From positions 186,001 through 250,000 of the forward strand of contig NZ_AP018690.1 in assembly GCF_002157735.2 (NCBI RefSeq): 64,000 nt of DNA, given 5' to 3'. Shown in pieces: positions 1-64,000 of the stretch; position 1 is the first letter of the stretch, and each line of letters starts with the position of its first letter. A program made the translations under genes and the position numbers. The notes under the pieces were generated by a model. The model saw only the letters and a program-made list of their open reading frames with translations, had not been told where the DNA came from and did no database searches. Source of the stretch: Vibrio aphrogenes. Its GTDB lineage: Bacteria > Pseudomonadota > Gammaproteobacteria > Enterobacterales > Vibrionaceae.

Positions 1-1
1 C

Positions 2-82
2 GTTGCTATTTTTATTGGCGCTTTACCCACCGCACTTATTCGTAGCTCTTTCTTGCGTATAGAAAGCTTGATCACGGTGTGA
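2..82 (+). CDS. C-terminal end of a membrane protein (partial)
   Basis: An open frame enters from the left edge and stops at a TGA at 80-82, giving 26 residues that begin VAIFIGALPTALIR and end in ITV. The hydrophobic run followed by a basic and polar tail fits the last membrane helix of an inner-membrane transporter. It converges on the MFS gene with a 4-nt gap, a normal arrangement for two real gene ends. The fragment is too short to assign a family. It could also be a chance frame. Confidence 0.35.
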   Translation, partial: VAIFIGALPTALIRSSFLRIESLITV

Positions 83-86
83 TGAA

Positions 87-1460
87 TTAAGACTGCACTC
101 GTGGTTGCGATAGACGGAGGCAACTGATGATTGCCGCTGCGATGGCGCAACTGGCTGCCAGAATTAAAGAGGCGTGAGTGCCATTGTCATGGAACATATT
201 AAACATTAACGCGACTAATGCGGCGCCGGTACTCTGGCCAAGTAAACGTGCTGTACCTAACATGCCACTTGCACCACCGCTTCGGTTACGTGGGGCGGAG
301 GAAATAATGGTGTGGTTATTGGGGGATTGGAATAAACCAAATCCAGCGCCACATAACATCATGGGCCAGATAATGTTGATGTCGGCAGGATGTGGTGGCA
401 GCATCACCAGAGCAAATAACCCGAGTCCCATGATCGCCATGCCAAGCCCGCCTAATAATCCGGCGTGAAACCGTTCGATTAAATAGCCTGAAATAGGCGC
501 CATCACCATTGTCGCTAAAGGCCACGGAGTGAGTAACAAACCAGTTTCTACTTCGGTTTTACCTAATGTCGATTGTAAGAAGAACGGCAGTGAGACCATG
601 GCCAGCATCTGTGCACAGAAAGAACAAACAGAAGTACACATAGACAGTGAAAAAATAGGAATGCGTAGCAAATCAATTGGCAATAATGGTACGGCAAGCG
701 TTAATTGACGACGTACAAAAAAGTACCCGATAACCGCTACACCTATTAATTCTGCCGCAATGACGGTGTTGGAATGCCCTTGCGAGAAGCCTGAGATCGC
801 TGAGATTAATAATCCAAAAGTCAGCGCGTTCATAATCGCACTAGGAATATCAAATTTTTGTCCAACTGATTTTTCTTGATTGGGGGGTAAAAATTTCAAG
901 GCCAAGATAAGAGAGATAAGGCCAATTGGCACATTGACTAAAAATAACCATTGCCAAGAGGCCACCGATAAAATTGCTGCGGCTACGGTTGGGCCTGCGG
1001 CGGCCGACACGGCGACGATAAATGAGTTAATGCCCATGCCTCGCCCTAAAAAGCGTTTGGGGTAAATCAAACGAATTAAGGCGGTATTGACACTCATTAG
1101 CGCCGCACCACCAAAGCCTTGTAAGATCCGAGCCAGGGTCAGCATATTTAAGCTGGTTGATAAGGCACATAGTAAAGAGGTAAGACAGAACACCGCAAGG
1201 CCGATTTGATAAACACGTCGATAGCCAATCAAATCGCCAATAAAAGATAAAGAGAGCAATGACACTATGATGGCAATTTGGTAAGCATTGACGACCCAAA
1301 TAGACTCAGCTGGACTTGCGTTTAAATCCGTAGCAATCGTTGGAAGAGCCACATTAGCGATAGCGCCATCTAAGACCGCCATCGTAATACCAAAAGCAAT
1401 AGTTAAGATGGCACCCAGCCGCTGCGGGCGAGGGAGGCCGTCGGAATAAGGCGTATTCAT
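87..1460 (-). CDS. MFS drug exporter, DHA2 (EmrB/QacA-like) family
   Basis: This is a 457-residue protein with about 14 hydrophobic segments, the usual size for the DHA2 group of proton-driven exporters in the inner membrane. Near residues 29-45 it has the family sequence AVLDGAIANVALPTIA, and near 75-85 the loop GDLIGYRRVYQIG, which resembles the MFS motif A (GxxxDRxGRR). A proline-rich motif C-like stretch (SAAAGPTVAAAIL) lies around residue 153-165. The ATG at 1458-1460 is the first start in frame. No membrane-fusion partner is adjacent, so it probably works as a single-component pump. The substrate cannot be read from the sequence. Confidence 0.85.
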   Translation of the reverse strand: MNTPYSDGLPRPQRLGAILTIAFGITMAVLDGAIANVALPTIATDLNASPAESIWVVNAYQIAIIVSLLSLSFIGDLIGYRRVYQIGLAVFCLTSLLCALSTSLNMLTLARILQGFGGAALMSVNTALIRLIYPKRFLGRGMGINSFIVAVSAAAGPTVAAAILSVASWQWLFLVNVPIGLISLILALKFLPPNQEKSVGQKFDIPSAIMNALTFGLLISAISGFSQGHSNTVIAAELIGVAVIGYFFVRRQLTLAVPLLPIDLLRIPIFSLSMCTSVCSFCAQMLAMVSLPFFLQSTLGKTEVETGLLLTPWPLATMVMAPISGYLIERFHAGLLGGLGMAIMGLGLFALVMLPPHPADINIIWPMMLCGAGFGLFQSPNNHTIISSAPRNRSGGASGMLGTARLLGQSTGAALVALMFNMFHDNGTHASLILAASCAIAAAIISCLRLSQPRVQS

Positions 1461-1752
1461 AATGATTAACTGGCCAAAAGTAGTAGGAAATATTTTGTAA
1501 CAGACAAGCTACCAAGTGAAGGAAAATAAAGCAATCAACAAAATATATTGCGATGAATATTGGTGGTATTCTCGATTAGTGAGTGAGGAGGCTAGCAAAT
1601 CGAGCAAAACTTAAATTAACCGTATTTTTGTGAATTTATCTCACCATTTATGCGTTGCTTCTGAGCCATTTGCACGATAGCCTAATCCGGTTTTTTAATG
1701 GATAAATATGACCTTATTTATCTTTTTAGTTGTCTATCATCAAGAGGTTAGA

Positions 1753-2652
1753 GTGTCGAAACGTCAGGTGTTTATTAGTTTGCTATTTATTTGGTTGGGA
1801 CTTGCCGCCACCCCTGCTTGGTTATGGATTACCCAGCAAGCACTTTTTCCTTATTTTCAGTTAGATACTTGGTTTGCAGATGGTTTATTTGCGTTAACTT
1901 CTACAGGAACCGCGCCTTATGCTATCGCCACAGTACTGGTATTTTTTGCGATGAGTTATGTATGCTTATGTAACGACTGGAGAAGCAAAGATAGGGTAAA
2001 CAAAGAGCGGATAAACAAAGAGCGGATAAGTCAAAATAAAGCACAAACTCGTCACCCAGATCTGAATCGCCGGAAAAGTCTGTGGAAACAAATGCTAGCG
2101 GCAATTACGCTTAGTTTAGTGATCAGTGTATCGCTAAATCACAGTTTAAAATCTTATTTTGCAGAGCCTCGCCCTAATGTGACTTGGTTAAGTCAGCAGC
2201 CAAACTCGACGCTTGATTTAACCCATTTTTATCAGCATAACGAGCCGCAACGTCGAGAGCTGATGGCGGCAACCATACAGCAGTATCAATCTCAAACGGG
2301 TACTTTATCCTCTCAGCCTCCAGTGGCGGTTTCGAGTCATCTATTGCAACATTGGGTTCATGAAGTGGGCTATGCTTTTCCGTCTGGCCATACCATTTTT
2401 GCAACCACCTTAGTGTTAACGGCCAGTTATTATTTGCTGTTCTCTGGCGCGATTGGTCTTAATATTGGCCTCTTTCTGTGGGGAGCGGCGATGGGGATTA
2501 GCCGTATGATCCTTGGTATGCACTGGTCACAAGATGTGCTGGTTTCGACTTGTTTAGCTGCCCTAATCAGCAGCTTAAGTATTGGGGTTATCCATACGCT
2601 TTGCTACTCGACCAAATTGGGTGACATATTACGAGAAAATCGCAAGATGTAA
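1753..2652 (+). CDS. pgpB: PAP2-family lipid phosphatase, PgpB-like
   Basis: The protein has several transmembrane helices and carries all three signatures of the PAP2 phosphatase superfamily: K-x6-RP (KSYFAEPRP, about residues 133-141), PSGH (about 210-213) and SRx5HxxxD (about 250-261). PgpB enzymes dephosphorylate phosphatidylglycerol phosphate and undecaprenyl pyrophosphate on the periplasmic side of the inner membrane. The start is taken as the GTG at 1753 because an AGAGG lies 5 nt upstream of it. An in-frame ATG at 1708 adds 15 residues but has no clear ribosome binding site. The stretch after the third helix (about residues 75-100) is strongly charged, rich in Lys, Arg and Asn, and contains a short VNKERINKERI duplication. 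The 3' end overlaps the convergent methyltransferase gene by 49 bp. Confidence 0.85.
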   Translation: MSKRQVFISLLFIWLGLAATPAWLWITQQALFPYFQLDTWFADGLFALTSTGTAPYAIATVLVFFAMSYVCLCNDWRSKDRVNKERINKERISQNKAQTRHPDLNRRKSLWKQMLAAITLSLVISVSLNHSLKSYFAEPRPNVTWLSQQPNSTLDLTHFYQHNEPQRRELMAATIQQYQSQTGTLSSQPPVAVSSHLLQHWVHEVGYAFPSGHTIFATTLVLTASYYLLFSGAIGLNIGLFLWGAAMGISRMILGMHWSQDVLVSTCLAALISSLSIGVIHTLCYSTKLGDILRENRKM

Positions 2653-3281
2653 CCTTTAAACGTTTGATCTAAGTATTCGGTATGTTCGGGTTTGATATGC
2701 TCGCTGGTAAAGCCTAACTCGATCATTTTGGTGCTGAGTTTATTCTTCCTGCCTCGACCTGGGTCCACGATAATGACTTCACTTTTATCGTGAGCATGTT
2801 TTTGAATGAAGGAGGCTAAAAGTGAAACGTGTATGTCTTCATACAATAAATCGCTGCCAATGATGACATCGAATAAGCCGAGTTCGCTGGTATCATTAGC
2901 CCAGTCTACTCGCTCAAAGGCAATGTCTTTATCGTTATTTAATTTGGTATTTCTATCGAGGAAGGCTTTGACTTCAGGATGGTAATCGGTGGCAGTAATA
3001 TCGGCGTGTTGTTCATTTAATAGCAGGCTAGTGAGCGCCATGCCACAGCCAATTTCTAATATCCGCTTTTCTTTGGTATCAAACTCTAGCATGTGGTGAG
3101 CAAGGACAATACTAGAGGGCCAAACGACCCCAAATATAGGCCAAGTGGCTGACGAGATCCCAAGATCAAGTGCGGTATGGTTAGGGTCTGAAAATTGTTG
3201 ATTATCGCGTAACGTACAAAGGTGGATATCGTTATTACCAATCTCAATGGTTTGGTAACGAACACGTATTGGGCTAGTCAT
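2604..3281 (-). CDS. Class I SAM-dependent methyltransferase (Methyltransf_16-like)
   Basis: A 225-residue cytoplasmic protein with the SAM-binding motif I, ILEIGCGMALTSLLL (about residues 93-107), an acidic motif II region (ITATDYHPEVK) and a motif near IGSDLLYED. This pattern resembles the family that contains nicotinamide and protein-lysine N-methyltransferases. The acceptor substrate is unknown. The ATG at 3281 is preceded by GGAAGG with 5-nt spacing, which supports this start. The last 16 codons overlap the 3' end of the convergent pgpB. It is a single-gene unit, with a pentanucleotide repeat array 155 bp upstream. Confidence 0.75.
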   Translation of the reverse strand: MTSPIRVRYQTIEIGNNDIHLCTLRDNQQFSDPNHTALDLGISSATWPIFGVVWPSSIVLAHHMLEFDTKEKRILEIGCGMALTSLLLNEQHADITATDYHPEVKAFLDRNTKLNNDKDIAFERVDWANDTSELGLFDVIIGSDLLYEDIHVSLLASFIQKHAHDKSEVIIVDPGRGRKNKLSTKMIELGFTSEHIKPEHTEYLDQTFKGYILRFSRNMSPNLVE

Positions 3282-3435
3282 ATAGGCCTTCCGTTGATGA
3301 GCAACGCTAAGTCATATATTGAAGAGCGATAAATGACAAAACATAAGTCGAGTCTTTAAACTACACCAATCTGAGTGTTATACAAGCAACTTTACTTTTA
3401 TTGTTTCTGATTAAGTCAATCGATTCAATTCATTA

Positions 3436-3493
3436 TGAGATGAGATGAGATGAGATGAGATGAGATGAGATGAGATGAGATGAGATGAGATGA
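3436..3493. repeat. Pentanucleotide microsatellite (TGAGA)11
   Basis: Eleven uninterrupted copies of TGAGA run from 3436 to 3490, followed by a partial TGA. The array is intergenic, about 155 bp upstream of the methyltransferase start and about 65 bp beyond the terminator-like hairpin of the bat operon. The rest of the 3282-3627 gap shows no gene. Perfect arrays of this length are prone to slipped-strand changes, so copy number is likely to vary between isolates. Confidence 0.97.
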
Positions 3494-3555
3494 TCTAGCA
3501 AGCTGGATAAAGAAATTCTTTGATGTGGGTTGACTGGCGCTGCGAGGGCAACTTA

Positions 3556-3609
3556 AAGCAAACCGCCCTCATCAATTCAGTGAATAAAAAACTGAGCAGA
3601 TGAAGGCGG
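3556..3609 (-). terminator. Terminator-like hairpin after batD
   Basis: On the minus strand an 11-bp stem (arms 3599-3609 and 3563-3573, with one G-T pair) closes a loop that contains a second small CAGT/ACTG stem. It is followed by TTTGCTTT. It sits 19 bp past the batD stop codon and would end the bat operon transcript. The T tract is broken, so termination may be partial. Confidence 0.55.
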
Positions 3610-3627
3610 GCCTAGAAAAACGAAGCA

Positions 3628-5396
3628 CTAAAGCTTGGCGATCGTATCCGCCGTTGAGCCTTGGTTTTTCCGGCTGGATTTTTCCGCTTGCTTAATTAAC
3701 GTGATCAAGTCTTTGACGTCATAATCGTGTTGTTGCGCACCGTATAAGCAGGCCATTAAGCGCTGCATATGCGTTTCAATTTGTTGCTGTAGGTTTGTCT
3801 CAAGATGAGAATACTGTGCTTGCCATTGTCGATACGCCGATTGAATTTTCACGCCATCTTGGCCGTGTAATGCACTGACCAAATCAGATGCTTGCACCGT
3901 ACGAGCTGCCGCGCCTTGAGCTGCATGAGTGTGTGTATTTTTTACTTGGCGACGTTTTTGCTGAATGAACAAAAGCAGTGTGATTAACCACAATCCGGCA
4001 AATAAGGCGGTCAGGTATGGCCAATATCCCGCCGTCGTGATGGTTTGAGTTGAGGCCTCATGATTGGTTGCTATATCTGGCGCTGAATCGGTGTTGAGAG
4101 GTGCCTCATCCTGATGAGAGGCATTAGACCCAGCAGCGATTGGCGGCGCATTTTCATCCATCTTGGTGTTTAAGATTAAACCTGCGGCCTGCGCGGTTTC
4201 GGTTTGCCCCAGTTGTGAATTCCACCAAGGAACCGTCACTGAGGGCAGGGTGATTTGACCCGATTTTTTGGGCATGATGACTTGTTTTAATGTCATGACG
4301 GTATTGCCCGCTTTATCTTGACCAAATTTAGGTTTCTCACTGTAAACACGTACTGAGGCTGGGTAATCAATTTTTATTTCAGGCAGATTTTCGGCGCTGA
4401 CATCTTGGACAACCAGTGCCAGCATTCGGGTGATCGGCTGTCCAACTTTGGCCTCTACTTGGCCTTTAGATATGGTCAGAGTCTCCCCATTACTGTCTTG
4501 CCAACCTTGTTGGAGCGTTAAAGATTGCGTCGGTAGCCAAGCGCCTTTGAAGCTACTTGGTTTCGCTTTAACGTGGATTTGAATTGGCTTTGCTTGCACA
4601 TCCACAGGTACGATACGGCGTGCTCCAGTCGCCGGACTTATACTGATCACCGAGGCTTGTATGCGCGCAGGGATCAATTGATGGTTACCCGCTTGCTCGG
4701 CGCTGACGTGGTATTTTTGTTCCACAACGGTGGTTTCAATGCCATTAATGATTTTTTGATACTGGTTGGCATCTCCAATGGGTGTGAGGTTGAGTCCTTC
4801 GCCGGAAGGTGGCGTCAGTTGGGTATTTTGTAAACCGCGAGGGTCAGTTTTGACTAATAACCGCGAAATAAAGGTCGCGGTTTCTTTAGGGTAAAGTGTG
4901 GTCTTCGAAATACTGTCGTCAAAAGCGATTAAATCATCTTGCTTTGGCGCACTAGGATCGGTGCTGACATGCAGCGTAATCGGGTCAGTTTTAGCGCCAT
5001 TAATCTCAAAGCTTGGAATGGTAATCTCACCGACTTTTTTGGTGGCCAGTGTCAGATTCCATTCACTGCGAATCGTGACTTTGCCATTAATGCTGTATCG
5101 TGACGTGCCAAACTGTAAGCGTCCTTGAGTAAACTCCGGATTGAGAACGCTAGGATCAAAATCTTCTCGGTGCGCTACATCGGAATACACGATTTGTAGA
5201 TTGAATACTTCATTCGTGCTGAGACGAGTTTGGGAGACTGAGGCCGTAGCAACCGCCTCATTCGCTAGACTGACTTGGCTAAAAACGAGTGAAGTGAACA
5301 AGGCTAAAATGACCATTAAACCTTGAGGTGAAAGTGCGGCTAAACGCGTTTTTAGCCGTTGAGAAAGTGAATACATCGTACGTTCCATGGTTACCA

Positions 5397-5397
<1 letters not shown>
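3628..5397 (-). CDS. batD: BatD-family protein, last gene of the bat operon
   Basis: About 589 residues: a cleavable signal peptide (hydrophobic GLMVILALFTSLVFSQVSLA), a long periplasmic region of Ig-like beta strands, one transmembrane helix (about YLTALFAGLWLITLLLF) and a cytoplasmic basic tail. This matches the BatD family, described in Bacteroides and other Gram-negatives as part of the aerotolerance/VWA membrane complex. The start is taken as the ATG at 5397, whose A is the last base of the upstream TAA (TAATG), indicating translational coupling. An in-frame TTG lies at 5403 and further ATGs at 5388 and 5376. The molecular role of BatD is not established. Confidence 0.85.
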
Positions 5398-7458
<2,061 letters not shown>

Positions 7459-7466
<8 letters not shown>

Positions 7467-8421
7467 GTTGTCTCCTGAATACGGCAAGGATAAATGACAG
7501 AATAAGGGCTAATGCCAGTGGATAAGTAAACCATTCGGTTTGTGGTCGCCAAGTTTGAGTGGCATTACTGACCGGCTGTAATTGATTAATAGTCGTGTAA
7601 ATGTGATCCAATTCTTTTTGATCGCGCGCGCGGAAATACTGACCACCAGTCAAGTTAGCAATTTCGGTTAAGGTTTTTTCATCCAAATCTTGCGCAGTAT
7701 TGACGGTACGAGTACCAAAAAAGCTGCCTACTTGTAATTCACCGGCTCCAATACCAACGGTATAAATAATGGCCTGATTTTCTTTGGCAATGTTCGCCGC
7801 TTCTATGGGATCAATGACGCCGGCGGTATTGCTGCCATCACTAAGTAAAATAATCACGCGTTGTTTGGTATCACTTTTGATCAAGGTTTTGGTGGCAATG
7901 CCAAGCCCTTCACCAATAGCGGTTTTACTCCCAATCATATTCAACTGGGCGCGATTAAGCTGTTGTAACACAGTAGTACGGTCTAAAGTTAAAGGGGTTT
8001 GTAAATAAGCATGATCAGCAAACAGAACCAAGCCTAATCGGTCCCCTTTACGTTTAGCGATAAAGTCGCTGAGAACGTGTTTGACGGCAGTTAAACGATC
8101 GATGAATCCGGAAGCGGTATTCATGTCTTCTTGTGCCATTGAGCCTGAAAGATCCACGACTAACATCATATCTCGATGCTTTGGTTGCACTTCAATTGGC
8201 TCTCCATACCACACCGGTCTTGCGGTGGCGGTCACGAGTAATAGCCAAATTATGATGGCCATTATCTTTAATCCAATATGCTGACGTTGTTGCACATTGC
8301 CTGCAGTTGGCAAGGTTGGCAGCATAATCGCCGATCTTGGTTTATGGGCAGGGGCGAAAAAATAGACGAGTAAAGGCAAAGGCAACAACAAAAATACCCA
8401 TAACCACTGAAACTCAAACAT
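7459..8421 (-). CDS. batA: BatA-like VWA membrane protein
   Basis: 320 residues: an N-terminal double helix region (about 5-22 and 52-66), a VWA domain with a complete MIDAS motif DLSGS (90-94) and a later LLSDGSNTAG segment, and a C-terminal transmembrane helix (about 298-315). VWA domains bind a divalent cation and mediate protein contacts, so BatA probably acts with BatB and the MoxR ATPase at the inner membrane. It overlaps the upstream DUF4381 gene by 8 nt (ATGTTTGA) and the downstream gene by 8 nt (ATGGCTGA). AAAGGA lies upstream of the start. Confidence 0.9.
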
Positions 8422-9088
8422 CGTCTTGAGATCCTTTTACTTTTTGTTCAAGTTGATTTAAGACTCGCTCTTTTTCGATGAGTGCTTTCGGTGCAGATTG
8501 CGCTGGACGAGCTGCTGACACGACGCCATCACTAAGATCAGAAGCCTGTTGTTTAAAAGTTTGTTGCGCCGCTTTGAGTTGTTTTTTACTCGGTGGTAAG
8601 GCTTGGGTTATCCAGGTTTCCACTTGTTGATACAGGTTATCGGCGATCTCATCACTCACGGGTTGTTTTTGGTAGAGCGCCGTTTGCCATTGTTGTGAAT
8701 TAGTTTGGAAGTTCGCGGCTTTCGTTGGGTGCAGTTCATCCAAAAATTGATACCAACGTTCGCCATGCAGACTGGCTAGCATCGGTCTTGGATAGTATGA
8801 CAAGCAAACTTGGCGTAGAAGATCGTTGGCCGTTGCGACCTTTTTTTGACCTTGCAAGCGAACTTCATTTTGTTTTAAGAGACGTAATGCTGCTTTTTTA
8901 GCGCGATGACGTTTTTTATGGCGTTTGATCAGTACCCAGACCAACAGGATGAGCGCCACGAGGAGAGCGGCACAAACCCACCATCCCCAAGCAATTGGCC
9001 AAGCTCCGGGTTCAGCCGGTAAATGCAATGGCGCTAACGGGAGACTAGGTTGAGCTTGAGAGGCGGTTGCCAAAGAAGCATTACTCAT
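8414..9088 (-). CDS. DUF4381 family membrane protein of the bat operon
   Basis: 224 residues with one transmembrane helix (about 33-54), flanked by a short N-terminal part with a PxLPLAPLHLP stretch and followed by a very basic cytoplasmic region (KRHKKRHRAKKAALRLL). This matches DUF4381 proteins, which in Gammaproteobacteria sit between DUF58 and VWA genes. Its function is unknown. Its position suggests that it anchors or links the soluble MoxR/DUF58 proteins to the VWA membrane subunits. The start ATG at 9088 has TAGGAGG at 5-nt spacing and lies in an 8-nt overlap (ATGAGTAA) with the DUF58 gene. Confidence 0.82.
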   Translation of the reverse strand: MSNASLATASQAQPSLPLAPLHLPAEPGAWPIAWGWWVCAALLVALILLVWVLIKRHKKRHRAKKAALRLLKQNEVRLQGQKKVATANDLLRQVCLSYYPRPMLASLHGERWYQFLDELHPTKAANFQTNSQQWQTALYQKQPVSDEIADNLYQQVETWITQALPPSKKQLKAAQQTFKQQASDLSDGVVSAARPAQSAPKALIEKERVLNQLEQKVKGSQDDV

Positions 9089-10070
9089 GAAGACCTCCTA
9101 TTTGAGAGGCTGTTGTGAGTGTGGAGGCCGCACCAAGTTGTGATAATAAAGGTTCAGCACAAGACAATGAACGCATAGGAATAGCCATACTTTTACAAAT
9201 CTTTTCTAATTGAGTGAGGTGTTCAGTGTAGCGATTTTTCAACTGATTACGGGTGTTTTTTTTGCCAAAATTCAGCCAATAAGTTTGCTCACCATTGGTG
9301 ACATATTCACTGCCTCGAAAGGTGGTATTGCCCATTTCTAGAGGATCGTAAATGTGCACAAACTGTAATCGATTATGTTGACGCAGTTGATTGAGTAATG
9401 GTTTAGCATGTAAATCTAAGCGTTTAAAATCACTGATAAAAATAATATCGCTGCCCTTAGGAGACATGCGATGTAAGGTTTGCATCACTTGCTTAAAATC
9501 CAGCGTAGGCGTGATTAAGTTTGGGCGGGCTTGCTGGGCTTGTAATTGTGCAATCGCTTGGTTATTACATTGAACCAATTGATGATTAATCTGTAACGCA
9601 CCTTGTTGGCGTGCGGTGGGTTTGACTTCAACCAATTTATCACCCAGATCAATCAGCGCCCCGATGCGATCTTTTTGCTCCACCGTTAGCCAACTCAATA
9701 AGCTAGCAAGATGCGCACACTGCACTGTTTTAAACAGCAGCTGTGAGCCAAAGCGCATACCGTTACTGAGATCAATATATAAAATAACCGGCTGCTCACG
9801 CTCTTCGGTGAATAACTTAGTATGGGCTTTACCGGTGCGCGCCGTAACCCGCCAATCTATTGAGCGAATATCATCGCCGGCTTGATATTGACGAACTTCA
9901 GCAAAGTTCATGCCGCGACCTTTTTGATTGCTGTTATGGCTGCCATTTAATTGCGACCACAAGCTTTTATTCGGTGGCTGCCAATGGACCGTATGATTTT
10001 TGTAGTACAGCAACTCCTTGAGATCTAATGTCGCACCAGTTGCAAAAGGAGGTAACTTTTGCGTCATCAT
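9081..10070 (-). CDS. DUF58 domain protein
   Basis: 329 residues, soluble, with the DUF58 hallmark segment DIRSIDWRVTARTGKAHTK (about residues 72-90) followed by a degenerate VWA-like fold (VILYIDLSNGMRFGS). DUF58 proteins are near-constant partners of MoxR AAA ATPases. The DxSxG arrangement suggests that the metal site is only partly kept. It starts in a 4-nt ATGA overlap with moxR, with ATG at 10070 and again at 10067, so translation is coupled. The exact biochemical role is unknown. Confidence 0.87.
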   Translation of the reverse strand: MMTQKLPPFATGATLDLKELLYYKNHTVHWQPPNKSLWSQLNGSHNSNQKGRGMNFAEVRQYQAGDDIRSIDWRVTARTGKAHTKLFTEEREQPVILYIDLSNGMRFGSQLLFKTVQCAHLASLLSWLTVEQKDRIGALIDLGDKLVEVKPTARQQGALQINHQLVQCNNQAIAQLQAQQARPNLITPTLDFKQVMQTLHRMSPKGSDIIFISDFKRLDLHAKPLLNQLRQHNRLQFVHIYDPLEMGNTTFRGSEYVTNGEQTYWLNFGKKNTRNQLKNRYTEHLTQLEKICKSMAIPMRSLSCAEPLLSQLGAASTLTTASQIGGLHE

Positions 10071-11029
10071 GCACTGCCAACCTGTGCTAATAACTCAGCA
10101 ATTACACGATTGGCGGTGATGCCTTCGGCTTGTGCTGGATAGCTTAATAATAATCGATGGCGTAATACCGGAAATGCCATGGCTTGAACATCTTCAGGGC
10201 TCACAAAATCACGACCAGCCAGCCAAGCATGCGCACGCGCACAGCGATCTAAAGCAATGGTTGCGCGAGGGCTGACTCCCATTTGTAGCCATTCACCAAG
10301 CAGAGCGTTGTATTGTGAAGGCTGGCGCGTTGCCATGATCAAACGAATGATGTATTGCTCAACATTATCGGCCATGTGAATAGACAAAGCCGCTTGTCGG
10401 GCATCAAAAATAGTCTGTTGCGACAATGTGATTGGTTGAGAGGCATGTTGGCCTTGGGCTTCACCACGGTTTAGGCGCAAAATATCTAATTCACTGTGAG
10501 CGTCAGGATAATCGACTTCAAGGTGCAATAAGAATCGGTCTAATTGTGCTTCAGGAAGAGGGTAGGTCCCTTCTTGTTCAATCGGGTTTTGAGTGGCCAT
10601 GACCAAGAATAACTCTGGTAATGGGTAAGATTGTCGGCCAACGGTAATTTGCTTTTCCGCCATCGCTTCGAGCATGGCCGCTTGCACTTTAGCCGGAGCT
10701 CGGTTGATTTCATCGGCTAAAATCAATGAGTTAAAAATCGGTCCCGCCTGAAAGGTAAATTCACCTGTCTCTGGGCGGAAAATATCCGTGCCCGTTAAAT
10801 CGGCAGGAAGCAGGTCGGGAGTAAATTGTACGCGATGAAAATCCCCTTCAATACAGTCCGCTAATACTTTGACGGCGCGGGTTTTGGCTAAGCCCGGAGG
10901 ACCTTCTACTAAAATATGACCATCAGCAAGAAGGGCGACTAAGAGTTGTTTTACTAATTCATTTTGGCCAATTACTTGAGAATTTAAGTATTGCTGAAGT
11001 TGCGCAAAAGCGTCCGAATGCATGGTCAA
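10067..11029 (-). CDS. moxR: MoxR-family AAA+ ATPase
   Basis: 320 residues with Walker A GPPGLAKT (43-50), Walker B LILADE (102-107), sensor 1 VMATQNP (about 147-153) and an arginine-finger region (EAQLDRF). MoxR ATPases are chaperone-like enzymes that help assemble or activate VWA-domain proteins, here BatA, BatB and the DUF58 protein. The likely start is a TTG at 11029 with AGGAG exactly 5 nt upstream. The in-frame ATG at 11023 would have about 11-nt spacing. It is the first gene of a six-gene operon with overlapping junctions. Confidence 0.9.
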   Translation of the reverse strand: MTMHSDAFAQLQQYLNSQVIGQNELVKQLLVALLADGHILVEGPPGLAKTRAVKVLADCIEGDFHRVQFTPDLLPADLTGTDIFRPETGEFTFQAGPIFNSLILADEINRAPAKVQAAMLEAMAEKQITVGRQSYPLPELFLVMATQNPIEQEGTYPLPEAQLDRFLLHLEVDYPDAHSELDILRLNRGEAQGQHASQPITLSQQTIFDARQAALSIHMADNVEQYIIRLIMATRQPSQYNALLGEWLQMGVSPRATIALDRCARAHAWLAGRDFVSPEDVQAMAFPVLRHRLLLSYPAQAEGITANRVIAELLAQVGSA

Positions 11030-11201
11030 AATATCTCCTGAAGTCTCAGATAATGATTGTATATCGATGAAATATATATGAAATTCTAAAATTCACAAAT
11101 GTGACAATTTGTAACTTGCCATGTAAGACCAGTTTGAGGGTAAAAAGTTCATCAATGCAGTAAAAAATGGAATAAAAACCGAGAGTTTGGGGAAGCGTTT
11201 G

Positions 11202-11300
11202 ATGAAGTTTTATACATTGGTTTGTTTGTTGGTCACGATTGGGCGGCTTTTGTGGCAGTTACCCAGTAAAGTCGCTAGAATAATGACAATAGATTTTTAA
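11202..11300 (+). CDS. Possible 32-residue hydrophobic peptide
   Basis: A short frame begins with ATG at 11202, preceded by GGGGAA at about 7-nt spacing, and stops at 11300. The peptide starts MKFYTLVCLLVTIG and has one short hydrophobic stretch followed by a basic segment, as in small membrane proteins. It lies 22 nt before the next small gene, so both could share a transcript. There is no homology evidence and the frame may be fortuitous. Confidence 0.3.
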   Translation: MKFYTLVCLLVTIGRLLWQLPSKVARIMTIDF

Positions 11301-11322
11301 ATTAGATGTTGGATATATACAC

Positions 11323-11526
11323 ATGAGTCAAGATATCGAAAAAGAACTGGAAGCCATGTCAGCCGAAATGACAGAAGCTCCAGAAACGCCATTACCGAGC
11401 CTTGAAGAGCAAAAAGCTATCGTTGCTAAGCTAAAAAAACTAGAACAAGAAGGAAAACTTACCCCTGAGGTTTTAGAAGAGCACTTTGGCAAATTTAATG
11501 ACGATGAAGCTCGCCCAGTACATTAA
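11323..11526 (+). CDS. Small acidic helical protein of unknown function
   Basis: 67 residues, rich in Glu and Lys, predicted mostly helical (LEEQKAIVAKLKKLEQEGKL), with no signal peptide, cysteines or membrane segment. A strong intrinsic terminator follows 40 bp downstream, which supports a real transcription unit. I do not recognise a named family. Only a weak GGA lies upstream of the ATG. Confidence 0.6.
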   Translation: MSQDIEKELEAMSAEMTEAPETPLPSLEEQKAIVAKLKKLEQEGKLTPEVLEEHFGKFNDDEARPVH

Positions 11527-11565
11527 TCGGCTGAGTGGATAAGATAACTCATCGTTTGAATAGAT

Positions 11566-11595
11566 AAACGTCTGCCCTGTTGCAGGCGTTTTTTT
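11566..11595 (+). terminator. Intrinsic terminator
   Basis: A 10-bp stem (AAACGTCTGC paired with GCAGGCGTTT, one T-G pair) with a 6-nt loop runs into a run of seven or more T. It ends the transcript of the small protein at 11323-11526. Confidence 0.88.
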
Positions 11596-11658
11596 ACCGC
11601 TAATTTTATTCACGGTTGTCGTTTTATTTACGATTATCGCTTTCTTACAGTGATAGCT

Positions 11659-11699
11659 GTATTGAGTGACTTCTAGTTATCCGCAGCTGATGTTAATTA
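11659..11699 (-). repeat. Solo end of the MITE-like element found at 52811-53052
   Basis: Twenty-six bases at 11659-11684 are the exact reverse complement of 52826-52851. Similarity continues outward through TAATTAAC with a few changes, so about 41 bp match in all. The second terminal repeat is not seen nearby, so this looks like a truncated copy. It ends 33 bp upstream of the DUF3820 gene start. Confidence 0.85.
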
Positions 11700-11732
11700 T
11701 ACCGTTTTGAATGTAAGGCGTAGGATATACGG

Positions 11733-11948
11733 ATGTTAGAAAAAGAAAATTTAATCAAATTAGCCAGAACGCCGATGCCTTTTGGGAAGTATGCAGGGCG
11801 AATGTTAATCGATTTGCCGGAAGAGTATTTGTTGTGGTTTCAAAATAAAGCTGAGTTTCCCAAAGGGGAGCTGGGGGATTTATTGAAACTGTGTTTGGCG
11901 CTAAAAATTGAAGGATTAGACAGCTTGGTGAAACCATTAAAACGTTGA
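11733..11948 (+). CDS. DUF3820 family small protein
   Basis: 71 residues. The pattern MPFGKYAGRMLIDLPEEYLLWF (residues 15-36, key residues FGKYxG, DLPxxYLxWF) is diagnostic of DUF3820, a family called quorum-sensing-regulated virulence factor after a Pseudomonas structure. Related sequence occurs at the ends of some exonucleases. The protein is cytoplasmic and single-domain at the usual length for the family. The biochemical function is unknown. It is followed by a bidirectional terminator shared with the convergent purC. Confidence 0.8.
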   Translation: MLEKENLIKLARTPMPFGKYAGRMLIDLPEEYLLWFQNKAEFPKGELGDLLKLCLALKIEGLDSLVKPLKR

Positions 11949-12001
11949 GCCGGGTGTTTAACAAACGATATAAAAAAGAGTTATGTAAAAATGCGTTATG
12001 T

Positions 12002-12042
12002 AAAAAAGAGTGAAGCCGATTAAAGGGCGGCACTCTTTTTTT
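12002..12042. terminator. Bidirectional terminator between the DUF3820 gene and purC
   Basis: AAAAAAGAGTG at 12002-12012 pairs with CACTCTTTTTTT at 12031-12042. The loop itself can form a short GCC/GGC helix. A and T tracts on both sides allow it to stop transcripts from either direction. Confidence 0.85.
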
Positions 12043-12125
12043 ATGTTTGCTCAATTCTTATTTTGGCTCAGTGTTAGGTTCGTTCAGCGTGGAGACCACA
12101 CATCAGTTTTGAGCCAGCATCGAAC

Positions 12126-13229
12126 TTAGACAATTAAGTCGTAATCTTGGCGTAAAATATCAATAATTTCTTGCTTAGGATTAGCACTTAATTCGATTTT
12201 TTTACCAGTAATCTTTTCAGCAATACCTAAGTAAGTTTCTGATATTTTCATAATCTCTTGTTGTGGTAAGGCGTTATTTTTGGCTAAGGCAAAACGTTCA
12301 TCCATGAGGTTTTTGTTGAGCAGAATATCCGGGTCTGGGAAGTAGTTGAGCAAGAATTGACGGAAGCCTTCTTTTGAGTTTTCAACTATACGGCCTTGTT
12401 GATATTCGCTCTTATCCCAAATACGTGAAGAGTCTGGCGTTCCTACTTCATCCATGTAGATGAGTTTTTCATTGCCGGCGGCATCGTTGACATAACCAAA
12501 CTCAAACTTGGTGTCTACGAAGATTTGATCAACCTTATCAAGCGCTTCGCTGATCACTTTAAAGCCTTCTTTTAAAAGCTTTTCATAATGAGCAATATCG
12601 GCGGCTTTAGAAAAATTAAACGCCGCAAAATTGGCTTCAATATCCTGACGAGAGACATTGACATCATCGGCTTCTGGGACATTAGGAATCCCTTTTAAAA
12701 TTCCTTTGGTGGAGGGGGTCATCAGTAACTCAGGTAAAGCTTTATCTTTTTCTAAACCTTCAGGTAAAGCAATGCCACAAAATTCGCGCTCGCCTTTTTC
12801 ATAAGCTCGCCACATTGAGCCAGTGATGTATTGACGGCAAATCGCTTCAATCATGACTGGGCGAGCTTTTTGTACGATCCAAATAAATGGATGAGGGATA
12901 TCAAGGATGTGGCTATCGGCAAGGTGATTGTCTTTAAAGAGTTGAAACCAGTGGTTTGAAATAGCATTGAGTGCCGCGCCTTTACCTGGTACGCCTTGTA
13001 ATCCACCTTCGCCATGCCAGATACAATCAAAGGCCGAAATGCGGTCACTGATCACCATGATGGCGAGAGGCGCATCTTCTGCAACATCGTAGCCTTTTTG
13101 TTGGATCAGTCGACGGCTGTCTTCTGCGGTTAACCAATATACAGAACGTACTTTACCGCTATGAACGGGTTTATCAGTACGGATGGGAAGATCATCATTC
13201 ACGGCAAGAACTTGATTTGCAATGCTCAT
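12126..13229 (-). CDS. purC: Phosphoribosylaminoimidazole-succinocarboxamide synthase (SAICAR synthetase)
   Basis: About 367 residues. PurC condenses CAIR with aspartate using ATP in de novo purine synthesis. Recognisable segments are the glycine and lysine loop [12 protein letters not shown] (about 24-35), [10 protein letters not shown] (about 63-72), [16 protein letters not shown] and [15 protein letters not shown]. The protein is the longer form seen in Vibrio rather than the 237-residue E. coli type. The start is taken as the ATG at 13229, AGGA about 8 nt upstream, giving [13 protein letters not shown]. The ATG at 13235 is too close to the ribosome binding site. A perfect PurR core palindrome lies about 100 bp upstream. 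Confidence 0.93.
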
Positions 13230-13328
13230 TTCCATTTTCCTACTAGGCTATATTAACGTGGCATGAACGCCTTTCATGCTAGAAAGTGGCATAATAGCAG
13301 AACTTACTCACTGCCTTCCAGAGAAAAA

Positions 13329-13340
13329 GCAAACGTTTGC
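13329..13340. promoter_or_regulatory. PurR box upstream of purC
   Basis: GCAAACGTTTGC is a perfect 12-bp palindrome and the core of the PurR consensus ACGCAAACGTTTGCGT. It lies about 100 bp upstream of purC on the same regulatory stretch. Repression by PurR with hypoxanthine or guanine is the expected behaviour. Confidence 0.85.
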
Positions 13341-13440
13341 CATAAACTTTATTTTGCATAAATAAGCGAAGTAGGTATAGCTCATTGCAGCCTCTTTGTG
13401 TTCTCATCGGCAAATCAGCTAATGCGTTAAGCGAGATTGA

Positions 13441-13869
13441 TTAGTGTAAATGACGGCGCATTAACGTTTGTTGTATTGAATGGCTCATAAAGAACAGCTC
13501 ACACTGGCTTTGTTTAGCTAGGTCGCTCAATTCTTGTTTGTCGCGGATGGAAAATTGATCGCTAGCGACGATAGCGCTGGCATTTTGAGCGTACAGCGCT
13601 TTGATGATGATTTCTTTTTCCGTCATTGAGTTAGATGCTTTTATTTTGACAACTTTGCGTGGGTCGATGCCATAGGCATTTAACTCTAAGGTGGTCGGTA
13701 ATGTCGCCCCCGCGGTAAATAATAACCAACTTGGACGCTGAGATAGCATTGATAATCGTGAAAACAGTGGGTGACTTATTGAGAATGTATCGTCATTACA
13801 AGCGTGTGGTGCATGCGATTGCTGAGGTAAAGCGACATTGTGAATAAACATAAATAACTGTCCATACAT
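13441..13869 (-). CDS. sulA: SOS cell-division inhibitor SulA
   Basis: About 142 residues from the ATG at 13869 (a later ATG at 13851 is an alternative). The protein resembles SulA: RPSWLLFTAGATLPTTLELNAYG aligns with the FtsZ-contacting region, followed by DPRKVVKIKASNSMTEKEIIIKAL and a conserved hydrophobic strand ASAIVASD. SulA blocks FtsZ polymerisation during DNA damage and is removed by Lon. The most upstream ATG, at 13884, lies inside a LexA operator and is unlikely to be used. Identity is supported jointly by the sequence pattern and the operator. Sequence similarity alone is moderate. Confidence 0.8.
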   Translation of the reverse strand: MYGQLFMFIHNVALPQQSHAPHACNDDTFSISHPLFSRLSMLSQRPSWLLFTAGATLPTTLELNAYGIDPRKVVKIKASNSMTEKEIIIKALYAQNASAIVASDQFSIRDKQELSDLAKQSQCELFFMSHSIQQTLMRRHLH

Positions 13870-13872
13870 CCA

Positions 13873-13892
13873 TACTGTGTGCATATACAGTA
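13873..13892. promoter_or_regulatory. LexA (SOS) box of sulA
   Basis: Read on the minus strand the site is TACTGTATATGCACACAGTA, with both consensus half sites TACTGT and ACAGTA and the CTG-N10-CAG spacing. It lies immediately upstream of the sulA coding region, the normal place for a tightly repressed SOS gene. Confidence 0.93.
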
Positions 13893-14179
13893 GTTTTTCT
13901 GTGGCGATAGTTCAAGCATTTATTGATTAAATTATTATCTACTGTGATTGTCATCACTTTTCATTTGCCGTTTAAAAAATCTGTTGTAAGATTAAATGGT
14001 TCATAACTTGTTAAAAAATAGAGATTTAATGAGTAGGGCAAAGCAATAAGAAGAAAAGCATAAATAAGGTAGTATTTCGTTTATGCAACTCCTGTTGGTA
14101 ACGAGTTCTGGCTCGTTTCTAACTTAGGTCTCTCAAAGGTGATGTGATCTTTGAGTCATAAATTCATAGGAATGAAAAC

Positions 14180-14878
14180 ATGAATAAATATTTAGCGGAA
14201 TGTTTCGGTACGTTTTGGCTAGTTCTTGGGGGTTGTGGTAGTGCGGTACTTGCTGCTGGCTTTCCGGATCTAGGTATCGGTTTTGTTGGTGTGTCCCTAG
14301 CGTTTGGTTTAACTGTATTAACCATGGCTTTTGCGATTGGGCACATTTCTGGCTGTCATTTAAACCCTGCGGTTTCTATCGGCTTATGGGCTGGTGGTCG
14401 TTTCCCTGCTAATCAACTTTTACCTTACATTATTGCTCAAGTAGTAGGTGGGATTATCGCTGGTGGTGTGCTGTATGTGATCGCTTCTGGTCAGGCTGGA
14501 TTTGATGTGTCGGCGGGCTTTGCTTCGAATGGATTTGGTGAGCATTCACCAGGTGGTTACTCCATGACTGCCGCTTTAGTCACGGAAGTGGTACTGACTA
14601 TGATGTTCTTGATCGTTATTCTTGGTGCAACTGACAAACGTGCACCTGCCGGATTTGCACCTATTGCGATTGGTTTATGTTTGACTTTGATTCACTTAAT
14701 TTCTATCCCAGTTACCAATACTTCGGTTAACCCTGCACGTAGTACAGCGGTAGCGGTTTATGTAGGTGATTGGGCAACCTCTCAATTATGGCTATTCTGG
14801 GTTGCGCCGATTATTGGTGCAATTTTAGGCGCTATTGCGTACCGTTTTATTGGTTGTGAAAAAGCAGAAAATGCCTAA
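14180..14878 (+). CDS. aqpZ: Aquaporin Z
   Basis: 232 residues, six transmembrane helices, with two NPA half-helix motifs: HLNPAVS (NPA at 62-64) and SVNPARS (about 184-187, the Arg being the selectivity-filter residue). A Gly-rich N-terminal segment [14 protein letters not shown] is typical of the bacterial water channel AqpZ rather than of GlpF. It acts in the inner membrane in osmotic adjustment. The ATG at 14180 is preceded by TAGGAATGAAAAC. A strong terminator follows, so it is a single-gene unit. The 295-bp gap to sulA is AT-rich and shows no gene. Confidence 0.93.
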
Positions 14879-14884
14879 TACCAA

Positions 14885-14924
14885 TCGTACTAACTATTAC
14901 CAGTCGTACTAACTATCTGACCAT
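14885..14924. repeat. Direct repeat and dispersed Vibrio-type intergenic motif
   Basis: TCGTACTAACTAT occurs at 14885-14897 and again at 14904-14916, 19 bp apart. The second copy continues as CTGACCAT. Closely related sequence appears at 25971-25990 and, inverted, at 53054-53072, so it belongs to a dispersed family. Confidence 0.7.
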
Positions 14925-14963
14925 CTAAGTAGTGTGATTGATATAATAGTTGTTCATAAAAGG

Positions 14964-14994
14964 AAAGGCGCTGAAATATTCAGCGCCTTTTTTT
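14964..14994 (+). terminator. Intrinsic terminator after aqpZ
   Basis: AAAGGCGCTGA pairs with TCAGCGCCTTT in a perfect 11-bp stem with a 5-nt loop, followed by T residues (seven T in all, counting the end of the stem). Confidence 0.92.
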
Positions 14995-15034
14995 ATCTCA
15001 AAGGGAAGAGTCTAAAAAGATAATGGAAAGGTCG

Positions 15035-15220
15035 TTATTTCAATTTGGATTGCTTATCTCTTAGTGCTTGTTCTGCAAGGTTAAATTGTCTTACGTCTAA
15101 ACGTGCAAAATCATGGCATTGAGGGCAAGAATGATGGCTAACGCCGTCGAGATATTCAAATTTAACTAACTGACTTGCAAATTGTTTACACCAATCGCAA
15201 GTACCATGTGTACTTTCCAT
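15035..15220 (-). CDS. Small zinc-ribbon-like protein
   Basis: 61 residues with two CxxC pairs (CDWC at about 8-11 and CPQC at about 32-35), the pattern of a single zinc ribbon, plus two adjacent histidines (SHHSC). The C-terminal third is helical and basic. AGGAAA lies 4 nt before the ATG, supporting translation. No named family is recognised. DNA, RNA or protein binding are all possible. Confidence 0.65.
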   Translation of the reverse strand: MESTHGTCDWCKQFASQLVKFEYLDGVSHHSCPQCHDFARLDVRQFNLAEQALRDKQSKLK

Positions 15221-15350
15221 TTTGTTTCCTATGATTAATCAGAGTTTTAACGCAAGCAGTTTAGCTAACAACAGCAAGACTTTCGAATGGAATTACATGG
15301 GGGAATGTGGGCTTGTTCACATTCTTAAATAATAAAATAAGCGTAATCGA

Positions 15351-15380
15351 TTGCCTGAATGTTCAAAAGAATTCAGGCAA
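15351..15380 (-). terminator. Hairpin downstream of the DUF2786 gene
   Basis: TTGCCTGAAT and ATTCAGGCAA form a perfect 10-bp inverted repeat with a 10-nt loop, 9 bp past the stop codon of the minus-strand gene. No T run follows directly, so it may protect the mRNA end rather than terminate on its own. Confidence 0.5.
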
Positions 15381-15388
15381 TGACATGA

Positions 15389-16075
15389 TTATTTTTTCAG
15401 ACGTTTTCTTTCTGCTTCACCATCAATAGGGCGGTTTACAGAGACTCGGCGGCCTTTCTTTAAACCTACTTCATAATCGTCGGTAAAGTTTTTCATGGCT
15501 TCACGAAGTTGTTGTTTAAAGGTTTCTCGGTCGACATTTTGAAACTCTTTATCAATGTAGTTATTGATCTTTTGTGCCGAGTTATCATCAGGGGCAATCA
15601 ACGGTAGTTTTTCAAGTGCGCCTTCAATCCAACCAGATAAAAATGAATTTACCCGGCGAGTGACTTCTGCGCTGGAGGTGCCTGTGCCCGAAAAACTATT
15701 TCGGAATTGGCCGGTTTGCTCGTTCATTTCACGATAAATGATATCAAAGGCAAAAGCGGCAAAAATCGCGCGATCGGCCTCACCAATAAATTCAACCCGT
15801 TTTAAGCCTTTATGATTAAGTAACACTGCCTCTACCCCGAAACGGGTATTAATACCGCGAATGACGCGCAAGAGATTCGAGCTAATATTGGCTGGGAGTA
15901 AGTGGCTTGATTGTGTTTTACCCAGTTTAATGAAATCAATATCGTCCTTGTCTAGGCCATACTTCAACATGAGGCGATGAGCCATTTTGATAGCTTGCGC
16001 CGCTTCATTGACATTGGCTGAACTACCAAGCTCTAGACATTTAGCAATTTTTTTAAGGGCTTTTTGTTTATCCAT
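15389..16075 (-). CDS. DUF2786 domain protein
   Basis: 228 residues. The N-terminal part KALKKIAKCLELGSSANVNEAAQAIKMAHRLMLKYGL (key residues ALxKIxKxLxLA and EAxxAxxxAxxLMxxYgL, residues about 5-41) matches DUF2786. The middle contains a conserved FIGEADRAIFAAFAFDIIYREM, and the C-terminus is very basic (LKKGRRVSVNRPIDGEAERKRLKK). The domain is often found near phage or nucleic-acid genes, and its function is unknown. The ATG follows a short AT-rich leader. Confidence 0.78.
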   Translation of the reverse strand: MDKQKALKKIAKCLELGSSANVNEAAQAIKMAHRLMLKYGLDKDDIDFIKLGKTQSSHLLPANISSNLLRVIRGINTRFGVEAVLLNHKGLKRVEFIGEADRAIFAAFAFDIIYREMNEQTGQFRNSFSGTGTSSAEVTRRVNSFLSGWIEGALEKLPLIAPDDNSAQKINNYIDKEFQNVDRETFKQQLREAMKNFTDDYEVGLKKGRRVSVNRPIDGEAERKRLKK

Positions 16076-16305
16076 TAATATTCTGACAATCTACTGAGTA
16101 AAATAGTGAGCCGCGTATTCTACCGTTTTTCGGGTTGGTTAGAAAGGAGAACGATAGTGGTGAGCTTCACAAAATAAATTTGAAGATTTGTACTGAAGTA
16201 AGCCTCATTTTCTACTCCTCAGCCTGATTGAAATAAGGTAAAGTGATGGGATTCAAATGAAATATAGCTAGCTGAGGGATCGGCGTTTTAAGGGCACGGA
16301 AACGA

Positions 16306-19300
16306 ATGATATCAAATAACCCACCTTCGAAAACTTCTTCATCTCGTCACATTTTGCCTAGTTTACCTCAAAGATATGATGTTGATACGTTAGTCAGCCA
16401 ATATCTTGATGAACTACAAGCTCAGGGCTTTCGTGGTGATATTGAGCAAACCTATGCCAGTCGTTTGGCGGTTGCAACGGATAACAGTGTATATCAACAG
16501 CTTCCTCAAGCCGTTGTACTTCCTAAAGATAATCAAGATGTTCAACTGATTGGTCGTATTGGTTCACAAGAAAAATACGCCACCATTACCTTTTCACCTC
16601 GTGGGGGCGGTACGGGCACAAATGGTCAATCCTTAACGAAAGGTATTGTGGTGGATATGTCTCGCCACATGAATAAAGTACTCGAAGTGAATGAAGCGGA
16701 AGGCTGGGTTCGGGTGCAATCTGGGGTTGTTAAAGATCAACTGAATGATGCAGTACGTCCTTATGGGTTCTTTTTCTCACCCGATTTGTCGACCAGTAAC
16801 CGCGCGACCATTGGTGGTATGGTGAATACCGATGCGTCAGGTCAAGGTTCTTTAAAATATGGTAAAACCTCGGATCATGTTCTGTCATTACAAGCGGTGT
16901 TTGCTGATGGATCAATGTACGAAACTGATGGTTCTCAAGGTCAGCCTGAATTAGGCAGCTTTGCCTTACACGCTTACCAAATGACCGAGCAGATTTGTCG
17001 AGAAAATCGCGCGGCAATAGAAGCTAAATTTCCACCGTTGAATCGCTTTTTAACCGGTTATGATCTCAAAAATGCCTTATCTTTTACTGAAGATGAACAT
17101 GGTGTGTTTGACTTGGGACGGGTGTTATGTGGGGCCGAAGGTTCCTTAGCGTTTATTACCGAAGCTAAGTTGAATTTGACTCCGATCCCGAAAGCCCGTT
17201 CTTTGGTAAATATTAAATACAATTCTTTTGATTCAGCATTGCGCAGTGCGCCTTTGATGGTGCAAGCGCAAGCCTTATCGGTAGAAACCGTGGATTCGAA
17301 AGTATTGAACCTAGCTAAACAAGATATCGTTTGGCATACCGTTAGCGATCTTATTACCGATGTTCCTGGTAAAGAAATGCAGGGCATCAATATTGTAGAG
17401 TTTGCTGGGCAAGACACCAATGAAGTAACTCAACAAGTACAGGCGTTGGTCGCGCAACTAGATAAGCAATTGGAAACAGAAGACGGTGGAATCATCGGCT
17501 TTCAAGTGTGTCATGATCTTGATAGCATCAATAAAATCTATAACATGCGCAAAAAAGCGGTGGGTTTATTGGGCGGAGCTAAAGGTCGAGCTAAGCCGAT
17601 TGCTTTTGCTGAAGACACTTGTGTGCCGCCAGAGAACTTGGCCGATTTTATTGTGGAGTTCCGTGCGTTATTAGATGAAAAACAGCTCAACTACGGCATG
17701 TTTGGCCATGTGGATGCCGGTGTATTGCACGTACGTCCTGCTTTGGATTTATGTGATCCTGAACAAGAAAAAATGATGCATCAAGTGTCTGATGAAGTCG
17801 TTAAATTAGTAGCTAAATATGGCGGCTTGATGTGGGGCGAACATGGTAAAGGTTATCGCTCTGAATATGGCCCTGAATTTTTCGGTGAGCAGTTATTTAC
17901 CCAATTGCGCCGTGTGAAGGCAGCGTTTGATCCCTTAAATAAAATGAATCCAGGTAAGATCTGTACGCCAATAGAGAGTCAAGATGAATTGGTGAAAGTG
18001 TCGGATACCAAACGAGCGTTTTATGACCGTCAAATTCCAGTCACGGTACGTGATAGCTTTAGACAAGCAATGGAATGTAATGGTAATGGCCTATGTTTTA
18101 ACTATGATGTGAACTCTCCGATGTGTCCATCGATGAAAATCACCGCCGATCGCCGCCATTCGCCAAAAGGCCGTGCGGGCTTAGTTCGGGAATGGTTACG
18201 TCAATTGACCGCCAGTGGGGTGGATATTCTGGATTTAGAAGAAACCGCCTTGCATCAATCAACCTCGATCAAAACCATGATTGACCGCATCCGCCATAGC
18301 TTAAACAAAAAAGATGAATACGATTTCTCCCATGAAGTATTTGAAGCGCTCAATGGCTGTTTGGCTTGTAAAGCTTGTGCCAGTCAATGCCCGATTAATG
18401 TCGATGTCCCATCATTTCGTGCTCGCTTTTTAAATGTTTATTACACTCGCTATCAACGTCCGGCGAAAGATTATTTAGTGGGCAATATTGAAAGCTTGCT
18501 ACCGCTGATGGCAACCGCTCCCAAAGTAGTCAATGGCATATTGGCAATGCGCTGGGTTCAGTCACTCACGAAAAAGACAATTGGCTATATTGATACTCCG
18601 TTATTATCGGTACCGACGTTAAAACAGGCGTTAAGCGATCAATTGTGGGATAGCCGTTTCAGCTTGTCTCAATTGCAATCTTTATCGGATGAAAAACGCA
18701 AAGATTATTTGTTAATCGTACAAGATCCATTTACCACCTATTATGATGCTGATGTGGTTTATGACTTTGTCGACTTAGCGGTGAAACTAGGTAAGAAACC
18801 GGTTGTATTGCCATTTAAACCGAATGGAAAAGCACAACATATTAAAGGCTTCTTAAAACAATTTGCTCAAACTGCCACTTCAACCGCTGAGTTTCTCACC
18901 CAAATTGCCGATTTGAAGATCCCTATGGTGGGAGTTGATCCGGCGACAGTACTTTGTTACCGCGATGAATATCGCGAAGTGTTAGGTGAAAAAGCGCAGA
19001 GTTTTGAGGTGTTGAGCGTACATGAATGGCTGCAACCGAACTTATCATCGTTTAAATATTCAGCCAAAGCAGATTCTTCTCCTTGGTATCTGTTTTCACA
19101 TTGTACTGAGAAAACGAAGTTGCCTAACTCGGAGAAGCAATGGGGAGCGATCTTCAGCCACTTTGGAGCGACATTGACTTCAATTCCGGTAGGCTGTTGT
19201 GGCATGGCGGGCACCTTTGGCCATGAAGCGGATAAATTTGAGATGTCACAAGGGATTTATCAGCTGAGCTGGCAGCCAAATTTAAACCGACTGGATAAAG

Positions 19301-19410
19301 AACGTTGTTTGGTGACAGGCTATTCGTGCCGTAGCCAAGTGAAACGTTTTGAAGGTATAAAGCCTAAACATCCATTACAAGCTTTGCTGAGTTTACTTGA
19401 TGAATATTAA
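16306..19410 (+). CDS. ydiJ: YdiJ: FAD and Fe-S D-2-hydroxyglutarate dehydrogenase type
   Basis: 1034 residues, close to E. coli YdiJ (1018). In order: an FAD_binding_4 (VAO-type) domain with SPRGGGTGTNGQSLT (about 98-112) and IGGMVNTDASGQGSLKYGKTSDH; the FAD-oxidase C-terminal cap with the VHVDAGVLHVRP-type metal-binding histidines (GHVDAGVLHVRP); and a C-terminal Fe-S oxidoreductase part with CLACKACASQCP (about 685-696) and a GCCGMAG heterodisulfide-type cysteine motif (about 963). It probably oxidises D-2-hydroxyglutarate and passes electrons to the quinone pool. It is a single gene with its own terminator. Confidence 0.9.
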   Translation: MISNNPPSKTSSSRHILPSLPQRYDVDTLVSQYLDELQAQGFRGDIEQTYASRLAVATDNSVYQQLPQAVVLPKDNQDVQLIGRIGSQEKYATITFSPRGGGTGTNGQSLTKGIVVDMSRHMNKVLEVNEAEGWVRVQSGVVKDQLNDAVRPYGFFFSPDLSTSNRATIGGMVNTDASGQGSLKYGKTSDHVLSLQAVFADGSMYETDGSQGQPELGSFALHAYQMTEQICRENRAAIEAKFPPLNRFLTGYDLKNALSFTEDEHGVFDLGRVLCGAEGSLAFITEAKLNLTPIPKARSLVNIKYNSFDSALRSAPLMVQAQALSVETVDSKVLNLAKQDIVWHTVSDLITDVPGKEMQGINIVEFAGQDTNEVTQQVQALVAQLDKQLETEDGGIIGFQVCHDLDSINKIYNMRKKAVGLLGGAKGRAKPIAFAEDTCVPPENLADFIVEFRALLDEKQLNYGMFGHVDAGVLHVRPALDLCDPEQEKMMHQVSDEVVKLVAKYGGLMWGEHGKGYRSEYGPEFFGEQLFTQLRRVKAAFDPLNKMNPGKICTPIESQDELVKVSDTKRAFYDRQIPVTVRDSFRQAMECNGNGLCFNYDVNSPMCPSMKITADRRHSPKGRAGLVREWLRQLTASGVDILDLEETALHQSTSIKTMIDRIRHSLNKKDEYDFSHEVFEALNGCLACKACASQCPINVDVPSFRARFLNVYYTRYQRPAKDYLVGNIESLLPLMATAPKVVNGILAMRWVQSLTKKTIGYIDTPLLSVPTLKQALSDQLWDSRFSLSQLQSLSDEKRKDYLLIVQDPFTTYYDADVVYDFVDLAVKLGKKPVVLPFKPNGKAQHIKGFLKQFAQTATSTAEFLTQIADLKIPMVGVDPATVLCYRDEYREVLGEKAQSFEVLSVHEWLQPNLSSFKYSAKADSSPWYLFSHCTEKTKLPNSEKQWGAIFSHFGATLTSIPVGCCGMAGTFGHEADKFEMSQGIYQLSWQPNLNRLDKERCLVTGYSCRSQVKRFEGIKPKHPLQALLSLLDEY

Positions 19411-19592
19411 GCGGTTAGATTACACCTAGTGTATTGGTTGCTCTCGAATTTATGGCTTTATTCTAATTTGATGGGACATAAGGTTTAGATATATGATCTG
19501 AACCATTAGCGATAAATCAGTCGTTAATCATAAAAAAAGCCGTTAACTATAAAACAAACCGTCAAATCAGTCACAATCGCTGAGAAAATAAT

Positions 19593-19627
19593 AAGGCCTA
19601 AATCCTCATAATGATTTAGGCCTTTTT
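19593..19627. terminator. Terminator between ydiJ and the porin gene
   Basis: AAGGCCTAAATC pairs perfectly with GATTTAGGCCTT across an 8-nt loop and is followed on the plus strand by TTTTTG. On the minus strand ATTATTTT follows, so it can also serve the convergent porin gene. Confidence 0.9.
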
Positions 19628-19673
19628 GTTTATTCGTTTTGCACTATTTCGTTGAAGAGTGCATCAACTGAGA

Positions 19674-20636
19674 TTAGAAGTCGTAACGGATACCCGCTTG
19701 AACTTGGTCATCTTGATCATCAATCATTTCAAATTTGTATCCAGCGTAAGTGCGTAGGTTCTTGTTGAACTTGTACACGGCTTCAACGGCTACGTTATCA
19801 ACGGCATCATCTTCACCGTCGTTTGTTGTGGCGTAGTTATACACACCAACGAATGTCCACTGGTCGAGCTTATATTGTGCTGAGAATTCTAGACCATCGT
19901 TATCACCAACAGTGTCATCATCGCTTGATGTCCACTCATATAAGGCACCGAAAGTGAAGTTTGAAATCGCGTATTGCGCACCCACATCAACTTGGTTTAC
20001 ATCCACATTATCTTGTTTACCACCAGCGTAACCCACCGCTAGGTCTAAACCAAAATCAAGAGAATATTTACCAGCAATAGCATATTGATCTGAATCGGCA
20101 TCTTCGCCTGCAAGGTAGTTGGCACCGACTGTTAGGCCACCAAATGCACCTGAGTAGGCAAAGTTGTTTTCTTGTTTGTCTGCGCCTGCACGAACGATAT
20201 CATTCATAGCTCCATCAGCATCAGCACCAAATGTTGCCATGGTATCGGTGAAATCGGTGATCATCACTAAAGCAGTATCTTGCTTACCATAAGAAAAATC
20301 ACCGATTTTAGTGCCGATACCACCGAATAGATAACGAGTTTTAATATCTGTGCTATCACTTACTTCGTTTTCGTATTTACCAAACCCCGTTAGGCTATCA
20401 GTAATTTTAGTGTCACCTGAAATGCTGAGACGCGCACGACTTTTATCGTCAAAAGCACTATCAGTTTTCTCACCACTGTCATCATATTTTTCATTATTAT
20501 CAGAAATATTGAAACGTGCTTCGGCACGGCCACCAATTTTTAGCTCAGAAGAGTCATCTTTATAGACTGTTGCTGCCAGAGAAGATGTCGATACCATTGC
20601 GGCTAAAATGGATGTCGCGATAACTGCTTTTTTCAT
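19674..20636 (-). CDS. Gram-negative outer-membrane porin (OmpU-like)
   Basis: 320 residues: signal peptide MKKAVIATSILAAMVSTSSLA, then a beta-barrel with alternating strands, very acidic loops (Asp-rich, for example DEDADSD and NDGEDDA) and a C-terminal phenylalanine in GIRYDF, the signal recognised by the Bam machinery. The pattern SSELKIGGRAEARFNISDNN at the mature start is that of Vibrio OmpU-type 16-stranded trimeric porins. Such porins in Vibrio respond to ToxR and carbon status. A CRP-like site lies about 130 bp upstream. I do not assign the ompU name because several paralogues exist. Confidence 0.88.
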   Translation of the reverse strand: MKKAVIATSILAAMVSTSSLAATVYKDDSSELKIGGRAEARFNISDNNEKYDDSGEKTDSAFDDKSRARLSISGDTKITDSLTGFGKYENEVSDSTDIKTRYLFGGIGTKIGDFSYGKQDTALVMITDFTDTMATFGADADGAMNDIVRAGADKQENNFAYSGAFGGLTVGANYLAGEDADSDQYAIAGKYSLDFGLDLAVGYAGGKQDNVDVNQVDVGAQYAISNFTFGALYEWTSSDDDTVGDNDGLEFSAQYKLDQWTFVGVYNYATTNDGEDDAVDNVAVEAVYKFNKNLRTYAGYKFEMIDDQDDQVQAGIRYDF

Positions 20637-20768
20637 TGTTTAAATCCTATTATTTTAAATTAGAGACTTACGTGTCTTCTTGGTGTTGGAAGTACTCTAG
20701 GATAGAAATATGAAAAATAAGTGTCTGTTGTGTGACGTTTTAGTTAATGAAGATTGTTGCTTAAAAAG

Positions 20769-20784
20769 TGTGATATAAGTCACT
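20769..20784. promoter_or_regulatory. CRP-like site upstream of the porin gene
   Basis: TGTGATATAAGTCACT matches TGTGA-N6-TCACA in nine of ten core positions. It lies about 130 bp before the porin start. The rest of the 20637-20963 gap holds only this site and the terminator of the next gene. Confidence 0.6.
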
Positions 20785-20899
20785 TAAAATTATATCAATA
20801 TGCTAATGAAATGCTCAGAAAGTGCGTAGGAAAAAGGCTGGGAACAAGGTTAAAATTTTCGATAAATAGTTATTCTACAATTAACTTCTTTTATAAACG

Positions 20900-20930
20900 A
20901 AAAGCGCCAATAGGGGCTATTGACGCTTTC
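20900..20930 (-). terminator. Intrinsic terminator of the DUF3581 gene
   Basis: On the minus strand AAAGCGTCAATAG pairs with CTATTGGCGCTTT around a 3-nt loop, with one mismatch, followed by TCGTTTA. It sits 35 bp past the stop codon. Confidence 0.75.
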
Positions 20931-20963
20931 AAGCGGTATGATTAATCAATAATGTAGTGGTGA

Positions 20964-21680
20964 CTAACTATGCTGAGCAAGAAACGCTTCTTTACGTGCA
21001 TTAAAGCGGTAGACTAAATCATCAACGTCTTCTTGAACGTATGGACGTAATCCGCTCGCGACCATTTTCTTCACACCTTTACCGACGACTTCGCCATCTT
21101 CTTTAAAGTCAAAGTTGAGCGTCACCACACCACGTTTACCCGTAATATCAAATGTCGCTCCTGTAAACGCTACTTCTGGGTGGGTCAGGTTCATACGGCA
21201 AAACTCGATATCCATGCTTTCATAAATAACCAGAGGACGTTGAGTATTGATCATCATTTGTTTCTCTTGCATGAGAGGAACCATGATGTGAGGGAAGTTC
21301 ATACCTGAAAATTGAACATAATTGGTGACGACGTGTTCAATGAAGTTTTGGTCTTGATTCACTTCACCTTCATGTTGCATGTGTAGGTATTCTTTACCAT
21401 TTTCATCAATCACTGCGCTATTGTGCGAATCTTTTTCTTCAATAGATAAAGAGATGCCTTCTGACACCATACCCGAAAAACGGAAACTCATTTTTTGGCT
21501 GATGCCTTCTTGTTGCAGTAAAACCGCAAACAAAAGATCGCCTGGAACACAGAAACGCTTACTGTCTTCATCGTGGATATGATTGAAATCCTTCGCGACT
21601 TTTTTAGCAAAATGACTTGCTTGTTGGCGAGTGAATTGAAACGCATTATCTTGGCTTGAGTAGTATGATGATAAAAACAT
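20964..21680 (-). CDS. DUF3581 domain protein
   Basis: 238 residues, without signal peptide or membrane segments. The N-terminal segment FLSSYYSSQDNAFQFTRQQASHFAKKVAKDFNHIHDEDSKRFCVPGDLLF (key residues Ft.rqQAShFAK.vAgDFNPiHd and FCVPGDLLF) is characteristic of DUF3581 and recalls hotdog-fold dehydratase-like proteins (the FNPIH motif). The family is common in marine Gammaproteobacteria with unknown function. It is a single gene with its own terminator. Confidence 0.82.
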   Translation of the reverse strand: MFLSSYYSSQDNAFQFTRQQASHFAKKVAKDFNHIHDEDSKRFCVPGDLLFAVLLQQEGISQKMSFRFSGMVSEGISLSIEEKDSHNSAVIDENGKEYLHMQHEGEVNQDQNFIEHVVTNYVQFSGMNFPHIMVPLMQEKQMMINTQRPLVIYESMDIEFCRMNLTHPEVAFTGATFDITGKRGVVTLNFDFKEDGEVVGKGVKKMVASGLRPYVQEDVDDLVYRFNARKEAFLAQHS

Positions 21681-21806
21681 AAGTCACTATTAATAGAAAA
21701 AACAGCCGCGATTATATATGACAATCGTGGTTAATTGGTCAGTCCAGTGAAAATAAATACTATCTATATCTAAAATAATAAAAATTTATTCAATTATGTG
21801 AGTAAG

Positions 21807-22112
21807 TTAGCCAGATGAACGTTCGATAGGGTAAATGTTGCAGTACAGCTCTTTCTCGAATTGACTGTCCAATGCAGCACGCCAATGTTTGCAATCTTTG
21901 ATAGGAATGAGATAGAAGTTTTCTCGAGCGGTATCGGTGACAAAAGCAATCCCATAGCGCATGAGCTCATAATGGGTATCATTTACAAAACTAAGGCTAA
22001 AACCTTGCCTACCCGTCAATTTATTAATATCACGACGAGTCAGGGTGATGCCTTGCCTCTCATGTAAAAACTTATCTTTTAGCCATATGGCGAACTCTTT
22101 AGCGCTGACCAT
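21807..22112 (-). CDS. Hypothetical protein of about 101 residues
   Basis: Starting from the ATG at 22112, which has AAGGA at about 8-nt spacing, the product is a soluble protein beginning MVSAKEFAIWLKDKFLHERQ. An upstream ATG at 22178 would add 22 residues but has no ribosome binding site. It contains RRDINKLTGRQGFSLSFVNDTHYELMRYG, which may be a short helix-turn-helix-like helical pair. No family was recognised and no partner gene is adjacent. Confidence 0.6.
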   Translation of the reverse strand: MVSAKEFAIWLKDKFLHERQGITLTRRDINKLTGRQGFSLSFVNDTHYELMRYGIAFVTDTARENFYLIPIKDCKHWRAALDSQFEKELYCNIYPIERSSG

Positions 22113-22681
22113 AATTACATTCCTTGCGTTATCGAACGAACCTTGAGTTGAACGACTTTCACTTATCCTTGTTACCATGCCATTATGTTTCGTTGGATTT
22201 CATGGGTAGGTACTATGATTATTCATTTATTCTTAGGTTTAACCAGGATAGACAGTAGATAGCGCTGAAAATATTAAAAGCTCATCTACTCTATACTTTA
22301 GACAATGAATCTCACCTTCTCCAGTGTTCTTATTGTTTATATTGAATTTTTTTATATCGAGGCTCTTTGAGTCTTTAAATTAAATACAATTTATTCAGAA
22401 AGATATGAATATTTCTAGACGATTCAGAGCTTGTCACTGGCATGGTTTTATAAAAAATGGGTCTTTCAATGTGGTTTATTGAGATTATTTGCCAGTATGC
22501 CTTTCAATTTTGTTCAATTTCTTTAGAATAACCTCCTTTCTTTGACGATGACATGTCGATTAGTACCGAAATGCTCGTTAAAGTTGAAATATTTTTTATC
22601 CTTTTATTTACCCTGATGTAAGTAAAAGTTCTACTCTCATGTGCTACTTGGTATGTGGCACCACTGGAAATAGGATTTATC
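22113..22681. other. Long AT-rich region upstream of thrS
   Basis: About 570 bp without a convincing gene. It must contain the promoter of thrS and the divergent promoter of the hypothetical gene at 21807-22112. E. coli thrS has a structured tRNA-like leader through which ThrRS represses its own translation. A long leader is compatible with that here, but I could not draw an equivalent structure by eye. Open frames on the minus strand in 22504-22893 run antisense into thrS and are not supported. Confidence 0.4.
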
Positions 22682-24607
22682 ATGCCTGTAATTACTCTTC
22701 CTGATGGCAGTACTCGCCAATTCGACAACCCTGTATCAACTATGGATGTAGCTTTATCTATCGGTCCTGGTCTTGCTAAAGCAACGATCGCTGGTCGTGT
22801 GGATGGCAACCGTGTTGATGCGTGTGATTTAATTGAAAATGATGCGAGTTTAGAAATCATTACTGCGAAAGATGAAGATGGTTTAGAAATCATTCGTCAC
22901 TCTTGTGCTCACTTGCTAGGTCATGCGATTAAGCAACTTTTCCCTGAAGCGAAAATGGCGATTGGTCCAACGATCGATAAAGGCTTCTATTATGATATCG
23001 ATCTTGAGCATTCTTTAACGCAAGAAGATTTGGATGCGATTGAAAAGCGCATGAAAGAACTTGCGAAAACCAAATATCAAGTTGTTAAGAAGAAAGTAAG
23101 CTGGCAAGAAGCGCGTGATACTTTTGAATCACGTGGAGAAAGCTACAAAATTGAAATTCTTGATGAGAATGTGGCGCGCGATGATCGCCCAGGTTTATAT
23201 CATCATGAAGAATATATCGATATGTGTCGTGGTCCACACGTCCCAAACATGAGTTTCTGCCAACACTTTACTTTGTTAAATGTAGCAGGTGCTTACTGGC
23301 GTGGTAACAGCGACAATAAAATGCTGCAACGTATTTACGGCACTGCCTTTGCAGATAAGAAGCAATTAAAAGAGCATCTTGTTCGTCTAGAAGAAGCCGC
23401 AAAGCGTGATCACCGTAAAATTGGTAAACATTTAGATTTATTCCATATGCAACAAGAAGCACCGGGTATGGTGTTCTGGCATCATAATGGTTGGTCTATT
23501 TTCCGTGAACTTGAAGTTTTTGTTCGTGAAAAGCTGACCGAATATGATTACCAAGAAGTAAAAGGTCCGCTGATGATGGACCGCGTGCTTTGGGAACGCT
23601 CTGGTCACTGGGATAAATACGCTGAAGCAATGTTCACAACGTCTTCTGAGAACCGTGAATACGCAATTAAACCAATGAACTGTCCAGGTCACGTACAAAT
23701 CTTTAACCAAGGTTTGAAATCGTACCGTGATCTTCCATTACGCATGGCTGAGTTTGGTTCTTGTCACCGTAATGAGCCATCGGGTGCATTACATGGTATC
23801 ATGCGTGTTCGTGGCTTTACTCAAGATGACGCCCACATTTTCTGTACTGAAGACCAAATTCAGGATGAAGTGAAGCAATGCATCAAGATGGTTTATGACG
23901 TGTACAATACCTTTGGTTTTGACAACATCGTCGTAAAATTATCGACTCGTCCAGAACAACGTGTTGGTTCAGATGAAATTTGGGATAAATCAGAAAGTGA
24001 CTTAAAACTGGCTTTGGAATCGATGGATATCCCATACGAAATCCAAGAAGGTGAAGGTGCATTCTATGGCCCGAAAATTGAATTTACTCTACATGACTGC
24101 CTAGACCGTGCATGGCAATGTGGTACTGTTCAGCTTGATTTCAACCTACCAGGCCGTTTAGGTGCAACTTATGTAGGTGAAAATAACGAACGTTTAGTGC
24201 CAGTTATGATTCACCGTGCTATTCTAGGGTCATTAGAACGCTTCATCGGTATTTTAATCGAAGAATATGCCGGTTTCTTCCCAACATGGTTAGCACCTGA
24301 GCAAGCTGTGATCATGGGAATTACCGATAAACAAGCGGATTATGTTCAGGAAATCACTCAAAAACTACAAAAATCTGGTTTTAAAGTAAAAGCAGACTTG
24401 AGAAATGAGAAGATTGGCTTTAAAATCCGCGAACACACTTTAAAACGTGTACCTTACATGCTTGTCTGTGGTGACCAAGAAATGGAAGCCGGCGAAATTG
24501 CAGTACGTACACGAAAAGGCAAGGACTTAGGTAAATTCAAAGTTGAAGATTTCATTTCTTATCTTCACGCCGACGTTTCAAGCCGTAAGCTCAATCTGGA
24601 GGAATAA
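22682..24607 (+). CDS. thrS: Threonyl-tRNA synthetase
   Basis: About 641 residues, close to the 642 of E. coli. N-terminal TGS domain ([14 protein letters not shown]), an editing/SAD domain with [16 protein letters not shown] (about 74-89), and a class II catalytic core with [10 protein letters not shown] (zinc cysteine), [15 protein letters not shown] (motif 2) and a motif 3 region ending in [23 protein letters not shown]-terminal anticodon-binding domain follows. The start is the ATG at 22682 with TAGGA upstream. A frame reading from 22655 adds nine unlikely residues. It is followed after 3 nt by infC, as in E. coli. Confidence 0.96.
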
Positions 24608-24610
24608 CCT

Positions 24611-25162
24611 ATTAAAGGCGGAAGAAAAGGCCAACAACCGGCCAAGCAAAACCAGCATCGTTTAAACGATGAAATTCGTGGCGTTAAAGAAGTACGCTTA
24701 ACTGGTGCAGACGGCGAAGCCGTTGGTATCGTTACCATTAACGAAGCGATGGAAGCGGCTGTTGAAGCTGGTATGGACTTAGTTGAAATCAGTCCAAATG
24801 CTGAACCACCAGTCTGTCGTGTGATGGACTATGGTAAATTCCTCTTTGAAAAGAGCAAAGCTGCTAAAGAGCAGAAGAAAAAGCAAAAGCAGGTTCAGAT
24901 TAAGGAAGTTAAATTCCGTCCTGGAACTGATATCGGAGACTATCAGGTAAAACTACGCAACCTGACGCGTTTCCTTGAAGACGGCAACAAAGTGAAAGTA
25001 ACTATTCGCTTCCGTGGCCGTGAAATGGCTCACCAAGAAATTGGCGTAGACGTTCTAAACCGTTTGAAAGTGGACACTGATGAGTTAGCAGTGGTTGAAT
25101 CTTTCCCAACGCGTATAGAAGGTCGCCAAATGATCATGGTGTTGGCCCCTAAGAAGAAGTAA
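24611..25162 (+). CDS. infC: Translation initiation factor IF-3 (ATT start codon)
   Basis: 183 residues when read from the ATT at 24611, giving (M)[19 protein letters not shown], which aligns with the E. coli IF3 N-terminus. GGAGGA lies about 7 nt upstream, overlapping the thrS end. The first ATG in frame (24749) would remove about 46 residues of the N-terminal domain. IF3 binds the 30S subunit and rejects non-canonical start codons. The ATT start is the known basis of its self-limiting translation in enterobacteria, and its presence here implies the same control. The [22 protein letters not shown] linker and [12 protein letters not shown] segment are family marks. Confidence 0.95.
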
Positions 25163-25184
25163 TTACAGGCTTTGCAAGTAATAG

Positions 25185-25214
25185 ACCTCGCCGCTTTCGG
25201 GTGGTGGGGTTTTA
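25185..25214 (+). terminator. Weak terminator or attenuator between infC and rpmI
   Basis: A 10-bp stem (25185-25194 with 25201-25210, several G-T pairs) encloses a 6-nt loop and is followed by TTTTA. The short T run suggests partial termination, which would uncouple rpmI-rplT from thrS-infC. Confidence 0.55.
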
Positions 25215-25290
25215 TTCGCCCTAATTACATAATATTAACCAGTATGTTTATTAACATATTTTAATACATACAATGCGGAGTTTATTCATC

Positions 25291-25485
25291 ATGCCTAAGA
25301 TGAAATCAAACCGAGGCGCTGCAAAGCGTTTCAAAAAAACTGGTGGCGGCTTTAAATTTAAGCACGCAACGAAGCGTCATATCCTGACTAAACGTACTAC
25401 TAAGAACAAGCGTCAGCTTCGTCCAAACGCAATCCTTCCTAAATGTGAAGTGGCTGCAGTTGTTCGTATGCTTCCATACGCTTAA
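25291..25485 (+). CDS. rpmI: 50S ribosomal protein L35
   Basis: 64 residues, [20 protein letters not shown] at the N-terminus and RMLPYA at the C-terminus, a full-length match to bacterial L35. The start is the ATG at 25291 (GGAG about 10 nt upstream). The frame extends to an ATG at 25273 but that adds six residues not found in L35. In E. coli L20 represses rpmI and rplT translation through the leader before rpmI. The 128-nt spacer here could have the same role. Confidence 0.96.
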
Positions 25486-25522
25486 TTCTTTATAGTTTAT
25501 TTAATAGTTTAGGAGAGACATA

Positions 25523-25876
25523 ATGCCTCGCGTAAAACGTGGTGTACAAGCTCGTGCACGTCATAAGAAAGTTCTAAAACAAGCTAAAGGTTACTACGGA
25601 GCACGTTCACGTGTTTACCGCGTAGCTTTCCAAGCAGTAACTAAAGCTGGTCAATACGCATACCGTGACCGTCGCAACAAGAAACGTACATTCCGTCAAT
25701 TATGGATTGCACGTATCAACGCTGCTGCACGTCAAAATGGTCTATCTTACAGCCGTTTCATCAACGGTCTTAAGAAAGCGTCAATTGAAATCGATCGTAA
25801 GATCCTTGCAGACATCGCTGTATTTGACAAAGCTGCATTCGCAGTACTAGTTGAAAAAGCAAAAGCTGCTCTTTAA
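25523..25876 (+). CDS. rplT: 50S ribosomal protein L20
   Basis: 117 residues, [20 protein letters not shown] at the N-terminus, the standard length and sequence pattern of L20, an early assembly protein that binds 23S rRNA and represses its own operon. TTAGGAGAGACATA precedes the ATG. It is the last gene of the block, closed by a strong terminator 25 bp downstream. Confidence 0.97.
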
Positions 25877-25900
25877 TTAGAACGTTTTAGAGATAAATAA

Positions 25901-25926
25901 AAAGAGAGCTTCGGCTCTCTTTTTTT
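25901..25926 (+). terminator. Intrinsic terminator after rplT
   Basis: AAAGAGAGC, a TTCG tetraloop and GCTCTCT followed by T residues form a textbook rho-independent terminator. Confidence 0.97.
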
Positions 25927-26029
25927 ATGTCAATTTTTAGGGTTATATTGATCCCCCGTATTTACCCCCATCGTACTAATGATCTGATCATCCTTGCTTG
26001 TTAAAAGGCTAGATAATAGCGTGCTATTT

Positions 26030-26091
26030 AAGTGATAAGTGATAAGTGATAAGTGATAAGTGATAAGTGATAAGTGATAAGTGATAAGTGA
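26030..26091. repeat. Heptanucleotide microsatellite (AAGTGAT)8
   Basis: Eight perfect copies of AAGTGAT from 26030 to 26085, then six bases of a ninth. It lies in the 368-bp gap between the rplT terminator and macA, about 155 bp before macA. A minus-strand frame across it would encode a SLITYHL repeat but has no other sign of being a gene. A copy of the dispersed TACTAAT-TGATCA motif is at 25971-25990. Confidence 0.97.
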
Positions 26092-26244
26092 GGTTGTGGT
26101 TACGTTAAATGCACAAATTTGTGACTTTTTAGGTCCGATAAAGGCATCTGGCATGACTTTTACTTTTCTTTACACGCCGAGCTCTAGGCGATTGAGTGAA
26201 GAATCGGTATAACTTAATCATCATTTATAACTTTTGCTGTTGAC

Positions 26245-27405
26245 ATGAAATTTAAAACAAAATGGCTATTATTGGCGGCGTTACCTGTGATTGGGGTAGG
26301 CGCTTGGATGTATTGGGGGCAAGCGAAACCGGTAGCAACGTATGCAACGGAGCCCGTTGGTAAAGGGGACATAGAGAATGCGGTGCTTGCTAATGGCATG
26401 TTGCAAGCGATTAAACTAGTGAATGTCGGTGCTCAGGTATCCGGACAGATCCAAGAGTTAGCCGTTAATCTTGGAGATGAAATCAAACAAGGCGATTTGA
26501 TTGCGCAAATTGATAGCCTCACCCAACAAAATAGTTTGAAAGAAGCCCAAGCCTCTCTTGATAGCTTGAATGCTCAATACCGAGCGAAGCAAGCACAAAT
26601 TAAGCAAGCAAATTATGAGTATCAACGTCAAAAAGGCATGCTTGCAGCAGAAGCCAGCTCGCGAGCAGATTATGAAAGTGCCGAAGCGAACTTAACCATT
26701 TATCAGGCTGATTTAGCCGAATTAAAAGCTGAGATTGAGAAAGCGAAAATCAACGTTGATAGTGCGAAAGTCGACTTAGGCTATACCACGATCAGTGCCC
26801 CTATGGATGGTACAGTTGTATACACCTCAGTAGAGGCTGGACAAACAGTCAATGCCAATCAAACGACTCCTACTATTATTGAGTTAGCTCAGTTAGATAC
26901 CATGACGGTAAAAGCGCAAATTTCTGAAGCGGATGTCATTCATGTTCATCCGGGGCAGGTGGCGTATTTTACAATTTTGGGGCAGCCGAATAAAAAATAT
27001 AAAGGCACACTCCGAGCGATTGAGCCTGGGCCTACCATCATGACCGGTGATGATAGTAAATTAACTGTCAGTGACAGCGACGCAATCTATTACAACGCGC
27101 TATTTGATGTCGATAACCCTAATGGGACCTTACGTATCGGGATGACGGCGCAAGTGTCGATCGTGTTAGAGCAAGCTAAAGATGTGTTATTTGTACCAGC
27201 ACAAGTCTTAAAACGCACTAAGAAAGGCTTCCAAGTGCCAGTGTTAGAAGGCGATAGCCTAGTATTTAAACCGGTCAAAGTCGGTATCAATAATAAAGTG
27301 AATGCTGAAATTATTTCCGGACTAGAAGAAGGCGATCGCATTGTGGTTGGTATGCCATCGGATTCAAGCTTTTCTAGTCGCCGTAAGCCACCAATGAGAT
27401 TTTAA
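26245..27405 (+). CDS. macA: MacA-like periplasmic adaptor (membrane fusion protein)
   Basis: 386 residues: an N-terminal membrane anchor (WLLLAALPVIGVGAWMYW), a lipoyl/barrel-sandwich half (VNVGAQVSGQIQELAVNLGDEIKQGD), a long coiled-coil hairpin (about residues 95-175, AQASLDSLNAQYRAKQAQIKQ), the second lipoyl half (YTTISAPMDGTVV) and beta-barrel and membrane-proximal domains. This is the MacA arrangement linking the MacB ABC transporter to an outer-membrane channel. The stop codon overlaps the macB start by one base (TAATG). No good ribosome binding site precedes the ATG at 26245. Confidence 0.9.
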   Translation: MKFKTKWLLLAALPVIGVGAWMYWGQAKPVATYATEPVGKGDIENAVLANGMLQAIKLVNVGAQVSGQIQELAVNLGDEIKQGDLIAQIDSLTQQNSLKEAQASLDSLNAQYRAKQAQIKQANYEYQRQKGMLAAEASSRADYESAEANLTIYQADLAELKAEIEKAKINVDSAKVDLGYTTISAPMDGTVVYTSVEAGQTVNANQTTPTIIELAQLDTMTVKAQISEADVIHVHPGQVAYFTILGQPNKKYKGTLRAIEPGPTIMTGDDSKLTVSDSDAIYYNALFDVDNPNGTLRIGMTAQVSIVLEQAKDVLFVPAQVLKRTKKGFQVPVLEGDSLVFKPVKVGINNKVNAEIISGLEEGDRIVVGMPSDSSFSSRRKPPMRF

Positions 27406-29417
27406 TGATGGCGAATCCTCTACTTAAAATTTCAAACTTAAGCCGTAGTTTTATCAGCGGAGAAGAATCGCTCACTGTACTTCATCAGGTGAACCTTGAG
27501 ATCCAGCAAGGTGAAATGGTGGCGATTGTTGGTGCGTCAGGCTCGGGTAAATCAACCTTAATGAATATTCTTGGTTGTTTGGATCAACCCTCTTCGGGGC
27601 AATATTGGATTAATGGCCAAGATACCTCACAGATGGATAAAGATCAGCTGGCGCAATTACGCCGCGAATATTTTGGTTTTATTTTCCAGCGCTATCATTT
27701 ATTAGGTGATTTAACCGCGGTTGGCAATGTCGAAGTGCCTGCGGTGTATGCGGGGGTAGCTCATGGGCAACGAGCACAACGCGCTCAGCATTTGTTGACA
27801 CGTTTAGGGTTAGAAGAACGTTTTGATCATAAACCCAATCAACTGAGTGGTGGACAACAGCAACGAGTCAGTGTGGCACGTGCCTTAATGAATGGCGGTG
27901 ATGTGATCTTGGCGGATGAGCCGACAGGTGCACTCGACAGTCAAAGTGGTAAAGACATGATGGCGCTGCTCAAAGAGCTTCATCAGCAAGGCCATACCAT
28001 CATTCTTGTAACACATGATATGGATGTGGCACATTTTGCCGATCGTATTATTGAAATTAAAGATGGTGAGATCATTGCGGATAATCCATCACCGAAAGCA
28101 CAAATAGAGTCTGACTCAGTACTAACTCCGCTCCATCAGGTAGAAGTTGCCTCTGACACTGAACTTGAAAAAACGCAATCTACGAATCAATTTACAAATC
28201 AATCTGCGGCAAAATGGTGGCATTGGGACAGTTTTATTGATGCGTTAAAAATGGCCTTATTGGCAATGTCGAGCCATCGAATGCGAACATTTTTAACCAT
28301 GTTAGGCATTATTATTGGTATTGCATCGGTGGTTTCGGTAGTGGCGCTTGGTAATGGTACCCAACAGCAAGTCTTGTCCAATATTGCTTCTATGGGAACT
28401 AATACCATTGATATTCGTCCTGGTACAGGTTTTGGTGATCGACGTTCAGGCCGAGTCCGCACTTTAACCGCTGATGATGCGAATGCGATTAAGCAATTGT
28501 CTTATGTTGATAGCGTGACACCGTCACTTAATAACAGTCTCACTATTCGTTATGCTAATGAGGCGGTAACTGCTTCGATTGAAGGAGTGGGGGCCGATTA
28601 CTTTCGCGTAAAAGGTTATGAGATTGCTCAAGGGCAGTTTTGGCAACAAGACAGCGTGGATGGGCTTGCGCAAGAAGCGGTGATAGATGATAACACTCGC
28701 CAGTCTTTATTTGCCAATAGTGATCCGATAGGTCAGGTGATTTTCCTTGGCCGTTTACCAGTGCGTATTGTTGGGGTAACGCAGCCGAAAGAAAGTGCTT
28801 TTGGTAATAATGATAGCCTCAAAGTATGGGTACCATTTAGCACGATGTCGGGTCGTATGATGGGGCAGCGATACTTAAATAGTATTACGGTGCGCATTGA
28901 TGAAGATGCGCCTAGTAGCGCTGCTGAGCAAGGGATCATCAGTTTATTAAAAATGCGTCATGGTACCGAAGACTTCTTTACGATTAACACCGATACCATT
29001 CGACAAAATATTGAAAAAACCACTGCGATGATGACGTTACTAATTTCGTCTATTGCCGTGATCTCCTTAGTGGTCGGCGGGATTGGCGTTATGAATATCA
29101 TGCTGGTTTCGGTGACGGAACGCACGAAAGAAATTGGGGTGCGGATGGCGGTTGGTGCAAGGCAAATTGATATTTTACGTCAGTTTTTAATTGAGGCCAT
29201 TTTAGTGTGTTTATGTGGTGGCATTGCAGGTATCGCATTAGCCTTTGGTTTAGGAGCAATCTTGGCGAATGTGGATGGCGGATTCCAAATGATTTATTCA
29301 ACTGCATCGATTGTGTGGGCCTTTGTTTGCTCAACGTTAATCGGTATTGTTTTTGGCTTTTTACCCGCTAGAAATGCTGCCAAGCTCGATCCTGTTGATG
29401 CGTTAGCAAGAGATTAA
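27405..29417 (+). CDS. macB: MacB-like ABC transporter (ATPase plus permease)
   Basis: 670 residues. N-terminal ATPase: Walker A GASGSGKST (43-51), signature LSGGQQQRVSVARAL and Walker B VILADEPTGALD. A linker (about 235-275) leads to four transmembrane helices, one at about 290 and three near the C-terminus, with a large periplasmic MacB_PCD domain between. The FtsX-like end is LDPVDALARD. MacB uses ATP to drive substrates from the periplasm through MacA and a TolC-type channel. Macrolides, enterotoxin and haem precursors are known substrates elsewhere. The start overlaps the macA stop (TAATG), and a second ATG follows at once. Confidence 0.93.
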   Translation: MMANPLLKISNLSRSFISGEESLTVLHQVNLEIQQGEMVAIVGASGSGKSTLMNILGCLDQPSSGQYWINGQDTSQMDKDQLAQLRREYFGFIFQRYHLLGDLTAVGNVEVPAVYAGVAHGQRAQRAQHLLTRLGLEERFDHKPNQLSGGQQQRVSVARALMNGGDVILADEPTGALDSQSGKDMMALLKELHQQGHTIILVTHDMDVAHFADRIIEIKDGEIIADNPSPKAQIESDSVLTPLHQVEVASDTELEKTQSTNQFTNQSAAKWWHWDSFIDALKMALLAMSSHRMRTFLTMLGIIIGIASVVSVVALGNGTQQQVLSNIASMGTNTIDIRPGTGFGDRRSGRVRTLTADDANAIKQLSYVDSVTPSLNNSLTIRYANEAVTASIEGVGADYFRVKGYEIAQGQFWQQDSVDGLAQEAVIDDNTRQSLFANSDPIGQVIFLGRLPVRIVGVTQPKESAFGNNDSLKVWVPFSTMSGRMMGQRYLNSITVRIDEDAPSSAAEQGIISLLKMRHGTEDFFTINTDTIRQNIEKTTAMMTLLISSIAVISLVVGGIGVMNIMLVSVTERTKEIGVRMAVGARQIDILRQFLIEAILVCLCGGIAGIALAFGLGAILANVDGGFQMIYSTASIVWAFVCSTLIGIVFGFLPARNAAKLDPVDALARD

Positions 29418-29421
29418 TACG

Positions 29422-30822
29422 ATGAACAAAACACTTTTAAGTCTAGTCGTAAGCGCGCTGTTACTAACCGGCTGTGGTGCGTTAACTCGTACCGATTATG
29501 AAGCTCCCCCGGTTCAAGTGCCAGAACAATGGCAGCAGCAACACGTTGCGGGCGATGTGAAAATGGACCCGTGGTGGCATGCCTTTCATGATGCCACTTT
29601 GAACCATTATATTGATCAAGCCTTACAGACCAACAATGATTTAGCCGTAGCCACTTTTACAGTACAAAAAGCGCGCTTACAAATGGGATTAACTAAGGAT
29701 GATCTATATCCACAATTTAGTTCTACCACTTCTGCCGGGGTGTCGAAGCCTCTGAACGGTGGTGACTCTCAAGAGAGCTATAGTACGGGGTTATCTGTCA
29801 GCTATGAACTTGATCTATGGGGAAAAATTTCTGCCGATGTGGATGAGGCTCGCTGGTCAGCACTGGCAAGTTTAGAAGACCGTGAAAGCACCGCACAAAG
29901 TCTAGTGGCAACGACCGCATCCTTGTATTGGCAAATCGGCTATTTAAAACAGCGTATTGCGTTGAGCCATTCGGATGTGGCTGATGCGCAAAAAACCTTG
30001 GACTTGATTGCTCGTCAGTATCAATTAGGAGCGGTGAGTCAACTTGATGTGTTGGAAGCTAAGCGCACTTTAGCCAGTTTGCAAGCGCAACAAAGCCAGT
30101 ATCAGCAGCAATTAATCGAAGCAAATAATGCGTTTGCTATTTTGTTTAATCAGCCGCCAATGGACATGAGCAGCAAGGTTGAACAATTACCAGATTTAGA
30201 GTTACCTAACGTTGCTTCTGGCATTCCTGCGGATTTATTGATTCGTCGCCCTGATGTCAAAGCGGCAATTTACGATATTAAATCCACGTTAGCAGGTAAA
30301 GATTCAGCAGACTTAGAATATTTACCTACCTTCACCTTAACGGGGGCATTAGGGGGATCGTCTGAGGCTTTAAAAGATCTGTTATCCGATCCGATCGGCA
30401 GCTTAGGCGCAGATTTAACCTTGCCATTTTTGCAATGGAATGACATGCAAAATAACAAAGCAATCGCTGATGTGGAGTATCAATCTGCGATCGTCAGTTA
30501 CCGTCAAGTGCTATATAGTGCCTTTCAAGATGTGGAAAATGCTTTGTCTGCTCGTGAGCAATTGATCTATCAGCGTGCGCGTTTACAAGAGCAATACGAT
30601 GCGGCGGAACAAGCCGAGAAAATCTACATTGCGCGCTATAAATACGGTTCCATTACCATTATGGAATTATTGGAATCGCAAGAAAATACACGTGATGCCA
30701 AAGCCGCATTATTAGAAAATCGTTATAACCAATTTGTCGCGCAAGTGGCACTTTATCAATCCTTAGGTGGGCAAGACGTGGCACCTAAAATTACTGAAAT
30801 GGAGATGAAAGAGAATGGATGA
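29422..30822 (+). CDS. Outer-membrane efflux lipoprotein, TolC/NodT family
   Basis: 466 residues with a lipoprotein signal peptide (LLLTGC, Cys18), then two OEP repeats rich in heptad Ala/Gln/Leu as in the TolC alpha-barrel. The DTLNxxI-like TLNHYIDQALQTNNDLAVA, IGYLKQRIALSHSDVADA and GIPADLLIRRPDVKAA segments are typical of the NodT lipoprotein branch (OprM, CusC, MacAB partners). It is placed 4 nt after macB, so macA-macB-OMF form a complete tripartite pump operon, while many MacAB systems rely on a distant tolC. Confidence 0.9.
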   Translation: MNKTLLSLVVSALLLTGCGALTRTDYEAPPVQVPEQWQQQHVAGDVKMDPWWHAFHDATLNHYIDQALQTNNDLAVATFTVQKARLQMGLTKDDLYPQFSSTTSAGVSKPLNGGDSQESYSTGLSVSYELDLWGKISADVDEARWSALASLEDRESTAQSLVATTASLYWQIGYLKQRIALSHSDVADAQKTLDLIARQYQLGAVSQLDVLEAKRTLASLQAQQSQYQQQLIEANNAFAILFNQPPMDMSSKVEQLPDLELPNVASGIPADLLIRRPDVKAAIYDIKSTLAGKDSADLEYLPTFTLTGALGGSSEALKDLLSDPIGSLGADLTLPFLQWNDMQNNKAIADVEYQSAIVSYRQVLYSAFQDVENALSAREQLIYQRARLQEQYDAAEQAEKIYIARYKYGSITIMELLESQENTRDAKAALLENRYNQFVAQVALYQSLGGQDVAPKITEMEMKENG

Positions 30823-30928
30823 TCTCCCTGAAGGCGATTTTCGTGCGCGACTTATAAAGGTGCTTTCAATTTGCTTTTTCAGTAATTCTAGTTGTTATAG
30901 CGGTAGGGTAATACCAATCACTCAACAA

Positions 30929-31546
30929 TCACACCAATTCATTATGACGCGCGAAATCGATAAGCTCTAACACTGAGTTGGCATTGAGCTTTATCTTTAG
31001 CTTGTGTTTATAGGTACTGATGGTTTTTTCACTGAGTAATAGTTTCTCTCCTATTTGTTTATTGCCAAGGCCCTGAGCGATTAATATGAGTACGCTTAAT
31101 TCTCGTGGAGTTAACGTATTGAGAAGAGGGTTTGAACCCTTAGTCATAGAATCGGCGGCTTGTTCTAGTTGAGGAAAAAAACGATAATTACGTAATATCA
31201 ATCGAACGATCTCAAAGAGTGAATCAAAATCTTCACTTTTGGTGACATAACCATCTGCTCCTGCTTGTTGACAGCGCTGTACGATATGAGCGCTTTCATT
31301 AGTCGACAATATCAAAACTTTTGGAGGGTTACTCATGGATTTAATTCGCTTTAGAATTTGAAAACCATCACTTTGTGGTAGGCCGATATCAAGGACGACT
31401 AGATCCGCTTGATTGGCTTTTTTGATAGCTTCAATACCGCTCTCAGTCTCAAGAATCACTTGCATGTCGTTTTTTTCAAGCAATGTTTTAACAGCAAAGC
31501 GAACCACTGGGTGATCGTCAACAACAATTACCTTTTTTCTTATCAA
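30929..31546 (-). CDS. NarL/LuxR-type response regulator (orphan)
   Basis: 205 residues: a receiver domain with acidic pocket DD (10-11), phospho-acceptor D53 in VLDIGLP and a C-terminal LuxR HTH (about 144-190, LTPRELSVLILIAQGLGNKQIGEKLLLSEKTISTYKHKL). The overall pattern is that of BvgA/FimZ-type regulators. No histidine kinase is adjacent, so the partner is elsewhere. Its nearest neighbours on the same strand are the TSP3 lipoprotein and OmpA genes, separated by 338 bp and a terminator, so it may regulate them but is not clearly in their operon. Confidence 0.88.
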   Translation of the reverse strand: MIRKKVIVVDDHPVVRFAVKTLLEKNDMQVILETESGIEAIKKANQADLVVLDIGLPQSDGFQILKRIKSMSNPPKVLILSTNESAHIVQRCQQAGADGYVTKSEDFDSLFEIVRLILRNYRFFPQLEQAADSMTKGSNPLLNTLTPRELSVLILIAQGLGNKQIGEKLLLSEKTISTYKHKLKIKLNANSVLELIDFARHNELV

Positions 31547-31884
31547 TGTGTGTTTCCTTAATCAAGCTAATTTAAGCACTAATAATTCATGCAATTATTA
31601 CAGATAAGGAAAGACTTACCAACTTTGCTTGATAATTTGTTCGCATTATAAGTATTTACTTATCTCAAAAGCTAACCACCTATCTAGGTCAATTTTTTAT
31701 TATTGGTCATAGTATTTTTATTATTATTTATAGCAGAAAGGGTGCGTTGAGAGAGGCTATAAGATTATGAAATGCAGTGATAATAAAAGGCAATGAGTGA
31801 ATAGAATGAAATGTTTGATTAAAGCATAAAAATATGTCAGTAGTTTGTCTTGTATAAAGTCAAACTACTGACTTTTTAAACACC
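31547..31884. other. AT-rich gap without a gene
   Basis: 338 bp between the response regulator and the TSP3 lipoprotein gene. Apart from the hairpin at 31836-31877 I see only AT-rich sequence that must hold the promoter of the regulator. No coding frame of substance. Confidence 0.6.
31836..31877. terminator. Terminator hairpin after the TSP3 lipoprotein gene
   Basis: GTCAGTAGTTTG and CAAACTACTGAC form a perfect 12-bp inverted repeat with a 13-nt loop. On the minus strand it is followed by ATATTTTTATG, and on the plus strand by TTTTT. It lies 8 bp beyond the stop codon of the minus-strand gene. Confidence 0.8.
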
Positions 31885-34140
31885 TTAATCTATAGGCCTT
31901 TGGCAACTGATATAAAATGGCAATATGAAGTTTATAGGTGACCAGATATGTCCATCTACAAAAGAGAATTTCGTGCGGCTGAAGGTCTCATTGGTCCAAT
32001 AATCTCCCACAGGCCATCCATTCTTTTGCAACTCAACCAAAATTTCGGCATTATTACTACCTAAACTAGCTCTTAGGTCAAGATAATTCTCTTCAGTCGC
32101 AAGCCCGAACCCTAAAGCTTCACACGTGGCTCTCCCTGGAGTTAGGTCGTAGATAGCGTATTCAATGCCATCATAGTTTCTTATATCATCAACTGCTAAT
32201 CCAGCATTACGTATTTGCTCAAGAGTTAGTGGCGGCATTATTTCATAACCATTAATAAAATAGGATCTTAGTCCAGACTTCATAGTCAATGTTTCTTCTT
32301 GCACTACACCGTCAAAACTACCAGCACCTGTCCAAATCACTTTAAAATCCCTTTCAAAGTCTTGTGTTGAATCGACATCTACTTTACTGGCATCAATTTC
32401 GCCTGTTGCGGGATTAATAGTAATACCCAAATTGTTCCCTGTAGAGTCTAGACTCCATGCTCCTAGTTTATTGTCGTCCGGAATTACAATGACATTACCG
32501 TTTATCAACATAACACTTGCTTGCGCTTTAAAACTTTGTTGTTGTTTGTAGATAATAGGTGCTGTGACTTTACCAGCGAGTAAGAAAGTCACCGTGGTTT
32601 CAGACGGTTTGCTTAAAGTGACTTTGAACGTCTTTTCTATTGGACCGGTTAAATTATTAAACCAACCTTCATTTACATACGAAGCTCGAATACTTAGAGG
32701 CTCATCCACGTAAGGGAAGGCTTGTGTAACTGGTGGAATTCTTACTTGCCCTTCAGTATTGACTGTAAACCCTTCGCTAGAGAGATCGTTGCCGTCGGCA
32801 TCCAGTACTTCCCAGGTTACGTGGTTGGCATCCGGCACATCGAGCGTACTAAATACTCTGCCTGGCTCTGTACTTACCTCAAAACGGATACTTGCCTGCA
32901 AGTTCATGTCTGGCAACACGCTGCTATTGTCCAATACCAATTCAGGGTTCATTACAGTCGGGGCAGAGATGGGAATGTTTGGATTATTGTCATCCCAACC
33001 TTCAATGACTTCCTGACCTTTCGGGAATCCATCACCATCTTCGTCTTGATCGCCACCAGCCACTGGGCTATTCGGGTCGTTCTTATCCCAACCTTCGATG
33101 AATTCTCGACCATCTCTGAGGCCATCACCATCACTGTCTTGGTCACCACCCACCACTGGGCTGTTTGGGTCATTCGGATCCCAGCCTTCGACGACTTCAC
33201 GGCCATTAGGAATGCCATCACCATCACTGTCTTTATGGCCATCTGTCACTGGGTCATTAGCATCGTTTCTATCCCAACCTTTAGCGTACTCCTGACCGTC
33301 TTTGATACCATCACCATCACTGTCTTGGTCGCCATTTTGTACCGGGCTATTCGGGTCATTTGGATCCCAACCTTCCACGATTTCACGCCCATCAGGAATG
33401 CCGTCACCATCACTGTCTCGATCGCCATTTTGCACAGGGTCATTAGGGTCAGTGGGATCCCAGCCTTCAACGACTTCACGCCCATCAGTGATGCCATCAC
33501 CATCGCTGTCTTGGTTGCCATTTTGTACTGGGCTATTTGGATCGTTCGGGTTCCAACCTTCTGCGTGCTCACGGCCGTCAGTGATGCCATCGCCATCGCT
33601 GTCTTGATCACCATTTTCTATTGGGCTGTTCGGGTCATTCGGATCCCAACCTTCCACCACTTCACGACCATCAGGAATACCGTCACCATCACTGTCTTGG
33701 TTGCCATTGTGAACAGGGTCATTAGGATCATTAGGGTCCCAGCCTTCCGCGTGTTCTTGACCGTCTCTGATACCATCACCATCGCTGTCTTGGTCGCCAC
33801 CCTGAACTGGGCTGTTTGGGTCATTTGGGTCCCAACCTTCTACGATTTCACGACCATCAGGAATGCCGTCGCCATCACTGTCTTTATCGCCACCAGGTAC
33901 TGGATCGTTCGGGTCATTTGGGTTGGTGCCATTGCGAATTTCATCGGCATCAGAAATGCCATCGCCATCGCTGTCACATATAAACTCTGTGCATGAACCA
34001 ATAGGGTCAGTAATTGGACTCCTAATCGGGTTAGGTAAGCCATCGTCATCAGAGCCACACCCGGCTAAAATCAAGGCCAGCAACGCAGCAGCGGGCAATT
34101 TTCCTGAGATTTTACTCATGTTATTAATACGTTTATTCAT
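31885..34140 (-). CDS. TSP3 calcium-repeat lipoprotein with C-terminal adhesion-type domain
   Basis: 751 residues. A lipoprotein signal (LALILAGC, Cys28) is followed by about eleven 31-residue repeats (residues 56-396) of the form DSDGDGIPDGREVVEGWD...PNDPNSPV, each with a DxDxDG calcium-binding loop of the thrombospondin type 3 class. Next come Ig-like beta domains (about 400-620). The C-terminal domain contains CEALGFGLATEENYLDL, GWPVGDYWTNETF and a final ISCQ, resembling the DUF823/adhesion and DUF1566-like domain of enteric adhesins. The architecture is a calcium-stiffened stalk carrying a tip domain, probably anchored in the outer membrane. It is the second gene after the OmpA-family gene, 15 bp downstream, likely co-transcribed. 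The start is the ATG at 34140, and 34119 is an alternative. Confidence 0.85.
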   Translation of the reverse strand: MNKRINNMSKISGKLPAAALLALILAGCGSDDDGLPNPIRSPITDPIGSCTEFICDSDGDGISDADEIRNGTNPNDPNDPVPGGDKDSDGDGIPDGREIVEGWDPNDPNSPVQGGDQDSDGDGIRDGQEHAEGWDPNDPNDPVHNGNQDSDGDGIPDGREVVEGWDPNDPNSPIENGDQDSDGDGITDGREHAEGWNPNDPNSPVQNGNQDSDGDGITDGREVVEGWDPTDPNDPVQNGDRDSDGDGIPDGREIVEGWDPNDPNSPVQNGDQDSDGDGIKDGQEYAKGWDRNDANDPVTDGHKDSDGDGIPNGREVVEGWDPNDPNSPVVGGDQDSDGDGLRDGREFIEGWDKNDPNSPVAGGDQDEDGDGFPKGQEVIEGWDDNNPNIPISAPTVMNPELVLDNSSVLPDMNLQASIRFEVSTEPGRVFSTLDVPDANHVTWEVLDADGNDLSSEGFTVNTEGQVRIPPVTQAFPYVDEPLSIRASYVNEGWFNNLTGPIEKTFKVTLSKPSETTVTFLLAGKVTAPIIYKQQQSFKAQASVMLINGNVIVIPDDNKLGAWSLDSTGNNLGITINPATGEIDASKVDVDSTQDFERDFKVIWTGAGSFDGVVQEETLTMKSGLRSYFINGYEIMPPLTLEQIRNAGLAVDDIRNYDGIEYAIYDLTPGRATCEALGFGLATEENYLDLRASLGSNNAEILVELQKNGWPVGDYWTNETFSRTKFSFVDGHIWSPINFILPFYISCQRPID
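32953..33975. repeat. 93-bp coding tandem repeat (about 11 units)
   Basis: Units of 93 bp encode the 31-residue TSP3 repeats. Alternate units resemble each other (GREVVEGWDPNDPNSP type against GQEHAEGWDPNDPNDP type), suggesting expansion by 186-bp doubles. The periodic composition creates many long antisense frames, including one of 424 codons on the plus strand, which I regard as shadows. Confidence 0.93.
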
Positions 34141-34155
34141 AAAATACTACCTGTT

Positions 34156-35265
34156 TTATTGAAACTCAGAAGTGATAGGTTGTTGGATCACCTCTGGTGA
34201 GATAATTTCTACTCGACGGTTAAAAGCGCGGCCTTGTGCGGTATCATTCGAGGCGATAGGGCGAAACTCGCCATAACCTTTAACAGTGATACGATCACGC
34301 TCGATGCCTTGTGACATTAAGTAATCCGCCACACGTTGCGCACGCGCTTCCGATAGCTGTTGGTTGTATGTCGCTCGGCCCACACTGTCGGTATGGCCAA
34401 TAACTTCAACTGTTGCTTGTGGGTAACGCTGCAAACGCTGAATGGTGGCTGCTAACTCTGTTTTCATCACAGGAGACAGTTCTGTACTGTTGCTGCCAAA
34501 GCCACTGCTTTTACTATCGAAGCCACTCCAATCTCGCAATATTTGAACTTGCTGCTTAATGATGACTGGCTGTGAGGTTTCCACTTTCTTTTCGGAAGGT
34601 TGCGTTTCTTTTTCGACGATAGGTAATATCGTGTTTTGTAGCGGCGTTGTGCCACCAAAGCGGTAATCCAGCCCAAAGCCAAGAAAATGCACATCTGATG
34701 ATCCTGTGGTTTTTGAATCACCCACATCATAGAAATACTGGTATTCCATACGGGCACTTAAGTGTTGGGATAATCGGTATTCCAAACCGCCCCCTAGCAT
34801 GGGAGAGAAACCGGAATCATCCATATCTTTTGCGCTAGGTTCATCTGCGTCAGTATTAACATTCCAGTAGAGTGCTCCACCTTTACCAAACACCAAAAGT
34901 TGCTTGCTTAGCGCGTAATCTGCTTTTAGCCCCAACTCCAAACCTTGTACTGTACTGCTGTAATCCACCAAGCTTGTTGGTTGTTCCATAGTCGGGTAGG
35001 TAGCCGATGGGCCGCCTAAATAAATATAACCGCCTTCTATTGCTAGCCAATCTAGTACCTGATAGCCACCGTATAACCCTGCAGCAATACCAGTCTCATC
35101 ACTACAAGACTCATGTTGTTCACCACAAGGGCTGCTGAATTTTGCAGCTCCAACTTTACCACCAGCATAGAATTCACTTGCCTGGTGTATCGCGGGGTTA
35201 GCGAAGGCAAAACTTGCTTGAAAAAGAAGTGCATTGGTAATTAGGGTAAATTTGAATAACCTCAT
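34156..35265 (-). CDS. OmpA-family outer-membrane protein
   Basis: 369 residues: signal peptide (to about residue 22, ASFAFA), an eight-stranded OmpA-like barrel (AGGKVGAAKFSS, AAGLYGGYQVLDWLAIEGGY, LGFGLDYRF), a linker with PSEKKVETSQP, and the OmpA C-terminal peptidoglycan-binding domain (about 250-352) with HTDSVGRATYNQQLSEARAQ and RVEI. Two cysteines in the first external loop (SPCGEQHESCSDE) could form a disulfide. It is upstream of, and likely co-transcribed with, the TSP3 lipoprotein gene. It links the outer membrane to the cell wall and may also stabilise the adjacent surface protein. Confidence 0.9.
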   Translation of the reverse strand: MRLFKFTLITNALLFQASFAFANPAIHQASEFYAGGKVGAAKFSSPCGEQHESCSDETGIAAGLYGGYQVLDWLAIEGGYIYLGGPSATYPTMEQPTSLVDYSSTVQGLELGLKADYALSKQLLVFGKGGALYWNVNTDADEPSAKDMDDSGFSPMLGGGLEYRLSQHLSARMEYQYFYDVGDSKTTGSSDVHFLGFGLDYRFGGTTPLQNTILPIVEKETQPSEKKVETSQPVIIKQQVQILRDWSGFDSKSSGFGSNSTELSPVMKTELAATIQRLQRYPQATVEVIGHTDSVGRATYNQQLSEARAQRVADYLMSQGIERDRITVKGYGEFRPIASNDTAQGRAFNRRVEIISPEVIQQPITSEFQ

Positions 35266-35573
35266 CGTGTTCTCACCTTAGAAACTATTTATTAAGTAGT
35301 TGGTGATGTTGAACGATTAGAAGGGGGTTTATAAGCAGGCTATACTTTCATTTTAATAGGAAAATGCTTATATCATTTACACTTGAAGCTACAGGTTTGT
35401 TAACGATATTTATTTGTCTTGCTGTAAATGGGGATAAGGTAAATATGAGTTTATTTGAGCAATAAATATTGAAAGAAGGATATGAAAGACACTTTTTATA
35501 AAAAATAAAAAATAAGCAGCCACATGGACTGCTTGTTTTAATATTTATACGGTGTTTAATCCATATCAAACAC
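35266..35573. other. Gap holding the ompA-family promoter and the gcd terminator
   Basis: 308 bp, AT-rich. The left part carries the minus-strand terminator at 35505-35540, and the rest should contain the promoter for the OmpA and TSP3 genes. No gene was seen. Confidence 0.5.
35505..35540 (-). terminator. Intrinsic terminator after gcd
   Basis: On the minus strand AAGCAG pairs with CTGCTT and is followed by ATTTTTTATTTT. It lies about 35 bp past the gcd stop codon. Confidence 0.7.
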
Positions 35574-37931
35574 TTATGGTTCAAGTTTGTAAGCAATTAC
35601 ATAATCACCTGGTTTGGTGCCAATAGAGCCATGTCCTCCAGCAACAATCACCACCATTTGTTCTCCTTGACTGTTGAGATAAGTCATAGGGGTTGCTTGT
35701 CCACCGGCAGGAAGACGACCTTTCCAAAGCTCTTCTCCTGTGGTGACATCATAAGCCCTTAGGTAGTTATCGACAGTGGCTCCTAAGAATGCCACACCGC
35801 CTCCGGTAATGATTGGTCCACCAATGCCAGGAACCCCCATTTTGATAGGCAGTGGTAGGGGCGTCATATCATAAATGGTACCGTTTTTATGTTGCCACGC
35901 CGTTTCACCTGTCACTAAGTTTGCGCCAGCCACATAACCCCAAGGCGGTTGCTGACAAGGGACACCCAATGGCGACAAGAAAGGTTTGAGTTCTACCGCG
36001 TAAGGCGCACCGTGGTTGGCATTAACGCCGTGTTCACCTTTATTGCTATCTGCATCATTAAATCTAGCGCTTTTTTTGTCGACCACGGTAGAAACAAACG
36101 CCAGATTTAAAGGCATCCCAAACATAACCTGACGTTTAGGATCGACGGCCACGCCGCCCCAATTAAAGACCCCGAAATTGCCAGGATAGACAATCGTCCC
36201 TTGCTCTGATGGTGGAGTATAACGGCCTTCATAACGTAATGAGCGAAATTCAATACGACAGATCAATTGGTCGAGTAAGGTCGCTCCCCACATGTTAGAT
36301 TCTTTGAGTTCAGGTGGGTTAAAGCTTAGCGCCGATACCGGTTGAGTTTTAGCCGCATAATCACCTTGCATCGCCCCTTGGGGAGCAGGGACTTCAGTGA
36401 TGGGGTGGATCGGCTCACCTGTAGCGCGGTTGAGGACATAGACATCGCCTTGTTTGGTCGGAACAACTAAGCCTGGTTGCACACCGGTCGGAGTTTTTAA
36501 ATCAATCAAGCTAGGTTGTGCTGGCGTATCCATATCCCATAAATCATGATGAACGAACTGTTGCACCCAACGTGCTTGGCCGGTTTTGGCATCCAGCGCG
36601 ACCACCGAGCTTGAATATTTTTCTTCATTGTCATTGCGGTACATACCCAATTGATCGGGAGTTCGGTTGCCCATTGGAAAATAAATTAATCCCAGTTTTT
36701 CATCGGCGCTGGCAACAGACCAACTATTTGGCGAACTGACTGTGTAAGTCTTACCATCGGCAATAGGGGAGGTGTCATCAGGGTTAGCGGAATCCCAATT
36801 CCAGACTAACTGACCTGTTTGAGCATCAAAAGCACGAATCACGCCAGAGGGAGAATTGATATCATAATTATCATTGACCGCACCGGCGACCACCACAACT
36901 CCATTAGTCACGATCGGTGGTGAGGTGGAATAATAATACCCGGCTTGTTTGTACGGCATGTTTTGCATTAAATCCAACACGCCATCTTTTGCAAAGTTAT
37001 TGCAGCGTGCCCCAGTTTTAGGGTCAATGGCGATCAGGCGCGCATCGGAGGTAGGTAGGAATAATTGAGCATCACATTGCATACTAGGTAGCTCTTGTGT
37101 GCTCATGTTTGTTTTGCTATCAACTAAAGATGCACCGCTAATATTAGAGGGATCTTGTGGTGGTAAGTAAGATACCCCGCGACAAGTTTGATGCTGACGC
37201 TGGCTTTCTGCAGGAACTTTAGCATCAAAAATCCACTGTTTCGCTCCCGTATCGGCATTTAAAGCGACTAGCCAGTTATGTGGCGTACATAAATACAACG
37301 TATTGCCAATTTTAAGTGGTGTCGCCTGATAGGTAGTTTCACCGACATCATTGGGGCCTTTGATATCACCAGTTTGAATTTGCCAAGCCGGTGTGAGCTT
37401 AGCCACGTTATCTGGTGTGATTTGATCTAGTGGAGAATAGCGTTGCCCATAATTGCTGCGTCCATAGCTGGTCCACGCCTCATCGGCAATACCGCCCATA
37501 TCGGGATTGGCTTCGACTATATCGGTGGATAACGTGCCTTGAATATCGTGTGTGGTGTTTAGTATGGAGCCTAAAGTCAACACACTGCTGATAATCCAAA
37601 TGGAGAATAAGGCTAAGTTTGAAGAGCGACTCGCACGTTTAAATGTGACAAGCAAAGGGATAGCGAGCAAAAGAGGGAGTCCCATTCGAGTTGCTAACGG
37701 CCACCAATCCAGCCCAGATTCAGTTAATGCCCACCCCATAGTGAATAATAAATAGACGGCAAAAAGGTAATGAGAGAAGGTTCGGTTGTGTTGCCAAATA
37801 CTGATGGCACAAGCAAGAAATGCTAAACCTGCCAGCAGGTAATAGACACTGCCTCCTAACGCTACTAACCAGCCACCCCCTGCGGTTAAGCCGATCCCGA
37901 GTAATAATAAAATCGCGGAAAAAAGTCGCAT
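35574..37931 (-). CDS. gcd: Membrane-bound PQQ-dependent glucose dehydrogenase
   Basis: About 785 residues (E. coli Gcd has 796). Five N-terminal transmembrane helices (MRLFSAILLLLGIGLTAGGG onward) are followed by a large periplasmic quinoprotein beta-propeller with tryptophan-docking-type repeats (EAWTSYGRSNYGQRYSPL, AFDAQTGQLVWNWDSA, NWGGVAVDPKRQVMFGMP). It oxidises glucose to gluconolactone in the periplasm and reduces ubiquinone, and it requires PQQ. No PQQ synthesis genes are in the window. The start is the ATG at 37931 with AAGGAG 5 nt upstream. The frame remains open to 38072 but that extension lacks a start signal. It is divergent from the SlyA-like regulator, across a striking operator. 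Confidence 0.93.
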   Translation of the reverse strand: MRLFSAILLLLGIGLTAGGGWLVALGGSVYYLLAGLAFLACAISIWQHNRTFSHYLFAVYLLFTMGWALTESGLDWWPLATRMGLPLLLAIPLLVTFKRASRSSNLALFSIWIISSVLTLGSILNTTHDIQGTLSTDIVEANPDMGGIADEAWTSYGRSNYGQRYSPLDQITPDNVAKLTPAWQIQTGDIKGPNDVGETTYQATPLKIGNTLYLCTPHNWLVALNADTGAKQWIFDAKVPAESQRQHQTCRGVSYLPPQDPSNISGASLVDSKTNMSTQELPSMQCDAQLFLPTSDARLIAIDPKTGARCNNFAKDGVLDLMQNMPYKQAGYYYSTSPPIVTNGVVVVAGAVNDNYDINSPSGVIRAFDAQTGQLVWNWDSANPDDTSPIADGKTYTVSSPNSWSVASADEKLGLIYFPMGNRTPDQLGMYRNDNEEKYSSSVVALDAKTGQARWVQQFVHHDLWDMDTPAQPSLIDLKTPTGVQPGLVVPTKQGDVYVLNRATGEPIHPITEVPAPQGAMQGDYAAKTQPVSALSFNPPELKESNMWGATLLDQLICRIEFRSLRYEGRYTPPSEQGTIVYPGNFGVFNWGGVAVDPKRQVMFGMPLNLAFVSTVVDKKSARFNDADSNKGEHGVNANHGAPYAVELKPFLSPLGVPCQQPPWGYVAGANLVTGETAWQHKNGTIYDMTPLPLPIKMGVPGIGGPIITGGGVAFLGATVDNYLRAYDVTTGEELWKGRLPAGGQATPMTYLNSQGEQMVVIVAGGHGSIGTKPGDYVIAYKLEP

Positions 37932-38076
37932 AAACACTCCTTGTATGTAAGGAAAAGGTAAAAAGGTTCGCCTTTGCTCTCTGATAACCTGTAACAAAAT
38001 GTGACCACTGTCAATGGTTAACCCTTTTAAATGTAGTGTAGTTGTTAATGAGTTATATGATTTTTTTATCACTTTG

Positions 38077-38139
38077 CTTTACTTAGCAGGCTAAATAATT
38101 ATAATAACACCTGTCAATTAGTTAGCCTGCTAAGTAAAG
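38077..38139. promoter_or_regulatory. SlyA-type operator: 18-bp perfect inverted repeat
   Basis: CTTTACTTAGCAGGCTAA at 38077-38094 is the exact reverse complement of 38122-38139, 27 bp apart. Each arm contains its own palindrome TTAGC-NN-GCTAA, which matches the SlyA/RovA consensus TTAGCAAGCTAA. It lies between gcd and the SlyA-like gene, so autoregulation and control of gcd are both plausible. Confidence 0.75.
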
Positions 38140-38201
38140 GGTCAACTTGCTAAGTAAAGGGTCAACTTGCTAAGTAAAAGGTCAACTTACTAAGTAAATA
38201 G
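38131..38201. repeat. 20-bp tandem repeat next to the SlyA-like operator
   Basis: TAAGTAAAGGGTCAACTTGC occurs at 38131-38150 and 38151-38170 exactly, at 38171-38190 with two changes, and partly at 38191-38201. The first unit grows out of the right operator arm, so each unit carries a half-site-like GCTAAGTAAA. The array ends 30 bp before the regulator start codon. Confidence 0.93.
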
Positions 38202-38231
38202 TACCCATCATTGTAAAAATAAGGGATCAGC

Positions 38232-38693
38232 GTGGAGCAATTAGATAAGCAACATCTTCAAAATTTACCGTTGGCAGAACGTTTAGGCCGTTTGATGCGT
38301 TTATGGCGAATGGTTGCTGATGCGGAGCTGACGCCATTAGGCCTGACTCACCCGAGGTGGAGTGCACTGTGGAAGTTACGTCAATTAGGCGATTGCATTA
38401 GTCAAAAATGTTTAGCTGAAGGGCTAGAAATCGAATTGGCCTCATTGATGCGAACTTTAAACCAGTTAGAGCAGCAAGATTTGATTGTGCGTAAACCTTG
38501 TCCTAATGATAAACGTGCAAGATTGGTGTGTTTAACCCCACAAGGTAAGACCATTTTAAAGCAGATGGAAACGCGTATTTTTGATGTGCGCAGAAAAGTC
38601 CTGTCTGGATTATCAGAGCAGCAATTGCAAGAGTTTGAAGCTATGGTTGAGCTCATTACGCAAAATGCGCTCGAACAATTGCACCAGCGTTAG
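38232..38693 (+). CDS. MarR/SlyA-family transcriptional regulator
   Basis: 153 residues, winged helix-turn-helix. The pattern RLGRLMRLWRMVADAELTPLGLTHPRW, LAEGLEIELASLMRTLNQLEQQDLIVRK and the wing PNDKRARLVCLT matches SlyA/MarR proteins. It starts with GTG at 38232, with GGGA upstream. It is followed by an HlyD-type and a DUF2955 exporter pair on the same strand and is divergent from gcd. The operator-like TTAGC-N2-GCTAA sites just upstream fit the DNA specificity of SlyA. The ligand is unknown; SlyA-type proteins often respond to phenolic compounds. Confidence 0.88.
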   Translation: MEQLDKQHLQNLPLAERLGRLMRLWRMVADAELTPLGLTHPRWSALWKLRQLGDCISQKCLAEGLEIELASLMRTLNQLEQQDLIVRKPCPNDKRARLVCLTPQGKTILKQMETRIFDVRRKVLSGLSEQQLQEFEAMVELITQNALEQLHQR

Positions 38694-38818
38694 TGTTGCT
38701 ACCTTATCAGGTCGGCAATGATATTCCCTTAAGCTGTGACCTAAAGAGGTGCGTCATTTAACGCATTAGGGTTACGGCTAAACCAATCAGAAAATTTCAC
38801 CTTCATTTAGAGAGATTT

Positions 38819-39877
38819 ATGTCATCAGATCAACAATTTGCACGATTAGTGCGAATCGCTATGTTCGGCTTTGCTTTTATATTCATCTATTTTTTAATTG
38901 CCGATCTAAAAATGCCTGTCACCACAGAATCCATGGCGACACGATCCATTACCAAAATTGCCCCTCAAGTCAGTGGTCGTATTGAAACGGTCAATGTGCA
39001 CAACAATCAAACCATAAAAAAGGGGGAGGTGTTGTTTGAGCTTGATGCCCGCCCTTATGAGTTAGCGGTCGAAGAAGCGCGATTAGCATTAGAACAAGCA
39101 AGGCAAACTAACCAAGAATTGGATGCGAGTTTAGCGGCAGCAGAAGCCAATGTGAATGCTGCGGAAAGTCTCAATGAGCAGCGCAATCGAGAAGCTAAAC
39201 GTCTGGTTAACTTGTTTGGTCATCATGGTGTTTCACAACAAGAGCGTGATACTGCGGTCAGTAATGCTAAATCGGCGAGAGCCAACTTATTAGCTGCGCG
39301 GGCAGAATTAGACAAATTAAAAGTGGCTCGAGGGTTAGCTGGGGAAGAGAACTTAACCATTCGCCAAGCACAAAACCATTTAAAGCAGGCCGAATTGAAC
39401 CTATCTTATACCCAAGTCACTGCGGAAAAAGATGGCATTGTAACGAATGTGCATCTTCAACAGGGCAGTTTTAAAAGTGCGGGTAGCTCGGCGTTGGCAT
39501 TAGTATCGCAACAAGTGGATATCATTGCCGATTTTCGAGAAAAGAATATTGCTTATACCCAAGCCGGAGATACAGCCTATGTGGCCTTTGATGGTCGCCC
39601 AGGGCAATTATTTAAAGCGCAAGTGGACAGCATTGATGCGGGGGTGAGTTCAGGACAATTTGATGCTAATGGACAATTAGCCACTCCGACGTCTTCGGAT
39701 CGTTGGGTGCGAGATGCTCAGCGTTTACGCTTGCATTTAACTTTGGTTGAACCACTGGATTTCTCGGTTGCCACTGGCGCGCGCACGACAGTTCAGTTGA
39801 TCCCAAGTCATGGTTTATTTGCTTATATCGCTAAGCTGCAAATTAAGTTTATCAGTTTACTGCATTACATTTATTAA
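38819..39877 (+). CDS. HlyD/EmrA-type membrane fusion protein
   Basis: 352 residues: one N-terminal helix (IAMFGFAFIFIYFLIAD), first lipoyl half (TKIAPQVSGRIETVNVHNNQTIKKGEVLFELD), an alpha-helical hairpin (about 80-190), second lipoyl half (YTQVTAEKDGIVTNVHLQQG) and a beta barrel. This is the AaeA/EmrA-like adaptor form. It stands 11 bp before the DUF2955 gene, with which it should form an efflux unit for aromatic acids or similar compounds, under the SlyA-like regulator. Confidence 0.87.
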   Translation: MSSDQQFARLVRIAMFGFAFIFIYFLIADLKMPVTTESMATRSITKIAPQVSGRIETVNVHNNQTIKKGEVLFELDARPYELAVEEARLALEQARQTNQELDASLAAAEANVNAAESLNEQRNREAKRLVNLFGHHGVSQQERDTAVSNAKSARANLLAARAELDKLKVARGLAGEENLTIRQAQNHLKQAELNLSYTQVTAEKDGIVTNVHLQQGSFKSAGSSALALVSQQVDIIADFREKNIAYTQAGDTAYVAFDGRPGQLFKAQVDSIDAGVSSGQFDANGQLATPTSSDRWVRDAQRLRLHLTLVEPLDFSVATGARTTVQLIPSHGLFAYIAKLQIKFISLLHYIY

Positions 39878-39888
39878 GCGGAGGGTGA

Positions 39889-40920
39889 ATGAGATTACTT
39901 CGTCATCAACCGCTGACAGCCAATGAATATCGACAATGTCTGCGTATCGCTACTGGTGCGACGCTTGGATTTTTTATCTGTAAATTCTTTGGTTGGCAAA
40001 ATGGGGTATTTTATACGGTCACGCCGATCTTATTATTGGGATTGGTACCGCAAGTAAACCGACATGTGGCGCGTCAAGTGTTAGCCTCGGCGGCGGTTTC
40101 TGCGGTTGAAGTGGGTTTGATTGCTGGAATGTTCGGGGATCATCCTGCCATTATGACCATGATGGCCTTTTTTATGTTCCTTTATCGTTTTATTGCAATG
40201 AGCAAAGGCAGTTTATTTTTGTTTGGCGCAACCGGCGTGATTAACCTCAGTATTATGCTGCACTTCGCCAGTTATCCAGCAACCAATATCGGTATTCTGA
40301 TTTCAGATAATGTAGTGTCATCATGTACTTCATTAATGATCGCCACATTGATGATGTACTTATGGCCTGATGTGGAAGCAAGGCCAGCCAGACCTGTTGT
40401 TGAGAAAAATGCGAACCGAATGCGTCATGAAGCCTTGTTAGGCTCTGTGATGGCAACCTTATCATTTGTGGTGTTTCAAACACTAGATTTACAAGATTCC
40501 ATGTCAGCGCAAGCCACCAGTTTATTGTTGTTATTTCCAATGCATTGGAATGGCATGTTAGGTTATGCCAGAAAACGTGCCATCGGGACTATTCTCGGTG
40601 TGAGCTTTGGCATTATGGTGCAAATGATTTTATATGATTGGTCAAATATGTTGGTGTTGGTCATGCCGTTACTGTGGATTGGGCTAATGATGTTTAGTCA
40701 TGCTCATGTTAAAGAAGCTAGCGGGTCAGGGGCTGGATTTGGTGCTATGACGACCTTGGGAATTTTATTCGGCCAATATTTGCAACCGAATGATGATTTA
40801 ATTTTCAGTGCGTTATATCGAATGAGCAGTATTGCTGTGGCGATAGTGATCACTTTAATGGTGTGCTTTTGTTTACATAAATTGCTGAATCGATTTGAAG
40901 CGACGCGTTTTGGTGCTTAG
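39889..40920 (+). CDS. DUF2955 (FUSC-like) inner-membrane transporter
   Basis: 343 residues with two blocks of hydrophobic helices (about 18-165 and 190-330), as in the aromatic-acid exporter/FUSC group. The opening HQPLTANEYRQCLRIATGATLGFFICKFFGW (key residues RxAxGxTLGF) fits DUF2955. GGAGG is about 6 nt before the ATG. It pairs with the preceding HlyD-type protein. AaeB-type proteins are longer, with a large cytoplasmic part that this protein lacks. Confidence 0.82.
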   Translation: MRLLRHQPLTANEYRQCLRIATGATLGFFICKFFGWQNGVFYTVTPILLLGLVPQVNRHVARQVLASAAVSAVEVGLIAGMFGDHPAIMTMMAFFMFLYRFIAMSKGSLFLFGATGVINLSIMLHFASYPATNIGILISDNVVSSCTSLMIATLMMYLWPDVEARPARPVVEKNANRMRHEALLGSVMATLSFVVFQTLDLQDSMSAQATSLLLLFPMHWNGMLGYARKRAIGTILGVSFGIMVQMILYDWSNMLVLVMPLLWIGLMMFSHAHVKEASGSGAGFGAMTTLGILFGQYLQPNDDLIFSALYRMSSIAVAIVITLMVCFCLHKLLNRFEATRFGA

Positions 40921-41418
40921 CTTAGAAGGCGATTTTTCCGCTCCATTTTGCATAAGCATTTTTAAACAGCCATTTTTGCTCAATCATTTTTGCTTAACCA
41001 TTTTGGCTTAGAATGGTGCGATTGAGCAAGGTGGCGCCACCATGCCAAAAGCTGGATTCAAAGGTCTCACATTCTGAAGCCAATCCTATCGTTATCCACT
41101 TTGTGGCGTGTGATGACGCTATTTCAATCTTCTTGTCCATAATTTAAATGTCGGAACTGTGTTTTCGATCATGTTTTAAAATTCATCCCAGCCCAAAAGA
41201 TGTTATAAATATGTTTAATTGTCTAAGTTTACGGTTAATTAAAGGATAAATTGTAAACTTTGATTCTTTATGCGTTATTTATGACTAAAAAATCGGCTAT
41301 CAATGAGTGCATTGTAAAATAAGCAATAGAGGCTTTAATTGAAAAGGAAGGTCAACATAAAACATTATTAAAGTGCTCTGTATATTGAAAGGGAATATCT
41401 TCAGAAAAGGATTTTTAT
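40921..41418. other. Long upstream region of the ast operon
   Basis: 498 bp with no credible gene. It contains repeated CATTTTTGCT-like phrases at 40950-41010, a perfect 12-bp palindrome GGTGGCGCCACC at 41030-41041, and AT-rich sequence before astA. E. coli ast is driven by sigma-54 with NtrC and ArgR. I could not identify a convincing sigma-54 element or ARG box here. Confidence 0.5.
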
Positions 41419-43931
<2,513 letters not shown>

Positions 43932-44090
43932 GTGTAATCGTTAAGGCGGCTTACATTGCTGCCTTCATTGATGCGGCACTGTGAATGGCTTGATTATTTC
44001 AAAAGTACAGTCGTTTCAAAAGCAAAGTCGTCTCAAGAACGCAGCCGCGTCTACGGTACAAGAAGACTCTTCAAGGAGGCAGGAGTAAAT

Positions 44091-45434
44091 ATGAAAGCCT
44101 ATGAAGTCAATTTTGATGGTTTAGTTGGTCTGACCCATCATTATGCGGGATTATCGTTTGGTAATGTTGCCTCTACCAGTAATCAAAATATGGAGTCCAA
44201 TCCTAAATTGGCGGCCCAGCAAGGATTACTAAAAATGAAAGCGTTGAGTGATATGGGGTTTAAGCAAGCGGTGCTCCCTCCTCAAGAACGCCCCCATCTC
44301 CCGTTATTACGTCAGTTAGGATTTTCTGGCAGCGATCAACAAGTATTGGCCGCAGTTGCTAAGCATTCCCCCCAACTTTTATCACAAGTCAGTTCTGCTT
44401 CATCGATGTGGACTGCCAATGCTGCCACCATGTCGCCTTCAGCTGATACTCACGATGGGCGTGCGCATTTTACGGTGGCGAATTTAAATAATAACTTCCA
44501 CCGCGCAATTGAAGCAGACACCACCAGTGCGACGCTCAAAGCCATCTTTAATCACGACGATTATTTTGTTCATCATGATGCTTTGCCACAACAAGCACTC
44601 TGGGGGGATGAAGGGGCGGCTAATCATAACCGTTTATGTGCTGATTATGGCTATAAAGGCGTCGAAGTATTTGTGTATGGACGACAAGCATTAAGCTCAG
44701 GAGTTGAGCCAACTCGTTATCCAGCCAGACAAACCTTAGAGGCCAGTCAAGCGATTGCCCGTTTACATGGCTTAACCCCAGAGCAAACCGTCTTTGTTCA
44801 ACAAAACCCAGATGTTATCGATCAGGGGGTGTTTCATAATGATGTGATTAGTGTGAGTAATGGTCCGGTGCTTTTTTATCATCAAGCGGCATTTTTAGAT
44901 GCCAAATCAGCCTTTGCTGAGATTGGCCGCAAATTAGCCGAACTGAATACGGACTTTATTCCTATTGAAGTGCCTAGCAAGCAAGTGTCAGTCCAAGATG
45001 CGGTCGAAACTTATCTGTTTAATAGTCAGTTATTGACGAAAGCCAATGGGAAGATGCTGCTGGTGGTGCCTGAAGAGTCACGTCAACATCCGCGCGTATG
45101 GCAATATTTGAGTGATTTAATCAGCAGTGATTACCCGATTGATGAGGTGAAGGTCTTTGATTTACGTGAAAGTATGCGTAACGGCGGGGGGCCGGCTTGC
45201 TTGCGTCAACGGGTAGTGTTAACTCAATCTGAGCTCAACGCGATTACGCCTCAAGTACTTATGACTGAGAGCTTATTTACGAGCTTAAATGCTTGGATTG
45301 AGCGTTTTTATCGCGACCGATTACGAGAGAGTGATTTGGCTGATCCGCAATTGCTGATGGAAAATCGCCAAGCCTTGGATGAATTAACGCAAATCTTGAA
45401 CTTGGGTAGCCTCTATCCATTTCAACAGATATAG
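44091..45434 (+). CDS. astB: N-succinylarginine dihydrolase
   Basis: 447 residues from the ATG at 44091, identical in length to the E. coli enzyme, with AGGAG at 5-nt spacing. An open frame to 43956 adds 45 residues without a ribosome binding site and is rejected. AstB hydrolyses succinylarginine to succinylornithine, CO2 and ammonia. The guanidino-modifying fold shows [18 protein letters not shown] at the N-terminus and the catalytic cysteine in [12 protein letters not shown] near the C-terminus (about residue 365). Confidence 0.95.
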
Positions 45435-45443
45435 GATATCGCC

Positions 45444-46460
45444 ATGATTGAAGATTTCCTGACTTTTACCTTAGCGCAGCAAATTCCTCCACAATGTGAA
45501 GGGGCAGCCTCTGGTTTTACTTGGAAGTGGCTAGCGCATGGTGTGGTGCTGTTAGAGCCGAATCAGCCACTGGATAGCTGTGATCATATTGCAATTTCAG
45601 CAGGGATACACGGCAATGAAACTGCACCAATTGAGTTGCTTGAAAGCCTCTTACAAGATCTCAGCCGTGGCGTTTTAACGTTAAATGTGCGCCTGTTAGT
45701 GTTATTGGGTCACCCAAGTGCCATGCAAACGGGAGAGCGCTATCAGCAAATCGATTTGAACCGTTTATTTAGCGGCCAGCATCGCCATTATGAAGCTAGC
45801 ATAGAAACGCAAAGAGCCGCACAACTTGAGTCATTAATCCATGCATTTTTTTCTGCCTCGACACAAGGTAGTCAATCGAGCGGTAAAAAATGGCACTTGG
45901 ATCTACACACCGCTATTCGTGGATCTCATCATGTGCGTTTTGCCGTCCTGCCTTTTCAAGAATCTCAATCATTTAGTCGTTCGTTATTTTACTGGCTAGA
46001 CTCGGCAGGTATAGAAGCGGCGGTATTAAACCAAGCCCCCAGTGGCACCTTTTCTTATTTTACTAGCCATTATTGCGGCGCAGACAGTTGTACTTTAGAG
46101 CTTGGAAAAGCCAAACCCTTTGGTGACAATGATCTTAGCCAATTTGCTCAGGTTGATCTCGCATTAAGACATTTAATCGAACAAGGGATTCAAGACGTTT
46201 CACCCACCAAGAAGCCGCCTATTTTGGTTTATCAAGTCACGCAGCAATTAACGAAATTGACAGAAAATTTTACGTTGAATTTTCCAGATTCGGTGAAAAA
46301 CTTTACCACTTTTCATCAAGGTGAAGTGTTAGCTACCGATGGCGATACCACCTATACAGTGGCACAGGCTCAAGAGTGGGTGTTATTTCCTAATGCCAAA
46401 GTAAGGCCCGGTTTAAGAGCTGGTTTGATGCTAATAAGAACAGATGTTGAGTTGGGGTGA
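45444..46460 (+). CDS. astE: Succinylglutamate desuccinylase
   Basis: 338 residues, zinc-dependent M14-type amidohydrolase. Zinc ligands are in SAGIHGNETAP (HxxE, about 54-57) and WHLDLHTAIRGS (about 149), and the C-terminal part contains the conserved CTLELGKAKPFG. It releases succinate and glutamate, the last AST step. It follows astB by 9 bp. The gene for the third step, astC, is not in this operon. The ArgD/AstC aminotransferase is expected elsewhere. Confidence 0.93.
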   Translation: MIEDFLTFTLAQQIPPQCEGAASGFTWKWLAHGVVLLEPNQPLDSCDHIAISAGIHGNETAPIELLESLLQDLSRGVLTLNVRLLVLLGHPSAMQTGERYQQIDLNRLFSGQHRHYEASIETQRAAQLESLIHAFFSASTQGSQSSGKKWHLDLHTAIRGSHHVRFAVLPFQESQSFSRSLFYWLDSAGIEAAVLNQAPSGTFSYFTSHYCGADSCTLELGKAKPFGDNDLSQFAQVDLALRHLIEQGIQDVSPTKKPPILVYQVTQQLTKLTENFTLNFPDSVKNFTTFHQGEVLATDGDTTYTVAQAQEWVLFPNAKVRPGLRAGLMLIRTDVELG

Positions 46461-46622
46461 GTGAGTTTCCTTTTATTTTCAGTATGCAGTTTAGATTTGC
46501 ACCGATTTATCCAGATATTATATTTTTTATCGTTCAAGATGAAACTGAAATTTTGAGGCGCAGTTCTCATTTTAAGGAATCGTTTAAAAAAGGCCATGAA
46601 AATATCTTGTTAATTTTATCTA

Positions 46623-47507
46623 TTATCTATTATCTATAGCGTTGATAAAAACTCGTTGTGCACCATCTATTCCTAGTTGTTCAGCTTCTTTCAATAGCAT
46701 CATAGCTTTCAAGGTTTGTTTATTTTTTACAGCATACTTGATAGATTCAAAATAATATTTTTTTGTATCACTATGAACTGTCACCATTAAAGACTCTGGT
46801 ATTGTATTTGTTATGGAACATGGAACGCTTTCAGGTTTAACGGTAGTTTTAGTCATATTTTTTTTACTTTTTAACAATATTCTTGATAAAGAAGTAGTTT
46901 TAATTTCAAATACTAATGAGCCAAAACGGTGAAATGTATATTTGGGGTCAATCACCATTGGTATTGGCTGGCCTAGCTCTATTGCTCTCTTCTTCGCTGG
47001 ATGGGGGAGGGTGATAGAATTACCTAATTTTTTATTATCAGTATAAATAATAAAATAAGGTGTTTTTCGAACATCCAGAGTAAAATTCACTTGATATTGA
47101 GGAGGCTGAAATATACCACCTTCTATTATTTTAAAACTATCGTTGTTATTGGTTTTTACAATATTAAATCTTTTATCTAAAGTAATTAATTTAGGTGCGA
47201 AAAATTCACCATTTATCATTTTGCTAGTAATCTTAATATTTGCTTTATTTGAGAGGTAGGGCAACTTAAAAGAAGCAAAATAACTATTACCTTCAGTGAA
47301 GTGACCTAAGGGGGATTCTTTATTAATTTTTATTTCAAATCTTTCATTGATATCAAGAAGCATCCAAGGAAACTCAGAATAATTATCACAACAAATTAAT
47401 TCTTTAGCTGTGATGTTTGTTGGATCTTGATTTGATTTTGATGTATGCGCACATGCGATAAGCATTAAATTTAAAGTTAGAATTATTATAATATGGATTT
47501 TTTTCAT
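46623..47507 (-). CDS. malM: MalM-like maltose operon lipoprotein
   Basis: 294 residues, very AT-rich codon use compared with its neighbours. A lipoprotein signal ends in LMLIACAH (Cys19). The body shows the MalM pattern: IPMVIDPKYTFHRFGSLVFEIKT, an internal beta-rich part and a helical C-terminus (LKAMMLLKEAEQLGIDGAQRVFINAI). MalM is a periplasmic or outer-membrane-associated protein encoded downstream of lamB, and its exact role is unresolved. It lies 68 bp downstream of lamB with a hairpin between, and no clear Shine-Dalgarno precedes the ATG. Confidence 0.82.
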   Translation of the reverse strand: MKKIHIIIILTLNLMLIACAHTSKSNQDPTNITAKELICCDNYSEFPWMLLDINERFEIKINKESPLGHFTEGNSYFASFKLPYLSNKANIKITSKMINGEFFAPKLITLDKRFNIVKTNNNDSFKIIEGGIFQPPQYQVNFTLDVRKTPYFIIYTDNKKLGNSITLPHPAKKRAIELGQPIPMVIDPKYTFHRFGSLVFEIKTTSLSRILLKSKKNMTKTTVKPESVPCSITNTIPESLMVTVHSDTKKYYFESIKYAVKNKQTLKAMMLLKEAEQLGIDGAQRVFINAIDNR

Positions 47508-47544
47508 TTTATGGTTTGGATATATTTTAATAATTAATATATAG

Positions 47545-47566
47545 AAGGCAGCATCTCTGCTGCCTT
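47545..47566. other. Intercistronic hairpin between lamB and malM
   Basis: AAGGCAGCA and TGCTGCCTT form a perfect 9-bp stem with a TCTC loop (GAGA on the minus strand). On the minus strand, in the direction of lamB to malM, no T run follows, so it more likely stabilises the lamB mRNA end or lowers malM expression. The T run is on the plus strand, where no gene enters. Confidence 0.75.
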
Positions 47567-47575
47567 ATTTTTTGA

Positions 47576-48964
47576 TCAGAACCAAATTTCAGTATGAATA
47601 CCAATTACGATTTCATCTTTACCATCTTCTATACCAATTTGACGAGCACTCGCTTCATCATCTGCATTAATATAACTTACATAAGGTTTTATCTGAGGTC
47701 GACCAAAATAATCGGCATTTACAGTAAATGCTGTCGCTAATTCAATATTATAAATATCACTTTCAAGATCATCACCAGTACGCCCCCAGTATCCGTCTGC
47801 TCCCTCTTCATGACCATAAGAAGCGGTGAGCTCGAGGCGGAAATTATCATTAACTTTGTAGGATGGACGAACAGCAAGAAGGTAACGTTTCAAATTATCA
47901 GCGCCAAATAATTGATCTAAAGCTCCCATATAGGTCATCTCGGAACCCATCTGCCACTTTTCAGAAAGGTTTAATACACCATAGGAGGTGAAGAAAAGTG
48001 ATTCGGCTTTATCATCACCACCAGACCACCCTCCGAAGTTTACACCACGGTTTTGTGCAACACCGTTACCATAAGCAAGCGCTGTTTGTGTCCACCCATC
48101 TAAGCCGTAATAACTACTATTAAAAGTAATTGCAGCTCCAAATCCATCATCAGAATTATTATCTTTACCTTCTTGTTGCATATATTTAAGATCAAAATCT
48201 AAGCTACCAATACCAATATCGACATCATAATAATAAAGGTCTAGACTTGAAAGAGTTGTACGCGGAGTATTTGTTTTAACGATCTTACAAGTTGATGCAT
48301 CACTATTATTTTCACAACTTAAGACATCTGGTGCTCCGGCATCAGGATCAGCAATAACATAGGCTATACCCATAGTATTTTCTGCATACCTAGTTTGAAG
48401 GCCTGCGCCTACACCTGATGACTGTTTCCAAAACTCCCCAGATAGAATACCAGAAGCACGATTTAAGAAACGTTGCCCACCCCAAATAGAGGTTTCCTCT
48501 CCTAAATAAGGTAACGCACCTATTTCTACAAATGCTTCTTTTACTTCAAATTGTGCAGTTGTATTATCTTTTTGACTTCCTGCTGAGGAATAAGCATAAG
48601 AGTTACCGTTACCATATTCGGAGCGAATGATAAAATCAGACCATACACCATTTGCGTGCTCGGTATGTTTTTTTATTACAAATTCGACCTGATTAGTACT
48701 TTTACCATGTGTTCCTGCTGTTTTGTAATCTGGTTTACCAAACTCTGTATCGACCGATTTACCATCGACAGTTCTAAAGTTCATTGATGCATAACCAAAA
48801 ATGTCCCAACCATCAGTGATAACATCAGTATCGTTAATTTTTTCTACAGTAGGCGTGGCTTCATCGCCAGATAGTACATCTAATGCCACTTCAGTTTCAG
48901 CAAAAGCGCTACCAGTTATTAAAGCTGATACAATTGTAGCCGCTATTGTATTTACTTTTATCAT
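47576..48964 (-). CDS. lamB: Maltoporin-type outer-membrane sugar porin
   Basis: 462 residues: signal peptide (ATIVSALITGSAFA), a 50-residue extension with acidic residues, then an 18-stranded LamB barrel. Recognisable marks are GYASMNFRTVDGKS, the long KEAFVEIGALPYLGEETSIWGGQRFLNR stretch (about 140-168) and the C-terminal IGIHTEIWF ending in Phe. It facilitates maltodextrin diffusion across the outer membrane. AGGGGTTAGGT precedes the ATG. It is the first gene of a lamB-malM pair with no malEFGK nearby. The mature N-terminal insertion is longer than in E. coli LamB. Confidence 0.88.
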   Translation of the reverse strand: MIKVNTIAATIVSALITGSAFAETEVALDVLSGDEATPTVEKINDTDVITDGWDIFGYASMNFRTVDGKSVDTEFGKPDYKTAGTHGKSTNQVEFVIKKHTEHANGVWSDFIIRSEYGNGNSYAYSSAGSQKDNTTAQFEVKEAFVEIGALPYLGEETSIWGGQRFLNRASGILSGEFWKQSSGVGAGLQTRYAENTMGIAYVIADPDAGAPDVLSCENNSDASTCKIVKTNTPRTTLSSLDLYYYDVDIGIGSLDFDLKYMQQEGKDNNSDDGFGAAITFNSSYYGLDGWTQTALAYGNGVAQNRGVNFGGWSGGDDKAESLFFTSYGVLNLSEKWQMGSEMTYMGALDQLFGADNLKRYLLAVRPSYKVNDNFRLELTASYGHEEGADGYWGRTGDDLESDIYNIELATAFTVNADYFGRPQIKPYVSYINADDEASARQIGIEDGKDEIVIGIHTEIWF

Positions 48965-49616
48965 ACCTAACCCCTAATCAGAAAATTAAATATCCATGCT
49001 CGATTTTTACAAGCATTACAATTTCTATTTCTTATGATGGAGTGAAGTATCTATGAGTGAAAATTGATTTAAATATCAATGATATTAGTATTTTTTATAT
49101 CATTATAATCTGGAGTTTAAATTAATTTAATTTTTAAGATTAATAGTCTTTTTGAACTATTTTAATGTTGATTGTTAAATTCTTGTTGGCTAGGTTAAAG
49201 ATCTTTTTTGTGAATAGGAGCACAACAAAAATGGAATTAGCCCTGAATTCTTTGATGGAGAATAGCTTTAATATTTTCTTCAGCCCTTCACTCAAGAAAA
49301 TAAGAATATATATTGTAATTTTCTCTCAACGTAAATCGACTATATTTAACAACAAGGAATCACAATGCATTAATATTTAGCTTCTTTTTTATTACAAGAA
49401 AATCAGAAACTACGTATTGGAGTTTACATTTTATCGTAATCTTAATGCTTGGCAGCCCACTTAATTCACCGTGTCATATTGTTTTTTAATGATGATTTTT
49501 GGGTGCGTGTTCTCAAATTAATCAGGATTCGACCTAAGTACTACAGATTTTTTAATGGCAGACATTCATAGTAAATACATCGAACCAAAAACAAGATTCT
49601 CAAAAGAGGAAAGGCG
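48965..49616. other. AT-rich intergenic region upstream of lamB
   Basis: 652 bp without a credible gene. It must contain the lamB promoter on its left side. I looked for MalT boxes (GGGGATGAGG type) and CRP sites and found none that are convincing. A 71-codon plus-strand frame at 49165-49380 has no ribosome binding site or recognisable features and is not called. Confidence 0.5.
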
Positions 49617-49850
49617 ATGGAAATGGTATTGTTGGTCTTAGAAAAATCCATCTTATTAGTGGGAATTGGGTGTGTGCTGTTCAGTTTGCTGGAATACGGA
49701 AAGCGTAGCCAAGATTGGAAAGGTGTTATCACGGTATTTTATAAACGGGTAGATATGACCGTGAACGAGTTCAAGTTTTATAAATTTGGCGTCAGTTTAT
49801 TGGTCTTTGCTGTTATCTTAAGGATCGGCGTTTTAACCTTATGGCCTTAA
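49617..49850 (+). CDS. Small membrane protein with two helices
   Basis: 77 residues. Two hydrophobic helices (about 3-25 and 56-76) are separated by a basic and aromatic stretch (YGKRSQDWKGVITVFYKRVDMTVNEFKFYKFG). GAGGAAAGGCG precedes the ATG, supporting translation. Function is unknown. It is a single gene with no terminator directly after it. Confidence 0.6.
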   Translation: MEMVLLVLEKSILLVGIGCVLFSLLEYGKRSQDWKGVITVFYKRVDMTVNEFKFYKFGVSLLVFAVILRIGVLTLWP

Positions 49851-50156
49851 TGATAGGTTTGATGATAACTCAATGATAATTATGGGATTTCACTAGATGT
49901 GTTATTGACTTTACAGTCAGTTTATGGATGCTATCTGACATAAAGTATCATAAAAAAATTTAAAATATCAGACTAGTAAGAAAAAAATCACAGCCTATAA
50001 TGCTGAAAACCGGAGCGTCTGCCAACGCTCCGGTTTTTTTGTGTCCGAAAGATATAAATACTTCTGCCAAAGAATTTGTATCGCCTGCACAATAGATACA
50101 TTGCTGCTTGTACCTCTTGGGCACATACATTTTATGTAATAAAGGAAATTTGCATT
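49851..50156. other. Leader region of guaC
   Basis: 306 bp between the small membrane protein and guaC. It contains a strong terminator at 50006-50040, 117 bp before the guaC start, and no gene. The terminator could end a read-through transcript, a small RNA, or a regulated guaC leader. Confidence 0.5.
50006..50040 (+). terminator. Strong terminator upstream of guaC
   Basis: AAACCGGAGCG pairs perfectly with CGCTCCGGTTT around an 8-nt loop and is followed by further T, a textbook intrinsic terminator. No annotated gene ends within 150 bp upstream. Confidence 0.93.
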
Positions 50157-51200
50157 ATGCGTATCGAACAAGAACTTAAGTTAGGCTTCAAAGATGTGTT
50201 ATTCCGCCCTAAGCGTTCAACACTAAAAAGTCGCTCTCAAGTAAATTTAACGCGAGATTTTACGTTTAAGCACAGCGGACGTCAATGGTCAGGTGTACCG
50301 GTTATTGCCGCTAACATGGATTCTGTGGGTAGTTTTGATATGGCGAAAGCGCTATCAGAGCATGGTGTGATGACGGCAGTACATAAACATTATACGGTGG
50401 AAGACTGGAAAGGTTTCATTGAAGCTAACGATGCAAGCGTATTAAACAATGCGATGGTTTCAACGGGTACTTCAGAAGCGGATTTTCAAAAGACCAAAGA
50501 CATCATGGCAATGACCGATGATTTAATTTTTATTTGTATCGACATTGCTAATGGCTACTCTGAGCACCTTGTTGATTACGTGATGAAAGTACGTGAGGCA
50601 TTTCCTGATAAAGTGATCAGTGCGGGTAATGTAGTAACCGGCGATATGGTTGAAGAGTTGATCATTGCTGGAGCCGATATTGTTAAAGTGGGTATTGGCC
50701 CAGGTTCTGTGTGTACAACGCGCGTAAAAACAGGCGTGGGTTATCCTCAGCTTTCTGCCATTATTGAATGTGGCGATGCCGCACATGGTTTAGGCGGTAT
50801 GATTATTGGCGATGGCGGCTGTACTTGTGCCGGAGATGTGTCTAAAGCCTTCGGGGGCGGCGCAGATTTCGTGATGCTAGGCGGCATGTTAGCTGGTCAC
50901 CAAGAATCTGGCGGTGAGCGCATTGAGAAAGAAGGCAAAGTGTTCATGAAATTTTACGGCATGTCATCTCAGTCAGCGATGGACAAGCATTCTGGTGGTG
51001 TTGCCAAGTACCGCGCAGCAGAAGGAAAAACCGTATTAATTCCATTCCGTGGCACTGTGCATGACACCATCAATGACATCCTTGGTGGCGTACGCTCAAC
51101 CTGCACGTACGTTGGCGCGGCCAAGCTTAAAGAGCTAACTAAGCGTACTACTTTTATCCGTGTACAAGAGCAAGAAAATAACGTGTACGGTAAAGAATAA
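50157..51200 (+). CDS. guaC: GMP reductase
   Basis: 347 residues from the ATG at 50157, the same length as E. coli GuaC, with AAAGGA upstream. The frame reads open to 50076 but the extension is not supported. GuaC converts GMP to IMP with NADPH. The IMPDH/GMPR barrel shows [14 protein letters not shown], the catalytic cysteine in [20 protein letters not shown] (about residue 186) and [19 protein letters not shown]. It is followed by its own terminator. Confidence 0.95.
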
Positions 51201-51246
51201 GCGGATGGTTTTAACCCTAGCCTTATAGAAAGACCTATTTATCAAG

Positions 51247-51294
51247 TAACCGTTTTGACACGCTTTGTAGGCGTTTTAAAGCGGTTATTTTTTT
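51247..51294 (+). terminator. Intrinsic terminator after guaC
   Basis: TAACCG and CGGTTA close a longer imperfect stem (CGTTTTGACACGC against GCGTTTTAAAGCG) and are followed by seven T. Confidence 0.85.
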
Positions 51295-51309
51295 ATTGTT
51301 TGACATGTG

Positions 51310-51334
51310 AAATTTCATATATATGATATTCCGT
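51310..51334. promoter_or_regulatory. Candidate ArsR operator
   Basis: An AT-rich near-palindrome centred on CATATATATG, with outer arms GAAAT and ATTCC, lies 30-50 bp before the likely arsR start. ArsR operators are typically imperfect AT-rich dyads at this place. Confidence 0.45.
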
Positions 51335-51360
51335 ATATTAAAGAGCAAAAGAATCTACTT

Positions 51361-51696
51361 ATGTCACCATTAACCTTATATAAAGCGCTGTCGGAAGAGA
51401 CTCGTTTAAAGTCATTGTTGATGATGCAACAATTGGGCGAGATTTGTGTGTGCGATTTGATGCAAGCACTAGAGTTAAGTCAACCTAAAGTATCGCGTCA
51501 TTTAGCCGAATTGAGGAAGCATGCCATTGTACTCGATGAACGTCGGGGCAAATGGGTACATTATCGAATCAACCCTAATTTACCTGAGTGGGTAAAAGAT
51601 ATCTTGCAAATTACGCTGAAAAATAATGCGTCATTAATTGATAAAGAGTTATCGAGTATTTGCAAAGGGCAATGTAATAGCGATGCAAAGTTATAG
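51361..51696 (+). CDS. arsR: ArsR-family arsenic-responsive repressor
   Basis: 111 residues from the ATG at 51361, MSPLTLYKALSEETRLKSLL. A winged HTH with the arsenite-binding ICVCDL motif (about 30-35, Cys-Val-Cys), SQPKVSRHLAELRKHAIV as recognition helix and GKWVHYRINP as wing. It matches the E. coli-type ArsR. An upstream ATG at 51307 would place the operator inside the gene and is less likely. It is followed by acr3 after 29 bp. Confidence 0.88.
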   Translation: MSPLTLYKALSEETRLKSLLMMQQLGEICVCDLMQALELSQPKVSRHLAELRKHAIVLDERRGKWVHYRINPNLPEWVKDILQITLKNNASLIDKELSSICKGQCNSDAKL

Positions 51697-51725
51697 TTTG
51701 AGATCATGAATTGGGAATCAAAACG

Positions 51726-52802
51726 ATGAGTAATACGGTTGAATCAGTTGAAGTATCAGCATCTAAAAAAATGAGCTTTTTAGATCGATATTTAACGCTA
51801 TGGATCTTCTTAGCCATGGCTATTGGGGTGGGAATTGGGGTGTTATTCCCACAAGTTGGTGAATGGAATGAAAGCATGTCGGTGGGCTCAACGAATATTC
51901 CATTGGCTATTGGCTTAATTTTAATGATGTACCCACCTCTGGCTAAAGTAAATTACAGTTTGTTGGGTGAAGTGACTCGAGATAAAAGAGCCATCACACT
52001 GTCTTTAATCATGAACTGGATTGTTGGGCCAATCTTAATGTTTGCCTTAGCGATCATATTTTTACGTGATTATCCAGGTTACATGACGGGCTTAATCTTG
52101 ATTGGTTTAGCGCGTTGTATTGCGATGGTATTGGTCTGGAATGATATCAGTGGTGGTAATAAAGAATATGGGGCGGCTTTAGTTGCATTAAACAGTGCTT
52201 TCCAAATTGTGACTTATAGCTTTATGGCATGGTTATTTATCACGGTATTGCCTCCTTATTTCGGATTAGAAGGTTTTGAAGTTAATATCACGATTTTAGA
52301 CATTGCGGAAAGTGTGCTGATTTACCTAGGTATTCCATTTTTAGCTGGTTTTTTAAGTCGTAAATGGTTAGTCGCAGCAAAAGGCGAGCAATGGTATAAC
52401 GATGTGTTTATTCCTCGTATTTCACCTATTACCTTGATTGCTTTACTCGCAACTATTGTTCTAATGTTTAGCTTAAAAGGTGAAATGATCATTGAACTGC
52501 CATTGGATGTGTTAAGAGTGGCGATTCCTTTAGTGATTTATTTCCTACTGATGTTCTTCTCAAGTTTTTATATTGGTAAGAAAATGGGTATTCCTTATGA
52601 TCAAAATGCGTCAATTGCCTTTACTTCATCAGGGAATAACTTCGAATTGGCGATTGCGGTGTCGATTGCGGTATTCGGTTTGAATTCTGATCAGGCGTTT
52701 GCAGGTGTTATTGGGCCTTTAGTCGAAGTACCGGTATTAATTGCGTTGGTAAATGTTGCATTGCGTATGAAGATGAAATATTACGCGCCAACGGAAAAAT
52801 AA
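51726..52802 (+). CDS. acr3: Arsenite efflux transporter Acr3
   Basis: 358 residues from the ATG at 51726 (GGGA about 9 nt upstream; a TTG at 51711 is also in frame). Ten transmembrane segments of the BART/ACR3 fold, with the conserved cysteine in [14 protein letters not shown] (about residue 130) and the [18 protein letters not shown] segment near helix 9. Acr3 exports arsenite by proton antiport. No arsC or arsH is adjacent, so an arsenate reductase must come from elsewhere. Confidence 0.92.
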
Positions 52803-52810
52803 TATCATAC

Positions 52811-53052
52811 TAATTAACCTCAACCGCGGATAACTAGAAGTCACTCAATACCGCACTCTGGGAGTCTAACTTCGTTAAAATCAACTCAATAGGCCAGCTA
52901 TTGACTTATGATTTTGCCTTGTTATTCATCCCAAATTGCAGCATTGAGAGAAAGTAACCAACCTTAAGTACCTGATAGATATTTTTATCAATTATATATC
53001 AATAGGTTAGAGTTGTTATTGTGACACTCTTATTCGCAGTTGAGGTTAATTA
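52811..53052. mobile_element. MITE-like element with 23-bp terminal inverted repeats
   Basis: The left end (52811-52833) and the right end (53030-53052, inverted) share 21 of 23 positions, beginning TAATTAACCTCAAC. The 242-bp interior has no intact gene. On the minus strand a short frame reads YQVLKVGYFLSMLQFG before a stop and may be the remnant of a coding end. A 26-bp part of the left end recurs exactly at 11659-11684. A target duplication is not clear. Confidence 0.75.
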
Positions 53053-53104
53053 AATGGTCAGATAATGAGTACTATTAATCCATATTGATTAGTATTCAAA
53101 TAGC

Positions 53105-53146
53105 CAGCTCGGTGGAAAGTGACAATCTTTCACCGAGCTGTTTTTT
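53105..53146 (+). terminator. Terminator downstream of acr3 and the MITE-like element
   Basis: CAGCTCGGTG and CACCGAGCTG form the base of a 14-15-bp stem with one bulged G, followed by six T on the plus strand. It separates acr3 from the convergent lysR gene. Confidence 0.88.
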
Positions 53147-53163
53147 AGGATCAAAGAAAAGGG

Positions 53164-54054
53164 TTAAGCAGCGCTGGTAGGGGTGGCATCTCGACATAAG
53201 GTTATCCAAGCTTCTGCTGCTTTTGGAATATAACGTTGGGTATGCCAGATTAACCCCAATGACCACTGCATTGATTGCGCCATTGGTTTTACTAATACTC
53301 CATCGTCTTTGACTCGATGGCATAAAGGTTGAGGTAAAAAAGTGACGCCATTGCCACTTTTTACTAAGGCCACCAAAAAGTCCCATTGGCTACTTCGAGC
53401 TGACACTTGGGGGCGAAATCCTGCTTGCTGACAACGTTGATCGATAAATTCACTTAACGTAAATTCTTTGGTGTAAATATAAAAAGGTTCATGCTCTAAC
53501 GCCTCCCAGGTTAAGACATCAATCCCTCGCCATTTAGAAGTATTGGGAACGATGGCATGAACGGGGTAGTTGTCTAATGCGAGCTTAGAGAAGTCATTAT
53601 CTCGCTGGCTTTCTAGCATGGTCAATGCCACATCGATTTCACCTTCCATTAAGGCTTGTTTAATTCTTTTGCCCCCGTATTCAACAATAGTGAGTTCGAC
53701 ATTAGGATATTGTTGCTTATAACGGCGGATTAATGCGGCGTATAAGTGGCCGACCATAGGAGGGATACCCAAGCGTAAATGCCCGCGTTGAAGTTGCTCT
53801 AAATCTTCAAGTTCAGCGTGCATTTGCTCTAGTGATTCCAAGAGTGTGATGGCACGTTGATAGACGATCTCACCCGCCTCCGTGAGCCAAAACCGTCGAC
53901 CTTCACGATAAATTAGCGGTTGACCAATCGATGACTCCAAATTTTTGATCATCTTACTGATGGTGGGTTGGGTGACGAATAACCGTTCTGATGCTTTGGT
54001 AAAGCTTTTTTGTTTTATTAATTCAACAAAATAGCGTAATGCTTTGATATCCAT
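53164..54054 (-). CDS. LysR-family regulator, probable activator of cidAB
   Basis: About 296 residues from the ATG at 54054, which has AGAGAG 3 nt upstream. An upstream frame to 54084 is not supported. N-terminal winged HTH (MDIKALRYFVELIKQKSFTKASERLFVTQPTISKMIKNLE) and a C-terminal periplasmic-binding-like effector domain. It is divergent from cidA, the usual place of the CidR/LysR activator, so it probably senses overflow metabolites such as acetate and controls cidAB. This is inferred from context. Confidence 0.88.
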   Translation of the reverse strand: MDIKALRYFVELIKQKSFTKASERLFVTQPTISKMIKNLESSIGQPLIYREGRRFWLTEAGEIVYQRAITLLESLEQMHAELEDLEQLQRGHLRLGIPPMVGHLYAALIRRYKQQYPNVELTIVEYGGKRIKQALMEGEIDVALTMLESQRDNDFSKLALDNYPVHAIVPNTSKWRGIDVLTWEALEHEPFYIYTKEFTLSEFIDQRCQQAGFRPQVSARSSQWDFLVALVKSGNGVTFLPQPLCHRVKDDGVLVKPMAQSMQWSLGLIWHTQRYIPKAAEAWITLCRDATPTSAA

Positions 54055-54198
54055 AAACTCTCTATCAACTATTTCTAAACGCAATAATTAATGATTTGAA
54101 GTATTCCATTTTGGCATAAATTTGATAATAAAAATTCATTTTTTGATGGTTTTGAACAGGAATATACTGCCTCTATTATTTTTAATGGACTCTTATCA

Positions 54199-54618
54199 AT
54201 GTTAAAGCGTGTTTTAGTGACTGCATTTCAAATCGTTATTTTTTCTTTTATTTGGTTATTGGCCGATTGGATGGTCAAGGGGTTACATTTGCCTATTCCC
54301 GCCAATTTAACCGGTATGTTACTGCTATTAATGCTCTTGTTTGCCAAAGTGATAAAAGGCGACTGGTTACGCAGTGGCGCAACATGGTTATTGTCTGAAA
54401 TGTTGTTGTTCTTTGTGCCTGCAGTGGTGGCTGTAGTGAATTACCCTGATCTTATGCTACATGAAGGATTAAAAATTCTTGCGGTGTTATTTTTTAGTAC
54501 CATTTTGGTGATTGGAGTCACCGCTTTAGTGGTGGATAGGGTATATCGCTTAGAATTTAGGTTAGCCAGTCGCAAAGCCATCAATAAAATGCAAAATGAA
54601 GCTGCGCGAGTAAACTAA
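54199..54618 (+). CDS. cidA: CidA/LrgA holin-like protein
   Basis: 139 residues, four hydrophobic helices, with the family pattern HLPIPANLTGMLLLLMLLF (about 31-50) and a short charged C-terminal tail. The CidA/LrgA proteins are small holin-like inner-membrane proteins linked to murein hydrolase control and metabolite export. It is followed after one base by its partner cidB. Confidence 0.88.
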   Translation: MLKRVLVTAFQIVIFSFIWLLADWMVKGLHLPIPANLTGMLLLLMLLFAKVIKGDWLRSGATWLLSEMLLFFVPAVVAVVNYPDLMLHEGLKILAVLFFSTILVIGVTALVVDRVYRLEFRLASRKAINKMQNEAARVN

Positions 54619-54619
54619 T

Positions 54620-55318
54620 ATGAGTGCCTTTATGAGTTACCTTCTGGGCGTGTCATGCTTATTCATGACCATCATTTTTTATTACTTGAGTAAGTATTTT
54701 TATCAGCGTAAGCCGAGTATTTTATTGATGCCGTTAATGCTCGCTCCAGTGTTGTTGATTTTGGTAGTGGTGGCATTTCGTATTCCATATCAAACCTATA
54801 TGAGTGATGCGCATTGGTTATTGTGGATGTTAGGCCCTGCAACAATCGCCTTTGCCATTCCGGTCTATGATAATCGTAAATTAGTGGCACGCCATTGGTT
54901 GTCGATGTCGATTGGTGTTGGTGTTTCTGTGATCGTGGCAATTGGCAGTACTGTTATGATGGCAAAGTTATTTCACTTATCGGAAGTGTTACAACGAAGC
55001 TTAGCTATGCGTTCCATCACCACACCCTTTGCGGTAGAGGCAACCAAATCCGTTGGAGGGCAGGTGGATTTAACCGCTTTGTTTGTGGTGATCACAGGGG
55101 TCATTGGAATGGCGGTCGGTGAGTCGATTCTAGCTTGTTTATCGATCCGTTCTCATTTAGGAAAAGGAGCCAGTTTGGGTGCCTCTGCTCATGGTGCTGG
55201 GACGGCAAAAGCGTATCAATTAGGCAGTTCAGAAGGCGTGGTTGCCAGTATGGTTATGATGATTGCTGGTGTTGTGACGGTGTTAATTGCTCCATGGATT
55301 AGTCCGCTGTTTTGGTAA
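54620..55318 (+). CDS. cidB: CidB/LrgB family membrane protein
   Basis: 232 residues, about seven helices. The LrgB pattern is clear: GPATIAFAIPVYDN (about 76-89), LAMRSITTPFAVEATKSVGG (about 132-151) and SLGASAHGAGTAKAYQLGSSEG (about 189-210). It works with CidA in the same operon. Recent work on related proteins points to transport of small organic acids. Confidence 0.9.
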   Translation: MSAFMSYLLGVSCLFMTIIFYYLSKYFYQRKPSILLMPLMLAPVLLILVVVAFRIPYQTYMSDAHWLLWMLGPATIAFAIPVYDNRKLVARHWLSMSIGVGVSVIVAIGSTVMMAKLFHLSEVLQRSLAMRSITTPFAVEATKSVGGQVDLTALFVVITGVIGMAVGESILACLSIRSHLGKGASLGASAHGAGTAKAYQLGSSEGVVASMVMMIAGVVTVLIAPWISPLFW

Positions 55319-55429
55319 GTGATGTAAGCTAACTTTACAGAAAATTCTGACATAAATGATGGTAAATATAAGGTTCGTTTTATGGGTTTTTGTTTTATAG
55401 TGTAAGGGCTTAATCTTTTTAGGAGTCTG

Positions 55430-55831
55430 ATGATGAAAGCAATAATGGCGATAACGGCAACAGTAGGTTTATTGATTGGTTTTAATGTTAATGCTGCACA
55501 AAATTGTGAAGATTTAAAAGGTTGTGAAGCTAAAATATGTCATATTGAAAAGCAACTTGATATGGCTAAGCAAAATAACCACACCAGAAAAGCTGAAGGC
55601 TTGAATAAAGCATTAGAAAATGCCAAAGACAACTGCTCATTAGGTGGTTTGCAATCTGACCTACAAGATGACATTGCCGATATAAAAGATGATATAGCAG
55701 AGCACCAAGATGATTTGGCTGAAGCTATGGAAGATCATGACCAAGAAAAAATTGATAAATACCAACAAAAAATCGAAGAAGATCAAGAGAAATTAACAAC
55801 GCTACAGGCAGAGTTACAAAAATTGAAATAA
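55430..55831 (+). CDS. DUF1090 periplasmic coiled-coil protein
   Basis: 133 residues with signal peptide (to NAAQ, about residue 23), four cysteines in the first half (NCEDLKGCEAKICHIEKQ and DNCSLG) and a long acidic coiled coil (DDIADIKDDIAEHQDDLAEAMEDHDQEKIDKYQQKIEEDQEK). It matches DUF1090, the family of E. coli YqjC. Function is unknown. ATG codons stand at 55430 and 55433, both near AGGAG. A bidirectional terminator follows. Confidence 0.82.
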   Translation: MMKAIMAITATVGLLIGFNVNAAQNCEDLKGCEAKICHIEKQLDMAKQNNHTRKAEGLNKALENAKDNCSLGGLQSDLQDDIADIKDDIAEHQDDLAEAMEDHDQEKIDKYQQKIEEDQEKLTTLQAELQKLK

Positions 55832-55946
55832 CTGAGATCATGAAAGCATTGAGGTTAAGTACTTAATGTTTCAGATTTGATGAGCTGGTTTGAGCGATCT
55901 TATCTAGTAGGTAAATTAGCTCGTTAGTAAATTAGCGCGTTGGTAA

Positions 55947-55983
55947 AAAACAAAAGCAGCGGATTAGGCTGCTTTTGTTTTTG
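55947..55983. terminator. Bidirectional terminator
   Basis: AAAACAAAAGCAGC pairs with GCTGCTTTTGTTTT around a short loop. T runs exist on both strands, so it can serve the DUF1090 gene and the convergent GTPase gene. Confidence 0.9.
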
Positions 55984-56041
55984 GTATTTAATTGTATATT
56001 TTCTTTAATAATGAAGCATTAAGTCATTATTAAGTAAAAGA

Positions 56042-56986
56042 TTAACGTTTATTACGCAAATAACGTTTACGACGCTCTTCTTTCTTTTTCGCTTTTTCTT
56101 CGGCTTTTTTCTCTGCCTGAATTTCTACATCAATCAATTCTTGAGTGATCATCTCCGGCAGTTCTAAAGTAATTTGACCGAGTGTGCCATTACGCAATTC
56201 ATGTAAGAGAATCTCAGAGGCTTTATGGAGATCGATTCGGCCCCCTGCACGTAATGCGCCACGCTTACGACCAATTTCTTCCATCAGCTCGATTTCAGTG
56301 TCAGGCAGTTGGTCAATGCTATAACGTTCTTTGAGTAACTCCGGGTAATGAGCGGCGAGGTATTCCACGGTATAAAACGCCACTTCATCGTATTCCATTG
56401 CCGTATCTTTTACTGCACCTGTTGCCGCCAGACGAAAGCCGCTGTGTGGGTTTTCTACTTTTGGCCATAAAATTCCGGGCGTATCAGACAACACGATACC
56501 ATTTTGTAAATTGATACGTTGTTGACGACGAGTAACGGCTGGCTGGTTACCCGTTTGGGCAATAGTACGGCCTGCTAAAGTATTGATGATAGTAGATTTA
56601 CCAACATTGGGGATGCCCATGATCATGGTGCGAATATCTTTACCAATATCGGTACGATGTGGAGCAAGCTTACGACATAGCTCCATGATCTTATGCACTT
56701 CTTGAGGATTTTCGGTAGTGATAGCCATGGCTTTTACGCCTTGCTCTTTCTCGAAATGCTCAATCCAAACCTCAGTTAACTCAGGATCCGAGAGATCTCG
56801 TTTGTTAAGAACTTTAATACAAGGCTTATCTCCTCTAAGCTTTGATATTAATGGGTTCTCACTTGAAAATGGAATACGGGCATCCAATACTTCAATGATG
56901 ACATCGATTTTTGGGATGACTTCTTCGATCTCCTTGCGAGCTTTGTGCATATGACCGGGAAACCATTGGATATTGCCATTAACCAT
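56042..56986 (-). CDS. ylqF: Ribosome biogenesis GTPase YlqF/RbgA
   Basis: 314 residues. The GTPase motifs appear in circularly permuted order: G4 NKRD (about 60-63), G5 TTE, G1 GIPNVGKST (about 123-131) and G3 DTPG (about 169-172). The N-terminal IQWFPGHMHKARKE is the YlqF signature. The protein assists late 50S subunit assembly. The C-terminal tail is highly charged (AEKKAEEKAKKKEERRKRY), likely for RNA contact. AAGG lies about 11 nt upstream of the ATG. Confidence 0.92.
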   Translation of the reverse strand: MVNGNIQWFPGHMHKARKEIEEVIPKIDVIIEVLDARIPFSSENPLISKLRGDKPCIKVLNKRDLSDPELTEVWIEHFEKEQGVKAMAITTENPQEVHKIMELCRKLAPHRTDIGKDIRTMIMGIPNVGKSTIINTLAGRTIAQTGNQPAVTRRQQRINLQNGIVLSDTPGILWPKVENPHSGFRLAATGAVKDTAMEYDEVAFYTVEYLAAHYPELLKERYSIDQLPDTEIELMEEIGRKRGALRAGGRIDLHKASEILLHELRNGTLGQITLELPEMITQELIDVEIQAEKKAEEKAKKKEERRKRYLRNKR

Positions 56987-57245
56987 TTGAAAAATAACCT
57001 TTTATTTTTATTGTTAAGCTGGTGGTTATCAAGTGATGTACCAGAAGTACTTTTAATATCACCTGAAGGTATGACAGCATTGTTGTGAGCATTTTAACAC
57101 TTTAACCGTTAGGACGAAAATTTTAGTCGATTTAAAAAACATCTAATTTGTCAATTGATGAAGTTTGTTTTCTTGCTTAGCCTAGGGAGTCTATATAGGC
57201 TTAATGATTAATCACGTGTATGCACTCTGAAGTATTTACGCATAT

Positions 57246-57854
57246 CTAGAAGAATAAATATGGTTTCAATTCTTCAAAATTCCCAATGATAATCTGCTGA
57301 CTTTTAGGGTTGGAATCAAGCACATTAATGTCGATGTTGTAAGCGTCCAAAACATAGCGAAGTAAGGCTGCATTGGCTTGTATTTGGAGGATATTTCCTT
57401 CCATACCGTAATCACAGGCAATAACTGAAGCCTGAGCCTCGGTCAAGCGTGGATCTGGTTTTAATTCGACGTGAAGTGCACTATTCCATAGTTCGTCACT
57501 GCCTTTTCCCATTACTTGTTTATCTTCAAGGCTGGGGATACTGCGAATTCGACTCAATACAAAGTCCCGATAATCTTTTGCATGTTCACAGTAAGCTCGA
57601 ACATGCCAACGTAGTGGGGTACAAATTAGCGTGTGGGGTGAAATGATCCGTTCTACTTCGATTCCTTCTTTAAGCGATGTGTAGCTTATATCTACACGTT
57701 TTTTATCGTAATCATACTTTGCTAGATGTGGTTTTTGTTCAGTCGCCTTATGAGTTCAAGGGGCCATATGTGTGACTTTGTGACGAGTAAAAGCTTTGAT
57801 AATTTGTGTTAGAGTGTGTGTTGGTATTAAGTCGCAATCAACGCCATATTCCAT
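57246..57854 (-). pseudogene. Broken WYL-domain transcriptional regulator
   Basis: The reading frame on the minus strand gives a clear WYL/WCX region: ISPHTLICTPLRWHVRAYC followed by EHAKDYRDFVLSRIRSIPSL and a C-terminal WCX part ending LKPYLFF. A frame that begins at the TTG at 57557 would lose the core WYL motif and is not the real start. Upstream the same frame continues through KYDYDKKRVDISYTSLKEG and PHTLTQIIKAFTRHK, but a TGA at 57756-57758 interrupts it, and the N-terminal HTH domain expected for this family is absent. I conclude that this is a decayed regulator gene. Confidence 0.72.
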
Positions 57855-58047
57855 AATTGGCTTCTTACCTGTCGTAGGGAAACTCACTAATTAACAACAA
57901 AGCTATGTTGTTATTGTGTCGATCTTTTCTGAAAAAGTATAATTTTGGCTGAAATGATGAATTTTTTGTCTGTCCATACCAATGACATACCAATAGGCTA
58001 GTTCTATTATGGATCTCAGAACTCGAAAGCAATTTGTAGGAGCCGAG

Positions 58048-58437
58048 ATGAAACTTGATATATCAGAATTTCCGTTTGTTTGGATGGACTATATGCCGTT
58101 AGAAGACGATCCCGTAGATGAGGTTTTGCAGCAGATAAGAGGGCTTCTAGATAGGAATGAACCATTCGTATTTATTAGTCGAAGCTTTCCAGAGGGCGAC
58201 AGTTCAAATCAGGAAAGCAAGGAAGACCGTCATAAGGTTGCTGTCTGGAAGAAGGAGAATAAGCATGATATTCATCAGTTTATTAAGGCTAATATTCAGA
58301 TCGTTAGTGACACTAATCAACAAGCAAGTATTGACGCTTTCTCTGAATTATTTGAACGTTTTTGGGGCTATCCAATGTTTACTGCTACAACAGAGCAAAA
58401 AGCCTATCTTAAGGCATTTACGTTACTCGCTAGCTGA
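58048..58437 (+). CDS. Hypothetical protein upstream of an AraC regulator
   Basis: 129 residues from the ATG at 58048, which has AGGAG at 5-nt spacing. An earlier ATG at 58009 lacks a site. The protein is soluble and acidic (MKLDISEFPFVWMDYMPLEDDPVDEVLQQIRG) with KAVWKKENK-like charged middle and a helical C-terminus. No family is recognised. It stands 16 bp before the AraC gene and is probably co-transcribed. Confidence 0.6.
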   Translation: MKLDISEFPFVWMDYMPLEDDPVDEVLQQIRGLLDRNEPFVFISRSFPEGDSSNQESKEDRHKVAVWKKENKHDIHQFIKANIQIVSDTNQQASIDAFSELFERFWGYPMFTATTEQKAYLKAFTLLAS

Positions 58438-58453
58438 TATTTAAGGAACATTA

Positions 58454-59287
58454 ATGTTCATAACTAAGGTTGATCCTCAATCCGTTGAAGATATAACACA
58501 TTCAGTCGTAGTTATTGGTCTTGGAATGGTAACAGAGCAGTGGGAACTGCCTTTCCATACCCATGGTAAAGCGGAATTATTGTTCGCTGATACTGGTTTG
58601 ATCACGGTAGAGACAAAAGATCACTTATGGGTTGTTCCGCCTCAAGGAGCGGTATGGATTCCCGGGGGCGTGGAACATCGAGCAAAATGTAGTGGCAGTC
58701 CGAGAGGTTTTGTTGTGTTTGTCGAACCGGGAATCGTCGAAGGGTTGCCTGAGAAATGCAGTACCATTTCGGTCTCTTCATTTCTGCGCGCGCTACTTGA
58801 ACGTACAGCTGTGCTTCCTCTAGATGATAAGCATGAAGGAAGTGCTGCACGTCTGATTGCTGTTTTGCTTGATGAAATTATATCAGCGCCTCTTGAATTG
58901 TTTAACCTACCAATGCCTTCAGATATGCGTTTACGTGAGATGGTTGATGCTATGTTTGCATCACCTTCTGAGAGAGTCACACTTGAACAATGGGCTGGGC
59001 GCATAAACATGAGTGAGCGGAATATGTCTCGACTTTTTACACTCGAAACAGGATTGAGCATTAATCGCTGGAGGCGGCAGATGCATGTTGTAAAGGCTTT
59101 ACCTTTACTTGAACAAGGAGAATCAATCCAAAATATTGCTGAGACACTTGGTTATGAAAGCTCCGGATCCTTTGTCACGATGTTCCGTAAAGTTACCGGA
59201 ACTCCGCCCAAACGTTTTATTACCGATCGTATGGCTAACGTACATACACCTCTGAACGTGCCAGAGGCCGGATTCTATGAATATTAA
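58454..59287 (+). CDS. AraC-family regulator with cupin sensor
   Basis: 277 residues. The N-terminal half is a cupin-type sensor (WELPFHTHGKAELLFADTG, HLWVVPPQGAVWIPGGVEHRA). The C-terminal half (about 165-265) has the double HTH: LEQWAGRINMSERNMSRLFTLETGLSINRWRRQ and IAETLGYESSGSFVTMFRKVTGTPPKRF. AAGGA lies 6-7 nt before the ATG. The next gene downstream on the same strand is an amidohydrolase 200 bp away, its likely target together with the exporter. Confidence 0.87.
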   Translation: MFITKVDPQSVEDITHSVVVIGLGMVTEQWELPFHTHGKAELLFADTGLITVETKDHLWVVPPQGAVWIPGGVEHRAKCSGSPRGFVVFVEPGIVEGLPEKCSTISVSSFLRALLERTAVLPLDDKHEGSAARLIAVLLDEIISAPLELFNLPMPSDMRLREMVDAMFASPSERVTLEQWAGRINMSERNMSRLFTLETGLSINRWRRQMHVVKALPLLEQGESIQNIAETLGYESSGSFVTMFRKVTGTPPKRFITDRMANVHTPLNVPEAGFYEY

Positions 59288-59489
59288 TTAATTTCTTATA
59301 ACGCCAGGCTCACTATAAAGTGCGGTTCTGGCCGGCAATCCAAAAAAATATTATATCTGATGAAAGTCAATATTTTCGTCGTGGTAGGCGTACGCCTGTA
59401 ATTTTATTCTAATTAAATTTAATCAATCTAGGTTATTTATTTAAATTTTAAACAACATTGTAAATTCTCATGAATATTAGGAGATGAAT

Positions 59490-60956
59490 ATGAAACATAA
59501 TAAAAAGGTTATTCGTGGCGGTACTTTATTAACCATGGATAAAAACCTTGGTGACGTTATTAACGGTGCCTTATTAATAGAAGATAATATAATAAGCGAC
59601 ATCAGTGCTAATCTTCATGAATTTGATCATCACGAAGATGCTGAATTCATTGACGCAGAAGGCGCAATTGTCATGCCTGGAATGGTGGATGCTCATCGTC
59701 ATAACTGGATGTCTCTTTTCCGTGGTGTCTCAACAGAAGAATCGTTACCAGCATTCTTAGTCAACACATTTTATGCTTTCGGAAGCGTATTAACCGCTGA
59801 TGATATGTATGCCGCTGTACTTTCAGGAAATATCAGCGCACTTAACGCTGGAACAACCACTGTCTATGAAATTAATGATTGTGTTAATTCCCCTGAACAT
59901 GCAAGCAGCGCTATCCAAGCCATGAAAGATAGTGGTATTAGAGGTGTTTATGCTTATGGTATGCAAGTTTATGATTTCAAACCAGCAGGATTTAAAACAC
60001 AAGATGAGCGTTTGAATAACGCTACAGAAATAGCGAATACAGAATTTAATGGTCAAGATCGCCTCAGTATGGGGATGCTAATTTCTGATCTTGGAACTGT
60101 CCCATTTGATTATACTGCCACGCAAATAAATCTCATTGATAAATTAGGTATTAAATGTGTTTCTCATACTGGGGCCGCAAAAACTTCTGTACTCTTACGC
60201 GGTTTGAGAGAATTAGATGACCATGGACTGTTGAGACCGGGTCATTTGCATGCACACAGCAACGGATTAACTGGTGAAGACTGGAAGTTGATTGCGAAAA
60301 CAGGAGGCTATGTAGTTAGTACCCCTTCAAGTGAACTGCAAATGGGGATGGGGTATTTACCTTATCAACCATGTGTTGAACACGATATTCCCTTTGGCCT
60401 TGGTACGGATCTTACCGGTGTTACCACTGATGATCTGTTCACACAAATGAATATTGCACTACAAATTGAACGTGCACAGGCAAACGATAAGGTACATCAG
60501 CGTGACACGATGCCATTTGAGATCACACCGACTGTGCGTGATGCGCTTTATTGGGCAACGATGGGGGGGGCTGAAGTTATGGGTCTTGCAGATAAAATTG
60601 GTTCGCTGAGTGTCGGGAAAAATGCAGATATTATTATTATCCGACACACGGAAGGATTTGTACCTACGATGAATGTGGCAGGTAGTGTAGCCCAAATGAC
60701 GAAAAGTACGGATATAGACACCGTTATTGCTGACGGGGTGATTAGAAAACGTCATGGTATGTTAGTGGGTTATGATCTGAAAAAAATAGAAAACCTATCA
60801 CAGACAGCATTTAATATGCTTAAACATAAAGCAAAATCCTTTACTTCACTTTCAGCTGTAGATGTTGAAAAATTCTTCAAACTCGCCGAGCGTAAGGCAA
60901 CATATCACTTTGCCCAAGCGTATAACGATGATTATTTCGAAAAAATGATGAAATAA
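59490..60956 (+). CDS. Amidohydrolase, ATZ/TRZ (nucleobase deaminase-like) family
   Basis: About 488 residues from the ATG at 59490 (AGGAG at 6-nt spacing; the ATG at 59484 is too close). Metal ligands of the amidohydrolase superfamily: HRH in GMVDAHRHNW, H in CVSHTGAAKTS, H in HLHAHSNGLT, and D in GLGTDLTG. The family usually has HxxE after the third histidine position for deaminase chemistry, but here the sequence reads HTGAA, so the substrate may differ from known 8-oxoguanine, cytosine or S-adenosylhomocysteine deaminases. It is followed by a terminator and an MFS exporter. Confidence 0.78.
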   Translation: MKHNKKVIRGGTLLTMDKNLGDVINGALLIEDNIISDISANLHEFDHHEDAEFIDAEGAIVMPGMVDAHRHNWMSLFRGVSTEESLPAFLVNTFYAFGSVLTADDMYAAVLSGNISALNAGTTTVYEINDCVNSPEHASSAIQAMKDSGIRGVYAYGMQVYDFKPAGFKTQDERLNNATEIANTEFNGQDRLSMGMLISDLGTVPFDYTATQINLIDKLGIKCVSHTGAAKTSVLLRGLRELDDHGLLRPGHLHAHSNGLTGEDWKLIAKTGGYVVSTPSSELQMGMGYLPYQPCVEHDIPFGLGTDLTGVTTDDLFTQMNIALQIERAQANDKVHQRDTMPFEITPTVRDALYWATMGGAEVMGLADKIGSLSVGKNADIIIIRHTEGFVPTMNVAGSVAQMTKSTDIDTVIADGVIRKRHGMLVGYDLKKIENLSQTAFNMLKHKAKSFTSLSAVDVEKFFKLAERKATYHFAQAYNDDYFEKMMK

Positions 60957-60976
60957 AATTCCAAGTTGATAGGCGC

Positions 60977-61014
60977 TAACCGTCATCAGATATTGTCTGA
61001 TGACGGTTATTTTT
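60977..61014 (+). terminator. Intrinsic terminator after the amidohydrolase gene
   Basis: TAACCGTCATCAGA pairs with TCTGATGACGGTTA in a perfect 14-bp stem with a 5-nt loop, then TTTTT. Confidence 0.93.
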
Positions 61015-61075
61015 AATTGGATATTTATATATCACTTTAAGTAAGTGGCGTAATTTTATGAAAGGGGAAAAATAA

Positions 61076-62494
61076 ATGCAATTAGCTCAAAAAAGTGTTA
61101 ACTCACCATATTTAATGTTAACTGTTTTAATGATAGGAGCCTTTTCCGGTTTATTTGGAGAAACAGCGTTAAACATGGCTCTGACTACTTTAATGGATGA
61201 GTTTTCTATTACTTCTGGCATTGCACAATGGTTAGTTACTGGTTACTTATTAACATTAGCGGTATTTATGCCTATCTCGGCTTTTTTGATGCGATGTTTT
61301 AATACAAAGAGCTTGGTTGTCAGTGCCATTTTCATTTCTTTTGCAGGATGCATGATTGCAGTCGCCTCGACAGAGCTACCGACTCTAATGTTAGGGCGTG
61401 TAGTACAAGCTGTGGGTACGGCTATTATATTACCTATATTGATAAGCTGTGCTTTACTCATCTTTCCTATGCAAAAACGTGCCGCTGTCATGGGAATTGT
61501 GGGGATTGCTATTACATTAGCACCCGCACTTGGGCCTACATTATCAGGTTTTATTATCACATTTATAAATTGGCGTGCGATTTTCATGATAAGCGCATTA
61601 ATTTATTTTATTATTTTTATTTTAGCGATAAGAGTGGTTGAAAATATAGGAGATATTACCCGACCTAAGATTGATATTATATCTATTGTACTTTCTACAA
61701 TTGGATTTAGCGGCATAATCTATAGCTTTGCAACGTTGGCCGAAAATTCGTTTTCATCCGTCACTGTTTGGGCACCTCTTGCAATAGGGATCATTAGTCT
61801 TGGTGTCTTTGTATGGCGACAATCGAATATCACAGAACCAATGATAAATTTACAAGTATTTAATAATCAAACGTTCATAGTCGGACTGCTTCTTATGATG
61901 ATATGTATGATGAGCATACTTGCCACGGCTATTATTTTGCCACTTTACTTAATAGAAGTATTATTATTACAAGCGGCTTTGGCGGGGATGTTTTTACTAC
62001 CGGGAAATCTCTTGAATGTCTTATTTTCGCCTTTAATTGGGATACTATATAACCGTTATGACTCCAAGCTACTTGCAGGTTTGGGAGCCGTGTTTATCTT
62101 GATCAGCGCGTCAGCTTTTCTATTGCTAATGAATCAAGCAGCCTTACCGTGGCAGGTTACCATTGCATTTATGTGTTTATGTATTGGGGTTACTTGTATT
62201 ATTATGCCTGCACAAACGGCCGCCCTCAGCGCTTTACCTAAAGAATTATATTCTGACGGTTCATCCGTCTGGAATACATTTTATCAAGTTTCAGGTGCGG
62301 CAGGTTCTTCAATAGCGATTACTATAATGACTAATACTCATGACAATGTATTGAAGAATGGAAGAGTAAAAGAAGAAATTACTGCCTTAGCGCTAGGCGC
62401 TCACTCCGTTTTTTATTTATTATTATTTTTTGGTTTTATTGCTTTAATATTAGCCTTTAAATTAAATAAGCCACATACCGTTCTCAAATCTTAA
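61076..62494 (+). CDS. MFS exporter, DHA2 family
   Basis: 472 residues with about 14 transmembrane helices. The N-terminal GLFGETALNMALTTLMDEF and the motif C-like ITLAPALGPTLSGFIITFINWRAIF (about 140-164) mark the DHA2/EmrB-type exporters of Gram-positive style such as LmrB. AAAGGGGAAAAATAA precedes the ATG. Base use is more AT-rich than in neighbouring Vibrio core genes. It lies between the amidohydrolase and a NUDIX gene. Confidence 0.85.
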   Translation: MQLAQKSVNSPYLMLTVLMIGAFSGLFGETALNMALTTLMDEFSITSGIAQWLVTGYLLTLAVFMPISAFLMRCFNTKSLVVSAIFISFAGCMIAVASTELPTLMLGRVVQAVGTAIILPILISCALLIFPMQKRAAVMGIVGIAITLAPALGPTLSGFIITFINWRAIFMISALIYFIIFILAIRVVENIGDITRPKIDIISIVLSTIGFSGIIYSFATLAENSFSSVTVWAPLAIGIISLGVFVWRQSNITEPMINLQVFNNQTFIVGLLLMMICMMSILATAIILPLYLIEVLLLQAALAGMFLLPGNLLNVLFSPLIGILYNRYDSKLLAGLGAVFILISASAFLLLMNQAALPWQVTIAFMCLCIGVTCIIMPAQTAALSALPKELYSDGSSVWNTFYQVSGAAGSSIAITIMTNTHDNVLKNGRVKEEITALALGAHSVFYLLLFFGFIALILAFKLNKPHTVLKS

Positions 62495-62657
62495 ACAAAA
62501 TAAACAACAGTTTTGTAGCAGTATGATTGAGTTGAAAAGGTAATCAGTAAAATTGTTCAACTCAGTAAAGTGATATTATTCGTTTATTTTATGGTCATAT
62601 ATTACGATGAGTAGTATATGACTTTTTTTTTTGAGATCTTCATCAAGAGAAATATTT

Positions 62658-63041
62658 ATGAATACTAGGCAACATCGAATTCGCGCTGCTGGGATCATCA
62701 TACAAAATGATGCCTTACTCTTATTGAGGGTTAAAGATGGTAGTGGTGAATATTGGATACCACCGGGTGGTGGTTTGGATGCATGTGATGCGCATACTAA
62801 AGATTGTGTGGTAAGAGAATGTTATGAAGAGGCTGGAATACAGGCACAAGTAGGGGAATTACTGTGTGTTCGTGAATTTTTAGAAACCACGGTGAATCGT
62901 TATCATGCAGAATTCTTTTACCATATTCCTCACTTTACGGGTCAGCCGCATCTCAATAATCTGCAAGGGTTAAATGATGAGGATTTTATTCAATCTGTTG
63001 AATGGGTAAAAATCGATATTGTGGTAATTAATGATTTATAG
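62658..63041 (+). CDS. NUDIX hydrolase
   Basis: 127 residues from the ATG at 62658 with AAGAGA upstream (an ATG at 62631 is less likely). The Nudix box runs GGGLDACDAHTKDCVVRECY followed by EEAGI: the catalytic REUxEExGU part is intact, but the first glutamate of GX5E is replaced by alanine. The protein probably hydrolyses a nucleoside diphosphate derivative. It is short and has no extra domain. It precedes a two-component system by 70 bp. Confidence 0.8.
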   Translation: MNTRQHRIRAAGIIIQNDALLLLRVKDGSGEYWIPPGGGLDACDAHTKDCVVRECYEEAGIQAQVGELLCVREFLETTVNRYHAEFFYHIPHFTGQPHLNNLQGLNDEDFIQSVEWVKIDIVVINDL

Positions 63042-63111
63042 GTATGGTAAAGATGAAAGCGTCAAGTAAACGTGAAGAAATCAAATTAATGGTGAAAATA
63101 GTAGGAAGCGT

Positions 63112-63783
63112 ATGAAAGTTTTGATTGTTGACGACACTCATAGCGTGGTGGAAACCATCATGGATTATTTGGAATTAGAAGGTATTACGGCTGATTGTGC
63201 TTACCATGGCGAAAGCGCCTTACAACTGATCCAACAAAATCATTATGATGTGATTGTCATGGATATCATGATGCCCAAGTTGGATGGTATCAGCGCTGTC
63301 AAACAATTACGTGATGACTTTTTTTGCAATACGCCAATTTTATTTTTGACCGCCAAAGATACTTTAGCTGATAAAATTGAGGCTTTTCAGGCTGGAGGGG
63401 ATGACTTTTTAAATAAACCTTTTGCGATGGAAGAATTATGCTTACGTTTGCAGGCATTACATCGTCGCGGCCCTCGTTTGGATGTTGGGCAATTAAGTTT
63501 TGCTGATTTGTCGATGAATTTACAAACCAATGAAGTCTTACGTTCAGGTCAACGGATTAAGCTCAGTAAAATTCAACGAACCATCTTTAAATTGTTATTA
63601 AAAAATGCGCCGGCGGTAGTTTCAAAAGAGGCCGTGATTTCTGAGGTGTGGGGAGAGGATTCACCGTCTTCTGATTCCTTACGTAGCCATATTTATGGTC
63701 TGAGAACTGCATTAGATAAGGGTTTTGATAGCAGTCGATTAGAAACCTTACATGGACAAGGGTATCGTTTAAAACATGACTAA
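63112..63783 (+). CDS. OmpR/PhoB-family response regulator
   Basis: 223 residues: receiver domain with DD (9-10), phospho-acceptor D51 in VMDIMMP, conserved Thr/Ala (FLTAKD) and Lys in NKPF, then a winged HTH (about 125-220, QRTIFKLLLKNAPAVVSKEAVISEVWGED and RSHIYGLRTALDKGF). AGGAAGCGT precedes the ATG. It overlaps the sensor kinase gene by 8 nt (ATGACTAA). Confidence 0.9.
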   Translation: MKVLIVDDTHSVVETIMDYLELEGITADCAYHGESALQLIQQNHYDVIVMDIMMPKLDGISAVKQLRDDFFCNTPILFLTAKDTLADKIEAFQAGGDDFLNKPFAMEELCLRLQALHRRGPRLDVGQLSFADLSMNLQTNEVLRSGQRIKLSKIQRTIFKLLLKNAPAVVSKEAVISEVWGEDSPSSDSLRSHIYGLRTALDKGFDSSRLETLHGQGYRLKHD

Positions 63784-64000
63784 GGCTCCCAGTTTTGCCA
63801 GAAAAATCCGCATGAATTTTTTGGTTCTCACCAGCTTAATGTTTCTCTTATTTTGGGGCTTAATTTATTTTGCTCAAGATAGGTTAGAAGTGATCAGTTT
63901 GGAGCATCGCTTAACGACGGAGACAAAAGAATACGTCAAAAACTATAAGCGTTATGGATTTCGCGCAGATAAACCGGACCCACAAGAACTTGATACCTAT
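63776..64000 (+). CDS. Sensor histidine kinase (5' part, runs off the window)
   Basis: The first 75 residues are present, MTKAPSFARKIRMNFLVLTS at the start, with one transmembrane helix (about 13-33) followed by a periplasmic sensor beginning AQDRLEVISLEHRL. The coupling by an 8-nt overlap with the response regulator and the N-terminal plan support a kinase. The kinase domain lies beyond the window, so the name rests on context. Confidence 0.75.
   Translation, partial: MTKAPSFARKIRMNFLVLTSLMFLLFWGLIYFAQDRLEVISLEHRLTTETKEYVKNYKRYGFRADKPDPQELDTY

Follow-up and report, generated by a model that had tools for sequence, protein, structure and literature searches.

Tips of the DUF1566 family are known retroelement targets, including in Vibrio cholerae (PMC6642488), and the retroelement-targeted surface lipoprotein with a DUF1566/Lcl_C tip from Legionella is attributed to Arambula 2013, as cited in PMC4891356. 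The lipoprotein encoded in the window, by which is meant the whole 64,000-nucleotide stretch of Vibrio aphrogenes DNA that was analysed, shares with these proteins a C-terminal, C-type-lectin-like variable tip and presumed ligand binding at the surface, but it has a long TSP3 stalk, an OmpA-like partner gene and no retroelement. The intimin and invasin inverse autotransporters (InvE/InvD-type domain PF05689; 5n40) also combine an outer-membrane barrel, an elongated stalk and a homologous tip, whereas in the window the barrel is of the OmpA type and the stalk is N-terminally lipid-anchored and composed of TSP3 repeats. Barrel and passenger, contained in one polypeptide in inverse autotransporters, are here the products of two genes with 15 nt between the stop codon of the OmpA-like gene and the start of the lipoprotein gene. 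Pairs annotated as 'OmpA family protein' and 'Ig-like domain-containing protein' on Vibrio plasmids (Table 1) have the same gene order and an Lcl_C/InvE_AD tip; their OmpA-like partners are about 35% identical to that of the window, and where the window lipoprotein has TSP3 repeats, theirs has a stalk of Big_2 Ig-like domains. The lipoprotein in the V. parahaemolyticus record appears as two frames that overlap. Myxococcal CglD and MtsD share TSP3 repeats on a cell-surface lipoprotein or cohesion protein, although the window lipoprotein falls outside both NCBIfam equivalogs with 56 bits against a cut-off of 400 and 48 bits against 800, respectively. The third gene of the locus encodes a regulator that shares with BvgA, EvgA and FimZ a receiver and a LuxR-type HTH with intact key residues, yet lies under the equivalog cut-offs and lacks an adjacent BvgS/EvgS-like kinase. 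A literature search, largely of open-access holdings, returned no description of this gene set.

The locus is on C2, an 880-kb replicon that is the smaller of the two contigs of the 3.375-Mb genome. The three genes are transcribed from the minus strand in the order OmpA-like gene, lipoprotein gene and regulator gene (Table 1). The 65 nt around the inverted repeat that follows the lipoprotein gene fold with -20.4 kcal/mol and have a U-rich tail; since this terminator-like hairpin closes the pair, the regulator gene is probably a transcription unit of its own. A promoter scan found no more sites than in shuffled sequence. The block is housed in the tolC-gcd interval (window 30823-35573), which is filled differently in close relatives: G109 has a sugar ABC transporter there, and G210 has genes of PAAR/VgrG-like type, indicating that the block of the window occupies a variable site.

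Table 1. Features of the V. aphrogenes locus (window coordinates) and of related loci (coordinates within each locus).
Feature	Position	Strand	Basis or remark
OmpA-like gene, 369 aa	34156..35265	-	Pfam domains; orthologs in 5 other Vibrio genomes
OmpA-type barrel	res 27-206 of OmpA-like protein	-	PF01389 (OmpA_membrane)
C-terminal OmpA peptidoglycan-binding domain	res 256-350 of OmpA-like protein	-	PF00691
TSP3-repeat lipoprotein gene, 751 aa	31885..34140	-	Pfam; sequence
Lipoprotein signal peptide, LAGC lipobox, Cys28	34057..34140	-	sequence
Eleven TSP3 repeats, 31 aa / 93 nt each	32953..33975	-	Pfam; regular period
Conserved middle domain, res ~394-625, without Pfam family	32266..32961	-	alignments
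C-terminal tip, res ~626-751, InvE_AD/Lcl_C-like, hypervariable among relatives	31888..32265	-	homology
Strong inverted repeat, likely terminator of pair	31831..31877		just 3' of lipoprotein stop codon
NarL/FixJ-family response regulator, 205 aa, TTG start	30929..31546	-	Pfam; NCBIfam; key residues
Plasmid pairs			V. parahaemolyticus NZ_CP080481; V. alginolyticus NZ_CP013488
L082 retroelement	VR 9808-9943; TR 10719-10854; RT 10836-12140; accessory 12120-12536		
L081 retroelement	VR 12124-12275; TR 13160-13302; RT 16365-17426		transposase genes inserted between

The OmpA-like protein belongs to the OmpA family in both of its parts, with Pfam matches to OmpA_membrane (9e-36, 123.7 bits against a cut-off of 21) and to the C-terminal OmpA domain (1.9e-22, 79.9 bits against 27.2), a domain that binds peptidoglycan. 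The results agree with the earlier note, which had described a barrel with a peptidoglycan anchor followed by a lipoprotein with eleven calcium-binding repeats. The latter description was likewise confirmed by the lipobox with its Cys28 and by a match to TSP3_bac (PF18884) of 1.9e-43 and 146 bits, well over the cut-off of 25. The repeats occupy residues 56-396 with the consensus DSDGDGIxDGREvvEGWDPNDPNsPvqnGDQ; Pfam delimits ten stretches, while the strict 31-residue period gives exactly eleven. The copy number differs between relatives at a constant period of 31 residues, as seen in two tandem lipoproteins of G186 that, at 785 and 754 aa, are exactly one unit apart. Against solved structures, the profile of the middle domain gave weak matches only. 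Structure prediction returned a pLDDT of 52 for three repeats and 38 for the middle domain with the tip, values too low for use and explained by the few sequences that could be supplied. Very long TSP3 genes were also observed near the OmpA-lipoprotein pair in G186 (L018:15881-19786), where the gene bears an InvE_AD tip, in G036 (L005:15605-16948) and in G025 (L006:133-2475).

The conservation of the locus was examined with a profile of the middle domain, which identified nine genes in six of 228 Vibrio genomes. An OmpA-like gene was linked to the lipoprotein in all six; eight of the nine lipoprotein genes lie directly 3' of it, the exception being the second copy of a tandem. The OmpA-like orthologs of the five other genomes are 41-54% identical to the window copy. 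As judged from these sequences, barrel and lipoprotein genuinely form a unit. Beyond the genus, 395 genomes sampled across the order yielded two weak partial matches only, and a plasmid search with the middle domain and tip yielded none. The flanks of the pair vary: G036 and G025 have katG-type and LysR-type genes there, and the neighbours in G076 are conserved housekeeping genes. In G036, the adhesin stop codon is followed immediately by a REP-associated-type transposase gene with repeated ends, present in one complete copy and several truncated ones (L005:5638-7846).

The conserved unit does not extend to the regulator, contrary to the three-gene set that the earlier note had proposed to seek in other genomes, as no regulator is found beside the pair in any of the five other Vibrio genomes that have it. 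The protein itself is the lone BvgA-like regulator that had been described: it matched Response_reg (1.2e-25) and GerE (1.6e-17), retains the phosphorylation residues DD10-11, D53 and K103 of the receiver ahead of the LuxR-type HTH, has FimZ and EvgA as best curated neighbours, both under cut-off, and is adjoined by no kinase gene. Its closest relatives show 37-43% identity. Those in G087, G105, G121 and chromosome 1 of the same genome (G000:C1:924614, 42% identity) adjoin a BvgS/EvgS-like hybrid kinase of 1.0-1.2 kilo-residues, and three of these four are near chaperone-usher genes. We put at even chances the explanation that the regulator is a bystander, placed with the pair between tolC and gcd by coincidence and controlling other genes through the BvgS-like kinase of its chromosomal paralog or through another kinase. 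Its absence beside the pair elsewhere, the intervening hairpin, the unrelated cargo of the interval in close relatives, and the paralog with its own kinase and fimbrial operon are consistent with this explanation. Against it, a BvgS/EvgS-like kinase lies beside all five relatives examined and surface-structure genes beside four of them. In G138 (L058:9404-17473) a BvgA/EvgA-like regulator and hybrid kinase abut three lipoprotein genes, one of which has an Lcl_C/InvE_AD tip; the other two, at about 865 aa, are nearly duplicates of each other. Furthermore, regulator and pair are both missing from the tolC-gcd interval in two close relatives in which it was seen whole, a pattern compatible with joint arrival. 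The regulator probably tunes surface adhesins, perhaps including the OmpA-lipoprotein pair, to which it has a weak link suggested by the gene neighbourhoods of its relatives, and maybe by way of a kinase encoded elsewhere.

The earlier note had also assigned the lipoprotein an adhesion-type tip. The isolated tip of the window has no Pfam match, and a match to InvE_AD or Lcl_C was absent across its own genome as well. The C-termini of its relatives are classified by Pfam as Lcl_C (PF07603) or InvE_AD (PF05689), and alignment of the window tip with one of them, L018:4037-4807, which carries InvE_AD at 3.6e-13, gave a Smith-Waterman score of 68. Shuffled sequences scored 27.4 on average (sd 4.7), and none of 2000 reached 68. 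The homology of the window tip to accepted members of the InvE_AD/Lcl_C families is thus significant, and the pattern C...LAT.E...WP..YW...C is shared as well. A tip profile that included the window sequence matched the solved chain 5n40_A, 'Putative invasin', at 8.7e-7. Other InvE_AD genes of the genus have different surroundings: several of 20 sampled regions adjoin usher-type fimbrial clusters and two have an OmpA-like gene directly upstream, indicating that OmpA pairing marks a subtype and is not general among proteins with this tip.

The tip is also the part of the lipoprotein that changes most. In the tandem copies of G186, both OmpA-paired lipoprotein loci (L018:7303-9660 and L018:11766-14030), 66 of 171 bases of the tip differ, while the preceding 769 bases differ at only 2 and the sequences are identical again afterwards. 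On this comparison, the tip diverges much faster than the rest of the lipoprotein. The differences are spread evenly over codon positions and include many synonymous C/T third-position changes, a distribution more in keeping with replacement through recombination between diverged copies than with mutagenesis directed at A. A retroelement origin of the G186 differences was considered and found unlikely in view of these synonymous changes and because none of the 17 reverse-transcriptase matches there has the GxxxSQ motif.

Diversification by a retroelement was evident in a sister pair on the 168-kb replicon C3 of G036 (L082:4647-12536), in which an OmpA-like gene precedes a lipoprotein gene whose 1411-aa product combines Big_2 repeats with an Lcl_C/InvE_AD tip. 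The two genes are followed by a diversity-generating retroelement with a template repeat and a GxxxSQ-motif reverse transcriptase (Table 1), and 21 of 22 changes from template to target are at A. Diversification of this kind is most readily understood if the binding site is exposed. A second, more decayed retroelement on G036:C2 (L081:8909-17844) targets a 1123-aa lipoprotein, with 19 of 31 changes at A. In V. genomosp. F10, a reverse-transcriptase-like gene that faces the adhesin (L006:10149-11111) was rejected as a retroelement, having the motif GIPRSCALSP in place of GxxxSQ and no template repeat found adjacent to it.

The combined results make it fairly probable that the pair is a two-gene surface adhesin in which an OmpA-like barrel anchored to peptidoglycan accompanies a calcium rod whose lectin-like tip can be exchanged. 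The OmpA-like protein would be seated in the outer membrane and grip the peptidoglycan, and Cys28 would give the lipoprotein its lipid anchor. The eleven putative calcium-binding repeats, together with the middle domain, may then raise the tip from the surface, where the InvE_AD/Lcl_C-type domain could bind a ligand on a host, a particle or another cell. Stalk and tip are the parts that change quickly: the number of repeats varies from copy to copy, and the tip is swapped or diversified at a far higher rate than the remainder. No dedicated exporter for the lipoprotein was identified. RcsF, a surface lipoprotein of E. coli, makes contact with OmpA at its periplasmic domain and not at the barrel, and OmpA does not export it (PMC7553776), a precedent that favours an anchoring role for the partner; most likely, the OmpA-like protein would anchor or position the lipoprotein rather than export it. 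The proposal in the earlier note of a surface adhesin with its own outer-membrane partner is thereby sustained in part. The OmpA-type partner linked in six of six genomes and the Ig-stalk plasmid versions speak for it. The sequences themselves show which genes are present, the linkage of the pair, the repeats, and the homology and rapid divergence of the tip; surface display, the calcium rod, ligand binding, contact between the partners and regulation are features that we infer.

An unlikely alternative is that the lipoprotein faces the periplasm, where the TSP3 rod and the OmpA-like protein would link the outer membrane to peptidoglycan as a strut that depends on calcium, with the tip bound to an envelope component. 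Peptidoglycan binding by the C-terminal OmpA domain agrees with such an arrangement, as does the periplasm being the default side for lipoproteins of gammaproteobacteria, and the contact of RcsF with the periplasmic domain of OmpA (PMC7553776) is also compatible with it. However, the fastest-changing part of the protein is the tip, which is of extracellular adhesion-domain families, and the tip of the G036 sister pair is diversified by a retroelement. A periplasmic strut should need neither a hypervariable end nor a distribution limited to 6 of 228 genomes.

Somewhat less probable still is that the OmpA-like barrel serves as an export channel that threads the lipoprotein to the surface, the split counterpart of an inverse autotransporter. 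The barrel, stalk and InvE_AD tip do resemble the parts of such a protein and the gene linkage is strict, but OmpA-type barrels are eight-stranded with a plugged lumen. Moreover, the vehicle of RcsF in E. coli is not OmpA (PMC7553776).

That the window tip was diversified by a retroelement in its own cell is scarcely credible, since, despite the targeting of related tips in G036 and of DUF1566 tips in V. cholerae (PMC6642488), the sole reverse transcriptase found in the genome has the retron/group-II-like motif QGAPTSP and not GxxxSQ, and the tip DNA (31885-32960 searched) has no second copy and no A-changed template repeat in the genome, so that nothing indicates an active retroelement there.

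Returning to the two-gene surface adhesin, the pair may tentatively be viewed, at rather less than even probability, as one member of a modular class in the Vibrionaceae in which an OmpA-like partner, required for display or anchoring, is combined with a lipoprotein of two swappable modules, a stalk (TSP3 or Ig-like) and a lectin-like tip, the latter diversified by retroelements or recombination depending on the member. The results suggest that a surface lipoprotein adhesin can have an OmpA-type partner dedicated to it, a point relevant to how gammaproteobacteria without known exporters place lipoproteins on the surface and keep them there. They also suggest that one adhesin architecture of marine bacteria is tied to hypervariation of the tip only, which some members achieve through a retroelement and others through recombination. 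The natural OmpA-lipoprotein pairs would thus be ready material for testing both surface placement and tip hypervariation.
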